A program made the translations under genes and the position numbers. Source: Terfezia claveryi (lineage: Eukaryota > Ascomycota > Pezizomycetes > Pezizales > Pezizaceae). Taken from it: a DNA stretch of 64,000 nucleotides. The notes under the pieces are model-generated. The model saw only the letters and a program-made list of their open reading frames with translations, was not told the origin of the DNA and ran no database searches. The stretch lies in contig WHUX01000059.1 in NCBI GenBank assembly GCA_015179025.1, positions 124,001-188,000 on the forward strand. The letters run 5' to 3'. This document shows positions 1 through 64,000 of this stretch, piece by piece (the first letter of the stretch is position 1; each line of letters starts with the position of its first letter).

Positions 1-1405
1 TACCCCTCGCGTGAGGCCTACAATGGTGAGACTCTTTTCTGCATTGGGACTTCCCCTCAGTCCGATTGCGTGTCTGTGACCAAGGTGTCAGCGGCCCTTC
101 ATCTGACGTCAACTCCAGTCCAGGGTATATATTACAAGAGGCGTTTTTCTTTGGGCCTGCCAACCTATGCCAATACCTAGTCTGGTTGCACAACCACTCG
201 TAGAGAGCCAATACCATTGGCTCCACTCCAAGATCCCTGCAATACTGCAAAGCTCTTGAGTAACAGTCAAGTCCGGTTAATGCATATTAACTAGCTAGTA
301 GGTATTGGGTTCGTGACCGCCGGCTGCAACGGCCCATTCCTCGAATTAGGCTCCAGCTACATCACCTTCAACTTGAACACATACTCGAACCTTTGTCTCA
401 GAAGTTTGAGAGTTTTACAAATTTGGAAGAGCCCCGGTTGCCGCTAATGAATGATCCGAGTTGCACATGCATGTCCGGACATGGAGAGAAGAGCACTAGG
501 GACGAGAAAACCCTTTCCAACAAGACGCGCGACCGCCAGCTGAGAGACCTGACTGCTTGAAGAATCACAGCCGTTGCTAAGGATTGTCCAGGATAAGGGC
601 TCGTTGTCTGTTGATTCGCTTGTACATTTATAGGTAGCATCATGCGGTCGGTACAGTCGGTACGGTAGGTACTAACTTGTGTGTTGTTTCTCGCCTGGGG
701 ACAGGATCAAGCTTTGCAAAAGCTGACTGCCCATGTCAATCCCCGGGAACTGGGAAGCTGCATCGCCGAAAAGTCCTTAAAATACCTACTAGCATGGGCC
801 TGATTAAGCATTCTTAAGCGTTCCCAGCCCAGGCCACATAACGGCGGGCCCACCGGTTATCTCGTGTAACTAGACTAGGTTAACTATGTTTCTCATCATT
901 TCACTCATTGACTTAACGGAGCAGCGCGGTGGTTGGTCTGGTTGGGGTAACGGCCTGGTGTGAGATTGGCTAGGCCCGGGTGTGCTTCCTGAAGTTGCAC
1001 TCCATGCCCCGTTTGGCGGGGGGCTTTGTGCCAACCAGACTACACCTGAGTAGCTTGAGTACCGTAGCCCACACGCGACGGCATGTATATTCAACGCTCA
1101 CGCTCAGCTGTAAATTACGACAGAAATAGCGTTAAATAGAAATACCCAGGCACTCGCTGCTTGCTATATGATTTCTCATACTTTTTTTCGCCCTTTCACG
1201 ACTCCAGGGCTGCCAGTCTGTCCTAGTCTGGTTGTCTGTCCTTTCAGAGCTCCAACACCCAAGCCGCATGCTAATCTACCTCAATCCACTTGCTTTTGAG
1301 ACTTCCTCTGATGTACAAACTTCACCTGATATCTGTATATTCCTAAAAGCTGGAATTTTCCTGTACTAAGAGAAGGAAATCGTCCATACCCTTTACGGAG
1401 AAAAT
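1..1405. other. 5' intergenic region, no gene seen
   Basis: No convincing coding sequence is visible on either strand; the short open frames lack family resemblance. The stretch contains copies of a dispersed motif: tagtctggttgcacaacc followed by ctcgtagag at about 178-209, a partial copy near 1223, and a reverse-complement copy (gccaaccagacta) near 1027. The part closest to 1406 presumably holds the promoter of the F-box gene, but I see no distinctive element. Confidence 0.5.
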
Positions 1406-3143
1406 ATGGGAAGCTCTACAGTCGCACAGAAAATGGAGTTCAAGAGTGTCGCGGGCCCAACATCGCTATCCAAGGCAACGTTCAACTCTTCATCCTCAAC
1501 AGCTTCTTCACGCTCAACTGCATATTCAAGTGTACCTCCCACTACTACAGACCAGGGGACTCAAGCCTCAAGACCACCGGAAGTGACTGTTCAAGGCAAG
1601 TGCGGGAAAGATCGATCCAATGAAGTGTGCACGGCGCAGACTCCAGTTCGCAGATGCAGATTTCTTCGGTGGTTACTGCGGTGGAGACTGGGGAGACGAG
1701 GTAAACGCAGTATTCAAAAAAGGTTCGTTGCAATTGGCATTGCCTGAGAACAGAATTTTTAGGTACTAACAATCAGGTTCTAGTCCACCGCAATCGTTGT
1801 CTTCTCTCTTCTTTGCCCTTCCTACCGAACTACAGCTAGAGATTATCAATAACCTTCCCCTTAACGATATCACTCGCTTGCAGCAGACCTCTCAGGCGTT
1901 CTCACATCTTGTTCGGAACAATGAAGCTCATATTGTCAAGCAGTACATAAAAAGAAGGATGCCCAAATACATATCAATATTATTTCCAACCCCAGCGACA
2001 GATCCAGCAACATTGAAATTCCTTCAGGATGTGACATATCGACGTGAAGTGTCGGATCAATTGGCCGAACTACTTGCTCGGCGAATAGTGAAGGAAATGG
2101 GGCAAGGAGTCCGCATGAGAAGGCAATCAATCAACCCTAAAGTGATAGATTATGTCGTGGAGCGGTTGGAGAGTGGATTTTCACCCTTGATCTTGGCAGT
2201 GTTCCACTTTCTGGAGACATATCATGCGCGAAAGGCGCAAGAAATTTCCGGGACAGCCCCATTTGATGCAGGTACCCTGGAGGACAGAGAATTCCAGATA
2301 CAATCGGACATTATGTCACATTACCCGGACTGGCTGCTGTTGAAAGTTCACCAAATGTACCATTTGTTGTTACATTTATTCACTCGGAGACTTACAAAAC
2401 AGCCCTTCGCCTTCTTCAGGCAGATAGCTAGGTGGAATCATGCACAGCCGGGAGGCATACGCCCAGAGGATGAGACTTTCGCCAAGGTTTTGCTACAGGG
2501 TGGGATACCTGAAGTGTTAAGGATATATAAGATAAAGGGACAGGGTCAACGGAGGAAGGCATTAGACAAGTATACCAAAATGCTAGATACCCAAGACCCG
2601 TTAGAAGCACCCATGAAGCACCACGGAGGAATCATTAAGGCCGGTGTATCGATAAATATAGACCAACTTAGTCGGATATGGGTCCCAGCCGCAGAAAAGC
2701 AAATACTGAGTCGAGGAATTGTGCAAAATATGGAAAGCATTAAGTGTTGCGGGGAATTTGTTGCGGAGTTGTTAGGGGATGAATTCAACAGTGTTGATTC
2801 CGGGTCGATGTTGAGTCAGGATGAGAATGCGGAAGATCGAGCAGGGAATGCCGAGATTCTTGCTGCTATGCAATGGACTAGCGTAAGCTTAAGGAGGCTG
2901 GCGGATGATGGGAGTTGGGACCAAAATCTAATTGTAGAGGATGAGGATGAGGATTATGTGGAGGGAAAGGAAAAGGAGGGTCATGGGGACAAGCGGCCGC
3001 CGACACCACCACTACCGTCAAAACCTGTGGCTGGGCCGTCGAGGAGCCCGGGGACGATTGTGGGTATGACTGCACCTGTACCTATGGCCAGCGGCATTGG
3101 TTACAATGGCATGGGTGCAAACTTCATGACTATGTCTTTATAG
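1406..3143 (+). CDS. F-box domain protein
   Basis: Probable substrate adaptor of an SCF-type ubiquitin ligase. The F-box is at the start of the long exon (about 1800-1920): FALPTELQLEIINNLPLNDI followed by TRLQQTSQAFSHLV, the usual Leu-Pro-x-Glu-Leu core and hydrophobic spacing. The remainder is a helical region without recognised repeats, ending in an acidic and Pro-rich tail. The long open frame has no ATG before the F-box, so an upstream exon is needed. ATG at 1406 with intron 1701-1776 (GTAAAC donor, TACTAAC at 1764-1770, CAG acceptor) gives matching phase 1 and a protein of about 553 residues. Alternatively donor 1723 pairs with acceptor 1783, also in phase. The first exon is Ser/Thr-rich and turns Arg/Trp-rich near its end, so its boundaries are the weak part of the model. 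The F-box is firm; the target is unknown. Confidence 0.7.
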
Positions 3144-3818
3144 TTGAGTTCGGCCTTTCAGATCACTGTTTGCGGATATCAGTGGGTTATTTTATGGGAT
3201 ACATAATTGCAATGTACAGTCTTCGGCCTGATGCGTCCAATTTTTCATTTGTTTTGTTTTACGGAGTGATATCGATGGGTTTCTTGGTTGATGGCGAGTG
3301 TCACGTTTTTATTGGGTACTTTTGAGGGATTAGTCTAGTTGTGTTGACGGATTATGGTTGCGGAATTTGGAGGACATTCGTTTGGACCTTTTTCTACTAT
3401 ATCTATCGGCAATACCTCTGGGACATCGCAAAATTGGGTTTATAACCCGCTATCATATTATCAACCAGGATGGATACATAAAGTATTCCGAGAAGCACAA
3501 TGGAAACATTCGCTTGAATACGGGCGGGCTGTGAGACCCTTGCCTCATTCCTCTGTTTGTACTTGGGTACTGCCATCTCATTGTTTGGGTTGGGTAATTG
3601 GTCAAATTGGTATAGCGCAAATTTTGTTATGGCAATCTACTTCTGCACGCTGTATCACGTGAACACTTGCGGGCTAACGTCGGCCTTCGCCGCAATGACA
3701 ACAATGCCGAACTCGGCATACCAATGGACCCCTTTCACGTTCTTATTTGCTTTACATACATACCCTTCTTATCCTTTAGTAACGTTATTCATTTGAATTT
3801 ATTGCAAGTTGTTACGAA

Positions 3819-5578
3819 ATGGTGTCTAGTGGGCTATTCCTACGGACGGCAGCTGTCTTTGGAAAGGGCGTAGGGTCAAGGTCACAGGTCAATCAGGTAG
3901 GCCCAATTCGCCTGGCTCAAGGGGACCCCGTGGGTTAACGAGTAGTTTTATGATACATCCAGAATGCGTTTCTTCTTGCACGAACATTCGCATCTACCGC
4001 TCGGCGGAGCGAAATCAACAAAAGTGACTAGTCTAACTTGATACAAGACTCAAGGACATGGCTAACCTCCTGCAGTTCTACCCTCGGCCGCTGAGGCAAT
4101 CAAGGACCTGAAATCAAACACCACCCTTTTAGCCGGCGGCTTCGGCCTTTGCGGTGTTCCAGACACCCTTATCAATGCCCTTGAAGCTAACCCTTCAATT
4201 ACTGGCCTCACCGCAGTCTCAAATAATGCCGGAGTCGACGGGCATGGACTTGGTAAGCTCCTTGCATCAGGACAGGTTAAGAAAATGATTGCGTCATATG
4301 TAGGGGAGAATAAGACATTCGAGAGGAAGTATTTGTCAGGAGAGATTGAGCTAGAATTGACTCCCCAAGGAACCCTGGCGGAGAGGTGCCGTGCTGGGGG
4401 AGCGGGGATACCTGCATTCTATACACCTGCTGCGTTTGGGACATGGGTGCAAACTGGGGAGCTGCCTGTGAAGTATAAGCCAGATGGAGCAGTGGCAGTG
4501 TATTCTAAGCCCAGAGAGGTGAGGGTGTTTGATGGCCGGTCGTTTGTCATGGAGGAAGCAATTAAGGGGGATTATGCCTTTGTGAAGGCATGGAAGGCAG
4601 ATAAGCTTGGTAATTGCCAGTTCAGGTTTGCAGCAAACAACTTCAATTCTGCGATGGGGAAGGCAGCAAAAATTACAATTGTGGAGGCGGAGGAGATTGT
4701 GAAGGTTGGGGAACTAGATCCCGCGGGTGTGCATTTACCAGGAATTTATGTCACGAGGGTGATCAAATCTACCGCGCCGAAGCAGATAGAAAGATATACC
4801 TTTGCGAAGGAGTTGGAAATTGAAGCTGCTGCGTCTGCACCTTTGGGGTTGGGTGAGGGGACAGACAAGAGAGAGAGGATAGTCCGCAGGGCTGCAAAGG
4901 AGTTCAAGAATGGGATGTATGCAAATCTAGGTATTGGTATGCCAATGCTTGCGCCGAACTTCGTGGATCCGAGTGTGGAGGTGCAGTTACAGTCTGAGAA
5001 TGGGATACTTGGATTGGGCCCGTACCCACAAAAGGGGCAGGAAGATGCGGATCTTATCAACGCTGGGAAGGAGACGGTTACGCTGGCTCCTGGAGCGAGT
5101 GTTTTTGGATCCGAGGAGAGTTTTGGCATGATCAGGAGCGGTAGGATAGACCTTACGATTTTGGGGGCAATGCAAGTGTCACAATATGGAGATTTGGCGA
5201 GTTGGGCATTGCCGGGGAAGATTAAAGGGATGGGAGGGGCTATGGATTTGGTCAGTAATCCAGCGAATACGAAGGTGGTAGTTACGATGGAGCATACGGA
5301 TAAGAAGGGCAATGCGAAGATTTTGCCAAGTAAGGATTTCTATCTAGCCTATTTTATGGTTGGGAGGGCTAACTGGGTCTTTGTCTACAGAGTGTGTATT
5401 TCCTCTTACCGGGAAGTCTTGTGTTTCTAGAATTATCACGGAATTGTGTGTCTTCGATGTGGACTACTCTGAGGGGCTTACGCTAGTAGAGTTGGCGGAT
5501 GGAGTCACTGTGGATGAAGTCAGGAACAAGACAGGAGCTGAGTTCAAGGTTACCGAAGATATCAAGCCTATGTTGTAA
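3819..5578 (+). CDS. OXCT1: Succinyl-CoA:3-ketoacid CoA-transferase, mitochondrial (SCOT)
   Basis: Transfers CoA from succinyl-CoA to a 3-oxoacid such as acetoacetate (in fungi possibly also acetate) in the mitochondrial matrix. Four exons join in phase: 3819-3896, 3963-4023, 4076-5329, 5391-5578 (introns 66, 52 and 61 nt, each GT-AG, with CTAAC-like sites before two acceptors), giving about 526 residues, the normal SCOT length. The N-terminus ([14 protein letters not shown], later [13 protein letters not shown]) looks like a mitochondrial presequence. Subunit A begins with [13 protein letters not shown], the glycine-rich CoA-transferase signature. Subunit B carries [14 protein letters not shown], whose Glu is the catalytic residue that forms the CoA thioester in this family. 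The C-terminal exon ends [12 protein letters not shown]. Exon 1 is the least certain. Transcribed toward eIF3k with about 270 bp between. Confidence 0.92.
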
Positions 5579-5851
5579 ACCGTTTTGACATCACGTCGAT
5601 TTTCTTATCGCGTTATTTAGTAGTAACAGATAAATTTTATTTTTTATATATACAGGCAATTAGCATTATGTTATACTGAAGGGCTTGCCCTATGCCTATG
5701 CTTTCGCTTAGTCATACATGGACGTCTTAGAATTGTCAAACGCTAATTTGCAATACCCCACCAACCTCAAATCGAAAGATACCTATCATCTCGCCTTCGA
5801 TCCATTCGAACCCAATACCCTTCCGAGAAGACATCCGAGCCGGAATACAAA

Positions 5852-6968
5852 ATGAGCGTGCTAGATACATCAATGCGTCCGGAATATATCGCCAACATCT
5901 TGGCGGGACTGGAGAGGTATAACCCGGAGACGACATCGATATTCCAAGATTATGTGCAGCAGCAGTGCGAGTCGAGGACCTATGACTGCTATGCAAACTT
6001 GGCTTTGCTCAAATTGTGGGTGGCATTTTTATGTTTATTTTTTGAGCTTCGGAAGAAGGGCTTTGGTTTTTGGGAGGAGAAGGGAAATAGACCGGATGAA
6101 GGAAGGAAACTGCTCTGGGTTTGATGGGAATTTCTGGTTCATTATGATGATCTTATATATTCACGTTCTCTATTACCTGAGAAAGCGAAGCCCACAGGGC
6201 TCGCTACGCTGACGAGAAATCACACACGCCTGATATATTTACCATAATCACCCTATTCACTTCGCTCAGATTTCTTTGTTAGGAGAAAAGGTGGCTAACT
6301 GGCTAACCCGCTTGCCTCCCACACTGGGTGGTAACCCTTCTACGGCAGCTCTACAGATACCAGTTCAACCCTCACCTAACTAAAGACGAAACCATTACCA
6401 ACATCCTCGTCAAGGCACTCACCGTCTTCCCCGGCCCCGATTTCTCTCTCTGCCTGCATCTTCTCCCACCTAACATCCTCCTCCCTACCACCAGCGCAAC
6501 AGATACCCTTGCCGAGGCAGTCCAGAAGTTACACACCCTCTCTATCCTTCTCGAGTCTGGCCAATATAAGGAGTTTTGGGCTACCCTCGACTCAGATGAT
6601 CTGTATGCGGATTTGGTTGCGGATTGTATTGGATTTGAGGAGTTAATCAGGGTGAGGATTGCGATGGCTACTGCGCAGGCAGCGAGGGAGGTGGATAGGA
6701 AAGTGTTGGAGGGGTGGATTAATATGGAGGGAGAAGACTTTGAAGGCTTTGTGAGGGAGGTGTGCCAGTGGACAATTGGGGATGGGGATAAAGTGATTAT
6801 TCCGGTGAATAATGATAATGAAGCGAAGACGACGGTTACGAGGGAAAATGTTAAATTTGATCGTAAGTTACTCTTGGGACTGAAGGGAGAAGTTATAGGA
6901 TTGCTAATGGCGATACGCCTATAGAATTCTCGAGATTGGTCAAACGAGCATACGAGCAACCTGCCTAG
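5852..6968 (+). CDS. EIF3K: Eukaryotic translation initiation factor 3 subunit K
   Basis: Non-core subunit of the eIF3 complex that binds the 40S ribosome. Three exons: 5852-6015, 6357-6862, 6925-6968 (phases 2 and 1 match), giving 237 residues, close to the usual 220-240. Typical features are [16 protein letters not shown] near the N-terminus, NLALLKL directly followed by YQFNP across intron 1, then the HAM/winged-helix part with [16 protein letters not shown] and the conserved tail [17 protein letters not shown]. Intron 1 is 341 nt, unusually long for this locus, with a GTGGGT donor and a CTACAG acceptor. The exons either side are contiguous in known eIF3k proteins, so no coding sequence seems hidden in it. 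Intron 2 (6863-6924) has a perfect GTAAGT donor. Confidence 0.9.
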
Positions 6969-7509
6969 AAGGAAGGTCCTTATCATTTGCACATTATCGA
7001 ACAAACTACAATTTCCACAACCACTACCATCACCATACTTATCCTTCACCATGCTGCTCCTTAATTCACTAGTATCGGTTCTTAGAGACATTTCTTACGG
7101 GCGTCCACGGTTATTTTATGAATGCAAGCTTGCAACTTGTTTAGGGAATCAATTGAGTGTTTCAACACAAATGAAGATGTTTGATTGTGGATGGATGGAA
7201 ACAAATGTATAATAGAAACCATCTGGATTTTTTTGCTTAGATTCGGAGGATAGTCTCATAACCGAGATATGTACCAACTATATGTACCAACCATTTCACC
7301 ATGAGTTGAGCAATATCGATACACATAAACAGGATTTTCAGCGTAGATTTAAGGGCTTCATAAAATACGACTGCCAAGAACTCTGGTTGCTAAATGTGTG
7401 ATGTGCCCCGGTATCGAGTGATGAATGGTGCTGAAGTAGGCTCACAGCCCCATAGCCACGAGCACTCAATGGAGGACAGAGGTAGAAGTCACCCCCATAA
7501 CCTTGTCCA

Positions 7510-7991
7510 TCACTCCACCTCCATCTGCACTAATGCCTGCTCATTCCCATCCACTCCTGCACCCAGCCATCCCTTCCCAATCTCCCTCCTAACAACCTCC
7601 AGCGCCTCCCTAATCACCCGCCGCTGCTTCTCAATCCTCTCCTCTAGCTCCCTTATCTCTTCTTTCTGTTCGCCGATACTCCGCGACATGTCGGGAAGGT
7701 CGAGGACGAGTTGACGCGCTTTGGCGAGCTTGACGCGGATGGGGTTGGCCTGGTGGGAGAGGTCCTGCGGAGGGAGCTCATCGGCATGGACTTTGTTTAT
7801 GAGAGAGTGGAGAGGGGGGAGAAAGTCGAATGTGTTTGGGGGGGAAGGGGTGGGGGTGTGAATGGGGGCAGAGGAGTAGCGAGGGTGGAGAGGAGAGATT
7901 GGAGAGTGGATGGTTGGGTGAAGGTCGAGGTGGTGGGGTTGGAGGAGGAGGAGGCGGGTGGAGGTGTGTGGGCGTGTGAGTTGCTGTGCAT
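7510..7991 (-). CDS. MED9: Mediator of RNA polymerase II subunit 9, with apparent frame change
   Basis: Med9 belongs to the middle module of Mediator. On the minus strand, an ATG at 7991 opens a Pro/Ser/Thr-rich N-terminus typical of fungal Med9. A second frame carries the conserved core: FDFLPPLHSLINKVHADEL, then RVKLAKARQLVLDLPDMSRS and a coiled coil IGEQKEEIRELEERIEKQRR, ending at a TGA at 7510-7512. The two frames differ by one base and no GT...AG pair lies between them. The change falls at or near a seven-C tract (G7 at 7838-7844 on the plus strand); one additional C would give one uninterrupted frame of about 160 residues. Either the sequence lost a base or the gene is mutated. An upstream exon feeding the core frame is an alternative. 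The gene is divergent from the mutase gene, with about 395 bp between starts. Confidence 0.65.
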
Positions 7992-8386
7992 GGTGACGAC
8001 GAGTCGTGTATCAACCTCTGGGATATCTCGATCGTCGAACGGTCTCTGATTCAAGTTGTTGCTTTCTTTTTCCGATAAGAGACGGACAGAAGAAATTGAA
8101 AAGTGAATGATATCCGATGAGCGTGATGTGATGCGATGGGGTCTAGGTATCGGGGTATCTGGCCTGGGCTGTGCCGTAGCGAGATTTACTGGGTCTGGCC
8201 GGGGAGTTTCTCTCCCACTCCCATCTTTCGGCGAGGTAGAAAGGCTGTCCCCGACCCCTCAACAGAAACTTATTTTTAGGTACGCTTTGCAGGAAAAAAA
8301 CCCCGAAAGCCTTCAAAACCTTCTTCCTCTTCGCCTTCATCTGCAATTTCTCTAGACGGGAATACTTTCTGAAAACGTCTCTCGCA
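7992..8386. promoter_or_regulatory. Divergent promoter region between MED9 and the mutase gene
   Basis: About 395 bp separate the inferred start of Med9 (minus, 7991) and that of phosphoglycerate mutase (plus, 8387). Both promoters must lie here. No TATA box or known operator stands out. Confidence 0.4.
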
Positions 8387-10377
8387 ATGGTCCAAGTCAA
8401 GAATAAAGCTGTGCTGAGTAAGTCTCAAGATTCCCAGTTCGTTGCTACTGCCCCACCTTGCTCGCAAGCAAACAAATCCCCCACTATGCCCCCTATCCTA
8501 CATGAATTGAAAAAAAAAAGCGCAAAATATAGTATCGAGAGTTACAGCTAATTTAGTGAATTTGGGAAAATATAGTCGTTATTGACGGGTGGGGAATTCA
8601 CCCCCAGAAGAATGCACCAGGTGATGCTATCGCCGCGGCGGACACCCCCGTCATGGATGGGTTCCGTCAGAACGCTGCAGGATACACAGAGTTGGAGGCC
8701 AGCTCGTTGGCCGTGGGGTTGCCAGAGGGGTTGATGGGGAATAGTGAGGTTGGGCATTTGAACATTGGAGCTGGTAGGGTCGTATGGCAAGATGTAAGTC
8801 GTTTGCTGCAATCTCTGAATGGGAGAACTAAGCTGATATGATCTGATATGATCTAGGTTGTCCGTATCGGCTTGGCTCTCAAGCAAGGAAACTTCCCCGA
8901 GATCGGGAATATCAAGAACTCGTTTACTCATGCGCAAAATACCAATGGCCGTCTGCACCTTCTTGGTCTAGTGTCCGATGGTGGTGTCCACTCCCACCAG
9001 AACCATCTCTACGGACTACTACAAACCATCAAGGACCACTATAACATCCCAGAAGTCTACATCCACTTTTTTGGTGATGGGAGGGATACCGACCCCAAGA
9101 GCGCGGCTAGGTATATGAAGGAATTGCAGGATAAGATCAAGGAGATTGGTGTCGGGCATGTTGCGACTGTTGTGGGAAGGTACTATGCTATGGACAGAGA
9201 TAAGAGGTGGCAGAGGGTGGAAGTTGCGCTCGATGGGTTGATTAATGGGAAAGGTGAGCATGTCGATGAGGATAAGTTGGTGGAAGCGATTGAAAAGAGG
9301 TATGGGCAGGGCGAGACGGATGAGTTTTTGAAGCCAATTATCGTAAACGGAGATGCTGGTCGTATTAAGGGTATGCTAACTCCCAGCCCCTCTCCACTCC
9401 TTCCATGGTTGGTCTAAGTTTACAACGGATAATATAGATACCGATACCCTCTTCTCTTTCAACTACCGCTCTGACAGAGTCCGTGAGATCACCCAGCTCT
9501 TGGGCGTCGACCCCTCCCCACTCCCACACTTCAACTTTCCCAGAAACCTCCATATCACCACCATGACTCAATATAAGGGCGATTACCCCTTCCCCATTGC
9601 CTTTCCCCCACAAAAGATGGACGATGTCCTAGCCGAGTGGCTCGCCAAACACGGCATTAAGCAGTGTCACGTTGCCGAAACGGAGAAATACGCTCACGTG
9701 ACATTCTTCTTGTACGAACTACCTGGTCTAGTAGTCGAAATTCTGCTGACAAGAAATATATAGCAACGGTGGTGTGGAGAAGCAATTTGAGAACGAGATT
9801 AGGGATATGGTTGCCTCGCCAAAGGTGGCTACGTATGATTTGGCACCACAAATGTCCGCTCTTGAGGTTGCAGAGAAGTTAAGCGAGAGGATTGCGGAGG
9901 GGAATTTTGAGTTCTTGATGAACAACTTTGCTCCTCCGGTGAGTCTAGCCACTTAGAAAACTTTATGCTATTCTAGAGTCTACTTCTGATGCCTGGTGGG
10001 CTTGAATGTAGGACATGGTTGGCCACACCGGTATCTACGATGCCGCCGTCGAGGCTGTCAGTGCTACCGACAAGGCTATCGGTATTGTCTACGAGGCTTG
10101 CAAGAAGCACGGATATACTCTTTTCGTTACCGCTGACCATGGAAACGCCGAGGAGATGGTAAATGGGGAGGGCAAGCCAAAGACTTCTCACACCACCAAC
10201 AAGGTGCCATTTGTGATGGCCAATTCTCCCAAGGGATTCAGCTTGACCAGGCAGGGTGAACCTGGTGTATTGGGGGATGTGGCCCCGACGATCCTGGCGG
10301 TGATGGGTTTGCCTCAGCCAGAGCACATGACTGGACGAAACTTGCTTGTGAAGGATGGAGAGTATGCTACTGCTTAG
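8387..10377 (+). CDS. gpmI: 2,3-bisphosphoglycerate-independent phosphoglycerate mutase
   Basis: Interconverts 3- and 2-phosphoglycerate in glycolysis through a phosphoserine intermediate with two metal ions, in the cytosol. Six exons join in phase: 8387-8417, 8576-8793, 8857-9370, 9438-9711, 9764-9938, 10012-10377; 525 residues, normal for iPGM. Visible catalytic parts are VIDGWG (metal-binding Asp), GLMGNSEVGHLNIGAGR with the active Ser, LVSDGGVHSH, FFGDGRDT, GRYYAMDRD, FNYRSDR (substrate arginines), DMVGHTG and VTADHGNAE (metal ligands Asp-His). All key residues are present, so the enzyme should be active. The tiny first exon encodes MVQVKNKAVL; its GTAAGT donor and the TATAG acceptor before TCGTTATTGAC fix the start of exon 2. 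Confidence 0.96.
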
Positions 10378-11743
10378 AAAACAAAATATAGATCAAAATC
10401 AAAGGGGGATGGGTTTAGAGCTCTGATAGAGATATCTGTTTGTCAATGCAGTTGGGAGGAAATGAATATAGAAAGGGACGGTTTTCACTAGGTACTTTGG
10501 GCGGAAATATAAAATGGAGTTGGTTATTTTCGTGAGGTTTAATCTATACGGGAAACTTTCGTTAGAGTGTAATTTTGGGCTTGGCGTTTTGGGTACGCGA
10601 ACCTTTAGACATAGACACGAGACTGACGGCCGCTTATATGTCTGTCTGCTGACTGCAGAATGCCAGGTAATACAGGTATGAAACGGTGAGCGTAACTGTA
10701 GGAAGTATTAATATTTTCTAATAATAATATATGGTTGCTGCTGGCAATAAATTACGGCTGTCTGATGATATTCTGACATGCCCACGTTAGGGCTGACCCA
10801 CATAGTTCTTCGAGAATTCATAAGAATAAAGCCCAACAACAGTAAATAGGAGCCTCCGAGGGCTCTGCATTTGCATTTAGTCATGAGGAAACTGTCTGAA
10901 ACCTTGTAGGGCGTTCTCTTTATTTCTTGCCGCTGCTCGGCTGAGCCCACCTTTTTCTCCGTGCAACTTAAACAGCACCAACGTTCACGAACCTCCGGTG
11001 GATCAGTTCTCGCCTTTCCCTTCTCTCCCCCCGCCCTACCCCCTCCTTTTCTCTCGCACGTCTAGTCTGCGAAGAATTTCTTTGCCGCCCGTAAATAAGT
11101 TTAGGAGCCCTTAATCGGTTTTCTTAACCCCCGTGCAGCAATTTACGTCGTCTGAGTTGGTTCCTGGATTTGTGATCGAGACTACCTGACAGTTTCATAC
11201 GAAGCGACCTTACTCATCCGCGAATCAAGACGGGAACTATCGAGCGGTTAAGCTGGTTATTATCTATCAACTTCGAGTGAGTAATTCATCAGGAAGTACT
11301 TAGCTGATCACCAAGTCAGCGACACGCGGGCCAGACTTCCAGCATAAATCTTATCACTTCTCTCGCAGCAAACTTCTTTGCCTTTCTGAGTTATTAATAT
11401 CGGATTGATTCTGAAGGAAATATATCAAAGGCTACCGATCTCGAGAAGTGACACGCATATTATTACTTTTTTAACCAAGAGTTAAATCGGGTTTTTTGTG
11501 CGTGGATCCTTGCCTACTAGGTTCAGTGTTGCATTGCCACTCAACTTGGTGAAGCTTTTTCCGGAGGGAAATAAAGTTGCTGGTTTCTTTGCTTCCGTTC
11601 AAAGGCTGCTGTTTGCTCGGAAATCAAGTACCGACCGACCCGGTTACGGAAGCCGAAATCAACGCAGTGAGGACAGTTGCCGACTTCGGTATCTCAGCAT
11701 CATATTCGGAGGTTTCCAAAGAAAGGAATATTGGCTGAACGAA
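10378..11743. other. Intergenic region and probable 5' leader of eIF2A
   Basis: No coding region is visible. A pyrimidine-rich stretch near 11,000-11,060 (ctcccc and ccgcccta runs) and the A/T-rich leader just before 11,744 are consistent with promoter and 5' UTR of the downstream gene. A leader intron is possible but cannot be fixed. Confidence 0.4.
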
Positions 11744-14606
11744 ATGGCCTCTCTGTCTACTCAGATTACCTGTATGTTCCGACATAGGCTACTCCGGTCG
11801 GATGGAGGTTGATGAATGTGTGCTAAATGTTGGCGTGGGCAAATAGATCGGACGCAGAAGGCTATCGGGGTGGTGAACACGGCTCCAGTATATCAGCCCT
11901 TATCTGGGTTTGAGAGGTAGGGCCTACCTAGGTGGTGCTTTAAGGAGGAGCTGTTATGGCGAGAGCCAGGGCTGACTAGGTGGAATTGATGGGAGATAGG
12001 CCGGAGGGGATAAACCGAGTTTGCGCCTACAGCCCCGACGGGCGATGGATTGCATACGCTACAACCGATGAGTAGGTTGACCTTAGGGCCGCGAGGAGTG
12101 GAAATCAACGCTGATTTTGGATGTAGTGTCAAGCTTGTAGATGCAGAGGCTGGTGCTATCAAGCATACATTACCGGCAGTAGGTGTTCTTGAGATTGCCT
12201 TCTCGCCTAAGGGAAGCTACTGCCAAACATGGGAACGAACGAGTACGCAAACTCCACTGGTCAAAAGATTATGCGGATTCACTGATAAAAGTGGGATGTA
12301 ATAGCAAAGCAAGAAGACGGACATGCGGCACCTAACCACAAGGTCTGGAACACCGATACGGCGGAGATGGTCACTTCCTTCGTACAGAAGAGCGCACATG
12401 GGTGGAACCTACAGTACACCTACGACGAAAAATATTGTGCTCGTGCCGTCACAAACACGATACATTTTTACGAGTCGGAAAACATGAAAACTGGTGAGGT
12501 TCCCGTTGGTACTAGGGAGGAAGTGGAGCTAATTACTGACTGCGGGGCCACGAGCAAGTAGTTTGGAAAGAGCTATGTGTCGAGGGGGTTACTGAATTTG
12601 CTTTATCGCCTTCCAAGAACTATTCCCTTGCAGTCTTCGTTGCAGAGAAAATGGTAGGTAGTTTTTGTTTAATCTGTTGTTTTCTTTATCCATAACCTTG
12701 CTTGCGCGTGCGTGCGAACTATTGGATTGGGTGCATGCACGTATTAAACGGTCTTGACCTGCAAGCCAATCTTGAATTTTCAGGGATTCTTTGCTGACTA
12801 TTTTATATATAGGGCCATCCAGCAATCGCAAGGACTTATGCTTTTCCGGACTTTACAAAACATACATCCCAAAAGAGCTTCTACAAAGCTGACAAAGTTC
12901 AGCTGCAATGGAATGCATTGGGTACTATGGTACTGGTGTTGACGCAGACCGAGGTCGACAAGACAGGGAAAAGTTACTACGGAGAAACAAATCTCTATCT
13001 GATGTCTGCATTAGGGACCTTTGATTGCCGTGTCTCTCTTGGTACGCCTCCCTCTCGTAGTCCGCAGCTTTGGACTTATGGGTTGTAATTAATCTGTGGA
13101 ACTACAGACAAGGAAGGACCAATCCATGACGTCACGTGGTCGCCGAACTCTCATGAGTTTGGTGTTGTATATGGTTATATGCCTGCAAAGACTACAATTT
13201 TTGATGCTTGTGCGAATGTTGTTCACAATTTACCCTTGGGCCCGAGGAATACCATTCTTTTCTCACCGCATGCTAGGTTCGTGCTTGTGGCTGGGTTTGG
13301 TAATTTGCAGGGACAGATGGATATCTACGACCGCGAAAGGAACATGGCCAAGATTGCAACAATAGAGGCTTCTAATGCAAGCGTCTGCGAATGGTCCCCA
13401 GATGGACAACATATTCTCACGGCTACAACTAGCCCGAGACTGAGAGTAGACAATGGGGTCAAGATTTGGCATTACACTGGCCCACTGATGTACTTGGAAG
13501 AGTTGACAGAATTATATAATGTCTACTGGCGCCCCCAACCGGCCACAATGTGGCCTCTTGGAAATCCGCTCCCTGGGGCCCCGACTCCTCACGCATCTGC
13601 AGCCGCTCATGTTTCCACTTCAGCACCTGCGAAGCCTGCTGGAGCTTACAGACCACCACATGCTCGTGGTACCGCGACTCCATTGGCCTTTAAGCGTGAG
13701 GACGAGGGTGGAGCGGCGCACGTATACACAAATGGTGTTGCTCCAACCAATGGAAACGGTCTCAATGGCCTTGGAAAGGGCCCTAGGGCGAAGCATGTTC
13801 CTGGCGCTGAACCAGTAGTGAAGCCTGTGCCTGGTGCTGCACCACCAGGAGGAGGGATCGCTATAGCCGGCGCTGGAGGAGACGAAAACGCTGGTTTGAG
13901 CAAGGCTGCTCTGAAGAATAAGAAAAAGAGAGAGGCGGCGAAGAAGGCGAAGGAGGCTGCGGCCGCACAGGGGGAGGGAGGTGACACGGACGGAGCTGCC
14001 GCTTCCCAGTTGACTGTGGATGGAAAGCCGGTGCCAACTGGGTCGAGTGGTGAAAGGCAGCCTAGGGAGGGGAACCGTCCACATAGGGGGGATAGGTCTA
14101 GGAGCAGGTCAAACCGACCACCGCAGGAAAGGCCTCAGGGGGAACGTGGGCAGGGTGGTAGAAGGAGTAAGAGCAGGAACGGAGAAAACGGAAACCAGGG
14201 ACAAGATAACAAGCACCAAAGTGGACAATCTGGGGATGTGCGAAATAAGGGCAAGACTCCTCCGAATATTGTCAATGGTAACAAGGATACTAGTGGGGCT
14301 AATAACTCTACTGTTGCGCCTATTGCCCCACCTGCCCACCCACAACTAGCGAAGGTAGCTGCAGGGGTTGCGCCAGGGCTGGTGTTGACTGTACCTACGG
14401 GTGCGTCTGGACCTCTGTCTCCTGTTCCAGGGACACCCAGTACAGCGGAAGAGAAGAAGCTGAGAGGACTACATAAGAAGTTGAGGGCGATTGAGGATTT
14501 GAAGATGAGGTTGGCTAGTGGGGAGAAGTTGGAGGATACGCAGTTGAAGAAGATTGCAACGGAGGCCCAGGTGTTGAAGGAGTTGGATATGGCAGGAAAG
14601 CTTTAG
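11744..14606 (+). CDS. EIF2A: Eukaryotic translation initiation factor 2A
   Basis: eIF2A is a nine-bladed beta-propeller protein that can deliver initiator tRNA to the 40S subunit under some conditions. Eight exons fit by phase: 11744-11771, 11847-11916, 12000-12071, 12127-12242, 12305-12493, 12562-12653, 12813-13041, 13108-14606; about 764 residues. Diagnostic segments are CAYSPDGRWIAYATTD, HGWNLQYTYDEKYCARAVTN, VEGVTEFALSPSKNYSLAVF, YYGETNLYLMSALGTFDCRV, DVTWSPNSHEFGVVYGYMPA and CEWSPDGQHILTATTSPRL. After the propeller comes a long low-complexity tail: Ala/Pro/Gly-rich, a Lys-rich patch (KNKKKREAAKKAKEA), Arg/Ser/Gly repeats, and a final helix LRAIEDLKMRLASGEKLEDT typical of the family. The tail makes it longer than yeast eIF2A. 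The two short N-terminal exons are the least certain. Confidence 0.92.
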
Positions 14607-15186
14607 GGGCTATTTTGAGTGAGACAGGGGAGGTGATTGTAGGAAGGAGATGTGGTAGATGGGTTGTGTAGCGGTAGTTAACAGGTTTAATTGGGACGTT
14701 CATCTATTGAAGCTATATATGCATGTCAGGGTAAAGTCTGAACTATGCACTGATATAATTTTCAACGATGGCGCTTTAGGGACACTTGTTGCTAGGGCTG
14801 GATCATAACAAGAGGACAATAATGACAGAAAGCAGAAACTGAAGCATGGAACCGGTACAGTGTGCCTACAGTGTATAATATGTCGTGAGAGGCCGGCGTG
14901 TAGTTGATTTGGTTACCTACGTGCGTTGTTGATGACAAAAGATATATTTCATCGACACGTGACCTACCTTATCGGGTAATGCCGAGACCATATTCTCCGA
15001 GGCCACTAATAAATAAAAATCTTTCTGCATCTGCATTCGCTCAACGGTTCCCAGTGGGCCTTCATAACGGCACTTTGAGTTCAGCGACGAATTAACGGAT
15101 TTCAATATTTGATAATCCAGCAACAAGAAATCTGAAGTGAGTTTCAATTGCGCACCGTCCGGCCACGAACGGCCCACATCAATACT
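14607..15186. other. Intergenic region between eIF2A and the Mtf1-like gene
   Basis: No coding sequence seen. It should hold the eIF2A 3' end and the promoter of the downstream gene. Confidence 0.4.
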
Positions 15187-17433
15187 ATGTTCAACTCTCT
15201 CCTCCGGCTGCGCATTCCCTTCTCCGTTTCCCATTATTCTCGGACTCTCTCCCTCCCTTTGACCGCATCCTCAAAGCGCACTTTATACAATTACAGCCTC
15301 AGCTCCTACACTAAGCGTGAGATTGCTGCTCGCCAGGGGCAGGAACATGAGATTCCGAAGAATAAGATATTCACAGACCTACGCCAGGAGGCGTCACATC
15401 TACTAGCTACGTACGTCAGGAGTAAAACTAGGAGGGCGCAGATTATAAATGAAGAGCTGGTGAGGGAGATATTGGTGAGAGAGGATTGGAGTGGGTGGCA
15501 TGGGTGTCAAATTGTAGACATGAATCCTGGTACGTGTTTTGATTTGTATACGTGCTCCCTCGGGTGAGTGGTGAGTGGGGTCTAATGAGGGTAAATTGTA
15601 GGTATGGGGATATTCTCTAGGGTTTTGAATGAGTTCGTCCAGCCGTCTAAGCACATTCTCCTTGAACCGTTGGTAAAGTTCAACGACGCCCTCACAGAAA
15701 GGATGATTATAAACTCTCCAAACCCCTCGTGCACTACGACACTCCTCAACCTCAATGGGTACGACTGGTCCTCTTATGATAAATTAATCACAGAAGGGCA
15801 CCTCGTCCCCACCACCGTCCCACACGAGGAGGGCGTTAACAAAAACATTCTTTTCGTTGCAAACCTATTGATGAGAGGGCTCGATGGGGAGCGGTTCTTA
15901 ACGCAGATTATTGAACATATCGGATCAAATCAGTGGATTCATCGATACGGCCGGATAAGAATGCTAACTTGGGTTCCTGATTCAGGAAAAGTCCGGATTA
16001 TGCCGAGAAAATTGATGGATAGGACGAGGGTGAGTGTTTTAACGGATATTGTCTCTGAAGCAAAAGAGTTAGCTGGAGATGTGCAAGATGATGAGAAGAC
16101 TATGTGGGGGAAGGAGGTTAGTTTAGCCTATGAGAATCTAGTGATAAATTTGGAGGAATTGGAGAAGAAACGAGCCCAGAAGGCGGCAAACCCAGAGAAA
16201 TACCCGCCACCGACTTCGGAAGAAGAATCACTATCAGGCAGAGTAAGAGGGGAAGCGGTTCAAAAGAGGCCGAGGACACTTTCACCGTCGACAATTAAAC
16301 AGTGGAGCTATCCAAAACGTGAAAAAGATCAGTTCTTGGGGTTACGTTTCATAGCGGAGCTTGAAGCCATGTATACCGCCCCTAATCACCAACCATGGAC
16401 ACCGGAATTAGAACATCCACCATGGTTTTATGACGCACATGATTCACCAATTGAGCGTCCACCCCCGCCGCTGGTGGAAAGTGTTCCTGGTTCCGCTGCT
16501 GGAAGGAGGAGAAAGGACGGAACAAAGGGAGAGGTAAAGATGATTACGACTGTTAAAATACCTCACCAGCCACTCACAAAACCCCTCCGCCGCCTTCCCT
16601 TACCAAACGAATTCGTACTTAACAACGGCTGCGACGCATGGCAAATGGTCCGAGCGTATGAACAAAAAGAAGAACTCGACTCCATTCTTGAATCCTTGGA
16701 GGACCAAACAAAGAATAAATATGCAATCCCTCCACCACCTGATGAGGACTCGTCACTTACCGTTGCATCCGCCGATGTTAAAGAGCAGTATCTGTCTGAC
16801 GAGGAGTGTGAGGCGCTTGGGCACGCTACTAGGCCGAATTTTCAAAAATCTGGGGTTTTGCTTGAGAGTCTGAAGAAGAAATTTGGGAATGATGAGATAG
16901 CAATGGCGTGGCTGAAGGCTCTGGGGGTGAATAAACGGAAGAAGGAATTAGTGGATCAGATGGAGGAAATCCTTTCCGCAAGGGAACAGTTACAGTTTTA
17001 TAAGCAGAAATTACCCCCCGTGAGGACTGAGAGGGCGGATATGCATCCCATGGAGCCAGTGGCGCTGCTAGATATTACGCCGAGGGTCCTCCCGGAGTGG
17101 TTGGCGGGGAAGGATGTTTCGAGTATGCTCAGAATGGAGAGGTGGGTTTTGTTGAATTATGTCCTCAGGAACGTGTTTGTCTTGAGAAGGCAGAGTATTA
17201 AGGATGCTCTGGCGATGTTAGGACCTGGGGCGGAGCAAGTGCTGGAGGGGATAGAAGGGCTAGATGATGGGAAGATGAGATGTAGGGCGGTGACTGCGGA
17301 CAAGTTTGTGGAGTTAACAAAGAAGTGGGAGGATTGGCCGTATAGAGATAAGATGGCAGTGTGGGAGGATATTGCTGCGGGGATAGAAACACAGTCGAAG
17401 AGGGATGTGGGGGGTGCCGGGAAGTCAGCATAG
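15187..17433 (+). CDS. MTF1: Mtf1-like mitochondrial transcription factor (rRNA dimethyladenosine transferase fold)
   Basis: Probable mitochondrial transcription initiation factor that works with the phage-type RNA polymerase. Two exons: 15187-15529 and 15602-17433 (intron of 72 nt, phase 1), about 724 residues. The first in-frame ATG is at 15187; the N-terminus is Arg/Ser/Leu-rich and fits mitochondrial import. The S-adenosylmethionine-binding motif I spans the intron: QIVDMNPG then MGIFSRVLNEF, followed by KHILLEPLVKFND and LLNLNGYDWSSYDKL. Where KsgA/Dim1 methyltransferases have N-[LI]-P-Y, this protein reads FVANLLMRG, so methyltransferase activity is doubtful, as in Mtf1. The C-terminal half is long, charged and unlike yeast Mtf1 (about 340 residues), but extended forms are plausible in filamentous fungi. 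A true rRNA methyltransferase (TFB1M type) is the alternative. Confidence 0.72.
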
Positions 17434-18332
17434 TGGGGGCTTTAAATGAGAGGAGTTCCACTAGGGAGTGGATGTAGATATGTGATGGAGCACATTTTTT
17501 TTTTTTAAATGGGTTAGATTTTTTGTTAGGCATTGGTTGGTGTGGGTTTTTCTCTTTGATATCTTCTTGTACATGTAGCCTGACTGCTTGCTCAGCGTAA
17601 ATAGCGAGCGAGGATTGTCATAATAGCCGATAGATGCAATCCTGACGGTTCATAAAATCCCAGGCCGTATATGGAGGCTTCCTCTCTGACGAGATCTCTT
17701 ATCTCGGCACCGGCGACTCTGCAGTAATCACTGTGTCAAGGCCCTTGCAAACTGGGTGTTTACCCTGGACATGCGACAATTGTTACCCTCAACCGCGCCA
17801 ATCGCCAAGTGAGCGCCCCATGTTCCACTTCAGCCAAGAGCAACAGTTCACTGTGAGACATGTCTCAACTTAGAATACCCTTCACAACTGGAGACCTGCG
17901 ACACTCGGCGTTATAGTGATGGGGTATGTTGGTAAAACCTTGACAGTTATCTGCTCTGGATGAGCTGTCGTCGGGCCCTTTTGGCCGATCGTCGGACCTT
18001 GCTTGCTTGACACACCTTGGGCTGAGAGCACTAGTGTAACTAGAGTGTTGGTGTAATCTTGCTTCCCTCCCAACTTCATCCACATATCTGCGTACCCAGG
18101 ATTTACTCGTAGGAATCACCGGACGTCCCTCGCCTCCCATATATTGCCTTCAGGCCGTGGTTATCCGTACACTGAACCGAACAAACAAACCTCCGAAACT
18201 GTCGCAGCTTTGAGATTCAACTGAGTCAACACCAATCACAACTACAGCCACATCCACTGCTTTGTTCCGACCTATTCTACCAAACGAACCCCTGCTACGA
18301 AATAGAGTGCGGTACAGCAAATCTTACCTGAG
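17434..18332. other. Intergenic region between the Mtf1-like and AMSH genes
   Basis: A T-run near 17,493 and presumptive promoter sequence. Open frames on the minus strand here are short and resemble nothing I know. Confidence 0.4.
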
Positions 18333-20650
18333 ATGGATTATCGCAGTGACTTAGCTTCCGGCGGAGGCCCCCCGCTCACCGTCCAGGACATCGCAGAAAA
18401 GGCATTAGACTTCGAGTATAACCCCCTGATCCCACTACGGTACTGGCTACGCACGGCAGACACAATATTGAAGGAGGTGTGTATCTCTTTTTCATCTCGC
18501 GGAGGGGGTTGGCATTGAGGAGCGGGGGAGGTGGGAAGCAGAAAGGGGCCATTTGAAAGGACGGTTGGCTAATAGTGGAAAAATGGGTGGGATGGTGGGT
18601 TGGGGGGAAGATATAGGCAAATATTTATGAACGGGAGGGAAATGAGCAGCAGACGTATTTGCTGTTACTCAGACATGCGGAGTATGTATTGGTCCTAGAG
18701 TTTGCTAAGGAGAGGGGGAGGGGAAAAAGGGATATGCGGCTAATGAGTGGGGTGGAGTGTAGGCTACTGCTTAAATACCTACCAGATCATCCCCAGGCAA
18801 GTTTGCCGGAGAATAAGAAGAATTTAAGAATGATAAGAGAGGTATGCACTTCGGCTTTTTTGGGGGAAAGAATTGGTCAGGCAAAGAGCCGCTAACGGGG
18901 CTGGCAAATTAAATAGCACCTGAACGAGGACGTCAAACGTCTTGAGTATCTCAAGCCCCGCATTATTGCCCGCTATGAAGCCTACGAGAAGGCCCTCCGG
19001 GAACGAGAAGCCCGTAGACTGACTCTGGGTACAACCCGTTCCTCTGCCCCACCAGGGTCTCAACAGCAATATGTCGCCTACAGTCCGCGATCTTCATATT
19101 CTTCCAACAGACAGGTGCCAAAGCCAATGGACCTCTCCCAGTCCCGATCAGGAACTGCCTCCCCTGGGCCAATGTCACCACCAATAGGAAAGGATACTTC
19201 AGGAGATACCCAGCAAGTAGCATTGGAGTTGGCACGACAAGAGTTTGCGAGAAGGGAGAAGGAGAAGTTGACTAGGGGTAGTAGCACTAGGTCAAGCAAG
19301 TGGAGTGGTAGGGAGGTGGAGAGGGTTGCAGCACCGACATCACCGGTTACGGAGAGTGTGGCGGATAGATATAACCAGTTGAGGCAACAGTACGCGCCAT
19401 ATCCTGGAAGTAAGGATGGTGAACGCCGCAGGCACAGTGAGGAATATGATTTGCAGAAGCATATGCAATCGTTGAACATACAGGCTAGTGAGCTACATGG
19501 GGAATACGACCGGAGGGTATCTTCGTCGCGGGGCTCGGAGAGGAACAGGCGTGATCGGGATTCTGGTGGGGGAGGAACCGCGCGAGGATGGGTGTATGAG
19601 TACCCGACAGTACCGAAACAGTCCACGAAACAGTCTACTAGATCTTCATTTTCTCCAGCGCCGCTACCACAGTTTCCTTCGAGCCTCACCGCGGGGATAA
19701 ATTCCGAGTACTTGAAATACGATAATCGGGTCCCGCCACCACTACCACCCCTGCCTGATTCAATGCTCAATGGGAGCTACTCCGGATTACCCCCAGTGCC
19801 ACGAAAAACACCACTCCCACCACCATCACCCCCGCCACTAGCACCTCCACTAGCACCTCCACTAGCACCTCCACTAGCACCTCCATCTCTACCATCATTA
19901 CCCGATCTCCCCTTTTCGTTAAAAAAGCCAACCCCTCCCCCCCTCCAAAACTACCCACAGAACTTACCGACCCCCAACCACTTAAACGCTCCCGAACAAC
20001 CTCAAATTACGAATTCAAAACCTCGGCCCGCCTCGAAAATGGCCAACGCCTCCGCACAATATTCCTCCCCGCGAACCTCCGGCACAAATTCTTGGAAATC
20101 GCGTACCCTAATACAAAAAGGAATCTAGAAACATGTGGGGTCCTGTGTGGGACGTTAATCCAGAATGCACTATTTATTACAAGGTTAGTGGTTCCGGAGC
20201 AGGAGGTTACAAGTGATACATGTGATATGAAGGATGAAGAGGAGTTATTCAAATATGTCGATGGAGAGGATTTAATGGTCCTGGGGTGGATTCATACGCA
20301 TCCTATGTATGAGTGTTTTATGAGTAGTGTGGATCTGCATAATCATTGCGGATACCAGTTGATGTTGCCGGAGAGTATTGCGGTGGTCTGTGCACCGAGG
20401 TATGAGCCGTCGTAAGTACTTCCCACTGTTTTTGGATGGAAATGGGATGGGTTGCTGATTTTTTGGGGGTGTTAGGTGGGGAGTGTTTCGGTTAACGGAC
20501 CCTCCGGGAGTCAAGACGATTATGACGTGTACGCAAAAAAGCTTGTTTCATCCGCATGAGGCTGGGGGCCTGTATACGGATGCGATGCGGCCAGGGCATG
20601 TGGTTGTGGTAAATGAGATGGAGTTTGAGGTTATTGATTTGAGGAAGTAA
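18333..20650 (+). CDS. STAMBP: AMSH/STAMBP-type JAMM deubiquitinase, with a frame change in the linker
   Basis: Zinc metalloprotease of the endosomal sorting system that cleaves Lys63-linked ubiquitin. Exon 1 (18333-18476) and exon 2 (18650-18841) encode the N-terminal MIT/USP8-dimerisation-like domain (AEKALDFEYNPLIPLRYWLR, then LLLLRHAEYVLVLE). Exon 3 (from 18917) carries a long Ser/Pro-rich linker, including a 12-bp tandem repeat (about 19838-19885; LAPP in one frame). The MPN+ domain follows in a different frame: RTIFLPANLRHKFLEIA, CGVLCGTL, and the JAMM motif GWIHTHPMYECFMSSVD with both His and the Asp, then HCGYQLMLPESIAVVCAP. The last exon is 20476-20650, ending EFEVIDLRK. The frame change can be explained by one base missing from the C7 tract at 19937-19943 (giving about 668 residues), or by an 89-nt intron 19708-19796, which also fits in phase but has a weak donor. 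Confidence 0.88.
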
Positions 20651-23600
20651 TTGGGCGAGAGGTTGACATTTTTCTCTTTTTTGTTTTCACTTTGTGGGAA
20701 GATTGCTTATGATCAATTAATGTTGTAGTTTGCCGTGTGCTCATTTATTGTGTTTTTCCTACCGATGAAGTTGGTTATCCTTGTGATTTGTTGGTTTCTG
20801 GCTTATATTTGTGGGTTAGTATATCACGGTTCCATAACAATCATGCTAGAGCGACTTGCACGAAACTCTTAGGTTTGGCTATGTCGGAAATACATATACG
20901 GAGGGCGCACACCAAAAGACTTTTTCTCTTCCTAATTTCTGCATATGTACATGTATTCTATGCCTATATAATGCCGCTACTCCAAGCTCTCGCTGGCAGG
21001 AAGCGCACCTTGTATCTGGACCCTAGTTTCCCCACGTGGCGGTTTCAAACAACGTCTTTTGACTTGTTGGGGGTGGGGGTGTTGGTAGGATGCTGTGATG
21101 ATATGTGGGGGAGCGTGGAGGATGCCTTGATGATATGTGGGGGAGCATAGCCTCATGTTGTCATTAGCTGTGTTCTATATCAGTTGCTACCTTGGTGGAG
21201 TTGGGCAAGATAATCTACGCTCCCCTCATTAGCATCAGTGAGGGCATGCGGATGTCCGTGTTTTTTAGTCGTTGAGCTAATAGATATTAAGGGCTTTGAA
21301 AAGAACAAAATAAGATTTTACATATAGTTCGTATCTGTAGTACGTTAGGTACCCTATTTCGTTAGTTAAAAGTGTTGAGCCAACGGGCCTTTTTTTTTTA
21401 TTTTCTTTTAATAATTTTGCTGCATAACTCAGTTTGGTAGAGAATAAGGTACTGTACATAATAGTGGTTCGAATTTTCAAATTTGCAGTGGTGAAATCTT
21501 GGGTATTTTTTTTTTTCATCATTTTCAAATATTGTTTAAGTTTAGAGTCAAATCCCCGGGGGGCCCTTCAAAAAATATCAAATTTTTAACCACATTCTCA
21601 AGAAGCATGACAGTTATGAAATCAACGTATTTCAATCCCATACAGTTTTATATGTGCACAGAAATTTTTGTCGCTCATCTGTGCTGTAGGGTTATTCCCA
21701 CCCCCACCTCAACGCTCACAACTCCATCATGAGGTGAATTCAGTTGTGTTCGAAAAGGCCTATGACTGACGTCATGTGAGCTATTACGCATGTGTCTAAA
21801 TTTCCAGGTATATGCATGGTTACTAGTATTGCTACAAGTGAGATCCAATTGTGAGCTCATTAGAACTCTTACCGGTACCCCCATTGATCCTCAAATCCAT
21901 CTAATGGACTGGGATGAACTGCGGGGGTGGCGAATCTGTATTTTGAAAATTTTCTCTCGTATTGACTTAATCAACTGATTGTATGTATGAGGGTAAGAAA
22001 ATCAATGCCGAATACCCATCAAATTCTAGTGCAAGGGAGGTCTAACTCTGTTAACGGCACCGTGTCAAAGACATTCATGGAGGTGGAATATCATGGTCAA
22101 CTGAGATGACCATTCTTCATAATTTCATCTGACCCTCAGATATTATCGAGCTTGTCTGGTCCAGGTTTCTAGTCCTTTTGGTAGGTTCGAAGCAGGTGAA
22201 CGCGCGCACGCATCTTCTCCAAATGCAGCTTGCATATATATCAAGAGCTGCAGGGCTCATAGCCTACTGAAATGACTAAGGTTATGATAATAAACTTGTG
22301 GAAACGGTTAGAATAATAGACTTATTGAAACGAATATGGGAAATATGCGAATGGGCTCGATGGTTCTGAGTCATGATTGTTGTGATTCGCATGAATTTCG
22401 CAGCACGGTTGGGCTTTATTATTTTTGTTGTATACACAGCGGTAATAACACAGTGGTAACTAGCCACTAGTGGCGGTACACCACTTTAAAACACTGTACT
22501 GTCGACCTGAAAAAAAAAATAGGTTGCCCAAAATAAAGCGAAGACGAGGCTAATCTGATGTCCGTACTGGAAAGTTATGTACTATACTCCATGTTTTCGA
22601 GTGGCATCCAAACTGAAAATCGCCGGCCCACCAAGCGGTGTTCTATTCGCACTTCGAGAGAACCATGAGAATTGGAGTGAGTTGAGGGTAATTAATCTCC
22701 GGGGATCCCTGTCATGACGTGCAAGGAAAATTGGTAGAGGTCTTTTCAACACTGAGTGCTTTGGGACTGTAATAACAATCCAATACATTCAGACTATCTG
22801 TTTGTCATGATTTGAGGGCACATTAGTTAATACTGAGGAGCTGTACCAATCAGACTGTATACTATACCTCTGTAAACAGCCATACTACAGATAATTAATC
22901 CACTATTTTTGATAAAGATCAATATCTCTTACTGCTATCAAAACAACTAAGAGACACTTTCCTTCTTCCCATACCTCCGTACACTATAATACTATGGATT
23001 CGGCCTTCATACAAAACTTAAAACTTATTAAAGCCAGTTATCTATTATTATACCCTATTCCTTCAAGTACTTACTTTACCAAGGACCTTTCTGAAATGAC
23101 TTAAAAGGGTACAAACTCTCGGTAAATTATCATTCTATACTGTATACTGGACTCACTCTATGACGTCCTGAAAGCGACAACACCGCCATCCCAGACAATT
23201 GAGCTTGCGACCGACAGAAATGGCTCGGGGAATTCAAAGCACAATATTTAGATGAACTTGGGCCAGATTTACTACACGAAGAGTTTAAAGGTTGGGCAGA
23301 AAGACAAAGACTTTGAGGAATCCGTTGACTATAATTGGCGATAACAAGTTTGCTCCACATGTTATGAAGGGAATGGAGAATTTTCACGGTTTATTTGTGA
23401 TAACTCTCAGATTCCGGTCACGATGGCATGAGACAGGACAAATCTTTCAGGACGTCGAAGAGTTAGCCCATTCAGACTCATACAAAATTGTATCAGCGTT
23501 GACACCATTGTCAACGACAGCAACCGCGTTGAGACTCATAAAATTGTATGAGCGTTGACACCATTGTCGGCAACAGCAAACCACAATGACATGGGACTAG

Positions 23601-24040
23601 GAATGGGACATGGCTACTGTACCTAGGTTCTTTTAACCTGCCAGTGTTGAATGTAGTAATCCGTGCCAGCTGATGTCGGGCAAAGGCAAGATGCCTTTAA
23701 AAATATGGTAGACTGAATTGTTGAGCATAGGACGTTGCAGTCGGCTTTGCAATGGTTGCGGGATTGGAATGTGGCGGATGTTCTCGAAATACTAAATGTG
23801 AGCGCGAGGCTGTGACGGTCTATGAGCACATAAGGCTCGCTGTTTTGTGCTTTCTCTCCTTTTTACTTTCTCTCCTTTTTCTTCAATCATTATTGAGCAT
23901 ATCAGATCCAGAAGCTTAATACAAGCAATCGTCCACTACAATCCGAGCATTGTGTGTCTATTCTTTCTTAACCTCGGCGCACCTAGAAATTGTACGACAG
24001 TCGACGTCGACAACTTGGATAAACTCAATCAGTTACTATC
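20651..24040. other. Gene-poor region with short repeats
   Basis: No gene recognised. Around 20893-20970 there is a degenerate single copy of the hairpin-element arm seen at 27.54 kb (cacaccaaaagactttttctc). A short direct repeat, tgatgatatgtgggggagc, occurs twice near 21,100-21,150. A 50-bp unit is directly duplicated at 23473-23525 and 23532-23582. Some open frame at 23292-23558 looks like decayed coding sequence but has no recognisable family. Confidence 0.4.
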
Positions 24041-24046
24041 CCCCAG

Positions 24047-24124
24047 TTCAGACATCTCAAGCAATTTGCATACTCGAGCCGAATTCAGACAGCTCGAGTA
24101 TGCAAATTGCTCAAGATGTCTGAA
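24047..24124. repeat. Long perfect-type hairpin (33-bp arms, 12-nt loop)
   Basis: The left arm at 24047-24079 and right arm at 24092-24124 are reverse complements with two mismatches, separated by 12 nt. The arms read ttcagacatctc...ctcgagc and gctcgag...gatgtctgaa. This could extrude as a cruciform. Confidence 0.9.
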
Positions 24125-24290
24125 CTCGCATTCTCAGGATATCCGAACTCACACTCTCAGGATGTCTGACTCGGAAATCTGAACTCCATGCTCAGGATGT
24201 CTGACTCGCATTCTCAGGATATCTGTGAACTCGCATTCTCACGATATCTAAATTCGCATGCTAGAGATGTCTGAATTAGCTAGCATAAGC
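24121..24290. repeat. Degenerate minisatellite, about 22-26-bp units
   Basis: About seven imperfect tandem units on the theme gaactcgcattctcaggat followed by atct or gtct. The unit shares the gatgtctgaa end of the adjacent hairpin, so the array probably grew from the hairpin arm. Confidence 0.8.
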
Positions 24291-24473
24291 TTGACGCATC
24301 TGCGTTAGCACATATTTGAGTAGTTGTGTTTGTTAGTGGGTTGTGTAGACCTAGCCTACTTCGTAACGTTACTGTGGAAACAACACTAGTCTGGTTGGCA
24401 CTAAATCTTGACAGACATACTGACTGACTAGGGTGTGCAAAATCCCTCTAATCCACGTGTTACCGGGGGGGGG

Positions 24474-24771
24474 GACACTAGACGGTGATTGGACACTTCC
24501 GGTCGAGTAAGGACAGTTATTACCCTGATCATGCCATAGACGACCCCCCACCAAAAAAACTGCGCAAACCGGCAGATAGTACGCAAACCATCCCAGAAAA
24601 TAAATGAAAGAATAAACATAGATTAAAGGCTTCCTGAATCACATCCAGAAAGAGGGGGAGGGTTGTGGAACAGCGACAAAAAACAATTGCGAACATATTT
24701 CTACGAAATTTAACGCCGGTTGAGTTGGACACTAGACGGTGATTGGACACTTCCGGTCGAGTGAGGACAGT
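24474..24771. repeat. Direct repeat pair enclosing a dispersed 200-bp repeat
   Basis: A segment of about 43 bp (ggacactagacggtgattgg onward) occurs at 24474-24515 and again at 24727-24771. Between them, 24518-24726 is a dispersed repeat whose second copy lies at 28628-28870 in the same orientation: shared parts include attaccctgatcatgc, actgcgcaaaccggcagat and gggggagggttgtggaacag. The two copies of the dispersed repeat flank the Harbinger-like element. Confidence 0.75.
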
Positions 24772-24831
24772 GAGGTTGTCACCAATTTAAAAAACTGCTT
24801 AAACACCCTAACCTTAGCGTGGGGTACCCAT

Positions 24832-24906
24832 AGCCTCGTAGTCTGTTGTCTCTCGGGGAGTTGCGAGGTCACGAACACTACAAATATTAACCTGGATACG
24901 AGGCTC
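24832..24906. mobile_element. Tiny inverted-repeat element, copy 1
   Basis: A 75-bp unit bounded by tagcctcgta and tacgaggct, with internal ctgttgtctct, cacgaac and ctacaaat. A second copy is at about 27272-27361. Too small to code for anything; probably a miniature non-autonomous element. Confidence 0.65.
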
Positions 24907-25170
24907 GGTCCCATGCAAATCGACAAGGGCAACCAGCCAATGAGCAACCATATCACCGTTAAGCAACTTTAAGCTTGCTTAAGTTGCTGAGTCATAAGGC
25001 AAACGCAACTCGATGAACTCAAGGAAGACTCAACAAGCACAATTACAATTCTCATTCGGCACTGAGTTCCACCTCCGTCCGGCCAGCCAGCTCAATCCAG
25101 CCCACCATCCCCATCTGAACAGCCAAATATACCCTCCCCAACCAAGCGACCAAGCACACCGATCGGAAAG

Positions 25171-25470
25171 ATGTCGGCAATAGAGGTATCAAAAGCAAAC
25201 AGAGCATGGGATAAATCAGACGTTGAAATGCTTGTTGCTTGGATGGAGGGTAATCAGGAGAAGTTACGGGGGAAGCAATCTGCATGGCATCAGGATGTGA
25301 AAGAGGAGTTATTTAAGGATGAAGATGATAGGACTACAGACAAACCTGGCTATAACGAATGCCAAGATTCCGACTCCTTCCTTCGTTATAGCCCAGGTTT
25401 CGCTAAAACAAGATGTCACGTGCCTGCGAGGGTAAAGGGAGAAGTGCGGAGTAATAAAGATAGGATATAG
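25171..25470 (+). pseudogene. Myb/SANT-like protein of the Harbinger-like element (fragment)
   Basis: The frame starts with ATG at 25171 and reads AWDKSDVEMLVAWMEGNQEK then AWHQDVKEELFKDED, the Trp-spaced pattern of the short Myb-like DNA-binding protein found with fungal Harbinger transposases. After about residue 55 it runs into an 18-bp-arm hairpin (25342-25359 and 25381-25399, aaacctggctataacgaa), which replaces normal coding sequence. The protein is therefore a truncated relic of 99 residues. Confidence 0.5.
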
Positions 25471-26136
25471 TCAATTTGTGTTCTCTCTACTTCAGCTCGA
25501 TAATATTGCAACATGCCTCCTCACCGCCGATATGGGCGTACTACCTTGGAAAAATGGCAGATATATCAAGTTCGACAGGTAGATGACATTGGAAGGAATT
25601 CTGCAAAATCCACTATAGCCAATATAGTTTTGCTATGATTGAATTTATTAGGCGCGAAATTCTCTTCACTATCGTTATACCGATTATTTTCACTATAGCC
25701 AGAGTACTTTAGCTGCGTGCAGGAATGGTCTCACAAATCCCTTCTGTACAGCCGGGTTTTCACTATGTCGAGGTTCAGGTTTACCTGTATTAGAGGGATT
25801 TTACCACCTTGTACGCGCTAGCATTAGTAGTACCAAATTACCCATGAATCTGACCGGGACCCTAGTAAGCGAGACAGCATAAGAAAAGTGGTTTTCACAA
25901 CCCGGTATACAGATAACATTTTAGTCATCACTCAACGTCATGGAATTCGAAGATGAGCTGTAGTACTGCTTGGGCTGGGGGGGGTGCTGTTGCTGCATTC
26001 TATAGATACAGCAGAGCCTGAAGAGGGATCGGAGGGCGCCGCAAGTAGAGAGCCACTACGATATCGAGCGCCAGTTGCCTACGAACGGCAGAATTAATCA
26101 CTGGGTGAAGCTGGTTGGGGGGACAGTGAATGTCTA

Positions 26137-26511
26137 GCATACTTGCGATTCTCTAGGGCAGAAATTCAGAGCCTTATTGAAGAATTCAAGTTGGTAGAAG
26201 TATGGGTTGATTCAGAGCGAGATCACAAGTATGCACGAGTCCCAGAGCAAGCGCTATGCATGTTACTATATCGATTGGCCAGCCCATCTCGCCTGGTTGA
26301 CATGATGCAAGTATTCAGAGTATCACGAAGCTATATCTCTTCTATTGTCAACGATCTTGTTGGGGAGGATCTTGAGTTGCGTTCTCTTGTTGGGTGGGAT
26401 GCTCAAGGCTCGATTGCGCCCTCTCAGGTGTTTGCGACCATTCAAAAGGAGAGGATCGCTCTAGTGTTTGCGACCATTCAAATGCAGAGGATTGAGATGC
26501 CGACATTATGA
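26137..26511 (+). pseudogene. Harbinger-like transposase, N-terminal fragment
   Basis: The frame contains LRFSRAEIQSLIEEFKL followed by VPEQALCMLLYRLASPSRLV and VFRVSRSYISSIVNDLV, the helical N-terminal region that precedes the DDE nuclease in HARBI1-like fungal transposases (pattern EALCxLLxRLxxPxRxxDL, FGRSxSxxSxIxND). The DDE catalytic core is missing. Sequence upstream to about 25,940 looks like decayed coding sequence in several frames. Confidence 0.6.
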
Positions 26512-26561
26512 ATTCTAGGGTGTAATATCGGATTGTGATAGCAATATACAAAACGAAATTA

Positions 26562-27082
26562 GTGGTGGTCACTTGCTTTAATTGCAATAACGAAAATTGC
26601 TATTACAATTCAAACTCGTAAACGCACTCTAGAGTGCATTAACGAGAAAAATTGCAATTGCAATTGTAATAACGAGCCATAGTCATCAGGCAAACCAACC
26701 ATCGCATGATCCAAACACCGCAAAATTTAGTCTGGTGTTAGAGATCTATCTGACATTGCAAGACCCCCCAACGTCCATTTATCCTCCAACGCGACAAATC
26801 TCTCCAAGTCCTCGAAGCCGAGATACCCCTCGCTCGATGTTGTGTATGATGCTTCTCAATAAAAAGAAGTGAATTTCCTTTTTTTATTTAAAACTTCTTC
26901 GGAGAAAGTGACTTCCTCTCCCTTCCAACCAGACTAATTAGAATTATGTTATTAGAATGCCGTATAGAGGTAGTCACTTGTTAATCACAGTTTTCTTACA
27001 GTTTAGGGTTAGTTCAAGGCTGCCAAGGCGCTTCGTTATTGGAATTTTCATTATTGCAATATAAATAAGAAGTGACCACCAC
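26562..27082. mobile_element. MITE with GTGGTGGTCA ends and TA target site (copy 1)
   Basis: A 521-bp element flanked by TA at 26560-26561 and 27083-27084. Ends are imperfect inverted repeats of about 45 bp beginning gtggtggtcactt, with shared attgcaataa and gaaaatt inside. It contains no coding sequence. TA target duplication suggests mobilisation by a Tc1/mariner-type transposase. Its end sequence is shared with the element at 41553-41720. Confidence 0.75.
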
Positions 27083-27271
27083 TACTAAGTATGTTGGATC
27101 ACTGGGTGCCCAAACACCGATAGTATACTATTGTACGCTCACACTTCCCCCCAAACCGCACACAGGGATCCAATCAACAATTACTGCTCCTGGTAAACAC
27201 CTCAGGGCCAATAAACTTTCACAACAAACTGCAGCTGGGGTTCATAATACTGTAAATATCCATAATACCCT

Positions 27272-27361
27272 AGCCTCGTAGTAACCAGTCTGTTGTCTCT
27301 TGGGATTTGCGACGTCACGAACGCTACAAATTTGAATATATTAACCTGGGTACGAGGCTAA
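27272..27361. mobile_element. Tiny inverted-repeat element, copy 2
   Basis: A 90-bp relative of 24832-24906 with the same tagcctcgta and tacgaggcta ends; it differs by a small insertion after the left end (gtaaccagt) and by ttgaata near the right end. Confidence 0.65.
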
Positions 27362-27538
27362 TAATACCCATGCGCACCGTGCTCATAACCTGTTGGAGGG
27401 TGTAACCGCTAGGACAAAACGTGATCACTGGGTGCTAACAAACACCGATAGTTATATTGTACGCTCACAGACATAAATAATGCACGAACCCTGTATGTGG
27501 CGAGATTTAGTAGTTACCAGGTAATTGACAGGGCGGTA

Positions 27539-28092
27539 CGGAGGCTCACACCAAAAGTCTTTTCCCCTTTCCTTTTTGGGAATCTTGCATATGCAAGACT
27601 ATGCACGGCATGCAACTTAGCATTATTCAGCTCTAAAACGGGTGGTAATGGCAATTAGTGATGAGTTTTACCTTTAATATTGCCTTAATATGCTGTTGCC
27701 TGTGCCCTGCCCTGAATATAGCCAGAATATACAGTACCTAAATGGCTTATGACGTCCATAATGCGGCTGGCGGAGTGTACCAAGGCTGCTGCATTGGTGA
27801 TGCATACGCCAAGCACATCCGCTCAGGCTTGGCATCAATGAAGCAGCCTTGGCATACGCTGCATACGGCAATATAGGACAATTAAGACGTTCTGCACCCA
27901 AAGAAGCTACTGGGTAGGAGGCGAGCCTAGAGGCGAGGAACAAGTAAAGGTAAAATGAATCGTTACATGGCTGGTATATGATGCATTGTCATTAGAACCC
28001 AATTTAATGCCAAGTTGCATACAGTGCATAGGCTTGCATATGCAAGATTCCCAAAAAGGAAAGGGGAAAAGACTTTTGGTGTGAGCTTCCGA
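27539..28092. mobile_element. Hairpin element with about 80-bp inverted ends
   Basis: The left end (27541 onward: gctcacaccaaaagtctttt, cttgcatatgcaag, tgcaactta) is repeated inverted at about 28010-28092 with few mismatches. A second, inner inverted repeat (accaaggctgctgcat ... atgaagcagccttggcat) lies near 27775-27870. A minus-strand frame (27963-28385) overlaps the right arm and encodes an acidic segment of unknown nature. A decayed single arm also occurs at 20893-20970. Confidence 0.7.
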
Positions 28093-29067
28093 ATCCCTCT
28101 ATTAAGCGGATTCGAGAACCTATAAATCAAGTTTCCTAAAATATCACCCCCATGCCGACCAGCACTCCGAGAAACCATATACCTAGGCTCAAAAAAGATA
28201 TCATAGATATCCACCAAGTCCTTAATCACTCTCCAGTCTGATCTCTTATCTTCCGAATCCTCCAAATCCTCTTCTTCATCTGAATCCCTCTTATTTTGAG
28301 TCTCTAGTACCACAACTGTGCACACGTCCTCTATCACTTCCTCAAATTCAGCTCTTATCATAGACTTCTTGCTTGAACGGGGCATGCTGGCTTCGTTTGG
28401 GGTATGCGGAATAGGTCTGTGGAATAGCTATGCGGAAATGCTAGGTACGCAATCTGGAATGGCCGTGTTGATTTGCCTCATGAGTAAGCGATTAAATAAA
28501 ATGCAAATGGTGGTGTCGCAAGGTTGGTATCAGCAATTAATTCACATTCTCATCTCTATTTAATTAAACACCTAGCCACGCTAAGGTTAAGCGTGTTTAA
28601 GCAGTTGCTTTGATTGGTGACAACCCCTAATATTACCCTGATCATGCACTTGGGAAACCGTCTCAATATCAGGCTCCATAGACGTATAGGTAGACCTCTC
28701 CCGAAAAGAAAAACTGCGCAAACCGGCAGATATTACGGAAACCACCCCAGAAAATAAATGAATAATAAACATATATTAAAGCCTTCTGAATCACATCGAG
28801 AGAGAGGGGGAGGGTTGTGGAACAGCGACGAAAAACAATTGCGAACATATTTCTACGAAATTTAGCGCCTGTTGAGTCCTTATGTTCGTTACGGCTTTAA
28901 GAGGGCTGATAGGCGGACTCACAGTACTGAGTTGAAGTATATTTCTCTCCTCCCAATTTGCTTCCCCTAAAAACACGCAATACAATCGCACACCAAAAGC
29001 CGCTCGTACGTACATACGCAGTCTTGCAACAGGATTAACTAACACTTGTGCGGCCCCAGCAGCCATC

Positions 29068-29906
29068 ATGAAATTCTATCTAGGGACCACCCTGATCTTT
29101 AATACAGTTTTCTTCATCCATCTGGCCAATGCGAAAGTATGTAACGACAGTTGTGCCGCTTGCTGGAAAATCGGCGAACCTGGGGTAGATACCAAGTGGG
29201 AATGCCATGTTACTGGTGAATGTGGTAATTCCTGTCCACCAGGTTACTATGACTTACACTGCGCAAAATGGCAACGTTGCGTGTAAGTTTGGATTTTTTA
29301 TTCTTCCAATTGTCCTATGTTTCTGCGGGGATATATGAATACATACAACCTTCATTGTGTGGTCGAAGACAACCGTCTCCCCTTTGCCTTTCTGAGAGTC
29401 GGGTCGAAGGTTCCCTATCTCGGGAAGCTTATCCCATTATCAGTAATATACCTCCTCGTTCTCGCACTCTCGTTGGATCCCCATCCAACGTCTTGTATAT
29501 CAAATACAGGCCTTCCTTCCTATCACGTCGGTGCACCTCCCTTGTGCACCCCCTTGTCTCGTCTTGTCTCCGCGGCCTTGCTGCCCCATCTCGCGAAACA
29601 CCCATCACATGCGGAAGTCCTGCCGCGTGTGTCAAGCCTGCCCGTCTGCTCCTGCCCCTGCTCTCGTTCCCTCCGATCACACACGTAGTACCTCCTACGT
29701 GTGCGATACCCCCTTGCCCCTCTTACCCCTTGGTCGCCACATCCCTCGTGCCGTCGTTACACGTTTGTTCTGTTGATATGTCGCTAACGAGGAAGCAATT
29801 TAATAGCTGTCGCAACGGTCCGCCTTGTCCCGAGTTCGGCCCGTGCTACTACGGGATCGCCAAGGGTGCTAGTGGCCGTGATTCTTGCCGAGAGAGACCT
29901 CAATAA
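29068..29906 (+). CDS. Small secreted cysteine-rich protein (effector-like)
   Basis: Unrecognised family. ATG at 29068 opens a clear signal peptide (MKFYLGTTLIFNTVFFIHLANA, cleavage expected after Ala22). Exon 1 alone would end at a TAA at 29284-29286, giving 72 residues with eight Cys. But that TAA lies inside a perfect GTAAGT donor (29283). A CTAAC branch site near 29783 and a TAG acceptor at 29804-29806 define an intron of 524 nt, and the phase (2) matches. Exon 2 (29807-29906) adds CRNGPPCPEFGPCYYGIA and a tail DSCRERPQ with four more Cys. The spliced product is 104 residues with 12 Cys in about 82 mature residues. Exon 2 is thus supported by phase, branch site and cysteine content. The intron is very long for this genome and carries a C/T-rich stretch (about 29,380-29,760), possibly an insertion. 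Function unknown; position in a transposon-rich island resembles fungal effector genes. Confidence 0.65.
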
Positions 29907-30633
29907 ATGACATAAGGCTCCATATTCCGTTTTTCACGCATTTATGTGTCGCAAATTATTATGGAATTTTTCCTGTATTTGGTTTTTCCTCCTGCCCCAT
30001 CCATACCTGTATGAAACCCAATGCAAGAACATACTAGTCAGTATATTGAGATCAAATACGTGAAGGAAAAGAGACATTTCGAAGCTGAGGACCTAGCACC
30101 TTGCACAGTTACCCGAAATAGTGCAGATTTTTTTGAACCCATGAGGATCACTAAGTACTGGGAGTTGAATGACCTGGCTATTTATGTATTTCGACGGTTA
30201 CGAGGTCAATACACAATCCAATTATAGGATTGAATGTGATATGTACTGTACATAATGTACTTGGCGAAACACGGCTCCACAAATGACCACTCAACCAGAC
30301 TACCACTCAACTAATAGTTAACAGTTTTTACTTAGTTACAATACCCCGGTGGAAGTATTTGCGACCCCTTGCGCAAGGATATAAACTAAGTGCAGTACGG
30401 CGAGCAGCAGCACGAAGTGTGATATCACACCATGCACAGTCGGGAGTAGAAATATTGATTCCCTTTAGAATTCGACTATTAGGTGCATCTAATGAGTCTG
30501 GAATGCGTTGTAGCTCACGAGTTGGATAATGTTCGATCCAATAAGCCATATGTGCTCGTTAATAAAGCATGGAGGTTAGGATGGGGTTTTCGCATAACAA
30601 GAATTGTTCAATAGAGTCGTCATCTGTACCTGT
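29907..30633. other. Region without an identified gene
   Basis: Only short frames, including one on the minus strand at 30328-30549 that resembles nothing I know. A reverse-complement copy of the dispersed motif core (caaccagacta) occurs near 30,294. Confidence 0.35.
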
Positions 30634-30864
30634 CTATTTTGGATCCTCGTTCGCTAAGGGCTCCTCGCTGCCTGTTGAGGTTTCATTTGCGACCAAAAGG
30701 GTACAGTAACGTTGTACGTCCGATTGGGAATGTTGCTGTCTTCTCTTCCTTCGCTGACGTTCCTGATTGGGATGTTTGTTCTCTAGGTGATTCGATAATG
30801 CACCAGCTGACTTGAAAGGTTGTTGACAACATGGACAACTTCCAATCGACGGTTTCAGGGACAT
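30634..30864 (-). CDS. Short C2H2 zinc-finger protein or fragment
   Basis: ATG at 30864 (minus) to TAG at 30634; 76 residues. It carries one classical finger, CPCCQQPFKSAGALSNHLEN then KH, spacing C-x2-C-x12-H-x4-H, then a basic stretch (RQRRKRRQQ). No second finger is present. Given the transposon-rich surroundings it may be a relic of a larger gene or of a mobile element. A possible downstream coding remnant on the same strand (DSIEQFLLCENPIL) lies near 30,560-30,630 and supports truncation. Confidence 0.4.
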   Translation of the reverse strand: MSLKPSIGSCPCCQQPFKSAGALSNHLENKHPNQERQRRKRRQQHSQSDVQRYCTLLVANETSTGSEEPLANEDPK

Positions 30865-31277
30865 AGCTGTTTTCTTTGTATGTCGCGGTAAACATCGTTC
30901 GGGATGCAGTGTTTAATAGGGAACGTAAATTCTTGAGCTTTGCCGTTCCTGTATCTAGCGTTGTTGACGTTGTAACGCACAACGCATACAACGTAAATGG
31001 GTTTTTCCGCCGATGCTTATCTAACACTAGGAATGGAGTTTTTCTAGTCTGGTTGGCACTCAATCGTTGTATGAATTTGATCTGAAAAGCGTGGTGCATG
31101 GCTTTCAACTAGCAGAGTAAACATCTCGGCACCGGTGGGAAACCAATCGCACTTGTGTTGGAGGCCGCAACCAACCTAGGAATGATCTCTATTTGCATTT
31201 ACTTATGGAGTTGACAGAATGTGATTAAGTTAAGTAGTGAATACTATACAATGAAATATCACTAAGATTATACAGTA

Positions 31278-32062
31278 GGGGTATTCAATCTTAAAATAAT
31301 CGACCGATTAAATTGAAAATTGTAATCGAGGTTCTACGGTAGTTAAGCCGAGGGTGCGATTAAAGTGCACACGTATTTTTGTTAACTGGGATGTCATATG
31401 ACATGATGCCAAGTGCTTGGGTAATGGAAAGATGTAAGGCCGCTCCCACCCACTAGTAAGCTTCTCCGGTCCTCATCCTCAACGTACTGTGACCCCAGAC
31501 AATACAGCACTCACTACGATTCCGGTCAGTACCATACGAAGTACAGCCAAAGGAGTGTTTCTAAGGTAAGCTGAATTCTTCAGAGTGTGGATATGCATGT
31601 GGGACGCAGATCTATCTCCGAGTCCCAAGTATCAAGTGCATCTGTAATGGCTCCAGCAAGCGCTTCACCTAGTCTTCTTTCCTCTTCGTCTTCCTCTATT
31701 CCTGCCAAAAACCAGGTTATTAGTGTCCGTTTGACCCTTATCCGCGGCATTGTCGATGAGTAGAGTATGCTTGCGAGATGGGTATCTCCAAATGCTTAAG
31801 TATCCTCATGAGGTTGGCATCCTTATGATCTTAGCATGTCTACATGTGATCTAGATGATTTGATCGTTCGATCATGACGGCAATCAAGATTCCCGTCTTT
31901 AATGTAGGAATTTTCACTTTAGAGCGGGTGCCACTATAGTAAATCTTTTGCCGTCGATCAAAATCTTTGTATGTAGCAAATGGATTTACAACAACCAAAT
32001 AGATTTGGTGTCAAAACCATGATCGCATTTAATCGATCGATTATTTTAAGATTGAATACCCC
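31278..32062. mobile_element. MITE-like element with GGGGTATTCAATC ends and TA target site
   Basis: A 785-bp element flanked by TA at 31276-31277 and 32063-32064. The ends, ggggtattcaatcttaaaat and the following aatcgaccgattaaa, are repeated inverted at the right side with one mismatch across about 36 bp. No transposase is visible inside. It includes a C-rich stretch (31,440-31,540) and decayed open frames. Confidence 0.8.
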
Positions 32063-32159
32063 TAGTAAATCCACAATTTATTCTCTTGTCCAGCTTATTA
32101 TGTACCTATGTATACAATACTTAAAAAAAAGGACAAAGAGAAAAAAGAGAAAAAAAGGT

Positions 32160-34431
32160 CTAAACTAGGCTCTCCCAGTGAAAGGAAAGCTCATCTTCGA
32201 AGGAAAGCTTATCTTCTCCATCGTCAGAACCAGAAAGTCTACGATCGATTGCAAACACTTCCAAGTCACTCAATAGCCTCCACACCAATTTTTTCAAGTC
32301 ACTTAAGACGTATTCCACCACCACTTTGTCCACCTCTAATTCGGGGAGAGACCACGGGAAAATCTTTCCTGTAGTCCCTCGCACCTTCAGATCCGGCTGA
32401 ATATGCCCGATATACCTTTCACACATCAAACAACACGCTTTTGAAACCCCTATCATATTCTTGGTGCCCTATACCTAATCAATATATGTTTATTCCCAAA
32501 GTCTTGAGATAAGTATGTACGTACTCGCAATTCCGCCAACAATTTCTTAAAGTCTGCCTTGTAGACAGGCTCTATTAGTGCATCTACTTTGTCGTATTCC
32601 AAAGCCTTTAGAAATGCCAATGATGTTTCGCAATGCACTTTTCCTGTGAACTGGTCTTCCCACTTCTCCCAATTCTCTACCGTCAATGCTAGCCAAGCCT
32701 CGTCTTCTTCAACCTTTTGCGCCGCCTTGGCTTGTATGGCTTTTTTAACTCGTTCGAAATTATCACTATCATCCAATACCCAATGCAACAAATCGTCCAA
32801 ACACGCTTGCCTCTTCCTGTCACTATTGGCTGGGTTGTCCACAAATATAATAGAAACTTTTTGCTTCAATGACTTGGCCAGGGTGAATGTGGCTTCAGTC
32901 CACTGGACAACAAGACCTAACCACTTCAAAAAGCAACGAGCCGGATCATCGTACACAGCCTCACGGCTAAACAGAACTCCCTCGTCTTCCAGATTATCCC
33001 TAATACCGCATCCACTGGCGAACAACGATCCTTGTCAGTTTAAAGATAATACACCTGACAGGACCATTATACCTCAGTGAGCTTGTTACCATCCACCTAT
33101 TTTATCACCTTTACTGCATAAGCTCGACCTATGTCTTTAAACTGACAAGGATCGTTATACACCAGTGGATGCGGTATCCTATACTCAGATTAGAAATGGA
33201 GAATCTCAATTGTCCTTGAGGACATTACTTACCTGGGGCATTAAGGAGGAGAACAAATCGCAACTTGCTTGCTTTAGAAAGCTGGCAATAGATGGTTGGT
33301 GTATGTATATATAAAAACTCTCACTTCGGTGTACAAGATCTCCCAACACACCCATCACCTGGTTGATCTTTTTAAAGAATATCTTTCGCACCCTTTTCGG
33401 CCTCTACAAAACCTACTTTCTTATTTTTCATTGTGTCCCTATAGTTGGCAAGCATTGACAGTTGATCATCGAGCCTGTTCATGAAGAAAGACACAAATTC
33501 GTGATAGTGGAATATGGACATCTTATCCAAGACGACTCGGCCAAAGCTATCGAGGTTAAATGTATACCCGGTTACCTCCTTCATGAGCGGGAGGTGTCTA
33601 TCATTTCCCTTTGCCTTTCTGACCTTTTTGAAAAATGGGTTTGGGAGAAAATTCTTGCTCAGCTCAGCGCGAGTAATAGCGCCATCACGGAAAAGTCCAA
33701 GAAATTTCTCTCTACACCTTGGATGCAGAGAGATTGTGAGTCGTTGTTGGATCTTCGGTTGGCATTACAGAAGAGAGAAATGCCGGAGCTCTGTAAGTAC
33801 GGCCCTTTTTTCGTCCACTGTATTTGCGTCCACGTATATGTTACACAGTGTTTGCAGTTGATGGGCGTGGTTGGCTGGCGTCAATGGTCCTCTTAAGTAT
33901 ATAGATCAATTAGTTGGGCACGCACTTTTCGATATCGGTGACGGGTGTTCATTTACGCTTTCAAGAAAGCCTTCAGCCAATCAAGCCCAAAACAGTTGTG
34001 TGAAGATGGAGGGGAAATCATAGGAGGGAGGAGTTTCTGGCCTTTTGCTGTCGAATTCTTTGTTGCAAGAATTTGATCAATCTCCGCCACAGTGCCGACT
34101 GCCTGTACCCCACTACCACCTTTGTGGGAAATAACGATGGCAGCAACATCCGCCTTCGCTTTAGTAACAAACAGTGTGGCTATGCGGTTGAGTCGGTAAG
34201 GGCATCATGAGCGGGATCGCTGGTAGGTAGGCAGGATGGTTGCCCAGGGCGGGGGTTAGTAATGCTCAGAAATGTCGTGGCTGCACGAATCAGCCTCTTT
34301 GATTCTGTCAAACTGAGCTGCACCTGTTCCTCTAGTGTGTCATCAATAGCATTCTCATCATCTACATTCATATTGGATGAGATGCAGATGCCGGGGGGTT
34401 GAGGGAGGTGTTGTGACGGCGGGTATAGCAT
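32160..34431 (-). CDS. OTT_1508-like deaminase family protein
   Basis: Member of a fungal family with a predicted cytidine-deaminase-like zinc fold; substrate unknown. Exons on the minus strand that join in phase: (34431-?), 34179-33957, 33891-33769, 33717-33417, 33367-33325, 33271-33233, 33030-32525, 32459-32160. Introns are 49-65 nt except one of 202 nt. The zinc-site motifs are GKVHCETSLAFL (His-x-Glu) and, across the last intron, IGVSKACCLMCERYI (Cys-x2-Cys). Other recognisable parts are RFVLLLNAPG, LFASGCGIRDNLEDEGVLFS and KIFPWSLPEL. A TAA at 33765-33767 seems to break the frame but falls inside a phase-consistent 51-nt intron. The join of the first exon (ATG 34431) is unresolved, so the N-terminus is tentative. 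The gene looks intact despite lying among transposons. Confidence 0.72.
33004..33178. repeat. Inverted duplication of an intron-exon boundary
   Basis: The stretch 33004-33050 (ccgcatccactgg ... gatccttgtcagtttaaag) recurs as its reverse complement at 33137-33178 with a few differences. The first copy spans the 3' splice site and first codons of an exon of the deaminase gene; the second lies within the preceding intron, about 90 nt away. Confidence 0.85.
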
Positions 34432-35339
34432 GGAGGAACTTGATGTTCTCGTGAATGTGTGATGCAAGAATCCTTTGTAAGCAAACTCCGTGAATATGGA
34501 CTAATTAGATATCTATGATAGAACGTCGTGTTCATTCCTTAGACTCGGAGGGGTTTTCTCCCCGCTCCTACAGGTAGAGCCTAAGTCTAAGGACGTCACT
34601 AGAAGTCTAACCTTCCCAATGAGGTGTGGTACCATCAATCTACCTCTTTATTGTGAAGATTATAGTTTATACAGTAGCGAATCCCACCTGACATAGTTTA
34701 ACTGGTTACTACCAGCAGAATTTATTATAAGAAGTGAGTCCGTTCCGCTCTGTGTCCAATAACCAACCATACAAAGAACTCTCGTTGCGAGGTTCGAACT
34801 ACTGGATCAAGTATATAATTAATTATACATACAAGACTGAGTGGTGTCTAGACTACCTATTCCGACAGTTCATTCTCGCAGTGATCATGGAGATATCGAA
34901 TTGGGAAGGCAGAAATTCTGCCGTCTATTCAGATATACAGTACCCTGGTATTGTATCTTCTTCTGCTTCTTCTTCTTCTTCTTTTTCTTCTTCTTCTTTT
35001 CTTTTTCTCTACACCGGACCTTTATAATATATCACCATCTACATAAATCGACAATGTGAGTATTTCACTGTTCATTTACAAGATATTCAGGCTTTGCGTA
35101 AAGCTGCTAACAGGAAATAGGAGAGACTGTACAGTAATTGTACTCGCTACAATGTTTATTATCGTCGTTTTCCTGCCGATGGTATTCTTAGCCTTCATCT
35201 ATCTCCTAACCCACCGGGGGGTTAGGCCATGGCTAAGCCAAATAAAGGTTATAAATAAATAAAAAAGGGCAAGGTCGCGTTGTTAGGGACCCTTGCAAAA
35301 TGTGGAGGGGTGGGGCCACATTGCCAATAGCCCTCGGGC
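34432..35339. other. Region with microsatellite; possible tiny spliced gene
   Basis: A TTC/CTT microsatellite lies at 34951-35010. After it, GTGAGT (35054), GCTAAC and AATAG (to about 35119) look like an intron, followed by a 36-codon frame from ATG 35152 encoding a single hydrophobic helix (FIIVVFLPMVFLAFIYLL). I would not call a gene on this alone. Confidence 0.3.
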
Positions 35340-35359
35340 AGCGGATGATCATGACTATG

Positions 35360-35856
35360 TCTAGTTGTTTCTATAGGCATAGCTGACGGCTCTCTCAGGC
35401 AGGCACTCATGGACCCAAGGATATTGAGTTCTCTTAGGCAACAATCAGATAGATGATGGTGGTGAGATCAACTGCCCTGGTAGTACTAATAGCATAGCTA
35501 ATGGCCCCCTAGGCACCCCTGGATCCAACTACGTCTAGTTCTCTCCTATGCAGCAGACGGTGATGAGGTTAGCTGCCTATGTCTAGTTCTTCCTATGGAC
35601 ATAGCTGATGACTCTCAGGTACTCCTGGACCCAAGGATGTTGAGTTCTCTGAGGCAACAATCAGATAGAGGATACCTAGTAGCGAGATCAACTGCCCTAT
35701 GTCTGGTAGTATCAATGGCATAGCTAATGGCCCCCCTAGGAACTCGTAGATCCAACTATGTCTGGTTCTCTCCTATACAGCAGTCCGGCAGAGGATGGTG
35801 GTAACATCAACTGCCCTATGTCTTGTGGTATCAATAGCATAGCTAATGGGAGGGGA
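35360..35856. repeat. Tandem repeat, about two 223-bp units with sub-repeats
   Basis: Units starting near 35374 and 35597 align along their length: catagctga(c/t)g, tggacccaaggat, aggcaacaatcagataga, agatcaactgccct, gcatagctaatggcccc. Inside each unit the motif gcatagctaatgg and ctatgtctggt recur, pointing to growth from a smaller unit. The array stops exactly where reverse-transcriptase sequence begins. Confidence 0.8.
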
Positions 35857-36250
35857 GCCCAACCCCCGCCCCCTTCCCTCCCCCAGATCCTGATCTTCAG
35901 CTACGTAGACGATATCAACCCCCTGGTGATCACCAACGGCTCCGTAGATCGACACAATCAAGTAGTAAAAAGGGTGGACACAGCTCTAGAGGAGGCAGCA
36001 CATCATGACCACCTCCAGTGGGACCCGGCCAAGGAAAGCCGCCTCGACTTCCACGAGAAGAGACTCCAGCGCTCAAAGGTCCTAGGAGTTCACGTCAGTT
36101 CGGACCTCTCATTCAACGAGCACATCAAAAAGCGCACCGAGAAACAGACGCCCTCCTACAACTTCAACTTCAAGCAGTGTTCGCAACCGGCCGGCCAATG
36201 TTCAGGCGGCCCGCGGCCTGGCCTGGGGGCCGAGGACCGTGCACGGCCTG
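35857..36250 (+). pseudogene. Non-LTR (Tad-like) reverse transcriptase fragment
   Basis: The plus frame reads ILIFSYVDDINPLVITNGSV then HNQVVKRVDTALEEAA and KVLGVHVSSDLSFNEHI. YVDD with this surrounding is the catalytic centre of fungal LINE reverse transcriptases. Only the central part of the domain remains; both ends are cut, and downstream sequence passes into G/C-rich tandem repeats. Confidence 0.8.
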
Positions 36251-36369
36251 AACGGCCTGAATAGCCTGAATAGCCTAATTATGTTCATGAGCGCAGAAGA
36301 TGTTCACATGTGGACAAAACTGACATATTGATAGATATAACAATAGCGACTGTAGGTCGCACACGACCC

Positions 36370-36821
36370 GTCTCATAGCGTTAGGCTTCATAGATGTAAA
36401 GACTTCAAAGAAAAGAAAAACAAAGGCCGCATACACAAAAAAACAACGGTCAGACTAAGCCTCATTACTTTTCAGCTCCTGCAACATCTCCTACCTGATC
36501 AACATCCTTTAAAGAAACCAATCCACCAGGGCCATCAGTACTCCAAGACTTCAATGAGGTCCAGGCGGTCCAGGCGGTCCAGGCCGTCCAGGCCGTCCAG
36601 GCTATTCAGGCCATTCAGGCCATTCAGGCCGTTCAGGCCATTCAGGCGGTCCAGGCTATTCAGGCTGCCCCAGCTTCCCAGTTCGCCGGCCTGATGTTTC
36701 AGGCCAGGCCCCGGCCCGAGCTTTGTCTGGCCCAGGCCGGCGCGGGCCATGCTTGAGGCCGGCCTTTTTTTTTTTTTTTTTGAAGTCTGCACGTCATGAA
36801 GCCTAAGGCTATGAGACGGCC
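36370..36821. mobile_element. MITE-like element with inverted ends enclosing a 10-bp minisatellite
   Basis: Left end ccgtctcatagcgttaggct (36370 onward, continuing to gacttca) and right end gaagtctgc...gctatgagacgg (36781-36821) are inverted repeats of about 37 bp. The interior has a minisatellite (36556-36675) of 9-10-bp units, (c/t)caggc(c/g)(a/g)t, and a 17-nt or longer T-run near 36760. The same unit in reverse orientation (gcctgaacg) lies just outside at about 36238-36280. Target duplication unclear. Confidence 0.65.
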
Positions 36822-37364
36822 CCGTTCTGCCCCTTTAAAAATATGGTACTCTCACGGAACAACGAGAGCAATACTACCGAAATAAACCCCGTCTTCCCCC
36901 CGCCACGCTCCTCTGCCGTGGTAACCTTGGCCCACAAAACCATTGGCTTTGGCCCACAGTACCCTAGGCCTGGCCTGGCCCACAATACCCCACAACCCTC
37001 CTTCTTACGTCCCTAACCTTCGCATCCTTTCTTTCTTCCCTCCACCTACCCCAACCCCGCCTTACCTTCATCTTTGTTGCGTCTAAATTCAACGCCGCGA
37101 TCAGCCAACTGAAGCCACGACTCTCAAAACATGACCACTCGCAAACCTCGACCCGTGAACCTTGACACTTTACTGGCAACCCACGAACTTGCCTGTATAA
37201 GTATACTAGCTTGAACTTGATCCTTGCCCCTGACTAGTGCGACTACCGTAGGGCATCTGCTAGATCGATCTAGTATAGTCAGGGTGTTGTGCCAACCAGA
37301 CTAATCTAGTAGGATTACCGGGTTCGAGACTAAGGATAACCTTAATTCCCTTGAACCTTATGTC
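36822..37364. other. C-rich intergenic region, no gene seen
   Basis: Cytosine-rich sequence with several ggcccaca repeats near 36,930-36,980 and one reverse-complement copy of the dispersed motif (tgtgccaaccagactaatct, near 37,288). Confidence 0.35.
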
Positions 37365-37540
37365 TTGCGACAGTTGTGCCATATATTGGCACGACTCTCA
37401 AAATTGAACCTTGCGATAGCTGTACCAATATCTGGCACGACTAACGGTTACTTGAGAACCATGATTGTGCGTCCTTCTGTTATGCTGATACATCTTGATT
37501 GGGTTACCTTTGACAGTCGTGCCAGTTAATGGCACGATAA
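37365..37540. repeat. Hairpin-forming 40-bp repeat, three copies (fourth at 38,247)
   Basis: The theme is gacagttgtgcca(n)atattggcacgactctcaaaat...gaacc. Copies begin near 37370, 37413 and 37511, and another lies at 38247-38290. The core tgtgcca...tggcacga is itself a palindrome. The fourth copy was split from the others by the LINE insertion at 37602-38127. Confidence 0.75.
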
Positions 37541-37589
37541 TAAGAAACCGTTCCTTTCGCACTATCTACTATTATCCGTTGTTTCCTTG

Positions 37590-38139
37590 CACCTCACCTC
37601 GTTTTTTTTTTTTTTTTTAAATACTCAGTACTCCTATGCAGCCCCAATGGGGGGGCTATGAGGAGCCACACGGAAATCCGGTGGATTCAAGGGTAAGGCC
37701 AGTTAATCGGCCAGACCCACGCGAAATATATACAAAACAAATGAGGACTGTAGAAGAGAGAGGCGAGACCCCATAAAGACCTGACTGTGCCTCGACCCCA
37801 ACCTGAAAGATGGACAAAGATGAAGGACTGACAACGGGACTGTAAGGGGAGAACTGATAACACGCTAAGGGAATTCGTAAGTGAAGAGTGTACTAATGGT
37901 AGTGGAACTGGAAATGAACTAAGTGAGTTCCTTGTATAGAAACCCGAAGAAGGCCTCCGTGGCCTCGTAATCCTCCTCTCCTTCTTTTCTCCAATCCGCC
38001 CTGTCGAGCTCTTCCCAGCTGCGCCTTGACCCCAACAGGGCTCTCCGGAGTCGGTCGAAACGTGGACAACTGAATACAATATGTTCTCCAGTCTCAGTGG
38101 GGTGACCGCACGTGCATTCCGCTGAATCACCTCACCTCG
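37590..38139 (-). mobile_element. 5'-truncated LINE insertion with a 12-bp target duplication
   Basis: The insert 37602-38127 is flanked by identical 12-bp sequences cacctcacctcg at 37590-37601 and 38128-38139. It begins with T17 (37602-37618), the poly(A) tail of an element on the minus strand. The reverse strand encodes the last 68 codons of a Tad-like ORF2: a C-x-C-x3-H...H zinc-knuckle-like end (AECTCGHPTETGEHIVFSCP) and a tail ending LYKELT with stop at 37919-37921. The intervening 300 bp is 3' UTR. Truncation at the 5' end is typical of target-primed reverse transcription. The intact duplication suggests a fairly recent insertion. Confidence 0.9.
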
Positions 38140-38290
38140 TTAGTATTGAAGAATTTGTGCTTTCCTGGAACCTACCTTGTGCGCCTCTCGAATGTTTGCA
38201 TGTGCTTGCTTGCGCGTCTTTCTGTTTATGCTCGATTGGGATACTTTGACAGTTGTACCAGATATTGGCACGACTCTCAAAATAGGAACC

Positions 38291-38935
38291 AGATTCTCTA
38301 TAAAAGAGGTCAACTTCTGTTCTTCTCCTCACGCAACAACTTGTTCACTTCTCTGTACCTAGCTGTTTACAATACTATCCTCCATCCACTCTTTACTTGA
38401 GTGTAGCCCAAACTTCTCGCCTTTCGTGTCCTATCCTTGCTATCTCGCTCGATTCTGGTTTCGCCCAAGTCTCCCGTTACCTTGATCACGTAACTCTTGC
38501 TACGTGTGCGATATTCCCACACACGCGTAACCTACTTACACGAGAGTCAAGATACTCGAAAACCGTTCATAACAAATTGGGAAGAGACTATAAGGGAGGG
38601 AATTCTTTACACTGGAGGAGCGAGGTTTACTGCAGTGCTATCTGGCAATGGCATTCACATAGAATAGAGATAAAATGGTTATTACAGAAGTAGATCAGAT
38701 TGAGGAGCTGTTGAGAGAGGTCAAAATAGCCCATACCACAAAGACTCCCTATCTAGAAGACAGACTACTAGAACTATAAGGCAAAACCTATTTTCAGGAA
38801 TTCCAGTCAATAACAGGACGGCTCCTATATATTGCCCATATGTGGTGACCTAATATTTGCTATACAGTCCAGAGGCTGTCCATTGCCACGTCCTAGCCTT
38901 CAGCTTATAACCGCAAAAGGGTACTCAAGGTTGTA
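38291..38935. other. Region without a recognised gene
   Basis: Low-similarity sequence with some open frames that do not match any family known to me. Confidence 0.3.
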
Positions 38936-39681
38936 CAGATGACTCTCGTTACAAGCATACCAGATACAAGGATATATTGGTTACAAGCATACCTTCGGCA
39001 GTCCCACATAGTAAATAAGCATATTTCCGTTACTAGAATTTTTTGCTTAGTCACCATACATATGCTTGTAACAAGAGAAGCGCTAAACCATAACAAGAGG
39101 TTTATCGATAAGAAATGTGCCAACCAGACTAGAAATAACCCCCACAGAATACGCTTACGCTATATCTTACAACATACACAACACACGCAATATTCAATAC
39201 AACATAAACTACATTTCTATGTCTTCTGCAAAGAGTTCTTGTTCCGCATCGTCAGCCATGGTCAGAGGTGGAACCTCAGAGTATACAGACATATGCAAAA
39301 CAGAACCGGAGTGACATATTAAACGATGGTTCGAATTCGAAAACCCAAGTAAAGAACTGACGCAGTCGCCAAGGTGATCCCTCGGTCAATACCACTACCT
39401 TCCAAGATGCACTCAAGCATGAGAAAAAACGGATCGAGATTCTTGAGATGGAACGCAGGCGGCAGCATGTGCAGCGCAGGATAACTGATTTTTTGGGTAC
39501 TTCCGGAGCATCCTCCTCCTCTTCCTGATGTCACTCTGTTATTTGTATGCATGTCCAGTATTTATTGTGTCATTCCGGAGGCTTTCCTACCTAGTAACAA
39601 ATTTCTCTAGTTATAAGCATATATTGGTTATAAGCATACCTTCCCCCGTCCCGACGATATGCTTGTAACGAGAGTCATCTG
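38936..39681. mobile_element. pogo-like DNA transposon, deletion derivative
   Basis: A 746-bp element flanked by TA (38934-38935 and 39682-39683). The 24-bp inverted ends are identical and begin cagatgactctcgttacaag, close to the form of pogo/Tigger ends. Subterminal repeats (atattggtta(c/t)aagcatacc) occur near both ends. At 39406-39528 on the plus strand a frame encodes DALKHEKKRIEILEMERRR then QHVQRRITDFL, which I judge to be a transposase C-terminus of the pogo/DDE_1 group. The DNA-binding and catalytic parts are deleted. Confidence 0.75.
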
Positions 39682-39734
39682 TAGTATATTTGCTGGATAC
39701 AAAAGACCTAGGGATAAGTCTCAAAGGGGAAGAT

Positions 39735-40190
39735 ATGAGATATATTGACATTTATACCGATGCTAGAGAAGAGGTATTAGAGTAGAAGGCAACAAGCGGA
39801 ATTTTGATTATGGCTAGGAAGTCACCAATAGGATAGACTACTAGGAAACAGGATGTAACGATCTTGTTATCTACAGAGGCAGAATACATTACCATAGGAG
39901 CAGGGGCACAAGACACACTATGGTTTGGAAAGCTATTCGATCATGGTATTAAGTCTGAGATCTAGCTATAGACGGATAGTAGAGGAGGGGTGAATCTCTC
40001 GTACAATCCTGATTTGCATAAATAAACAAAATACATCTGAAAATGGTATTATTTTGTATGAGAATATGTAGAAGAAAGGCTGCTGAGTATGTATTGGGTG
40101 CCCGAAAAAGAAAACCTGGCAGATATGCTGACGAAGTACTTAACAGAAGAACGATTAACATATCTTACTACAATCGCAAGTGTAAAAGTA
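39735..40190 (+). pseudogene. Ty1/copia RNase H region, heavily mutated
   Basis: Recognisable parts on the plus strand are IYTDAREEV, KATSGILIMARKSPIG, KQDVTILLSTEAEYITIGAG, TDSRGGVNLSYNPDL and NLADMLTKYL, the RNase H end of copia Pol. Several in-frame stops interrupt it. Most are explained by C-to-T or G-to-A changes, such as TAG in place of CAG or TGG. No long terminal repeats were identified. Confidence 0.8.
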
Positions 40191-40199
40191 GCCGGCAGA

Positions 40200-41550
40200 T
40201 TAGAGGGGGTGTTGAATGAAGGTAATTGCTGGCTGTTCAAAGGTATGAGCGGATGTTCAAGGTGTGCAACAGGTGAAGGGGACTGAATATAGAGCAAGGC
40301 TTGAGAGGCTTGGGAAAATATTGAATATAGAAGTCAAGTGTCTCAGGGTTATGGAAAAAGAAAAGTGATAATGTAAGGCAACGAGCTTATGATATTGCTG
40401 CTGTTTGTCTATTTAATAACATTGTTCTCTGTTCTTCTTCTTTTGTATCTATTGATCGAATATATCTCCTCTCCCCTCTATTACCACAGTGTGAATACTA
40501 TGTGTTTTCCTACACTCCTATGCTGTCATTTACTGTTTGAGCAGGTGTAATGGGGGGGGGGGCGCTCGGAGAACGAGGCGATCAAGAGGTATGCCTAGGC
40601 GAGAGGAGCAAGGGAGTATTGTATATGTAGGAGGGACTACGTGTGTGATGCAGGGGGCAAAGGGAGGTTGTCACGGACGCCGTCACGGATGTCATGGATA
40701 TTACAGGAAGTGTCACGGAAGTAGGTAGGGAGGGCAAGTGGTAGGCAGTGAGGCTGCAGAGTGGTTTGAAGAGTCAAGGGGGTACACGAGGAAGGTGCAC
40801 CAGTGCAGGGAGAAGCAAGGTCAGTAACAAAAACGATGAATGCCGGAAGGCGGACACTGACAGACCAGCACCGTTTGGGAGGACAGAGGAGACCAATACA
40901 GAATGGGGGCCACGGATGGAACAACGCCGGGGAGTGCATTACAGCTAGAGAAACGGCAGGGAGTTAACATGGGGAGACTGGAGGTGATTATGCACCTACG
41001 GAGGCAAGCATTCAACAGGGTCTGTGGGAGGCAGACGGCGTGTAGACCACAATGGCAGGCAGTGAGTGATGCAGCAGGAGACAGCCAGCCGGCAGGAGGC
41101 TATGGGAGACATAAGGCTTGCAGATGGCAGTGGGAGAACAGCATTGCAGGGCGTACTACATGGGGACAATGATACAGGGGACGGTGAGGAGGAGCAAACA
41201 ATAGGACGGGAGTAAAACAGGAGGAAAGAGTGCGGGAAGGGTTACCCAGAGGATGCATACGGGTGTGGGGAATCTGGCGACAGTCATCGAGGGGCGATGG
41301 TTGGGAAGGCGACATGGAGGAGGAGTCGAATCAGGAGACGGGACTTCTAGAAAAGGTAGTTTACAAGTGGCAGAATGGCTCCCGCGGCGTCCATGGCGTC
41401 TGGCGCTCGGGAGGCGAACTATTTTCGTTCCTGATATATATTGACCACGTTGTTTCATTCCGCCTTTGCCATCATATTCAAGGAGAAGCTTGCAGCCTCC
41501 CTTCTCCAGTCTAAGACTGGTTCGAAAACGACACCCTTTAGGGATGGTAC
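40200..41550. other. Purine-rich low-complexity region
   Basis: Contains a G-run near 40,551-40,562 and long A/G-rich plus-strand sequence with recurrent ggcag and gagaca words. Open frames on both strands here look like composition effects rather than genes. Confidence 0.4.
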
Positions 41551-41552
41551 TA

Positions 41553-41720
41553 GTGGTGGTCAATTCTTAAACTGGGTAATGGTAACCCAGGTTATGCAAT
41601 GCCAAGGCATGCGGTGATGGGTTCTGGATGACACTGGCCAATCAGCGTGAAGACCAAGGTGCCAAGGCAGTGCCAAGAGGTTGCATAAACTGGTTACCCA
41701 GTTTAAGAATTGACCACCAC
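41553..41720. mobile_element. MITE with GTGGTGGTCA ends and TA target site (copy 2)
   Basis: A 168-bp element flanked by TA (41551-41552 and 41721-41722). The inverted ends are perfect over 27 bp, starting gtggtggtcaattcttaaac. It has no coding capacity. It shares its terminal 10 bp and target site with the 521-bp element at 26562-27082 but not the interior. Confidence 0.85.
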
Positions 41721-42195
41721 TACTACTACTATGTCTTTCAATCCTAACAACCAGATTCAAGATTGAACTTAAAGTAAGTCTTCAATCGAGTAAGAATGGC
41801 TAATTGGTTGATTGTGACAGAAAGCTTACCAGGGTCTGATGGTGAGACCTTCTCTACGAGAGCTTGTGCCCCCCTTTACGGGATGAGACCTTGTGAGTCA
41901 ACCAGACCAAAAAGGGTTGGGGTGGTTGTCACGCAGTTGAAACACAGGGTAATGGCCCCTTTTTGCGCGTCGATTTGAGAAAACGACCGTTGGGGGATTG
42001 CGTAGATTATTGAATTGAAGTTGGAAAATTAGATAGCTATACTCGTGTGAGCATGCTAAACAATTTGCGCTTTTCACCGACTTCGGGGTCGTCCTGGTTG
42101 GTGAGTTCGTTCAATCACTCAGTCCTTGGACGTGTTGATGCCGGTGTTGATGCCGGACCTGGCTGGCCCGTTGAGAACCTGCCTGAGATGACGCT

Positions 42196-42729
42196 AATGG
42201 CGGCATGAGCCCCAACCCCATGCACAGACTCGAATACAAAGCACTGAGGAAAATCACGGGGGGGTACCACGGCAACAGCCACGAGAAATTAGGCTGGATA
42301 GCGCCACTAGAGGACAAGCTAGATGACATCAGCAGGTCATGGGCAGCCCGCTCAATGCGACATACATATCAGGACCTTCCTAGAAGCCTCCCCAGCCCCC
42401 GCATGGCACGACACGTCCAGCCCTTTTAACCAGAGAGACAGCCCGATAACGGAGGCTTTCTACAAAACAGCAGCAAGGGACCCGTCCGAATTATCCTACG
42501 GCAACCGGGATGAGACGAGGAAATTCGCCATCCTAGACAACCCAATTTTCGACCCAAGCTCAGAAATGTCGAAACTTGGCAGGGGAGATCGGAAGCATAC
42601 TAGACGAGGGCTGGAGGACATGCTATACAGATGGGACAGGCGCGGGGGGGACGGTCGCAATTGGCTCGTCATAACCCCCTTATGGGGTTGCATACGAGTA
42701 CTTAATTATTTTTAATAAAAAAAAAAAAA
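42196..42729 (+). pseudogene. Non-LTR retrotransposon 3' fragment with poly(A)
   Basis: The plus strand reads HRLEYKALRKITGGYHGNSH then EKLGWIAPLEDKLDDIS, and after a frame change DPSELSYGNRDETRKF and FDPSSEMSKLGRGDRK, as in the region between reverse transcriptase and RNase H or the tail of fungal LINE ORF2 proteins. It ends in A13 (42717-42729). At least one frameshift near 42,370-42,430 shows it is dead. The stretch after the poly(A) starts gcatagctaatggg, a motif of the 35.4-kb tandem array. Confidence 0.7.
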
Positions 42730-42744
42730 GCATAGCTAATGGGC

Positions 42745-43018
42745 AAGGGTCAACTACGTCCACTGCAGGACCGGGAAAGGGAACCTTCAATCCTGGCGTG
42801 CGAAGTTGGATGATGCAGTCGACCCCACATGCCGAACATGCGGAACACACATCGAGACAGGCAGGCACGTAGCCCTGTTCTGTCTACGTGGGGAAGAGGT
42901 CGGACGAAGGTGGGGGAATTGGGAGGTGTAGAGGTGGGCAAAGAAGGTGAAGGATGGGGAGGGTGAATATGTGGTAGACTTAGTGGAGACGTTTTTCTCC
43001 AACCTTGCTCTGGCCTGA
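42745..43018 (+). pseudogene. Second non-LTR element C-terminal fragment
   Basis: The plus frame reads WRAKLDDAVDPTCRTCGTHI then ETGRHVALFCLRGEEVGRRW, with the C-x2-C...H...C arrangement of the LINE ORF2 C-terminus. A stop interrupts it before KKVKDGEGEYVVDLVETFF. It comes from a LINE different from that at 37.6 kb. No poly(A) follows. Confidence 0.65.
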
Positions 43019-45934
43019 GCGGGGAGGAAAATCACGAGGGGAGGCTGGTAGGGGCGTGGTGGGGAAGAGGGGTTATATATTCTAGTGTGGACTTGAAGAA
43101 CCTAAATATTGTTAAAGTATTTGATGATATTGTGAGAGAATGGCGTCTCGAATCACCAACTGCATTACTACTTCTGCTCAGAGAATATAACATTGACGCC
43201 TTGTTTACAATGACTCGCAGGTTCGTAATTATTCTCCCAAGAGCTTCCTCTGGCTTGGATATATATTTTCTTAGCATTTAACTTAATACCCAACTGCAGA
43301 TTTCCAAACCTCTTCGTAATACACAAACCCATTCCCCCATCCTACTGATGGACCAATGCCAACCAGTATCAATTTCGATCAGAGCTAGGATTCACCCGGA
43401 ACCCACAGATAAGGAAGCATATTAAGTAATTCTCTGTTGGATTTTTATTGTATTTAGCTATTCCATGCACCATGCCTCCTCAGTGAGCTTTATTACATTT
43501 TTTTGGTACGCTCTGAGAGGCGCTCGTGCCAACGAGACTAGGGAAGGAGACGGAGTTGTGTATACAGCAGAGAGGCTCAGTTATTATTTCGTAAATCGTC
43601 AATACGCGGTGCTTTTATATGACAGAATATTTAGCTAAATGGGCGCCAATCACACACTATAAAATTTTTACTGGATCCGAAACCGTACTAGTAGTTCATA
43701 CCAGTTCCATACACCTACCTATATACCGCTACTTCAACACAAGCAGAAGCAAAATAGACAAGCAAAAGAAGGTGATGTCAAGATATGCCCCCCTCCCTGC
43801 AGTCGAGTGGAGGAATGAAGACAACCGTAGAGAATCCCCTGGAATATTTGAACGGGATATATTTCTCTGAGTGCACTAGACTAGATAGGGCAGCGAGTAA
43901 CAAATGGGGTAGTGACTGCCCAAGTCGGACTAGCCCAAAAACTCCATTCGAACACTTACCGCTCTCAACCTTACCCTTTTAGAGAATAAGGCCAGAGTGA
44001 ATCAAATGATTGAAAACCTCCATACGGAGTAATTGCATCCTCTATAAATACATAACTTCCCTAAATGCATAGGATCCTATGATGATAATTGCATACCACA
44101 GGTTTTCCACTAATATTATACAGATCCATTAGCCCTAGGCCCATTATACACAGAATCGATCTCCGATATTGATGTTACCATCCTCAGATGCATACGATTA
44201 TGGCTTTAGCTCCACATTAACACGTTCTTTTTATCATTATTTGAGGCCATGCAGCGCGGCTATTAGTATAAGTACAGTTTATATACTGTGCCTGTTGAAG
44301 TGAAATATGACAGAGTTTGATGCTGCGAGTCGAGCAAAAAAATTTCTTCCCGCTGCTTAAACTGATGAAGACACGCTCTTTAGAGCCCGAGCAAATTACT
44401 TAGTAGTCAAAAGATAAAGATATGTTTTACAAGTAAGATAGCGATAAAAGCAAAGGCATTAGAGGTGAATATAATCGGGTGACATTATGAACGAAATTTT
44501 TTTTTCCTGGCTGAATCAAGGCTGCCAGAGATATGACTATTTTGGAGCCAGAGTCAAATACTTGTTAGTTGCAGGAAGATAAAGTAGAATAATTGAAGTT
44601 TGCAGTCCAACTGGGGGCCCAACCTCAGCAATTATGTTTTGTGTGAACCCTTGCCTGCTATAGATTCCTGGCTCCCTCCAGTAGTTCAAACCACCCGCAT
44701 TATCAGTAATGGCAGTGAGGCAGTAGGTAGCCTTGAGGCTGAGATACCAGTATTTAGAAATGATAATCCTCTTGGTAAGTGATGGGCAAGCACTTGAGGC
44801 TTGTCAAGATAGCTTCGTGGGGGTTAGGGAGCTAGTCAACATAATTTGAGCGAAGAATTGGGATATACTTGGGCTTTCCTGATACATAGATTCTTTGGAG
44901 CGAGAAACCGAGACCTTTGGGGAATATAAATGGTATACTTCGATGTCTGGATTGGCACAACCCCTCCAGTGACGGTAATGGCCAAAAGCGTAATAGCCAG
45001 AAAGAGGGGCAGAGCTAGCAAGTCTAGTGCTCTGAAGTCAATACTATTTGAGGAAAACTCTCGGCCCTTGAATATATATCAAAGATGCATAATTTGAACA
45101 GTGAGGACATCATCGCTATGCAACAAGCGGAAAGGTCATTTCATGCACACAGGAGGCTGAGGAACCGTTGCCTAAAAGTTTTGAGGTTAGACAAATCAAA
45201 AATTTTATATATACCAGAGAAGAAATCTGCCTCAAATATGTGATTTTTTTTAATTATTATTTTCACGGTATGATAATTAGCTAGATTATCGTCGGAAACG
45301 GCATTCATGGTTCAGAGCGAACGGACGGAGAATACGCCATTATTAGGCGCCGGAAGATCCCTTTGAAGAGAGATAAAGAAACTATCCTGCTAGCGTAACT
45401 CTCAAGTGATCCTATATCAATCACCCATTCTTCCGCTCAACTTCGACAATGATTGATCAGGGTAATCTGCGCTTATGCTATGTAAGTATTGCAATTTAAT
45501 GAAATTTGGGAACTTGAAGCGAACCCGTCTCCCGTTGCTTCTAATTGGCTGGCTAATTCTTAACAAAAAATTTCCCTAGTCACGTTTTTTCGATGGCGTG
45601 TTCTCACGTGACTGCAAGTTATCCTTCACCTTAGAAGAGACCATATTTCATATCCTTAGATGGAGAAATTTGGTCAAACAAGTCACAGGGAGGTACATAT
45701 CTCGTTATCAGGTCTATTTATTTTTCGTAGATCTACTGCTAGATACCACTATATTTATGTACAGTATATGCGACACGGTAGAGATCTATAGTGAGCTTTC
45801 CGGGCCGAGCCAACCCTTTTCCGCCTCGGCTCCATCTCCATCTCCATCTCCATCACCTTCACTCTCTCCCATCTCGCGGCCGGTGTCGACGTTCCTCCTC
45901 CCCCAATCCACCATACAAGGAACTCCGAACCACA
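43019..45934. other. A/T-rich gene-poor region
   Basis: No gene recognised over 2.9 kb. Short open frames (such as 43087-43281 and 45598-45900) lack family features. One reverse-complement variant of the dispersed motif (cgtgccaacgagactaggg) is at about 43,526. The end near 45,830 has a CATCTC-type short repeat that lies just before the carrier gene and is probably its 5' UTR. Confidence 0.4.
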
Positions 45935-47085
45935 ATGGCCGATACCGTCGCTGCCGCCACCCCCGTCGCGGATGATGGGCTAATACGAACGATTAAGGAC
46001 CTTGTTGCTGGTGCTGCAGGAGGTGTAACACAGGTTATGGTTGGTATGTTGTTGCACAATTGTGCTTGTGGGTTTCGCTGGGGGGTACAGAGAGGCTGAT
46101 AATAAATGAGCGGAGAGTGAATAGGTCAGCCATTCGATATTGTGAAAGTGCGAATGCAGACACAGACGCATGCTACGAATGCATTCGACGTGGCGAAGAA
46201 GATTTGGGTTAATGAGGGGCCGTTGGCTTTTTATAAGGTACATTCTAGACTTTCCTAGGCCTGGGAGAAATTGGAGGCTGTTGGTTGGATTGGATTGCAT
46301 TTTGAGCGGAGCTATAATGGAGTGGGAGATCTAGGGAACATTAACACCCATAATTGGTATCGGTGCTTGCGTATCGGTCCAGTTCGGTGCCTTCCACGAA
46401 GCCCGTCGGCGGATTGCAGCTTACAACGCCGAGCACCACCCAGAGCGAAAAGACCTAACGTATGGACAATACTACCTCGCCGGAGCCACTGCTGGTATTG
46501 CTAACAGTAAGATTACTTCCCCCCGCTCCCGAAGGCATGGGCTAACCACACTCTACCCAACCACCCATAGCCATCCTCTCCTCCCCCATCGAACACGTCC
46601 GCATTCGTCTCCAAACCCAACCCCACGGCCTCAATCGTCTCTACTCTGGTCCCCTCTCCTGCATCACTACCCTCACCCGCACGGCTGGTATCGGGCATGG
46701 CCTCTACCGTGGCACAGCCGTGACCCTCCTTCGTGAAGCCCAAGCCTACGGAGTCTGGTTCCTTACATTCGAATACCTCATGTCCCGGCATGCGACCAGG
46801 TCTGAAGTCCCCAGCTGGAAAGTCGCATTATATGGAGGCCTTGCTGGGGAGGCTCTTTGGCTTGCAAGTTATCCGTTCGATGTGGTCAAGAGTAGGATGC
46901 AGACAGATGAAGTCAGTAGGGATAGGTGGAGGTACAGGAACATGAGGCATGCGTTTGCCAGTGTTTGGGCTGAGGGGGGGGTGCGTGTGTTTTGGAAGGG
47001 GTTGGGGCCGACGCTAGTGAGGGCGATGCCGGTTAGTGCGGGGACGTTCTTTACTGTGGAGATGGCGATGAGGGCGATGAGTTAA
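45935..47085 (+). CDS. YMC1: Mitochondrial carrier, Ymc1/Ymc2 type
   Basis: Six-helix inner-membrane transporter of the SLC25 family. Exons 45935-46043, 46125-46237, 46335-46506, 46571-47085 join in phase; 302 residues, normal. All three carrier signatures are present: QPFDIVKVRMQT, SPIEHVRIRLQT and YPFDVVKSRMQT. The partner motifs are FYKG, LYRG and FWKG. The contact region GTLTPIIGIGACVSVQFGAF is characteristic of the Ymc1/Ymc2 and carnitine/ornithine carrier branch; fungal Ymc1-type seems best, with a role in amino-acid (glycine or glutamate) or acyl-carnitine exchange not resolved. Introns are 81, 97 and 64 nt. Confidence 0.88.
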
Positions 47086-48639
47086 AGTCGAGAGTATAAC
47101 ATAGAGAAAAAGGAAAAGGGGAGGCGTTAATCGAAGCTAAAGACTTATTATTTTGTCTGCGATTCTGTCTCATTTATCTTTTTCAAGATACCACACTAAG
47201 ATTATCGAGCTGGGTTTAGGTTTCTGTAACACTAGCAAGAATAGATTATTGTTTCGAGACACTCCGGATCCGCACCCCACATCCCATGGAAAAGGTCTCA
47301 GATGATCAATGTCCCAACAGATAATGTCCCCTGTTATACTGTAATTAGCCAAGTCCCAAGAACCCGGTCGTGTTCTCTTGCCCCCTGCAAGATGCCCGTT
47401 CATTTACGGCGTTCTGGAACAATTATTAATATATCCAAAGGGTACTTACAGTAATAGTTATTTTTTCATCTTACAAGCTGAGAAACTTGAGACCGTACCT
47501 ACCTAATGATTATTATACATACAGTATGTACATACATAAATTTGCCGAGTACATATCCTCGATAATATGGTAATTGTGAACTGATCTGTGTCCTCGATCC
47601 GGAGAAGCAAAAGGACCTTCTCAAGGCTAATTTTTTGGCAGATTAATCTGGAGTTGTTACTTTTTCTTTTCGGTAGATGTGAGACAGTAGTCTGGCTAGC
47701 ACGTGAGACAGCATACTCCTCCTACCTTATCATGTACAAGGCCCAGGGCCTAGTCTAGTTTTAGCACATGCCTGGATGGCACAAGCCCCTCGAAAGAGGC
47801 CCAGGTTACGAACAGGCCCCCAATAATCCCAACAGTCCAGACTAGGTAGTAGTGGAAACTAGTCTGGTTGGCATTTGCAGCTCTGAGCTTGGCTCAGGGT
47901 CTGGCAACGAATACCTAGTCTCGACCAGACCCTCGTAGAGCGAAAACCAGATCGAGACTAGAAAACCATAGTCTGGTTCCGAGGGGTTGTGTAGTCACGC
48001 CTGTGAGGGTCGTAGACTAGTCTGTAGTCTGGTTGGTCTGGTTGGCACAACCCCCCCGTAACAGAAAACCCCTCTACGAGGGTCTGATCGAGACTACAGA
48101 AAACCATAGTCTGGTTGCACAACCCCTCCGTAGGAGAAAGCCAGGCTACTGTAGGTTCCGAAATAGGCAGTGTCTCGATCCTGATTCTGTTTGACTTTGG
48201 CTCGTCATGAAGTGATTCGAGAGGTCAGGCCTATTCACGCGCCCCGGGCCCGAGAGATTGGTGAGGACCATTCGTAGTCGTATATATTGCCGCATGCATC
48301 CTAGTATGGTGTTATGTGAGGCTTTAATCTATATCCTCGATGTGCCAACCAGAAAATATACCATACCTGAGAGAATTACAAATGTAAAATGGCTCTCCAC
48401 TAGCCTCGTAGAAATAAATAGCATTAAACATACATACATACATACATATATACCACCCGCAAGTCCTCTTAGTCTGGTACAACAAATCCCTTTATAAACC
48501 AAGAATGGAACATCTGAAGCAACGCAACAATTAGTCTGGTCCGCAACAATGCCAGGAATATATACCGAACGCCAAATAGAACACTCAAAAAAAAAAAAAA
48601 GTGATTGAACGCCCCACGAAATCACAGCAGGCCACTCGA
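47086..48639. other. Intergenic region with a cluster of the dispersed motif
   Basis: No gene seen. Between 47,690 and 48,130 the motif agtctggttggcacaacc and its parts recur at least seven times in direct and partly inverted order, with ctcgtagag, cctctacgag and tcgagacta in between. Confidence 0.6.
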
Positions 48640-50085
48640 TTACTGCCGTTGGAGCTCCGTCTCCCCATCGCTTCCCCCAGCCAGGTCCCTCTGGCTTGTA
48701 CTCGCAGAATTCATCTCCCCTGTATTACCACCTCTCTCCTCATCAAACCCCATCACCCCATACTGCGCCATCTCATGCTCAATAAAACGTTCAGTCGTAA
48801 TCTCTTCCTTATTGAAATTCTTCTTTTTGCTATGTTTCATGCTCCCAGGGAGTTTGTCGAATGAGTGGGGAAGATTAGAATTATCCGGGAGAGACCGCCC
48901 GCCATTTCGTGACCGCACAGCGCTGGAACTATTAGGCTTGAGGCCTAGTACATGACCCCAAACAGAGCGGGTGAAGATGGGTTTGATTGCTGGCGCACAA
49001 ATAGTGACAATACCCACGTTGATCTCAATCCTGTGGAGCATAAGATTAGAGACAACATCAGGCTCTTATGGTAAAAGTATCTTACATTGACCAAATATGC
49101 GACCCGACCATCGCCCAAGTGACGTCGGTTACGGTATTGAAGTTGACAAGTGTAGTCATTCGCACAAACGAAGCAATGCAAATGCTGTAGAACTGACGTT
49201 ACTTAACTCAGTAACCTCCTGACAAATGGGTTGGGAGATTGGGCATGAGGTTGGTATTCGTACAAGAAACCAAACATCATCATAGCCGAGAGTTGTAGCT
49301 TGCTGCTCCTACTCGCCATCAATTTCCACACCACTCGTAACGGGAGCAACAGCGCTGCAATGTCCGTAACCACGGTGAAAGCAGCATTGGCGAGGTAAAC
49401 TCTCTCAAGATTCACACAACTTCCACCAGGAATCTTTTTATCCCAGAAATACTGAATGGGGTAACATGAGAAAATCAGAACTATGGAGAATGTGAACCAT
49501 AGTACTGTGTTCAGCCCAATAAAGCCCCGGCACCAGGCGCGGTAGTGTCGAGAAGTCGTCAGTCTCCAGTAGAATAATAAGAGGGACTGCTTGATTGCAA
49601 ATATCAAGGTCACATAGATGAGGATGCTGGCATAGGCAAGCTAATCAAATAACGACCTGTTAGCATTGGTATCCTGCCTTTTGAATAAGTTCAGCGAGCT
49701 TGATTAGCTGCTCTTAACAACGCTTGGGGGATCTCGTGTACCTGGAAAAGTGGAACAATTGCTGTTGGGTCGATAAACTCAATATGCCTTCCCAGACCAT
49801 ACCTTGTAGTGAGGCAGATAACTGTAGACTCCGCAATGAGCAATGCCTAGACACGAAACTTGTTCAGTAATAGAAATGATGTAGAAAATCCACCTTCCCT
49901 CTACTGTATGAATACTGACTGACCGTTGCAGCAAGCATGAAAGCATCATCCAGTCCCAAGCCTTGCTTCGTCAATTGTAACCTCACCCATACTCGCAAGG
50001 AAACGACAACACAAGAGAAAGAGCATAATCCAGCGACAATCCCGATAAGCTTCCCAGCCTGATTGATATTTTCGCGAGTCGACAT
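48640..50085 (-). CDS. Pth11-like seven-transmembrane (fungal rhodopsin-domain) protein
   Basis: Integral membrane protein of the large fungal family related to Pth11 receptors. Five exons on the minus strand join in phase: 50085-49924, 49846-49742, 49640-49264, 49184-49086, 49030-48640; 377 residues. The first in-frame ATG is at 50085. Hydrophobic helices alternate with conserved family parts: VSLRVWVRLQLTKQGLGLDD, then CLTTRYGLGRHIEFI, LAYASILIYVTLIFAIKQSL, LLFYWRLT, CYPIQYFWD, DIAALLLPLRVVWKL, NVGIVTICAPAIKPIF. The C-terminal tail is polar (Ser, Lys, Glu). No CFEM domain is present at the N-terminus. It may sense surface or plant-derived cues, but no ligand can be proposed. Confidence 0.82.
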
Positions 50086-53000
50086 TTCACGAGTCGACAA
50101 TTTCAATATCAGACTCGCATAGTAATTTCAGTGGGCTAAAACCAGATATTTATCCGCACTTGGGGCTCTACCGTCTCTATATGGGCAGCTCAGGTCCCTT
50201 TGGTCAGGGAAATTCCTAGACTCGGCTTGATCCTTGATATAATTGTGTCAGACCTGTACTGCCCACGCCACAGCTGGCTGGCAATATATTCGGGAAAAGT
50301 AGTGACTAGTAAGGAACAAGGATAGTTAACCGTCCGGACATCCTTTGTACAGTAGAGGGCCCGACGCAGCTTAAAGTGCCTCTGCATTATTTCACACCAG
50401 GCTTCACTTGCTTCACTTTGAGAATCTGAATCTCCAGTTGCACGCAGTACTTTTAACTTCAACCCCTCTACGTGACGCTTCGCACAATAGCATAGGATGT
50501 ACCTAGGCAAGCCCGTCGCCGTCGGGAGTAACTAGCTATGTACCAGGGTACGGTACATCTACTCTTCATCTTCATTGACCAACATGCGCAAGCATGATGC
50601 GGTGAACCCCATACAAAAAACTGGTGACAAGCGCCCCCGCCAGCACTTATCTAGAGTTTCTTGGTGTTGGCCTCTTAGTCATGTAAAATGCTAGAAGCCT
50701 AGTCTCGTAGAAGCCCTATCTCATACTGTTGCACCTTGCTATCCAGGTAAGCCGGAATCTACTTAGAAGGCCAAAAATCCCGAAATTGCTTCTGGACCTT
50801 ATTAGTAGCTTGATAATTGTTTTAAGCCTTCCCGGGCCTGAAGAACTGTCTCAACCATATCGAAAACTTGAATTTGGCGGAGAGAGTGCCGAAACCGAGA
50901 GACTTTGGAAAAATGTAGCAAGATCATCAAGCTGCAAATAGCTTCTGAAACTGTTGGAACCTTTGGAGGTAGAGGTTCATCAACTGGTAGAATTTCTGAT
51001 ATTGCTTCAAGTAATAGGTTGCTGCATGCTTTGAGGAATTTCAGCTTGAATGACAAAATTTCAACCATGCTTCTGCACTTTCCGCTGCTCCAGATCTAGT
51101 ACAGTTACTTGGTCTGTAACATCTTCAGTTTCTAAAGTAAGCATACTAGCTACTGATAAGTAGTTGCTTGCTAAATCCTGAAGATATTTGTGACGGCTAC
51201 CAATTAACTCATAATCCATAGCATCTTCCCACTGCCAATGAATATCAGAATACTAGCCAGCAAATAAAAAAACACTCTTGTGGCTCTCTACTCTATCCAG
51301 GTATGCTTTCCTCCCTCGGAGATGTTGTTGTTGGGGGTGGAAAAGGGATATGCGGCAAATTTGCTTTAACGGATCCTCACGGTGATTTTGCCATCCGTAT
51401 GCAACTGTAAAAGCAAATCTAAAACTGCGTAGTCTGGCTAGCATGGTTGTACGGTCGCTTAATATTTTTCAGGGCAAAGATGCAGCAGGCCGAAGCCATT
51501 GCGGAGCCGAGGCACGAGAAGAGTAGCACATAATTAACGCTTACAACTTTATTTCAATGTTGTAGGCCCTCATAATTATGTGCTTTCTTTCATCCACCAA
51601 TATAGTCATGACTACGTCATTGATGCTATATATGAAGTTACGTAAGAAGAGAATATGGCTGAACCAGAAGAACGGTGTCGTTGATAAAGTGCTGAAGGCT
51701 TGCTGGGGCATTGCAGTGCATGATGATCATGTTACTCGAATGACGGTATCTTGTTCTATGGTCCGTCCCAGGCACACAGGTTCTTACCAATTTTGAACCT
51801 AATTTCAAAAAGTTCTGTCCTCGGGCCCTCCCCCCGGACCAGGTAAATATAAACTGTTTTGCCATATATGCCAATATGTCAAGTATGTGTTGCAGCCCAG
51901 TGTATTTACCCGCTCTCGCTCCCGTCTCACTTGTACTTCCTCTCTTGGCTTTGGTAGCAACAGATACCTAGATTGGGGTCATATTAGGGATGTGCGCTAT
52001 GCAGCAACGATAGCCAGCTTTTAGAGTCAAGGGTATACCGGTAGTTGCAAGATTTTTGCTGTTCCTAGGTGGCACACATTCCCCTGTTAATCTCTCTTTC
52101 GGTGGTAGCGGTAGATATTGGGTTACTACCTGAAGTACCGAAAGAGAGGCCCAAACAAAGATCAATTCGCAGAAATTTGTATTGAGCACTAGACTAAGTG
52201 GCGTACGACTTTTCTGACTAGAGTTACCTACCTTAAATATTTCCCAACAAGTTGTCTAGGACTTTTGAAATTATTATCATCACCGGTTAGGTGCAATCAG
52301 ACTCATACAGTAGTACCGTCTCCTTCGGCCGCCGCGTGCAAGGCAATGCAGGCGGGCATACCGGTATAGTGGTCCAATAACATAATAATTACCCTACCTA
52401 GTCTAGCCGCTTATGGCACCAACTGCCGTATTAGGAAGCAAGTCTATATAGACTAAACTAAGTAGGTAGTCCTAGCCGTGAATGCTTGCCACACACCTTC
52501 AGGTTCTATGTGTGCCAACCAGACTAGTTTTATGTATCATTTATTAGGACCTGGTCCCTGCAAGTCAGGATTTGGTGTAACACTTATGAATTTGAGAAAA
52601 GGGTACTAAGTAAATATAAGGGTATTAGTACGGAGTAGAATTTAATTTCTCATATTTCTAGGCACATGGGTTTACTCTGTAGGTAGGTAATATTTCAAAA
52701 GATTCTTTGCGGTCCCCATGTTCACACCGCCCTCTCGGTCGCTGCAGTGTCCGCTGACAGACTACCTGAAGTGTTAAGTATGCATTCAGAGTCACAACCG
52801 AAAGACGAAGTAGGTTGCAACGGCGCATGCGGTTAGAAGTAGTTGACCCAAGCCAGCTGTGTATGCCTGTAACGCTTCAAGAGATATGTATATATCAACG
52901 AAAATCTTTAGGGGACGTTCTAGTCTGGTTTCAGGGACGTATTGTGGCAATTCGGCCACTACATAGGCTGCATATAATAGTTATCACTATGCATACATAG

Positions 53001-54743
53001 TTATATGTACCGGCATAGGCTGGCTTAGTTATAGGTCCGGCGACATGACCTCTAGGGCAAGACTAAGAACAGCTACAGATGACTGGTAAAAAGGTCTTTC
53101 TTGGCATCACCCTGCAGCATCATAATGTGTCTTAACGACTAAAGAATTAAGCTTGCATACCCCTAATATGTTTACTGACGAGGTTTTCTTATCCTATCTA
53201 TAGGCCTTATCAGATTCTTTAACATGCCTGGTTGCCATTGTAGTCATGAAACACATTGTGAATAAGAATGCAGGGATATTCAGGGTAATGTATACCCCAA
53301 ACCAAGATTCGAACCAATACGGGGCAACACCCATCCTCGGCTTCGGAAACACCAGTCAGAGGAACGCAACCAACTATAGCAGAGTAGAATCAAGTATTCT
53401 ACAAATAGAGTTGTATGTCGACAGGTAAGCATCCACAAAATATATTTTAAAGACAGCAATACTGTAATTGTACCATCTTTGAAGTATTAGTGTTAATATG
53501 TATAGAGGAGGGTCTCTGTTTTGTGTCTTAGTCCTCTGGTGAATATGTTAGGAGGAACTTTATAGGTTTGTTTACGACCGATATTCACATCAATATTATA
53601 TATAGATCATAATGCGTATCGTTCCCATGGTTGACGTTTCTGTGCACAAAAATACCGTGAGGCTAGGGAACATGAAATTGAAGCTATATCACTAAGCTAA
53701 ATCACGAAGCTAACACAAGGTCATACATAATATTGATGCATCTTTTGTCAAACCCCAGTGGACATCGCATAATGTACGTAACAAATTCCAGTCATATGTA
53801 TCACTTCAAATATCCTAATCTATCTAATTGACCAACCGCATACTCAATATCAACGTCCATAATTCCACCTCTTAGCCAAAATTTGATCCCTTCCATTTAC
53901 CTCCGTCAACCCACCGCTGCCTTGCCTTAAAGTCCAGATGCTCCCACGTGCTAAACCAATTACTACCTCTTTCCCGCAAATGATCAACTCTACTGGGAAT
54001 CCACCCCCCACCTGCCATGTCAAACAACGAAACACACAAACGTACACATATCAACACTCCCCTAAAGGTGGATGCTGCTAAGCTGATCAGTCAAACACAC
54101 AGAAGCCCCACCAAATAGCAGCCTAAAACCTCCTCAGATTCTGCCACAACACTCCAATCAACACCACACTAACAACAATGGAAGCACAAAGTAATTAACC
54201 CCCCAAAGAAACATAATATAGTATCGCTAAACAAAACTGTGCAGCAAGGGAGAGACAGTAAAGAGATTCAGAAAATCGCAGATTTATGCAGGAACGACCC
54301 ATGATAAATGAATTAGTATAATGGAAAGAAATAGGGAGAGATAGGAATAGAATGAATCTCGTACATTGCTAAAAATGGAGAAAAACATCAACTGTAGCTT
54401 TAGTGGAATCGGTTGAGTAAGGGTAATTAGATGGTATATAAGGATCAGTATGAAAAATCAGATAGAATAAAATCACAACACGCAATGCCCATAGACTTAA
54501 AAATAATATTAAAAGGGTAATAATGAAACACAAGAGCATATATGAAGGCAGTGAGAGGTAAAGATGATAAGTAAATAGAAAATTAGATATCCTGTCTTCC
54601 CATTACTCCAGTTGTCACTTTTTGAGATATACTATAACCTTTGCTTCGACTCCGGTTTCTTCACTCCTGATTCCAATGCATACCCGCTGTACTCCGTCGT
54701 AGACACCAGGACCCCAAACGCCGGAAGTCGTTATATGCTATAG
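50086..54743. other. Gene-poor region
   Basis: No intact gene recognised in 4.6 kb. Around 50,700-51,450 open frames on both strands look like decayed coding sequence, possibly a transposase, but I cannot name a family. A small hairpin (ctctctttcggt ... accgaaagagag) sits at about 52,093-52,148. Reverse-complement and direct copies of the dispersed motif occur near 52,509 and 52,920. The last kilobase before 54,744 is A/T-rich and probably holds the 3' UTR of the Swi5/Ace2-like gene. Confidence 0.4.
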
Positions 54744-56590
54744 TTATACTCCATAAAAGCCCTGTTCCGAAGCATCTAGTAGTTCGGACTTGACATACCC
54801 GTCCTCGAAGTTTAGAATTGTCGGATCTCGTTCCAAGGCGGTCAAATCCAGCATTTCCTGAGCGAACATGCCCAATTCGACTGAAGCTCCGAACTCCCCT
54901 GGACTGCTGTATGTACTCTGCGGTTTTCTCATGTTTACGTGGGCAGGATAATCCGATGAATCGCTTGTCATGTACTGTGTATGGCTGAATTCTTCAAAGC
55001 TGTTCTTGTCTGCGATGGTGAAGGATTCGACGTCATATCCCGGGGATGTGGGTGGAGAGTATTCATCAGACGATCCCATGTCCGGCATGCCACCAGGAGA
55101 ATCCTCTTCTGCCGATGGTGTAGGCGAAGTTGAAGCCATTTCATCTGGTCCTGTCGATTCACCAGAGGAGGTATCTGAAGCCCCAGAGGATGTAATACCC
55201 AAATGGTTATCCTCCTTTGGTAATGGTTTCTTCCTGGGTCTTCCACGTTTTACCTCTTTCCGGACTACACCTTCAAATGCACCAATACACATTCCCCTTT
55301 GCCTGTGCCTTGTCAAAGCGTCGTGTCTTGCGAATGAATTCCCACAGAGACATGGATATGGCTTGACGCCAGTGTGGATTTTCGAGTGTCTCTTAAGATC
55401 GTGTTGCCGAACGAAGCACTTTTTGCACACTAAGCACTTGAACTGACGGTCGCCAAGGTGAGTCTGAACATGGGACTTGATGTTCTCCTTTCTTCCAAAG
55501 CGCTTTGCACATCCTTCATATAAACACACCCATTTTCCATCAGAAGGTTCGGGACCATCGATGAAACTTGCGATTTCCTCCATTGTAATTCCAGACAAGA
55601 TGTCACCGCGTTCGAGAGGCGCTGTTTCTGTGGGGACTGGTGCTGGCGCAAGCAGGGGACGGGTATGAATTTGAATTGGGCTTTGGGTGGGGATGACTGG
55701 GCTAGATTTTAGGTCATTAGCGGACGCCATAGGTGTATCGAACATTGCCAGGTGCTGCTGAACATCCTGAGGGGGAAACCCAGGAGACATCGAGATCGGT
55801 GAATGTGAGTAGAAGGAGTGTTCGTCAAGTTCTGTGTCGGGGGATCCCATTGCCAGACTTGATAAGTTCACGTAGTGTCCAGTATGCGGTATAGGAGCCA
55901 AATCAAACGTGCTGACGGACATCAAGGGCGTTGTGTGGGCGCGTGTCGGCATGCCGTGTTCGCTGTGTGCATATATATCTTGTGCAATCATGTTTGCAGC
56001 GTCGTCTAGTCTTCCGGCTGGAGCGAGAGGTCGCATATTCGGGTTCAACAATGATCCTCGTCGCTTTAGCTGCACAGAGTCCATACTCCCTTTCCGAACG
56101 TGTTGGTTTTGTGGCCGGGGATATGGGAAGCTTGAATATTGTGTCTGATGCGGAACTGGGGCGTAACCTGCACAAATTAAAAGCTTGTCAGTCTTCATCG
56201 CGCGATGTATAACGCGTTAATCCAGAAGGAGCAAAGTACGAGATGCAGAAAAAAAGGATTTGAACCTTGTCGAGACTGGTTCGAAAGGGAGGGTTGCTCG
56301 GTAACAGTGAATATATTGAACGTTCCGTTCATAATAACGTTTCCATTCATGTTCATCGCACTCCCATCCACATCAAAAGACATCATTTTCGACCCCATGC
56401 CGGACTTCAGCAACAACGACTCATCAGGGACCGACAGTTGCCGACGGTGTTGTTGGCGCTGATATGACCGCTTTTGTGCCGGTGAGCTGGCTATTGCATT
56501 TTGTGCTTGTTTGGCCTCCAGAAGGGGATTCTCGCAGGCAGTATTTAGTCGTTGCTGTCGCTGAACCCTTTTGGCTGGTGATTGAAGCAT
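54744..56590 (-). CDS. ace2: Swi5/Ace2-like C2H2 transcription factor
   Basis: Nuclear regulator of cell-separation and cell-cycle-linked genes in yeasts; related factors control growth and enzyme genes in filamentous fungi. Two exons on the minus strand, 56590-56266 and 56167-54744, with a 98-nt intron in phase 1; 582 residues. The fingers are CLYEGCAKRFGRKENIKSHV then QTH, CLVCKKCFVRQHDLKRHSKI then H, and CLCGNSFARHDALTRHRQRG ending MCIGAF, nearly identical to Swi5/Ace2. A basic patch follows (KRGRPRKKP), a likely nuclear signal or AT-hook. The N-terminal part is Gln/Ser/Pro-rich, disordered; the C-terminus is acidic and Ser-rich (phosphorylation likely). The first in-frame ATG is 56590; the open frame continues upstream without an ATG. 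Confidence 0.88.
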
Positions 56591-57479
56591 GTATGACACT
56601 CTTGTTCGTAAGATGTCTCTTCGCAACTAGAGATGCCCCTGTTAGCCCCCATAACGCCAGTCGAAAGCCCCTAAGGCACATGAGCTGCTGGGTTGCAGAG
56701 TGCACGTTACAGATAACCGTTTCACAACCAAGTATATATCAGGCTTAGAACCGACCGACAGACTAACCTACGAACAAGCAAAACAAGCGCTCACTCGAGG
56801 TGTTTTTGGCTCGGTTTGTGTGGCCGACAGTCGTTGGGTCCCGTGCGATGTTTCCCAGTTGGGGTTGATAGAGGTGAAACGCGTGCAGGAGTGCGTTGCC
56901 TATGGCGAGCTACCCCTAGAACGAAACGCGGACACGGGCAGAACCGTGTCTTGTCTGCTGCAATTGCGTCTTCAATAGCGAGACGTTGGTGGGGGAGGAG
57001 TTTTAGTGGGTAGGTTGTTAGGTGGGAGTGGTGTTGGGGTGGGATGGGAGGTTGGAGCAGGCAGCCTGGGAGGGACATATGAGAGACCCGTGCGAGAAAC
57101 AAATCAAGCGAAACGTCTCGCCTCAAAATAGAGGTAAACAGGCTCGGTTGTCTAAGCAACGGCTGAATCACACGAACCAAGTTACTAAGGAATGACTCAT
57201 CTTAGTCCTTCACCTTGTTAATCATCTTGAAACAAATCGTGTCAGCTGATTTGCCAGCCAGCTGATAATGATAGGGCATGCCCTGGTCTCCCACACCACC
57301 CAACTGTCCGAAACTTGGCATCTGCAGATATGGTCACTTTTATCTCCAAACCTTTGTAGAAACTAATCAGCAACGAGGGTATGTGACTCCCCCTTAGACT
57401 ATTATCATCGTTATGGCTCTCCTCTTTACTGACTTCTCTTTCTTTCAGACGCATTCTTGCTTAGCTGCTGATAGCAATC
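56591..57479. promoter_or_regulatory. Divergent promoter region between the Swi5/Ace2-like gene and UBI3
   Basis: Both genes start from this 889-bp interval, minus to the left and plus to the right. There is no coding region I would support. UBI3 probably has a leader intron: a CTTTCAG acceptor-like site occurs at about 57,449. Confidence 0.45.
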
Positions 57480-58059
57480 ATGCAGATTTTCGTCAAAACC
57501 CTCACGGGTAAAACCATCACTCTCGAGGTCGAGTCCTCTGACAGCATTGATGTTGTCAAGACTAAAATCCAAGAGAAGGAAGGAATCCCTCCAGATCAAC
57601 AGCGTTTAATTTTTGCTGGAAAGCAGCTTGAGGATGGCCGTACTCTCTCCGACTACAACATCCAGAAGGTCAGTCAAGCACATTGCTTATACAAGTCAAT
57701 CACTTCGGAATACTGATTTTCTTTTAGGAATCCACTCTCCACCTAGTTCTCCGTCTTCGTGGTGGTGGCAAGAAGAGGAAGAAGAAGGTCTACAACACCC
57801 CCAAGAAGATCAAGCACAAGCGTAAGAAGTACGTCTGAATTCTTCCCTATCAAGTCGATTCGGCATATTCCTAACATTTCCGCTCTACAGGACCAAGCTC
57901 GCTGTCCTCAAGTACTACAAGGTCGACGGTGATGGAAAGATTGAGCGTCTCCGCCGTGAGTGCCCCAGCGAGACCTGTGGTGCTGGTGTCTTCATGGCCG
58001 CTATGCACAACCGTCAATATTGCGGTCGCTGCCACCTTACCTACGTTTTCGACTCATAA
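57480..58059 (+). CDS. UBI3: Ubiquitin-ribosomal protein eS31 (S27a) fusion
   Basis: Precursor cleaved to ubiquitin and 40S ribosomal protein eS31. Exons 57480-57668, 57728-57828, 57891-58059 join in phase (introns of 59 and 62 nt, second with CCTAAC); 152 residues, normal. The ubiquitin part starts [20 protein letters not shown] and ends [10 protein letters not shown]. The tail [20 protein letters not shown] and the zinc-ribbon cysteines (CPSETC, CGRC) are typical. Ubiquitin position 22 is Ser, 25 is Val and 32 is Glu ([15 protein letters not shown]), whereas nearly all ubiquitins have Thr, Asn and Asp at these positions. All seven lysines are retained. Confidence 0.96.
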
Positions 58060-61000
58060 ATTACGGTCGCTTAGACGACATGGTGGGATTGGATATCTGG
58101 GTCGGAGTTTGGGTTTGGGATACTGGGAGGTGTTAAAAAAATCAACATCTAGGGGGCTCTTATTTGCCTCTTTTTGTCAATGGATGGAATGGGTTAGATG
58201 TTAGCCCCTGGGGCAATATCTTAAAATACACGACCTTGCTGCACTACTTTTGTCAGAGCGACTGAAGTGATGATTGGTTGTTTTCATGTTTCACTGTGGA
58301 CGTACCTAAACTTATTCCCGGGATGATGCAGTCTCCTCACTTTCTCGTTTATTTTGCCACTACATGGCAGTAGTCTTTGGTTGCTCGCAATTGCTAGAGA
58401 GCTGCATGGTAGTCTTGCGGTTAGCCAACCACACGAACCACACAACATGCAATCTTATTTGAGCCTGACTACTGGAAGCCAGGCATGATTATGATCATCT
58501 TGAACATCAAATCCAGCCAATGGATACCTTAACAACAGGGATAATAATGATTTATTTTAGATATATAAATAAATATTACCAATCCATGGCATGTTAACCA
58601 GACTACCTTACATTGGATGCGTATTAGAATCTGAGCGTTCAGTAAACACTGATGTGCACGCGCACATCATATATTGATAGACATCATGATATTCTCGTGT
58701 GACACATAGTACAATTTGAATTGAAGCATATATTACCGCACAATTACTCTATTTCACAATCACACTCATGACCAAGTTCTTCGGTCAACGCCGCTATAAT
58801 ACTACTTCTCTCCTCCACCCTTTTTCAAGTTGCTAACCATGATTCATGGCCGGAAGAATCAGAAGTAGACAAGAAGAGGAATTAGGCAACATTCATTGGA
58901 GCCATTGTGCTACCAGCTATTTTAATGTTATTTATGGAAATGGGCTTGTTTCATTGTTTCATGCGGAATTTGGGGTTTATGATTGGAAGAGTGAAAAAAA
59001 GGTGACAGGGAAGGTTTTGACACTAGATGTGGATGCGCCATAACAGGTTAAGCTTCAAGGGCTAGTCTAGATGGGGAAGGATTTTTTAGACAGACTTTTT
59101 TCTAGCCTGCAATTCCATTACCCTGATTCTATAAAGTTATACGAAGACGAATATCATGATCTCCCTCTGTCACTTTAATCCAAAAAATGGATGGCCTTTC
59201 AGCACGCCCGTAATGTTTGGAGAATAATGATACCCCGTGGCTTCCAGTAAGCGCTTTAGCCCCTTTCCCACGCTACATGGTCAGTACTTTAGGTCTCTCG
59301 ACTAATGGGGAATATAATAAAGCGTCCCGATCTCAGTTGCGATACCTATGGTCACCACAAAGTAGTCTGGTTGGCACAACCTCTCGTAGAGAACCACAGC
59401 GAATGGACAGTCATGACTAACCAGACTAGAATCGCTCACTGCTTCTGTCTTGTGGCTGTTTCATGAAATCAGTCTCATATCAGTAGTCTCGATCACATAT
59501 CAGTGCATTAATATCCTTGCGCTTTTTATTAGGCTAAACCTACTTCGGCAATGGCTGAGTGACTACCTGATTTGGTACTCATCGCCAAGACCAACACATG
59601 AGCAACCCCTCCTTCAATTAATGAAGGCAACTTTGGAGGAACTCAATAGAAATGCTATTAATATACATCATTAGAAGTCACGTACGTAGTTGCGTCATTT
59701 AAGACCTCTATTGTTCGGCTACCTCAGAGCTTTTCTCTGAGCAGATCTAAGTCATGACCTGTATGTGTCTATAATTGTTTACATTTTGAATATTGAGCTA
59801 TCTATGATATTTACCAATAGCCGTTTATTGTGGTAGAATGGACTGGAATATAAGGTATCTCCGCCATTGAGCCTGCGAGGTCCATGTCCAAGTCTACAAG
59901 TATTTTATGGATCGCTTCATCTTCCTCTACTCGTCATTATCTTCCCCACACTATGGCCATCCATCTACGGAAAGCTCCCATTCACTGTCCTATGCAATCT
60001 GTACCAATGCCTCACAATAAAGGCATTTGGATATGATCCTTTTGATTTCTGTACCTACAAAGTTAGTACCCTTCATCACTATCTCCGGCGGTGCTTCGTA
60101 GTTTCTAGTTTGTGCTACTGTAGTGCCAAACAACGGTGAGCTGCCACCCCTTTCCCCCCTCAATTGCTGACCTTACCCCATTCTGGCGCTGCTGTTGCTT
60201 ATGGCTCACTAGTTTATATTCAAACAACTTCTTGGTGATTCGCCTCCTTCTTGATTGTGAACATTCTGTCTTGGTGTTTTCCCTTCATTTTCATCTTTCA
60301 TTGCCAGTCCATTGCCTCTGTGCATAGACTGCAAAGGAGTAGTCCATCCTTGAGCGGTGTTAAATTGATTCTCCATTCGATGGATTCAATCTATAGCCCA
60401 CTTGTAGGATATACCAACTGAGCCTTTACTTAGAGAAATCTTTGGAGAAGACAGTAGTTTCATATCACCAATATGGAGGTCACCAATCGTTGTTTTATTC
60501 TCGTTTCTCTTCTCTCTAACTGTTCCTGTAATGGGTAATTAATAGCTGTTTTCACCTTTGTTAGTCAATTCTGAACAAGCGACACCACATCACAGGAACA
60601 ACGGGGAAAGAGTGAGGGACCTTGCTCCTATAATTTGCCGTTGATGTCTGAGCTTGAGCTGATGAGGGCTCCTTAGCCGCCAAGGCAGTCAAGACCACAG
60701 TGAATCTAAGACAACATCAGTGGTTATTCCGCCAACAGCCATGCCATCAGCCGTGGTCCCTCCTGTAGGGGGGCATTGTTCCCCTAGTTCTCGTTGAAGT
60801 TCCAACATCAGCTAGAGTGACCTTAGCTGGAGCAAGTGGGACCCCAAAAGCCACACCAACACTTCCTGCCGCAGTAAATCAACTGAGTCAACAGAGGTTA
60901 CTGCAACCATACTAACGGTGGGATACAAACAGAGGATCCCCCAGAACGGTGGTGATAATGGCAACAATAGTGGTACCAACAACGCCCACGTTCTTCTCGA

Positions 61001-63504
61001 AGAAAATGTCCAGGGCGCCAGTAGCAAGATCGGCCAAGAAAATGCACAGCTGTCTGACCAGGCGGTCTTCTCCAGTGAGACCAATTTTAAAAGAACAGTA
61101 TTATCAACCTTTGTACCGGCAACAGCTCACTGATGGCGCTCAAGGCCGTACATCCGGAAGTGGCCGGCATTCCAATGGGAGAAATTCCAGACCGGACCAA
61201 TGGCGTTTTCTATCATCACCTTCCCCACATTTTGCATCACCCTCCAAGTCAATCAGGCCCTTGATATCACCGTGAAAGTGCGTGGTTTGGCCGCAAGGAC
61301 CTTAATTAACCCTGATATTACCTAGTACGCGGCCTCACAACAGCTCAATAACAGAGGACAAATCCTTTGACACTCCCACGTCACTGTTCATCTACTTACT
61401 ATTTGTAGTTGATTCCCGGAATATTCCTAACCCAGACAAATTTGAACCCTTCAAGGGTAATAACGATATGCTGGGGATGGGCAGGGAGCCTTGAAGGCTT
61501 CCGTTAGCATGGGCTTCCGGTTTCTGGGAGATACCGTGTATGTACCATGACAGCGCTGGAAACCATCAGCCTGTGTTGATGCCTGTTGCACAGCGTGGTG
61601 CCCAGGATGACTATGTCCGCTTCATTGTTGGTGCTGCTTCAGCGGCGGTAACAATGGTGGTAACAATGGGGCTAACAACGGCGGAAACCCGGGTGGAAAT
61701 ACTGGTGGGCGCCGTGGGAAAATCGTAACGCACGCCGCAGTGTAACCTTGTTTCTTTTCCTACTTCTCCTTTGATATAAAGTCACCCCAATCCTGATTAT
61801 TAGTGTCATTTCATTGAAATTAGCCCTTTATAGTATGCCCCATTCTCACCATTTCACTTTTTCTACATCTACTTAGTCGGAGCCACTCCGGACTGTGGGC
61901 CTCTGATGTTAAATGATTACCACGGCTGTTAACAATGTAGACTGGCCAAAGTCGACTTGAAATTTATTGTACAGAATTTCATCTTTCCTTTGGCAGTGTA
62001 TGTGGTTAGCCTTGATGTCCTTTATTTTTTATCTTTCATTCTTTGCTCTCAACTGAACAATTATTCCTTTTTATAATTGGCAAGGGCTGGAGAATAGATA
62101 TAAAAAGCTACCATTAATCTACCTTAACGAGGCCAACTGCTCGCTGCGATGATACTGTCAAAGACTAAAATAATGTGCCCCGACTCCTACTGCGGTGCGA
62201 AATTGGGAACGTGAAACTTAATTTAGTTCGAAGACCTAGACCGCGGTGCATGTATAGGTAGAGTACATGTGAAGTGTGCATGGGATCGAATACTTTAATG
62301 TTGAAGGTGAATTACTTTATAGGCATATATTCTCCATTTATGTCTAATATCATATATCGAATGGTCCCCTATGCACCGGGAAGGGGAACCAACGTCTGAT
62401 CTCGGAGTTAGTTTGTACCACATACTGTATTATCGCGTGGCTCAGGAATATATCAAGGTACAATATGTCATGCACTTTTGATGTAAAACGACAGGATGAG
62501 GTCGCGGTGCCGAACTAGGGAACTGTCTTGTGTCTCATCAGTTCAGGACCCTTAACAGGTGGGGTGGTAGCAAGTCAGAAGAATTCAGGGTAATATCAGT
62601 TTTACGACAACCTTTCAGTTTCTGATAGGTTTAAATTGTTAAATTGTCGATTTCCAAGTAATTGAAGTTTTTTTTCTCTAAATGAAAATTTTTCGAATAA
62701 TTGTAGTTTCCTGAAAGGGATTTCTACAAATTATAGCCCTTGCAAAATGAAAATTTTTTGAGGCACCTCTAGTTATTGTGGCAAGGCAGCTCCACGGAAT
62801 TGACAATAAAAAAGTATTTCAATTTTACTGCAGCGGTGGGAAACCAGCTGTACTTTGAAGATTGGTAGCTCAATTCAAAAAGTGTAGCTCTGAAGACTTT
62901 TAAGGGCGCAGCATTTCAATCGCAGAAATTGCCAAATGTGCGAAGATGCAGCTTTTCTAGAGCTCTGCTTTGTGCGGTGCGCAGCACTGAGGTACTATCC
63001 GTTGATGGAATCGTAGTTTTCATCGCTTGTGTAACCAGACTATCGCTTGTTTGTAGCAACAGGTAAGGTAGCATTTTCACTCTCCGTGAATAAGCATTTT
63101 ATCTCTATCAAGGGGGCCGTTCGGTGCCCTAAACAAATATTCATGTCCTTAGTATGCATCAGGACTAGCGATAGCCGAAACAAAACAAGAGGAAGACAGC
63201 AACTGTTGCTCAATATGATGGATTGAAGTTTCATTTGCAACTAAATAGCCCAAATTACTTAGTTTTGCGCGCCGTATAATGCCTAACAAACAGAACGGTC
63301 CGAGGCGGAAGAGGCTGTGGAGACTACCGTGGAAGGCGATGTGCTAGAAGTCGAGGAATGAGGTAGATGCGGTGTCGTATCAGTCGGTCTCCTGGTCTCT
63401 TGTCTTCGTCCCATCCTGATTGCCCCTTCCCAGCTGGGACCCTCTCCCACCCCCTCAAGACCACCCCACTCCTCTCAACATCATCCCCTCCTCTCAACGT
63501 CAAA
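58060..63504. other. Gene-poor region with possible gene decay
   Basis: No intact gene recognised in 5.4 kb. Direct and inverted copies of the dispersed motif occur near 58,599, 59,363, 59,411 and 63,030. Between about 60,700 and 61,730 the plus strand carries pieces that look protein-like: VPTSARVTLAGASGTPKATP, a segment with GGDNGNNSGTNNAHVLLEE, and a Gly/Asn tail GGNNGGNNGANNGGNPGGN, but stops and frame changes separate them. The remainder is A/T-rich. Confidence 0.4.
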
Positions 63505-64000
63505 TCACAGCTCAACATCGATCTCCATCTCTTTTTGTCCCAAATCCTCTTCTTTTTTTGCCTTTAACACCTTCGCGATAAACGACTGTACACCAACACC
63601 CACTACTGCATCCGCCTCCGCCTGGGAATATGGAGCCTCCTTTAGTAATCGTACTCTATACCGATATTCCACATTAGTACCTCCCCGTCCTATACAACTC
63701 AACTTGTAACATTTCGCACTGTACGAACGTACCTTCGCTTATGCCTCTTCCCGGTCAAATGGTGCTCCTGCGAAAACGCACTCTCGAAGTACTTTGCACA
63801 CTCTACGCAGTAAAATTTCCCAAGACCAGGCCGGTCTTCATCGGGAATCAAGGCTTTATGTTGTTCGAGCTGGCGGGGATTGCGGAGGTCGGAGTGGACT
63901 TGATCGATATCACTGTTGAAGTGTCAGCAATCGAAGCAGGGCACAAAGAAAGAAGGACTTACCGTTCCCGTCGCTTAGTTTTGGAGCGGCGAATGGCACC
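63505..64000 (-). CDS. BUD20: Bud20-like zinc-finger ribosome export factor (5' end cut by window)
   Basis: Shuttling 60S pre-ribosome factor. Three exons on the minus strand, at least 64000-63963, 63912-63733 and 63655-63505; introns of 50 and 77 nt in phase, the second with TACTAAT. The start codon lies just outside the window; the visible protein begins GAIRRSKTKRRER. The family features follow: DIDQVHSDLRNP, RPGLGKFYCVECAKYFESA then FSQEHHLTGKRHKRRVRLLK (one C2H2 finger with the U1-type spacing), and APYSQAEADAVVG. Yeast Bud20 is of similar length and order. Visible part is 122 residues; about 123 in total if the ATG is immediately upstream. Confidence 0.9.

Follow-up and report, generated by a model that had tools for sequence, protein, structure and literature searches.

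In the genome of Terfezia claveryi, a mycorrhizal desert truffle (PMC12000269), a small cysteine-rich reading frame ends at a stop codon that lies within a splice donor, raising the question of whether the locus encodes one protein or two. The frame sits in a 64,000-nucleotide stretch of that genome, which is referred to as a whole as the window. A first-pass annotation of the window took the stop as the sign of two deliberate isoforms, both secreted and both made from the same gene. Combining a search of the T. claveryi assembly (72.56 Mb, 794 contigs) with homologues from elsewhere, we arrive at a different reading, and a strongly favoured one, i.e. that this is an ordinary two-exon gene within a multicopy family of secreted-looking, cysteine-rich proteins, whose intended product is the spliced protein of 104 residues and 12 cysteines.

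All parts of the gene lie on the forward strand. Exon 1 (29068..29282; 215 nt) starts with the ATG at 29068, encodes a signal-peptide-like N-terminus and a module of eight cysteines (residues 25, 29, 32, 46, 52, 56, 65 and 71), and breaks off two bases into a codon, so that the intron is in phase 2. The N-terminus is hydrophobic, with a mean Kyte-Doolittle value of 1.6 over residues 5-20, and the residues ANA precede KVC. The intron (29283..29806) spans 524 nt, compared with 126 nt at the same site in the paralogue C668, and runs from GTAAGT (29283-29288) through a branch-site-like CTAAC (29784..29788), a motif that also stands near the acceptor in the copies C668, C734 and C257, to its terminal TAG (29804..29806). 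Exon 2 (29807..29906) supplies the junction base, 32 residues with four cysteines (C-x5-C-P-x-F-G-P-C) and a TAA stop at 29904-29906; the C..C..FGPC..C pattern of exon 2 is thus present in the window copy. Read without splicing, the frame is closed by TGC GTG TAA at 29286, its in-frame TAA (29284..29286) being formed by the phase-2 donor, and the product is 72 residues with 8 cysteines, whereas splicing yields 104 residues (72 + 32) with 12 cysteines (8 + 4). The cysteines, the signal-peptide-like N-terminus, the stop, the splice signals and the two alternative products had all been described in the first-pass annotation, and each was reproduced here from the sequence. The claim of a real two-exon, secreted-looking, cysteine-rich gene is likewise backed by copies within the genome and by homologues outside it, and the locus is a real gene with a real intron. 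Cysteine content by itself is not rare, since among 60 simulated windows with the first-order base statistics of the real one, nine held an open reading frame of 60-90 aa with at least eight cysteines; a frame of that kind with a hydrophobic N-terminus as well appeared once across all 60. The relatives are stronger evidence for a real gene than is the rarity of such frames in simulated windows, with exon order and intron phase repeated in the seven other intact copies of the genome.

When exon 1 was searched against the genome, eight further matches were obtained (best E value 3.0e-25), comprising seven intact copies and one remnant, and the window gene itself displays the exon-1 cysteine pattern and the CAACW...HCA....RC core of this cysteine-rich family. 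The eight intact copies, including that of the window, represent seven distinct sequences once the remnant (C434:210005) is left out; the copies C424 and C434a do not differ within the sequence read, and the pair may reflect a duplication in the assembly. In all eight, a phase-2 intron occurs in the same place, one codon past the last exon-1 cysteine, and its length is 115-248 nt in the other copies versus 524 nt, the longest of the eight, in the window. Seven of the eight carry an exon 2 with four to six cysteines, C434b being the exception. Exon 2 alone, searched against the whole genome, matched the window, the remnant and C734, and in a search of the fetched loci it matched C668 and C257 too, with weak hits on C39, C424 and C434a (E 0.06-0.23) and no match on the C434b locus. 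These exon-2 readings of the genome's own copies use acceptors picked by eye; they agree with the annotated proteins for C39, C257 and C734, while the annotation has one extra residue at the C434a junction and a C434b tail shortened by three residues, the difference expected of an acceptor located 9 nt downstream. The remnant (L020, C434:210005-210266) contains stops and seemingly lacks a portion of exon 1 as well as the beginning of the intron; its exon 2 is recognisable. A Pfam profile search gave no match for these family proteins, and an NCBIfam search of 10 proteins gave two matches only, both far below the cut-off (E 0.13 and 0.4). The gene, in which the first-pass annotation had recognised no family, belongs to a multicopy family with no Pfam or NCBIfam entry.

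The family extends to other fungi, and 21 annotated homologues from Terfezia, Tirmania, Laccaria and Hebeloma genomes bear on the refuting condition set by the first-pass annotation, namely relatives that stop at the donor and have no exon-2 cysteines. Most of them contradict it, as an exon 2 with the GPC motif is found in 15 of the 21 and spans all four genera. The others count against the longer form: three (P0055, P0088 and P0103, all Laccaria amethystina models) stop at the donor, two (P0015 and P0017, i.e. T. claveryi C434b and its T. boudieri relative) finish with a short, cysteine-less tail, and one (P0011, from Tirmania) runs past the cysteine module without a GPC motif. The window and C668 copies group with the T. 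boudieri protein P0012 (99/83), whose exon-1 and exon-2 cysteines match their pattern; no annotated protein was returned in the homologue search for either of these two T. claveryi copies. Because the relatives carry exon 2, the 104-residue spliced form is favoured over a two-product switch. P0015 and P0017 also group together in the tree (100/99), and C434b (L019, C434:3267-3470) is common to two Terfezia species, its annotated form lacking exon-2 cysteines and being a natural 8-Cys protein; the 8-Cys form can thus exist as a separate gene. The named matches of the family are confined to Terfezia and Tirmania, among the Ascomycota, and to Laccaria amethystina and Hebeloma cylindrosporum, among the Basidiomycota. 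A single branch (94/89) separates the proteins P0058, P0064, P0076-P0078 and P0080 from those of Terfezia and Tirmania, so that descent and one transfer fit equally.

The hidden stop follows from the intron phase together with a consensus donor. In a phase-2 intron, two exon bases and the intron's G make an NNG codon and the next three bases are a stop, such that donors of GTAAG, GTGAG and GTAGG yield TAA, TGA and TAG, respectively. Because the donor supplies it, the type of stop varies among the copies, being TAA in three (window, C668 and C257), TGA in three (C39, C424 and C434a) and TAG in two (C734 and C434b). A further 100 homologues, mostly metagenomic, related to one another rather than independent, and with some ends that may be contig ends, extend this picture. 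After the last exon-1 cysteine, 53 of them end one residue on and 11 end at the cysteine itself, while 13 continue with one residue (x) and then Tyr, nine with x and Trp, five with some other tail and two with an exon-2-like continuation; seven lack the motif. Judging from these ends, most appear to read exon 1 straight into the intron. In the classifiable set of 75 (53 + 13 + 9), from which the other 25 are left out, x is of a kind that NNG can encode in every case, compared with 32 % of residues in these proteins that are of non-NNG kinds, and the position and phase of the intron hence look to be family-wide. The stop itself is not kept family-wide, because Tyr or Trp replaces it in 22 of the 75. 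One protein among those left out, P0085, has at x a Tyr that NNG cannot encode and continues into an exon-2-like stretch, and looks to be spliced or intronless. Conservation of a truncating stop beyond what the donor demands was not found, the type of stop tracking the donor; the donor stop is a routine by-product and no device.

Features of the protein are in keeping with a full-length, spliced product. The cysteines at residues 46 and 52 are lost together in C39, in C424 and in P0023, and an extra pair in exon 2 (the cysteine of GPCxC and a C-terminal one), scored by eye, is present in both members in 14 of 17 aligned proteins and absent in both from the other three. This pairwise gain and loss, which is expected of disulfides in the full-length protein, suggests disulfides within the module of each exon. 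The AlphaFold model of P0012, the spliced homologue (17 sequences), is of fairly high confidence, at a mean pLDDT of 81.8, with values of about 90 over the exon-2 part, and that of the window's exon 1 alone (7 sequences) has a mean of 67.5, the inputs being too unequal for a clean comparison. The P0012 model had no match among solved folds.

According to the preferred explanation, the spliced protein would consist of a secretion signal, the 8-Cys module of exon 1 and the 4-Cys module of exon 2. The intron cuts a codon after its second base, and G|TAA, G|TGA or G|TAG is then read as NNG plus a stop. An unspliced message on ribosomes would end at the donor stop, as Yarrowia transcripts with retained phase-2 introns do; most probably it would be a substrate for decay or a by-product, the spliced messenger being the one presumably made. 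A simple rule applies, namely that a GTAAG, GTGAG or GTAGG donor in phase 2 always shows a stop. This reading also corrects a tempting but mistaken inference, in which a stop in a donor is taken as evidence of regulated isoforms.

A transposon-rich setting had been proposed, and repeats are indeed found on both sides of the gene, the 5-kb flanks each being rich in genome repeats (123 and 109 among the matches listed, self-matches included, drawn from 40 scored candidates per side). A 173-nt block at window 33004-33176 has the look of a small inverted-repeat element: it shows 90-100 % identity to many places, and its ends are inverted over about 44 nt. A repeat of about 555 nt at 27537-28091 has inverted ends of about 87 nt and 84-96 % identity to sequences on several other contigs. 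For the window, 36 open reading frames of at least 120 aa were listed; 10 larger ones were included in a Pfam scan, and five of these passed the threshold of a family (F-box, CoA transferase, CSN8/PSMD8/eIF3K, eIF2A and C2H2 zinc finger). Within the intron, bases 302-694 of the query locus (29369..29761, forward strand) recur at many places in the genome; the locus has at least 46 genome matches, of which one is itself, two are the C668 paralogue and 43, at 72-91 % identity, fall within this block. C668 and the remnant are both without the block, although their introns are similar at the ends to that of the window copy. The block resembles the long terminal repeat (LTR) of a family that includes a roughly 6.1-kb element at C118 with LTRs that are 97 % alike. 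One internal frame of that element carries, in sequence, reverse transcriptase, RNase H and integrase, which is the arrangement of Ty3 elements, and the strand of this frame places the insert in the sense of the gene. No target-site duplication and no canonical TG start were seen when the ends of the insert were inspected. This diverged, Ty3-type, LTR-like insert makes up about 393 nt of the 524-nt intron.

The insert underlies the alternative that survives best, which concerns this copy only and is compatible with the family explanation. It holds that the insert, by lengthening the intron, impairs splicing or transcription and leaves the locus with a low output of functional protein, the window copy thus being in decay; we regard it as doubtful, albeit worth serious consideration. 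It draws on the absence of the insert from the closest copy, C668, on the unusual length of the intron, on a terminal branch of 1.02 for the window copy versus 0.11 for C668, and on dN/dS values near 1 for that pair (0.85 in exon 1 and 1.23 in exon 2), which point to weak constraint on the two; across the computable pairs, exon-2 dN/dS ranges from 0.39 to 1.24. The want of an annotated protein for the window copy also speaks for decay, but C668, which has no insert, is likewise without one. Moreover, both frames, all 12 cysteines, the donor, the branch-like motif and the acceptor are intact in the window copy, and the insert is itself so diverged that the frame may have outlasted the insertion for a long time.

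A further proposal, and an improbable one, is that the insert hinders splicing or ends transcripts early by its own polyadenylation signal, with the result that a stable, secreted 8-Cys protein is the main product here and the longer form that of its paralogues. If true, the stop would have gone from by-product to the end of a functional short isoform through the action of a transposon, akin to the Terfezia copy whose exon 2 is without cysteines, and the locus would be a clear case of a protein isoform brought about by a transposon.

The original proposal, in which regulated intron retention gives two functional secreted isoforms, one with 8 and one with 12 cysteines, from a single gene, we now consider quite improbable. 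The unspliced frame does end cleanly behind a complete 8-Cys module, the number of exon-1 cysteines is even (eight or six) in all eight intact copies, P0015 and P0017 (cysteines counted by eye) represent an 8-Cys gene without exon-2 cysteines in two Terfezia species, and three Laccaria gene models are short. However, the stop follows mechanically from phase 2, as it does in each of the eight copies, and the homologues with Tyr or Trp in its place would gain intron-coded tails upon retention, while the 15 annotated homologues with a GPC-bearing exon 2 favour the longer protein. The stop therefore loses its value as a sign of two deliberate products; two working isoforms are possible, with scant evidence for them beyond the frame itself. 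That there is no gene, just a chance cysteine-rich frame, is next to impossible, for although simulated windows sometimes hold such a frame and the homologue search gave no annotated protein for this copy, the eight further exon-1 matches in the genome, the matches of exon 2 alone to two of the same loci and the homologues in other genera rule it out.

The spliced gene is best compared, first, with the hypothetical proteins of Terfezia, Tirmania, Laccaria amethystina and Hebeloma cylindrosporum, with which it shares the exon-1 cysteine pattern, the CAACW core, the HCA....RC ending and, as in most of them, the GPC motif. The window copy differs in having the LTR-like insert in its intron and in lacking the extra pair of exon-2 cysteines that most of the aligned proteins have. 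The five species with family matches are all mycorrhizal, and a family that is unassigned in Pfam and NCBIfam and occurs in desert truffles and two Agaricales is consequently a fair candidate for symbiosis work, with a role at the plant root being conceivable. A second comparison is with the mycorrhiza-induced small secreted proteins (MiSSPs), small proteins with a signal peptide whose size limit is set by one account at <300 residues (PMC7105643). The spliced product has 104 residues and an N-terminus that is hydrophobic by its Kyte-Doolittle mean, a measure distinct from a signal-peptide prediction. It resembles TcSSP1, a MiSSP described from the same species, in being small, secreted-looking, an orphan and the product of a mycorrhizal fungus, but TcSSP1 is listed under a separate gene ID, 1140457 (PMC12000269). 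The closest parallel for the donor stop comes from Yarrowia lipolytica, in which the donor motif itself also makes the in-frame stop: a phase-2 intron whose donor is GTGAGT or GTAAGT is reported always to bring one in when retained, with 209 of 1,083 introns doing so via a phase-2 GTGAGT and 11 more via GTAAGT, about one in five overall (PMC2911113). The retained forms are discussed there as targets of nonsense-mediated decay, and Terfezia is of another lineage, the rate given being that of Yarrowia.
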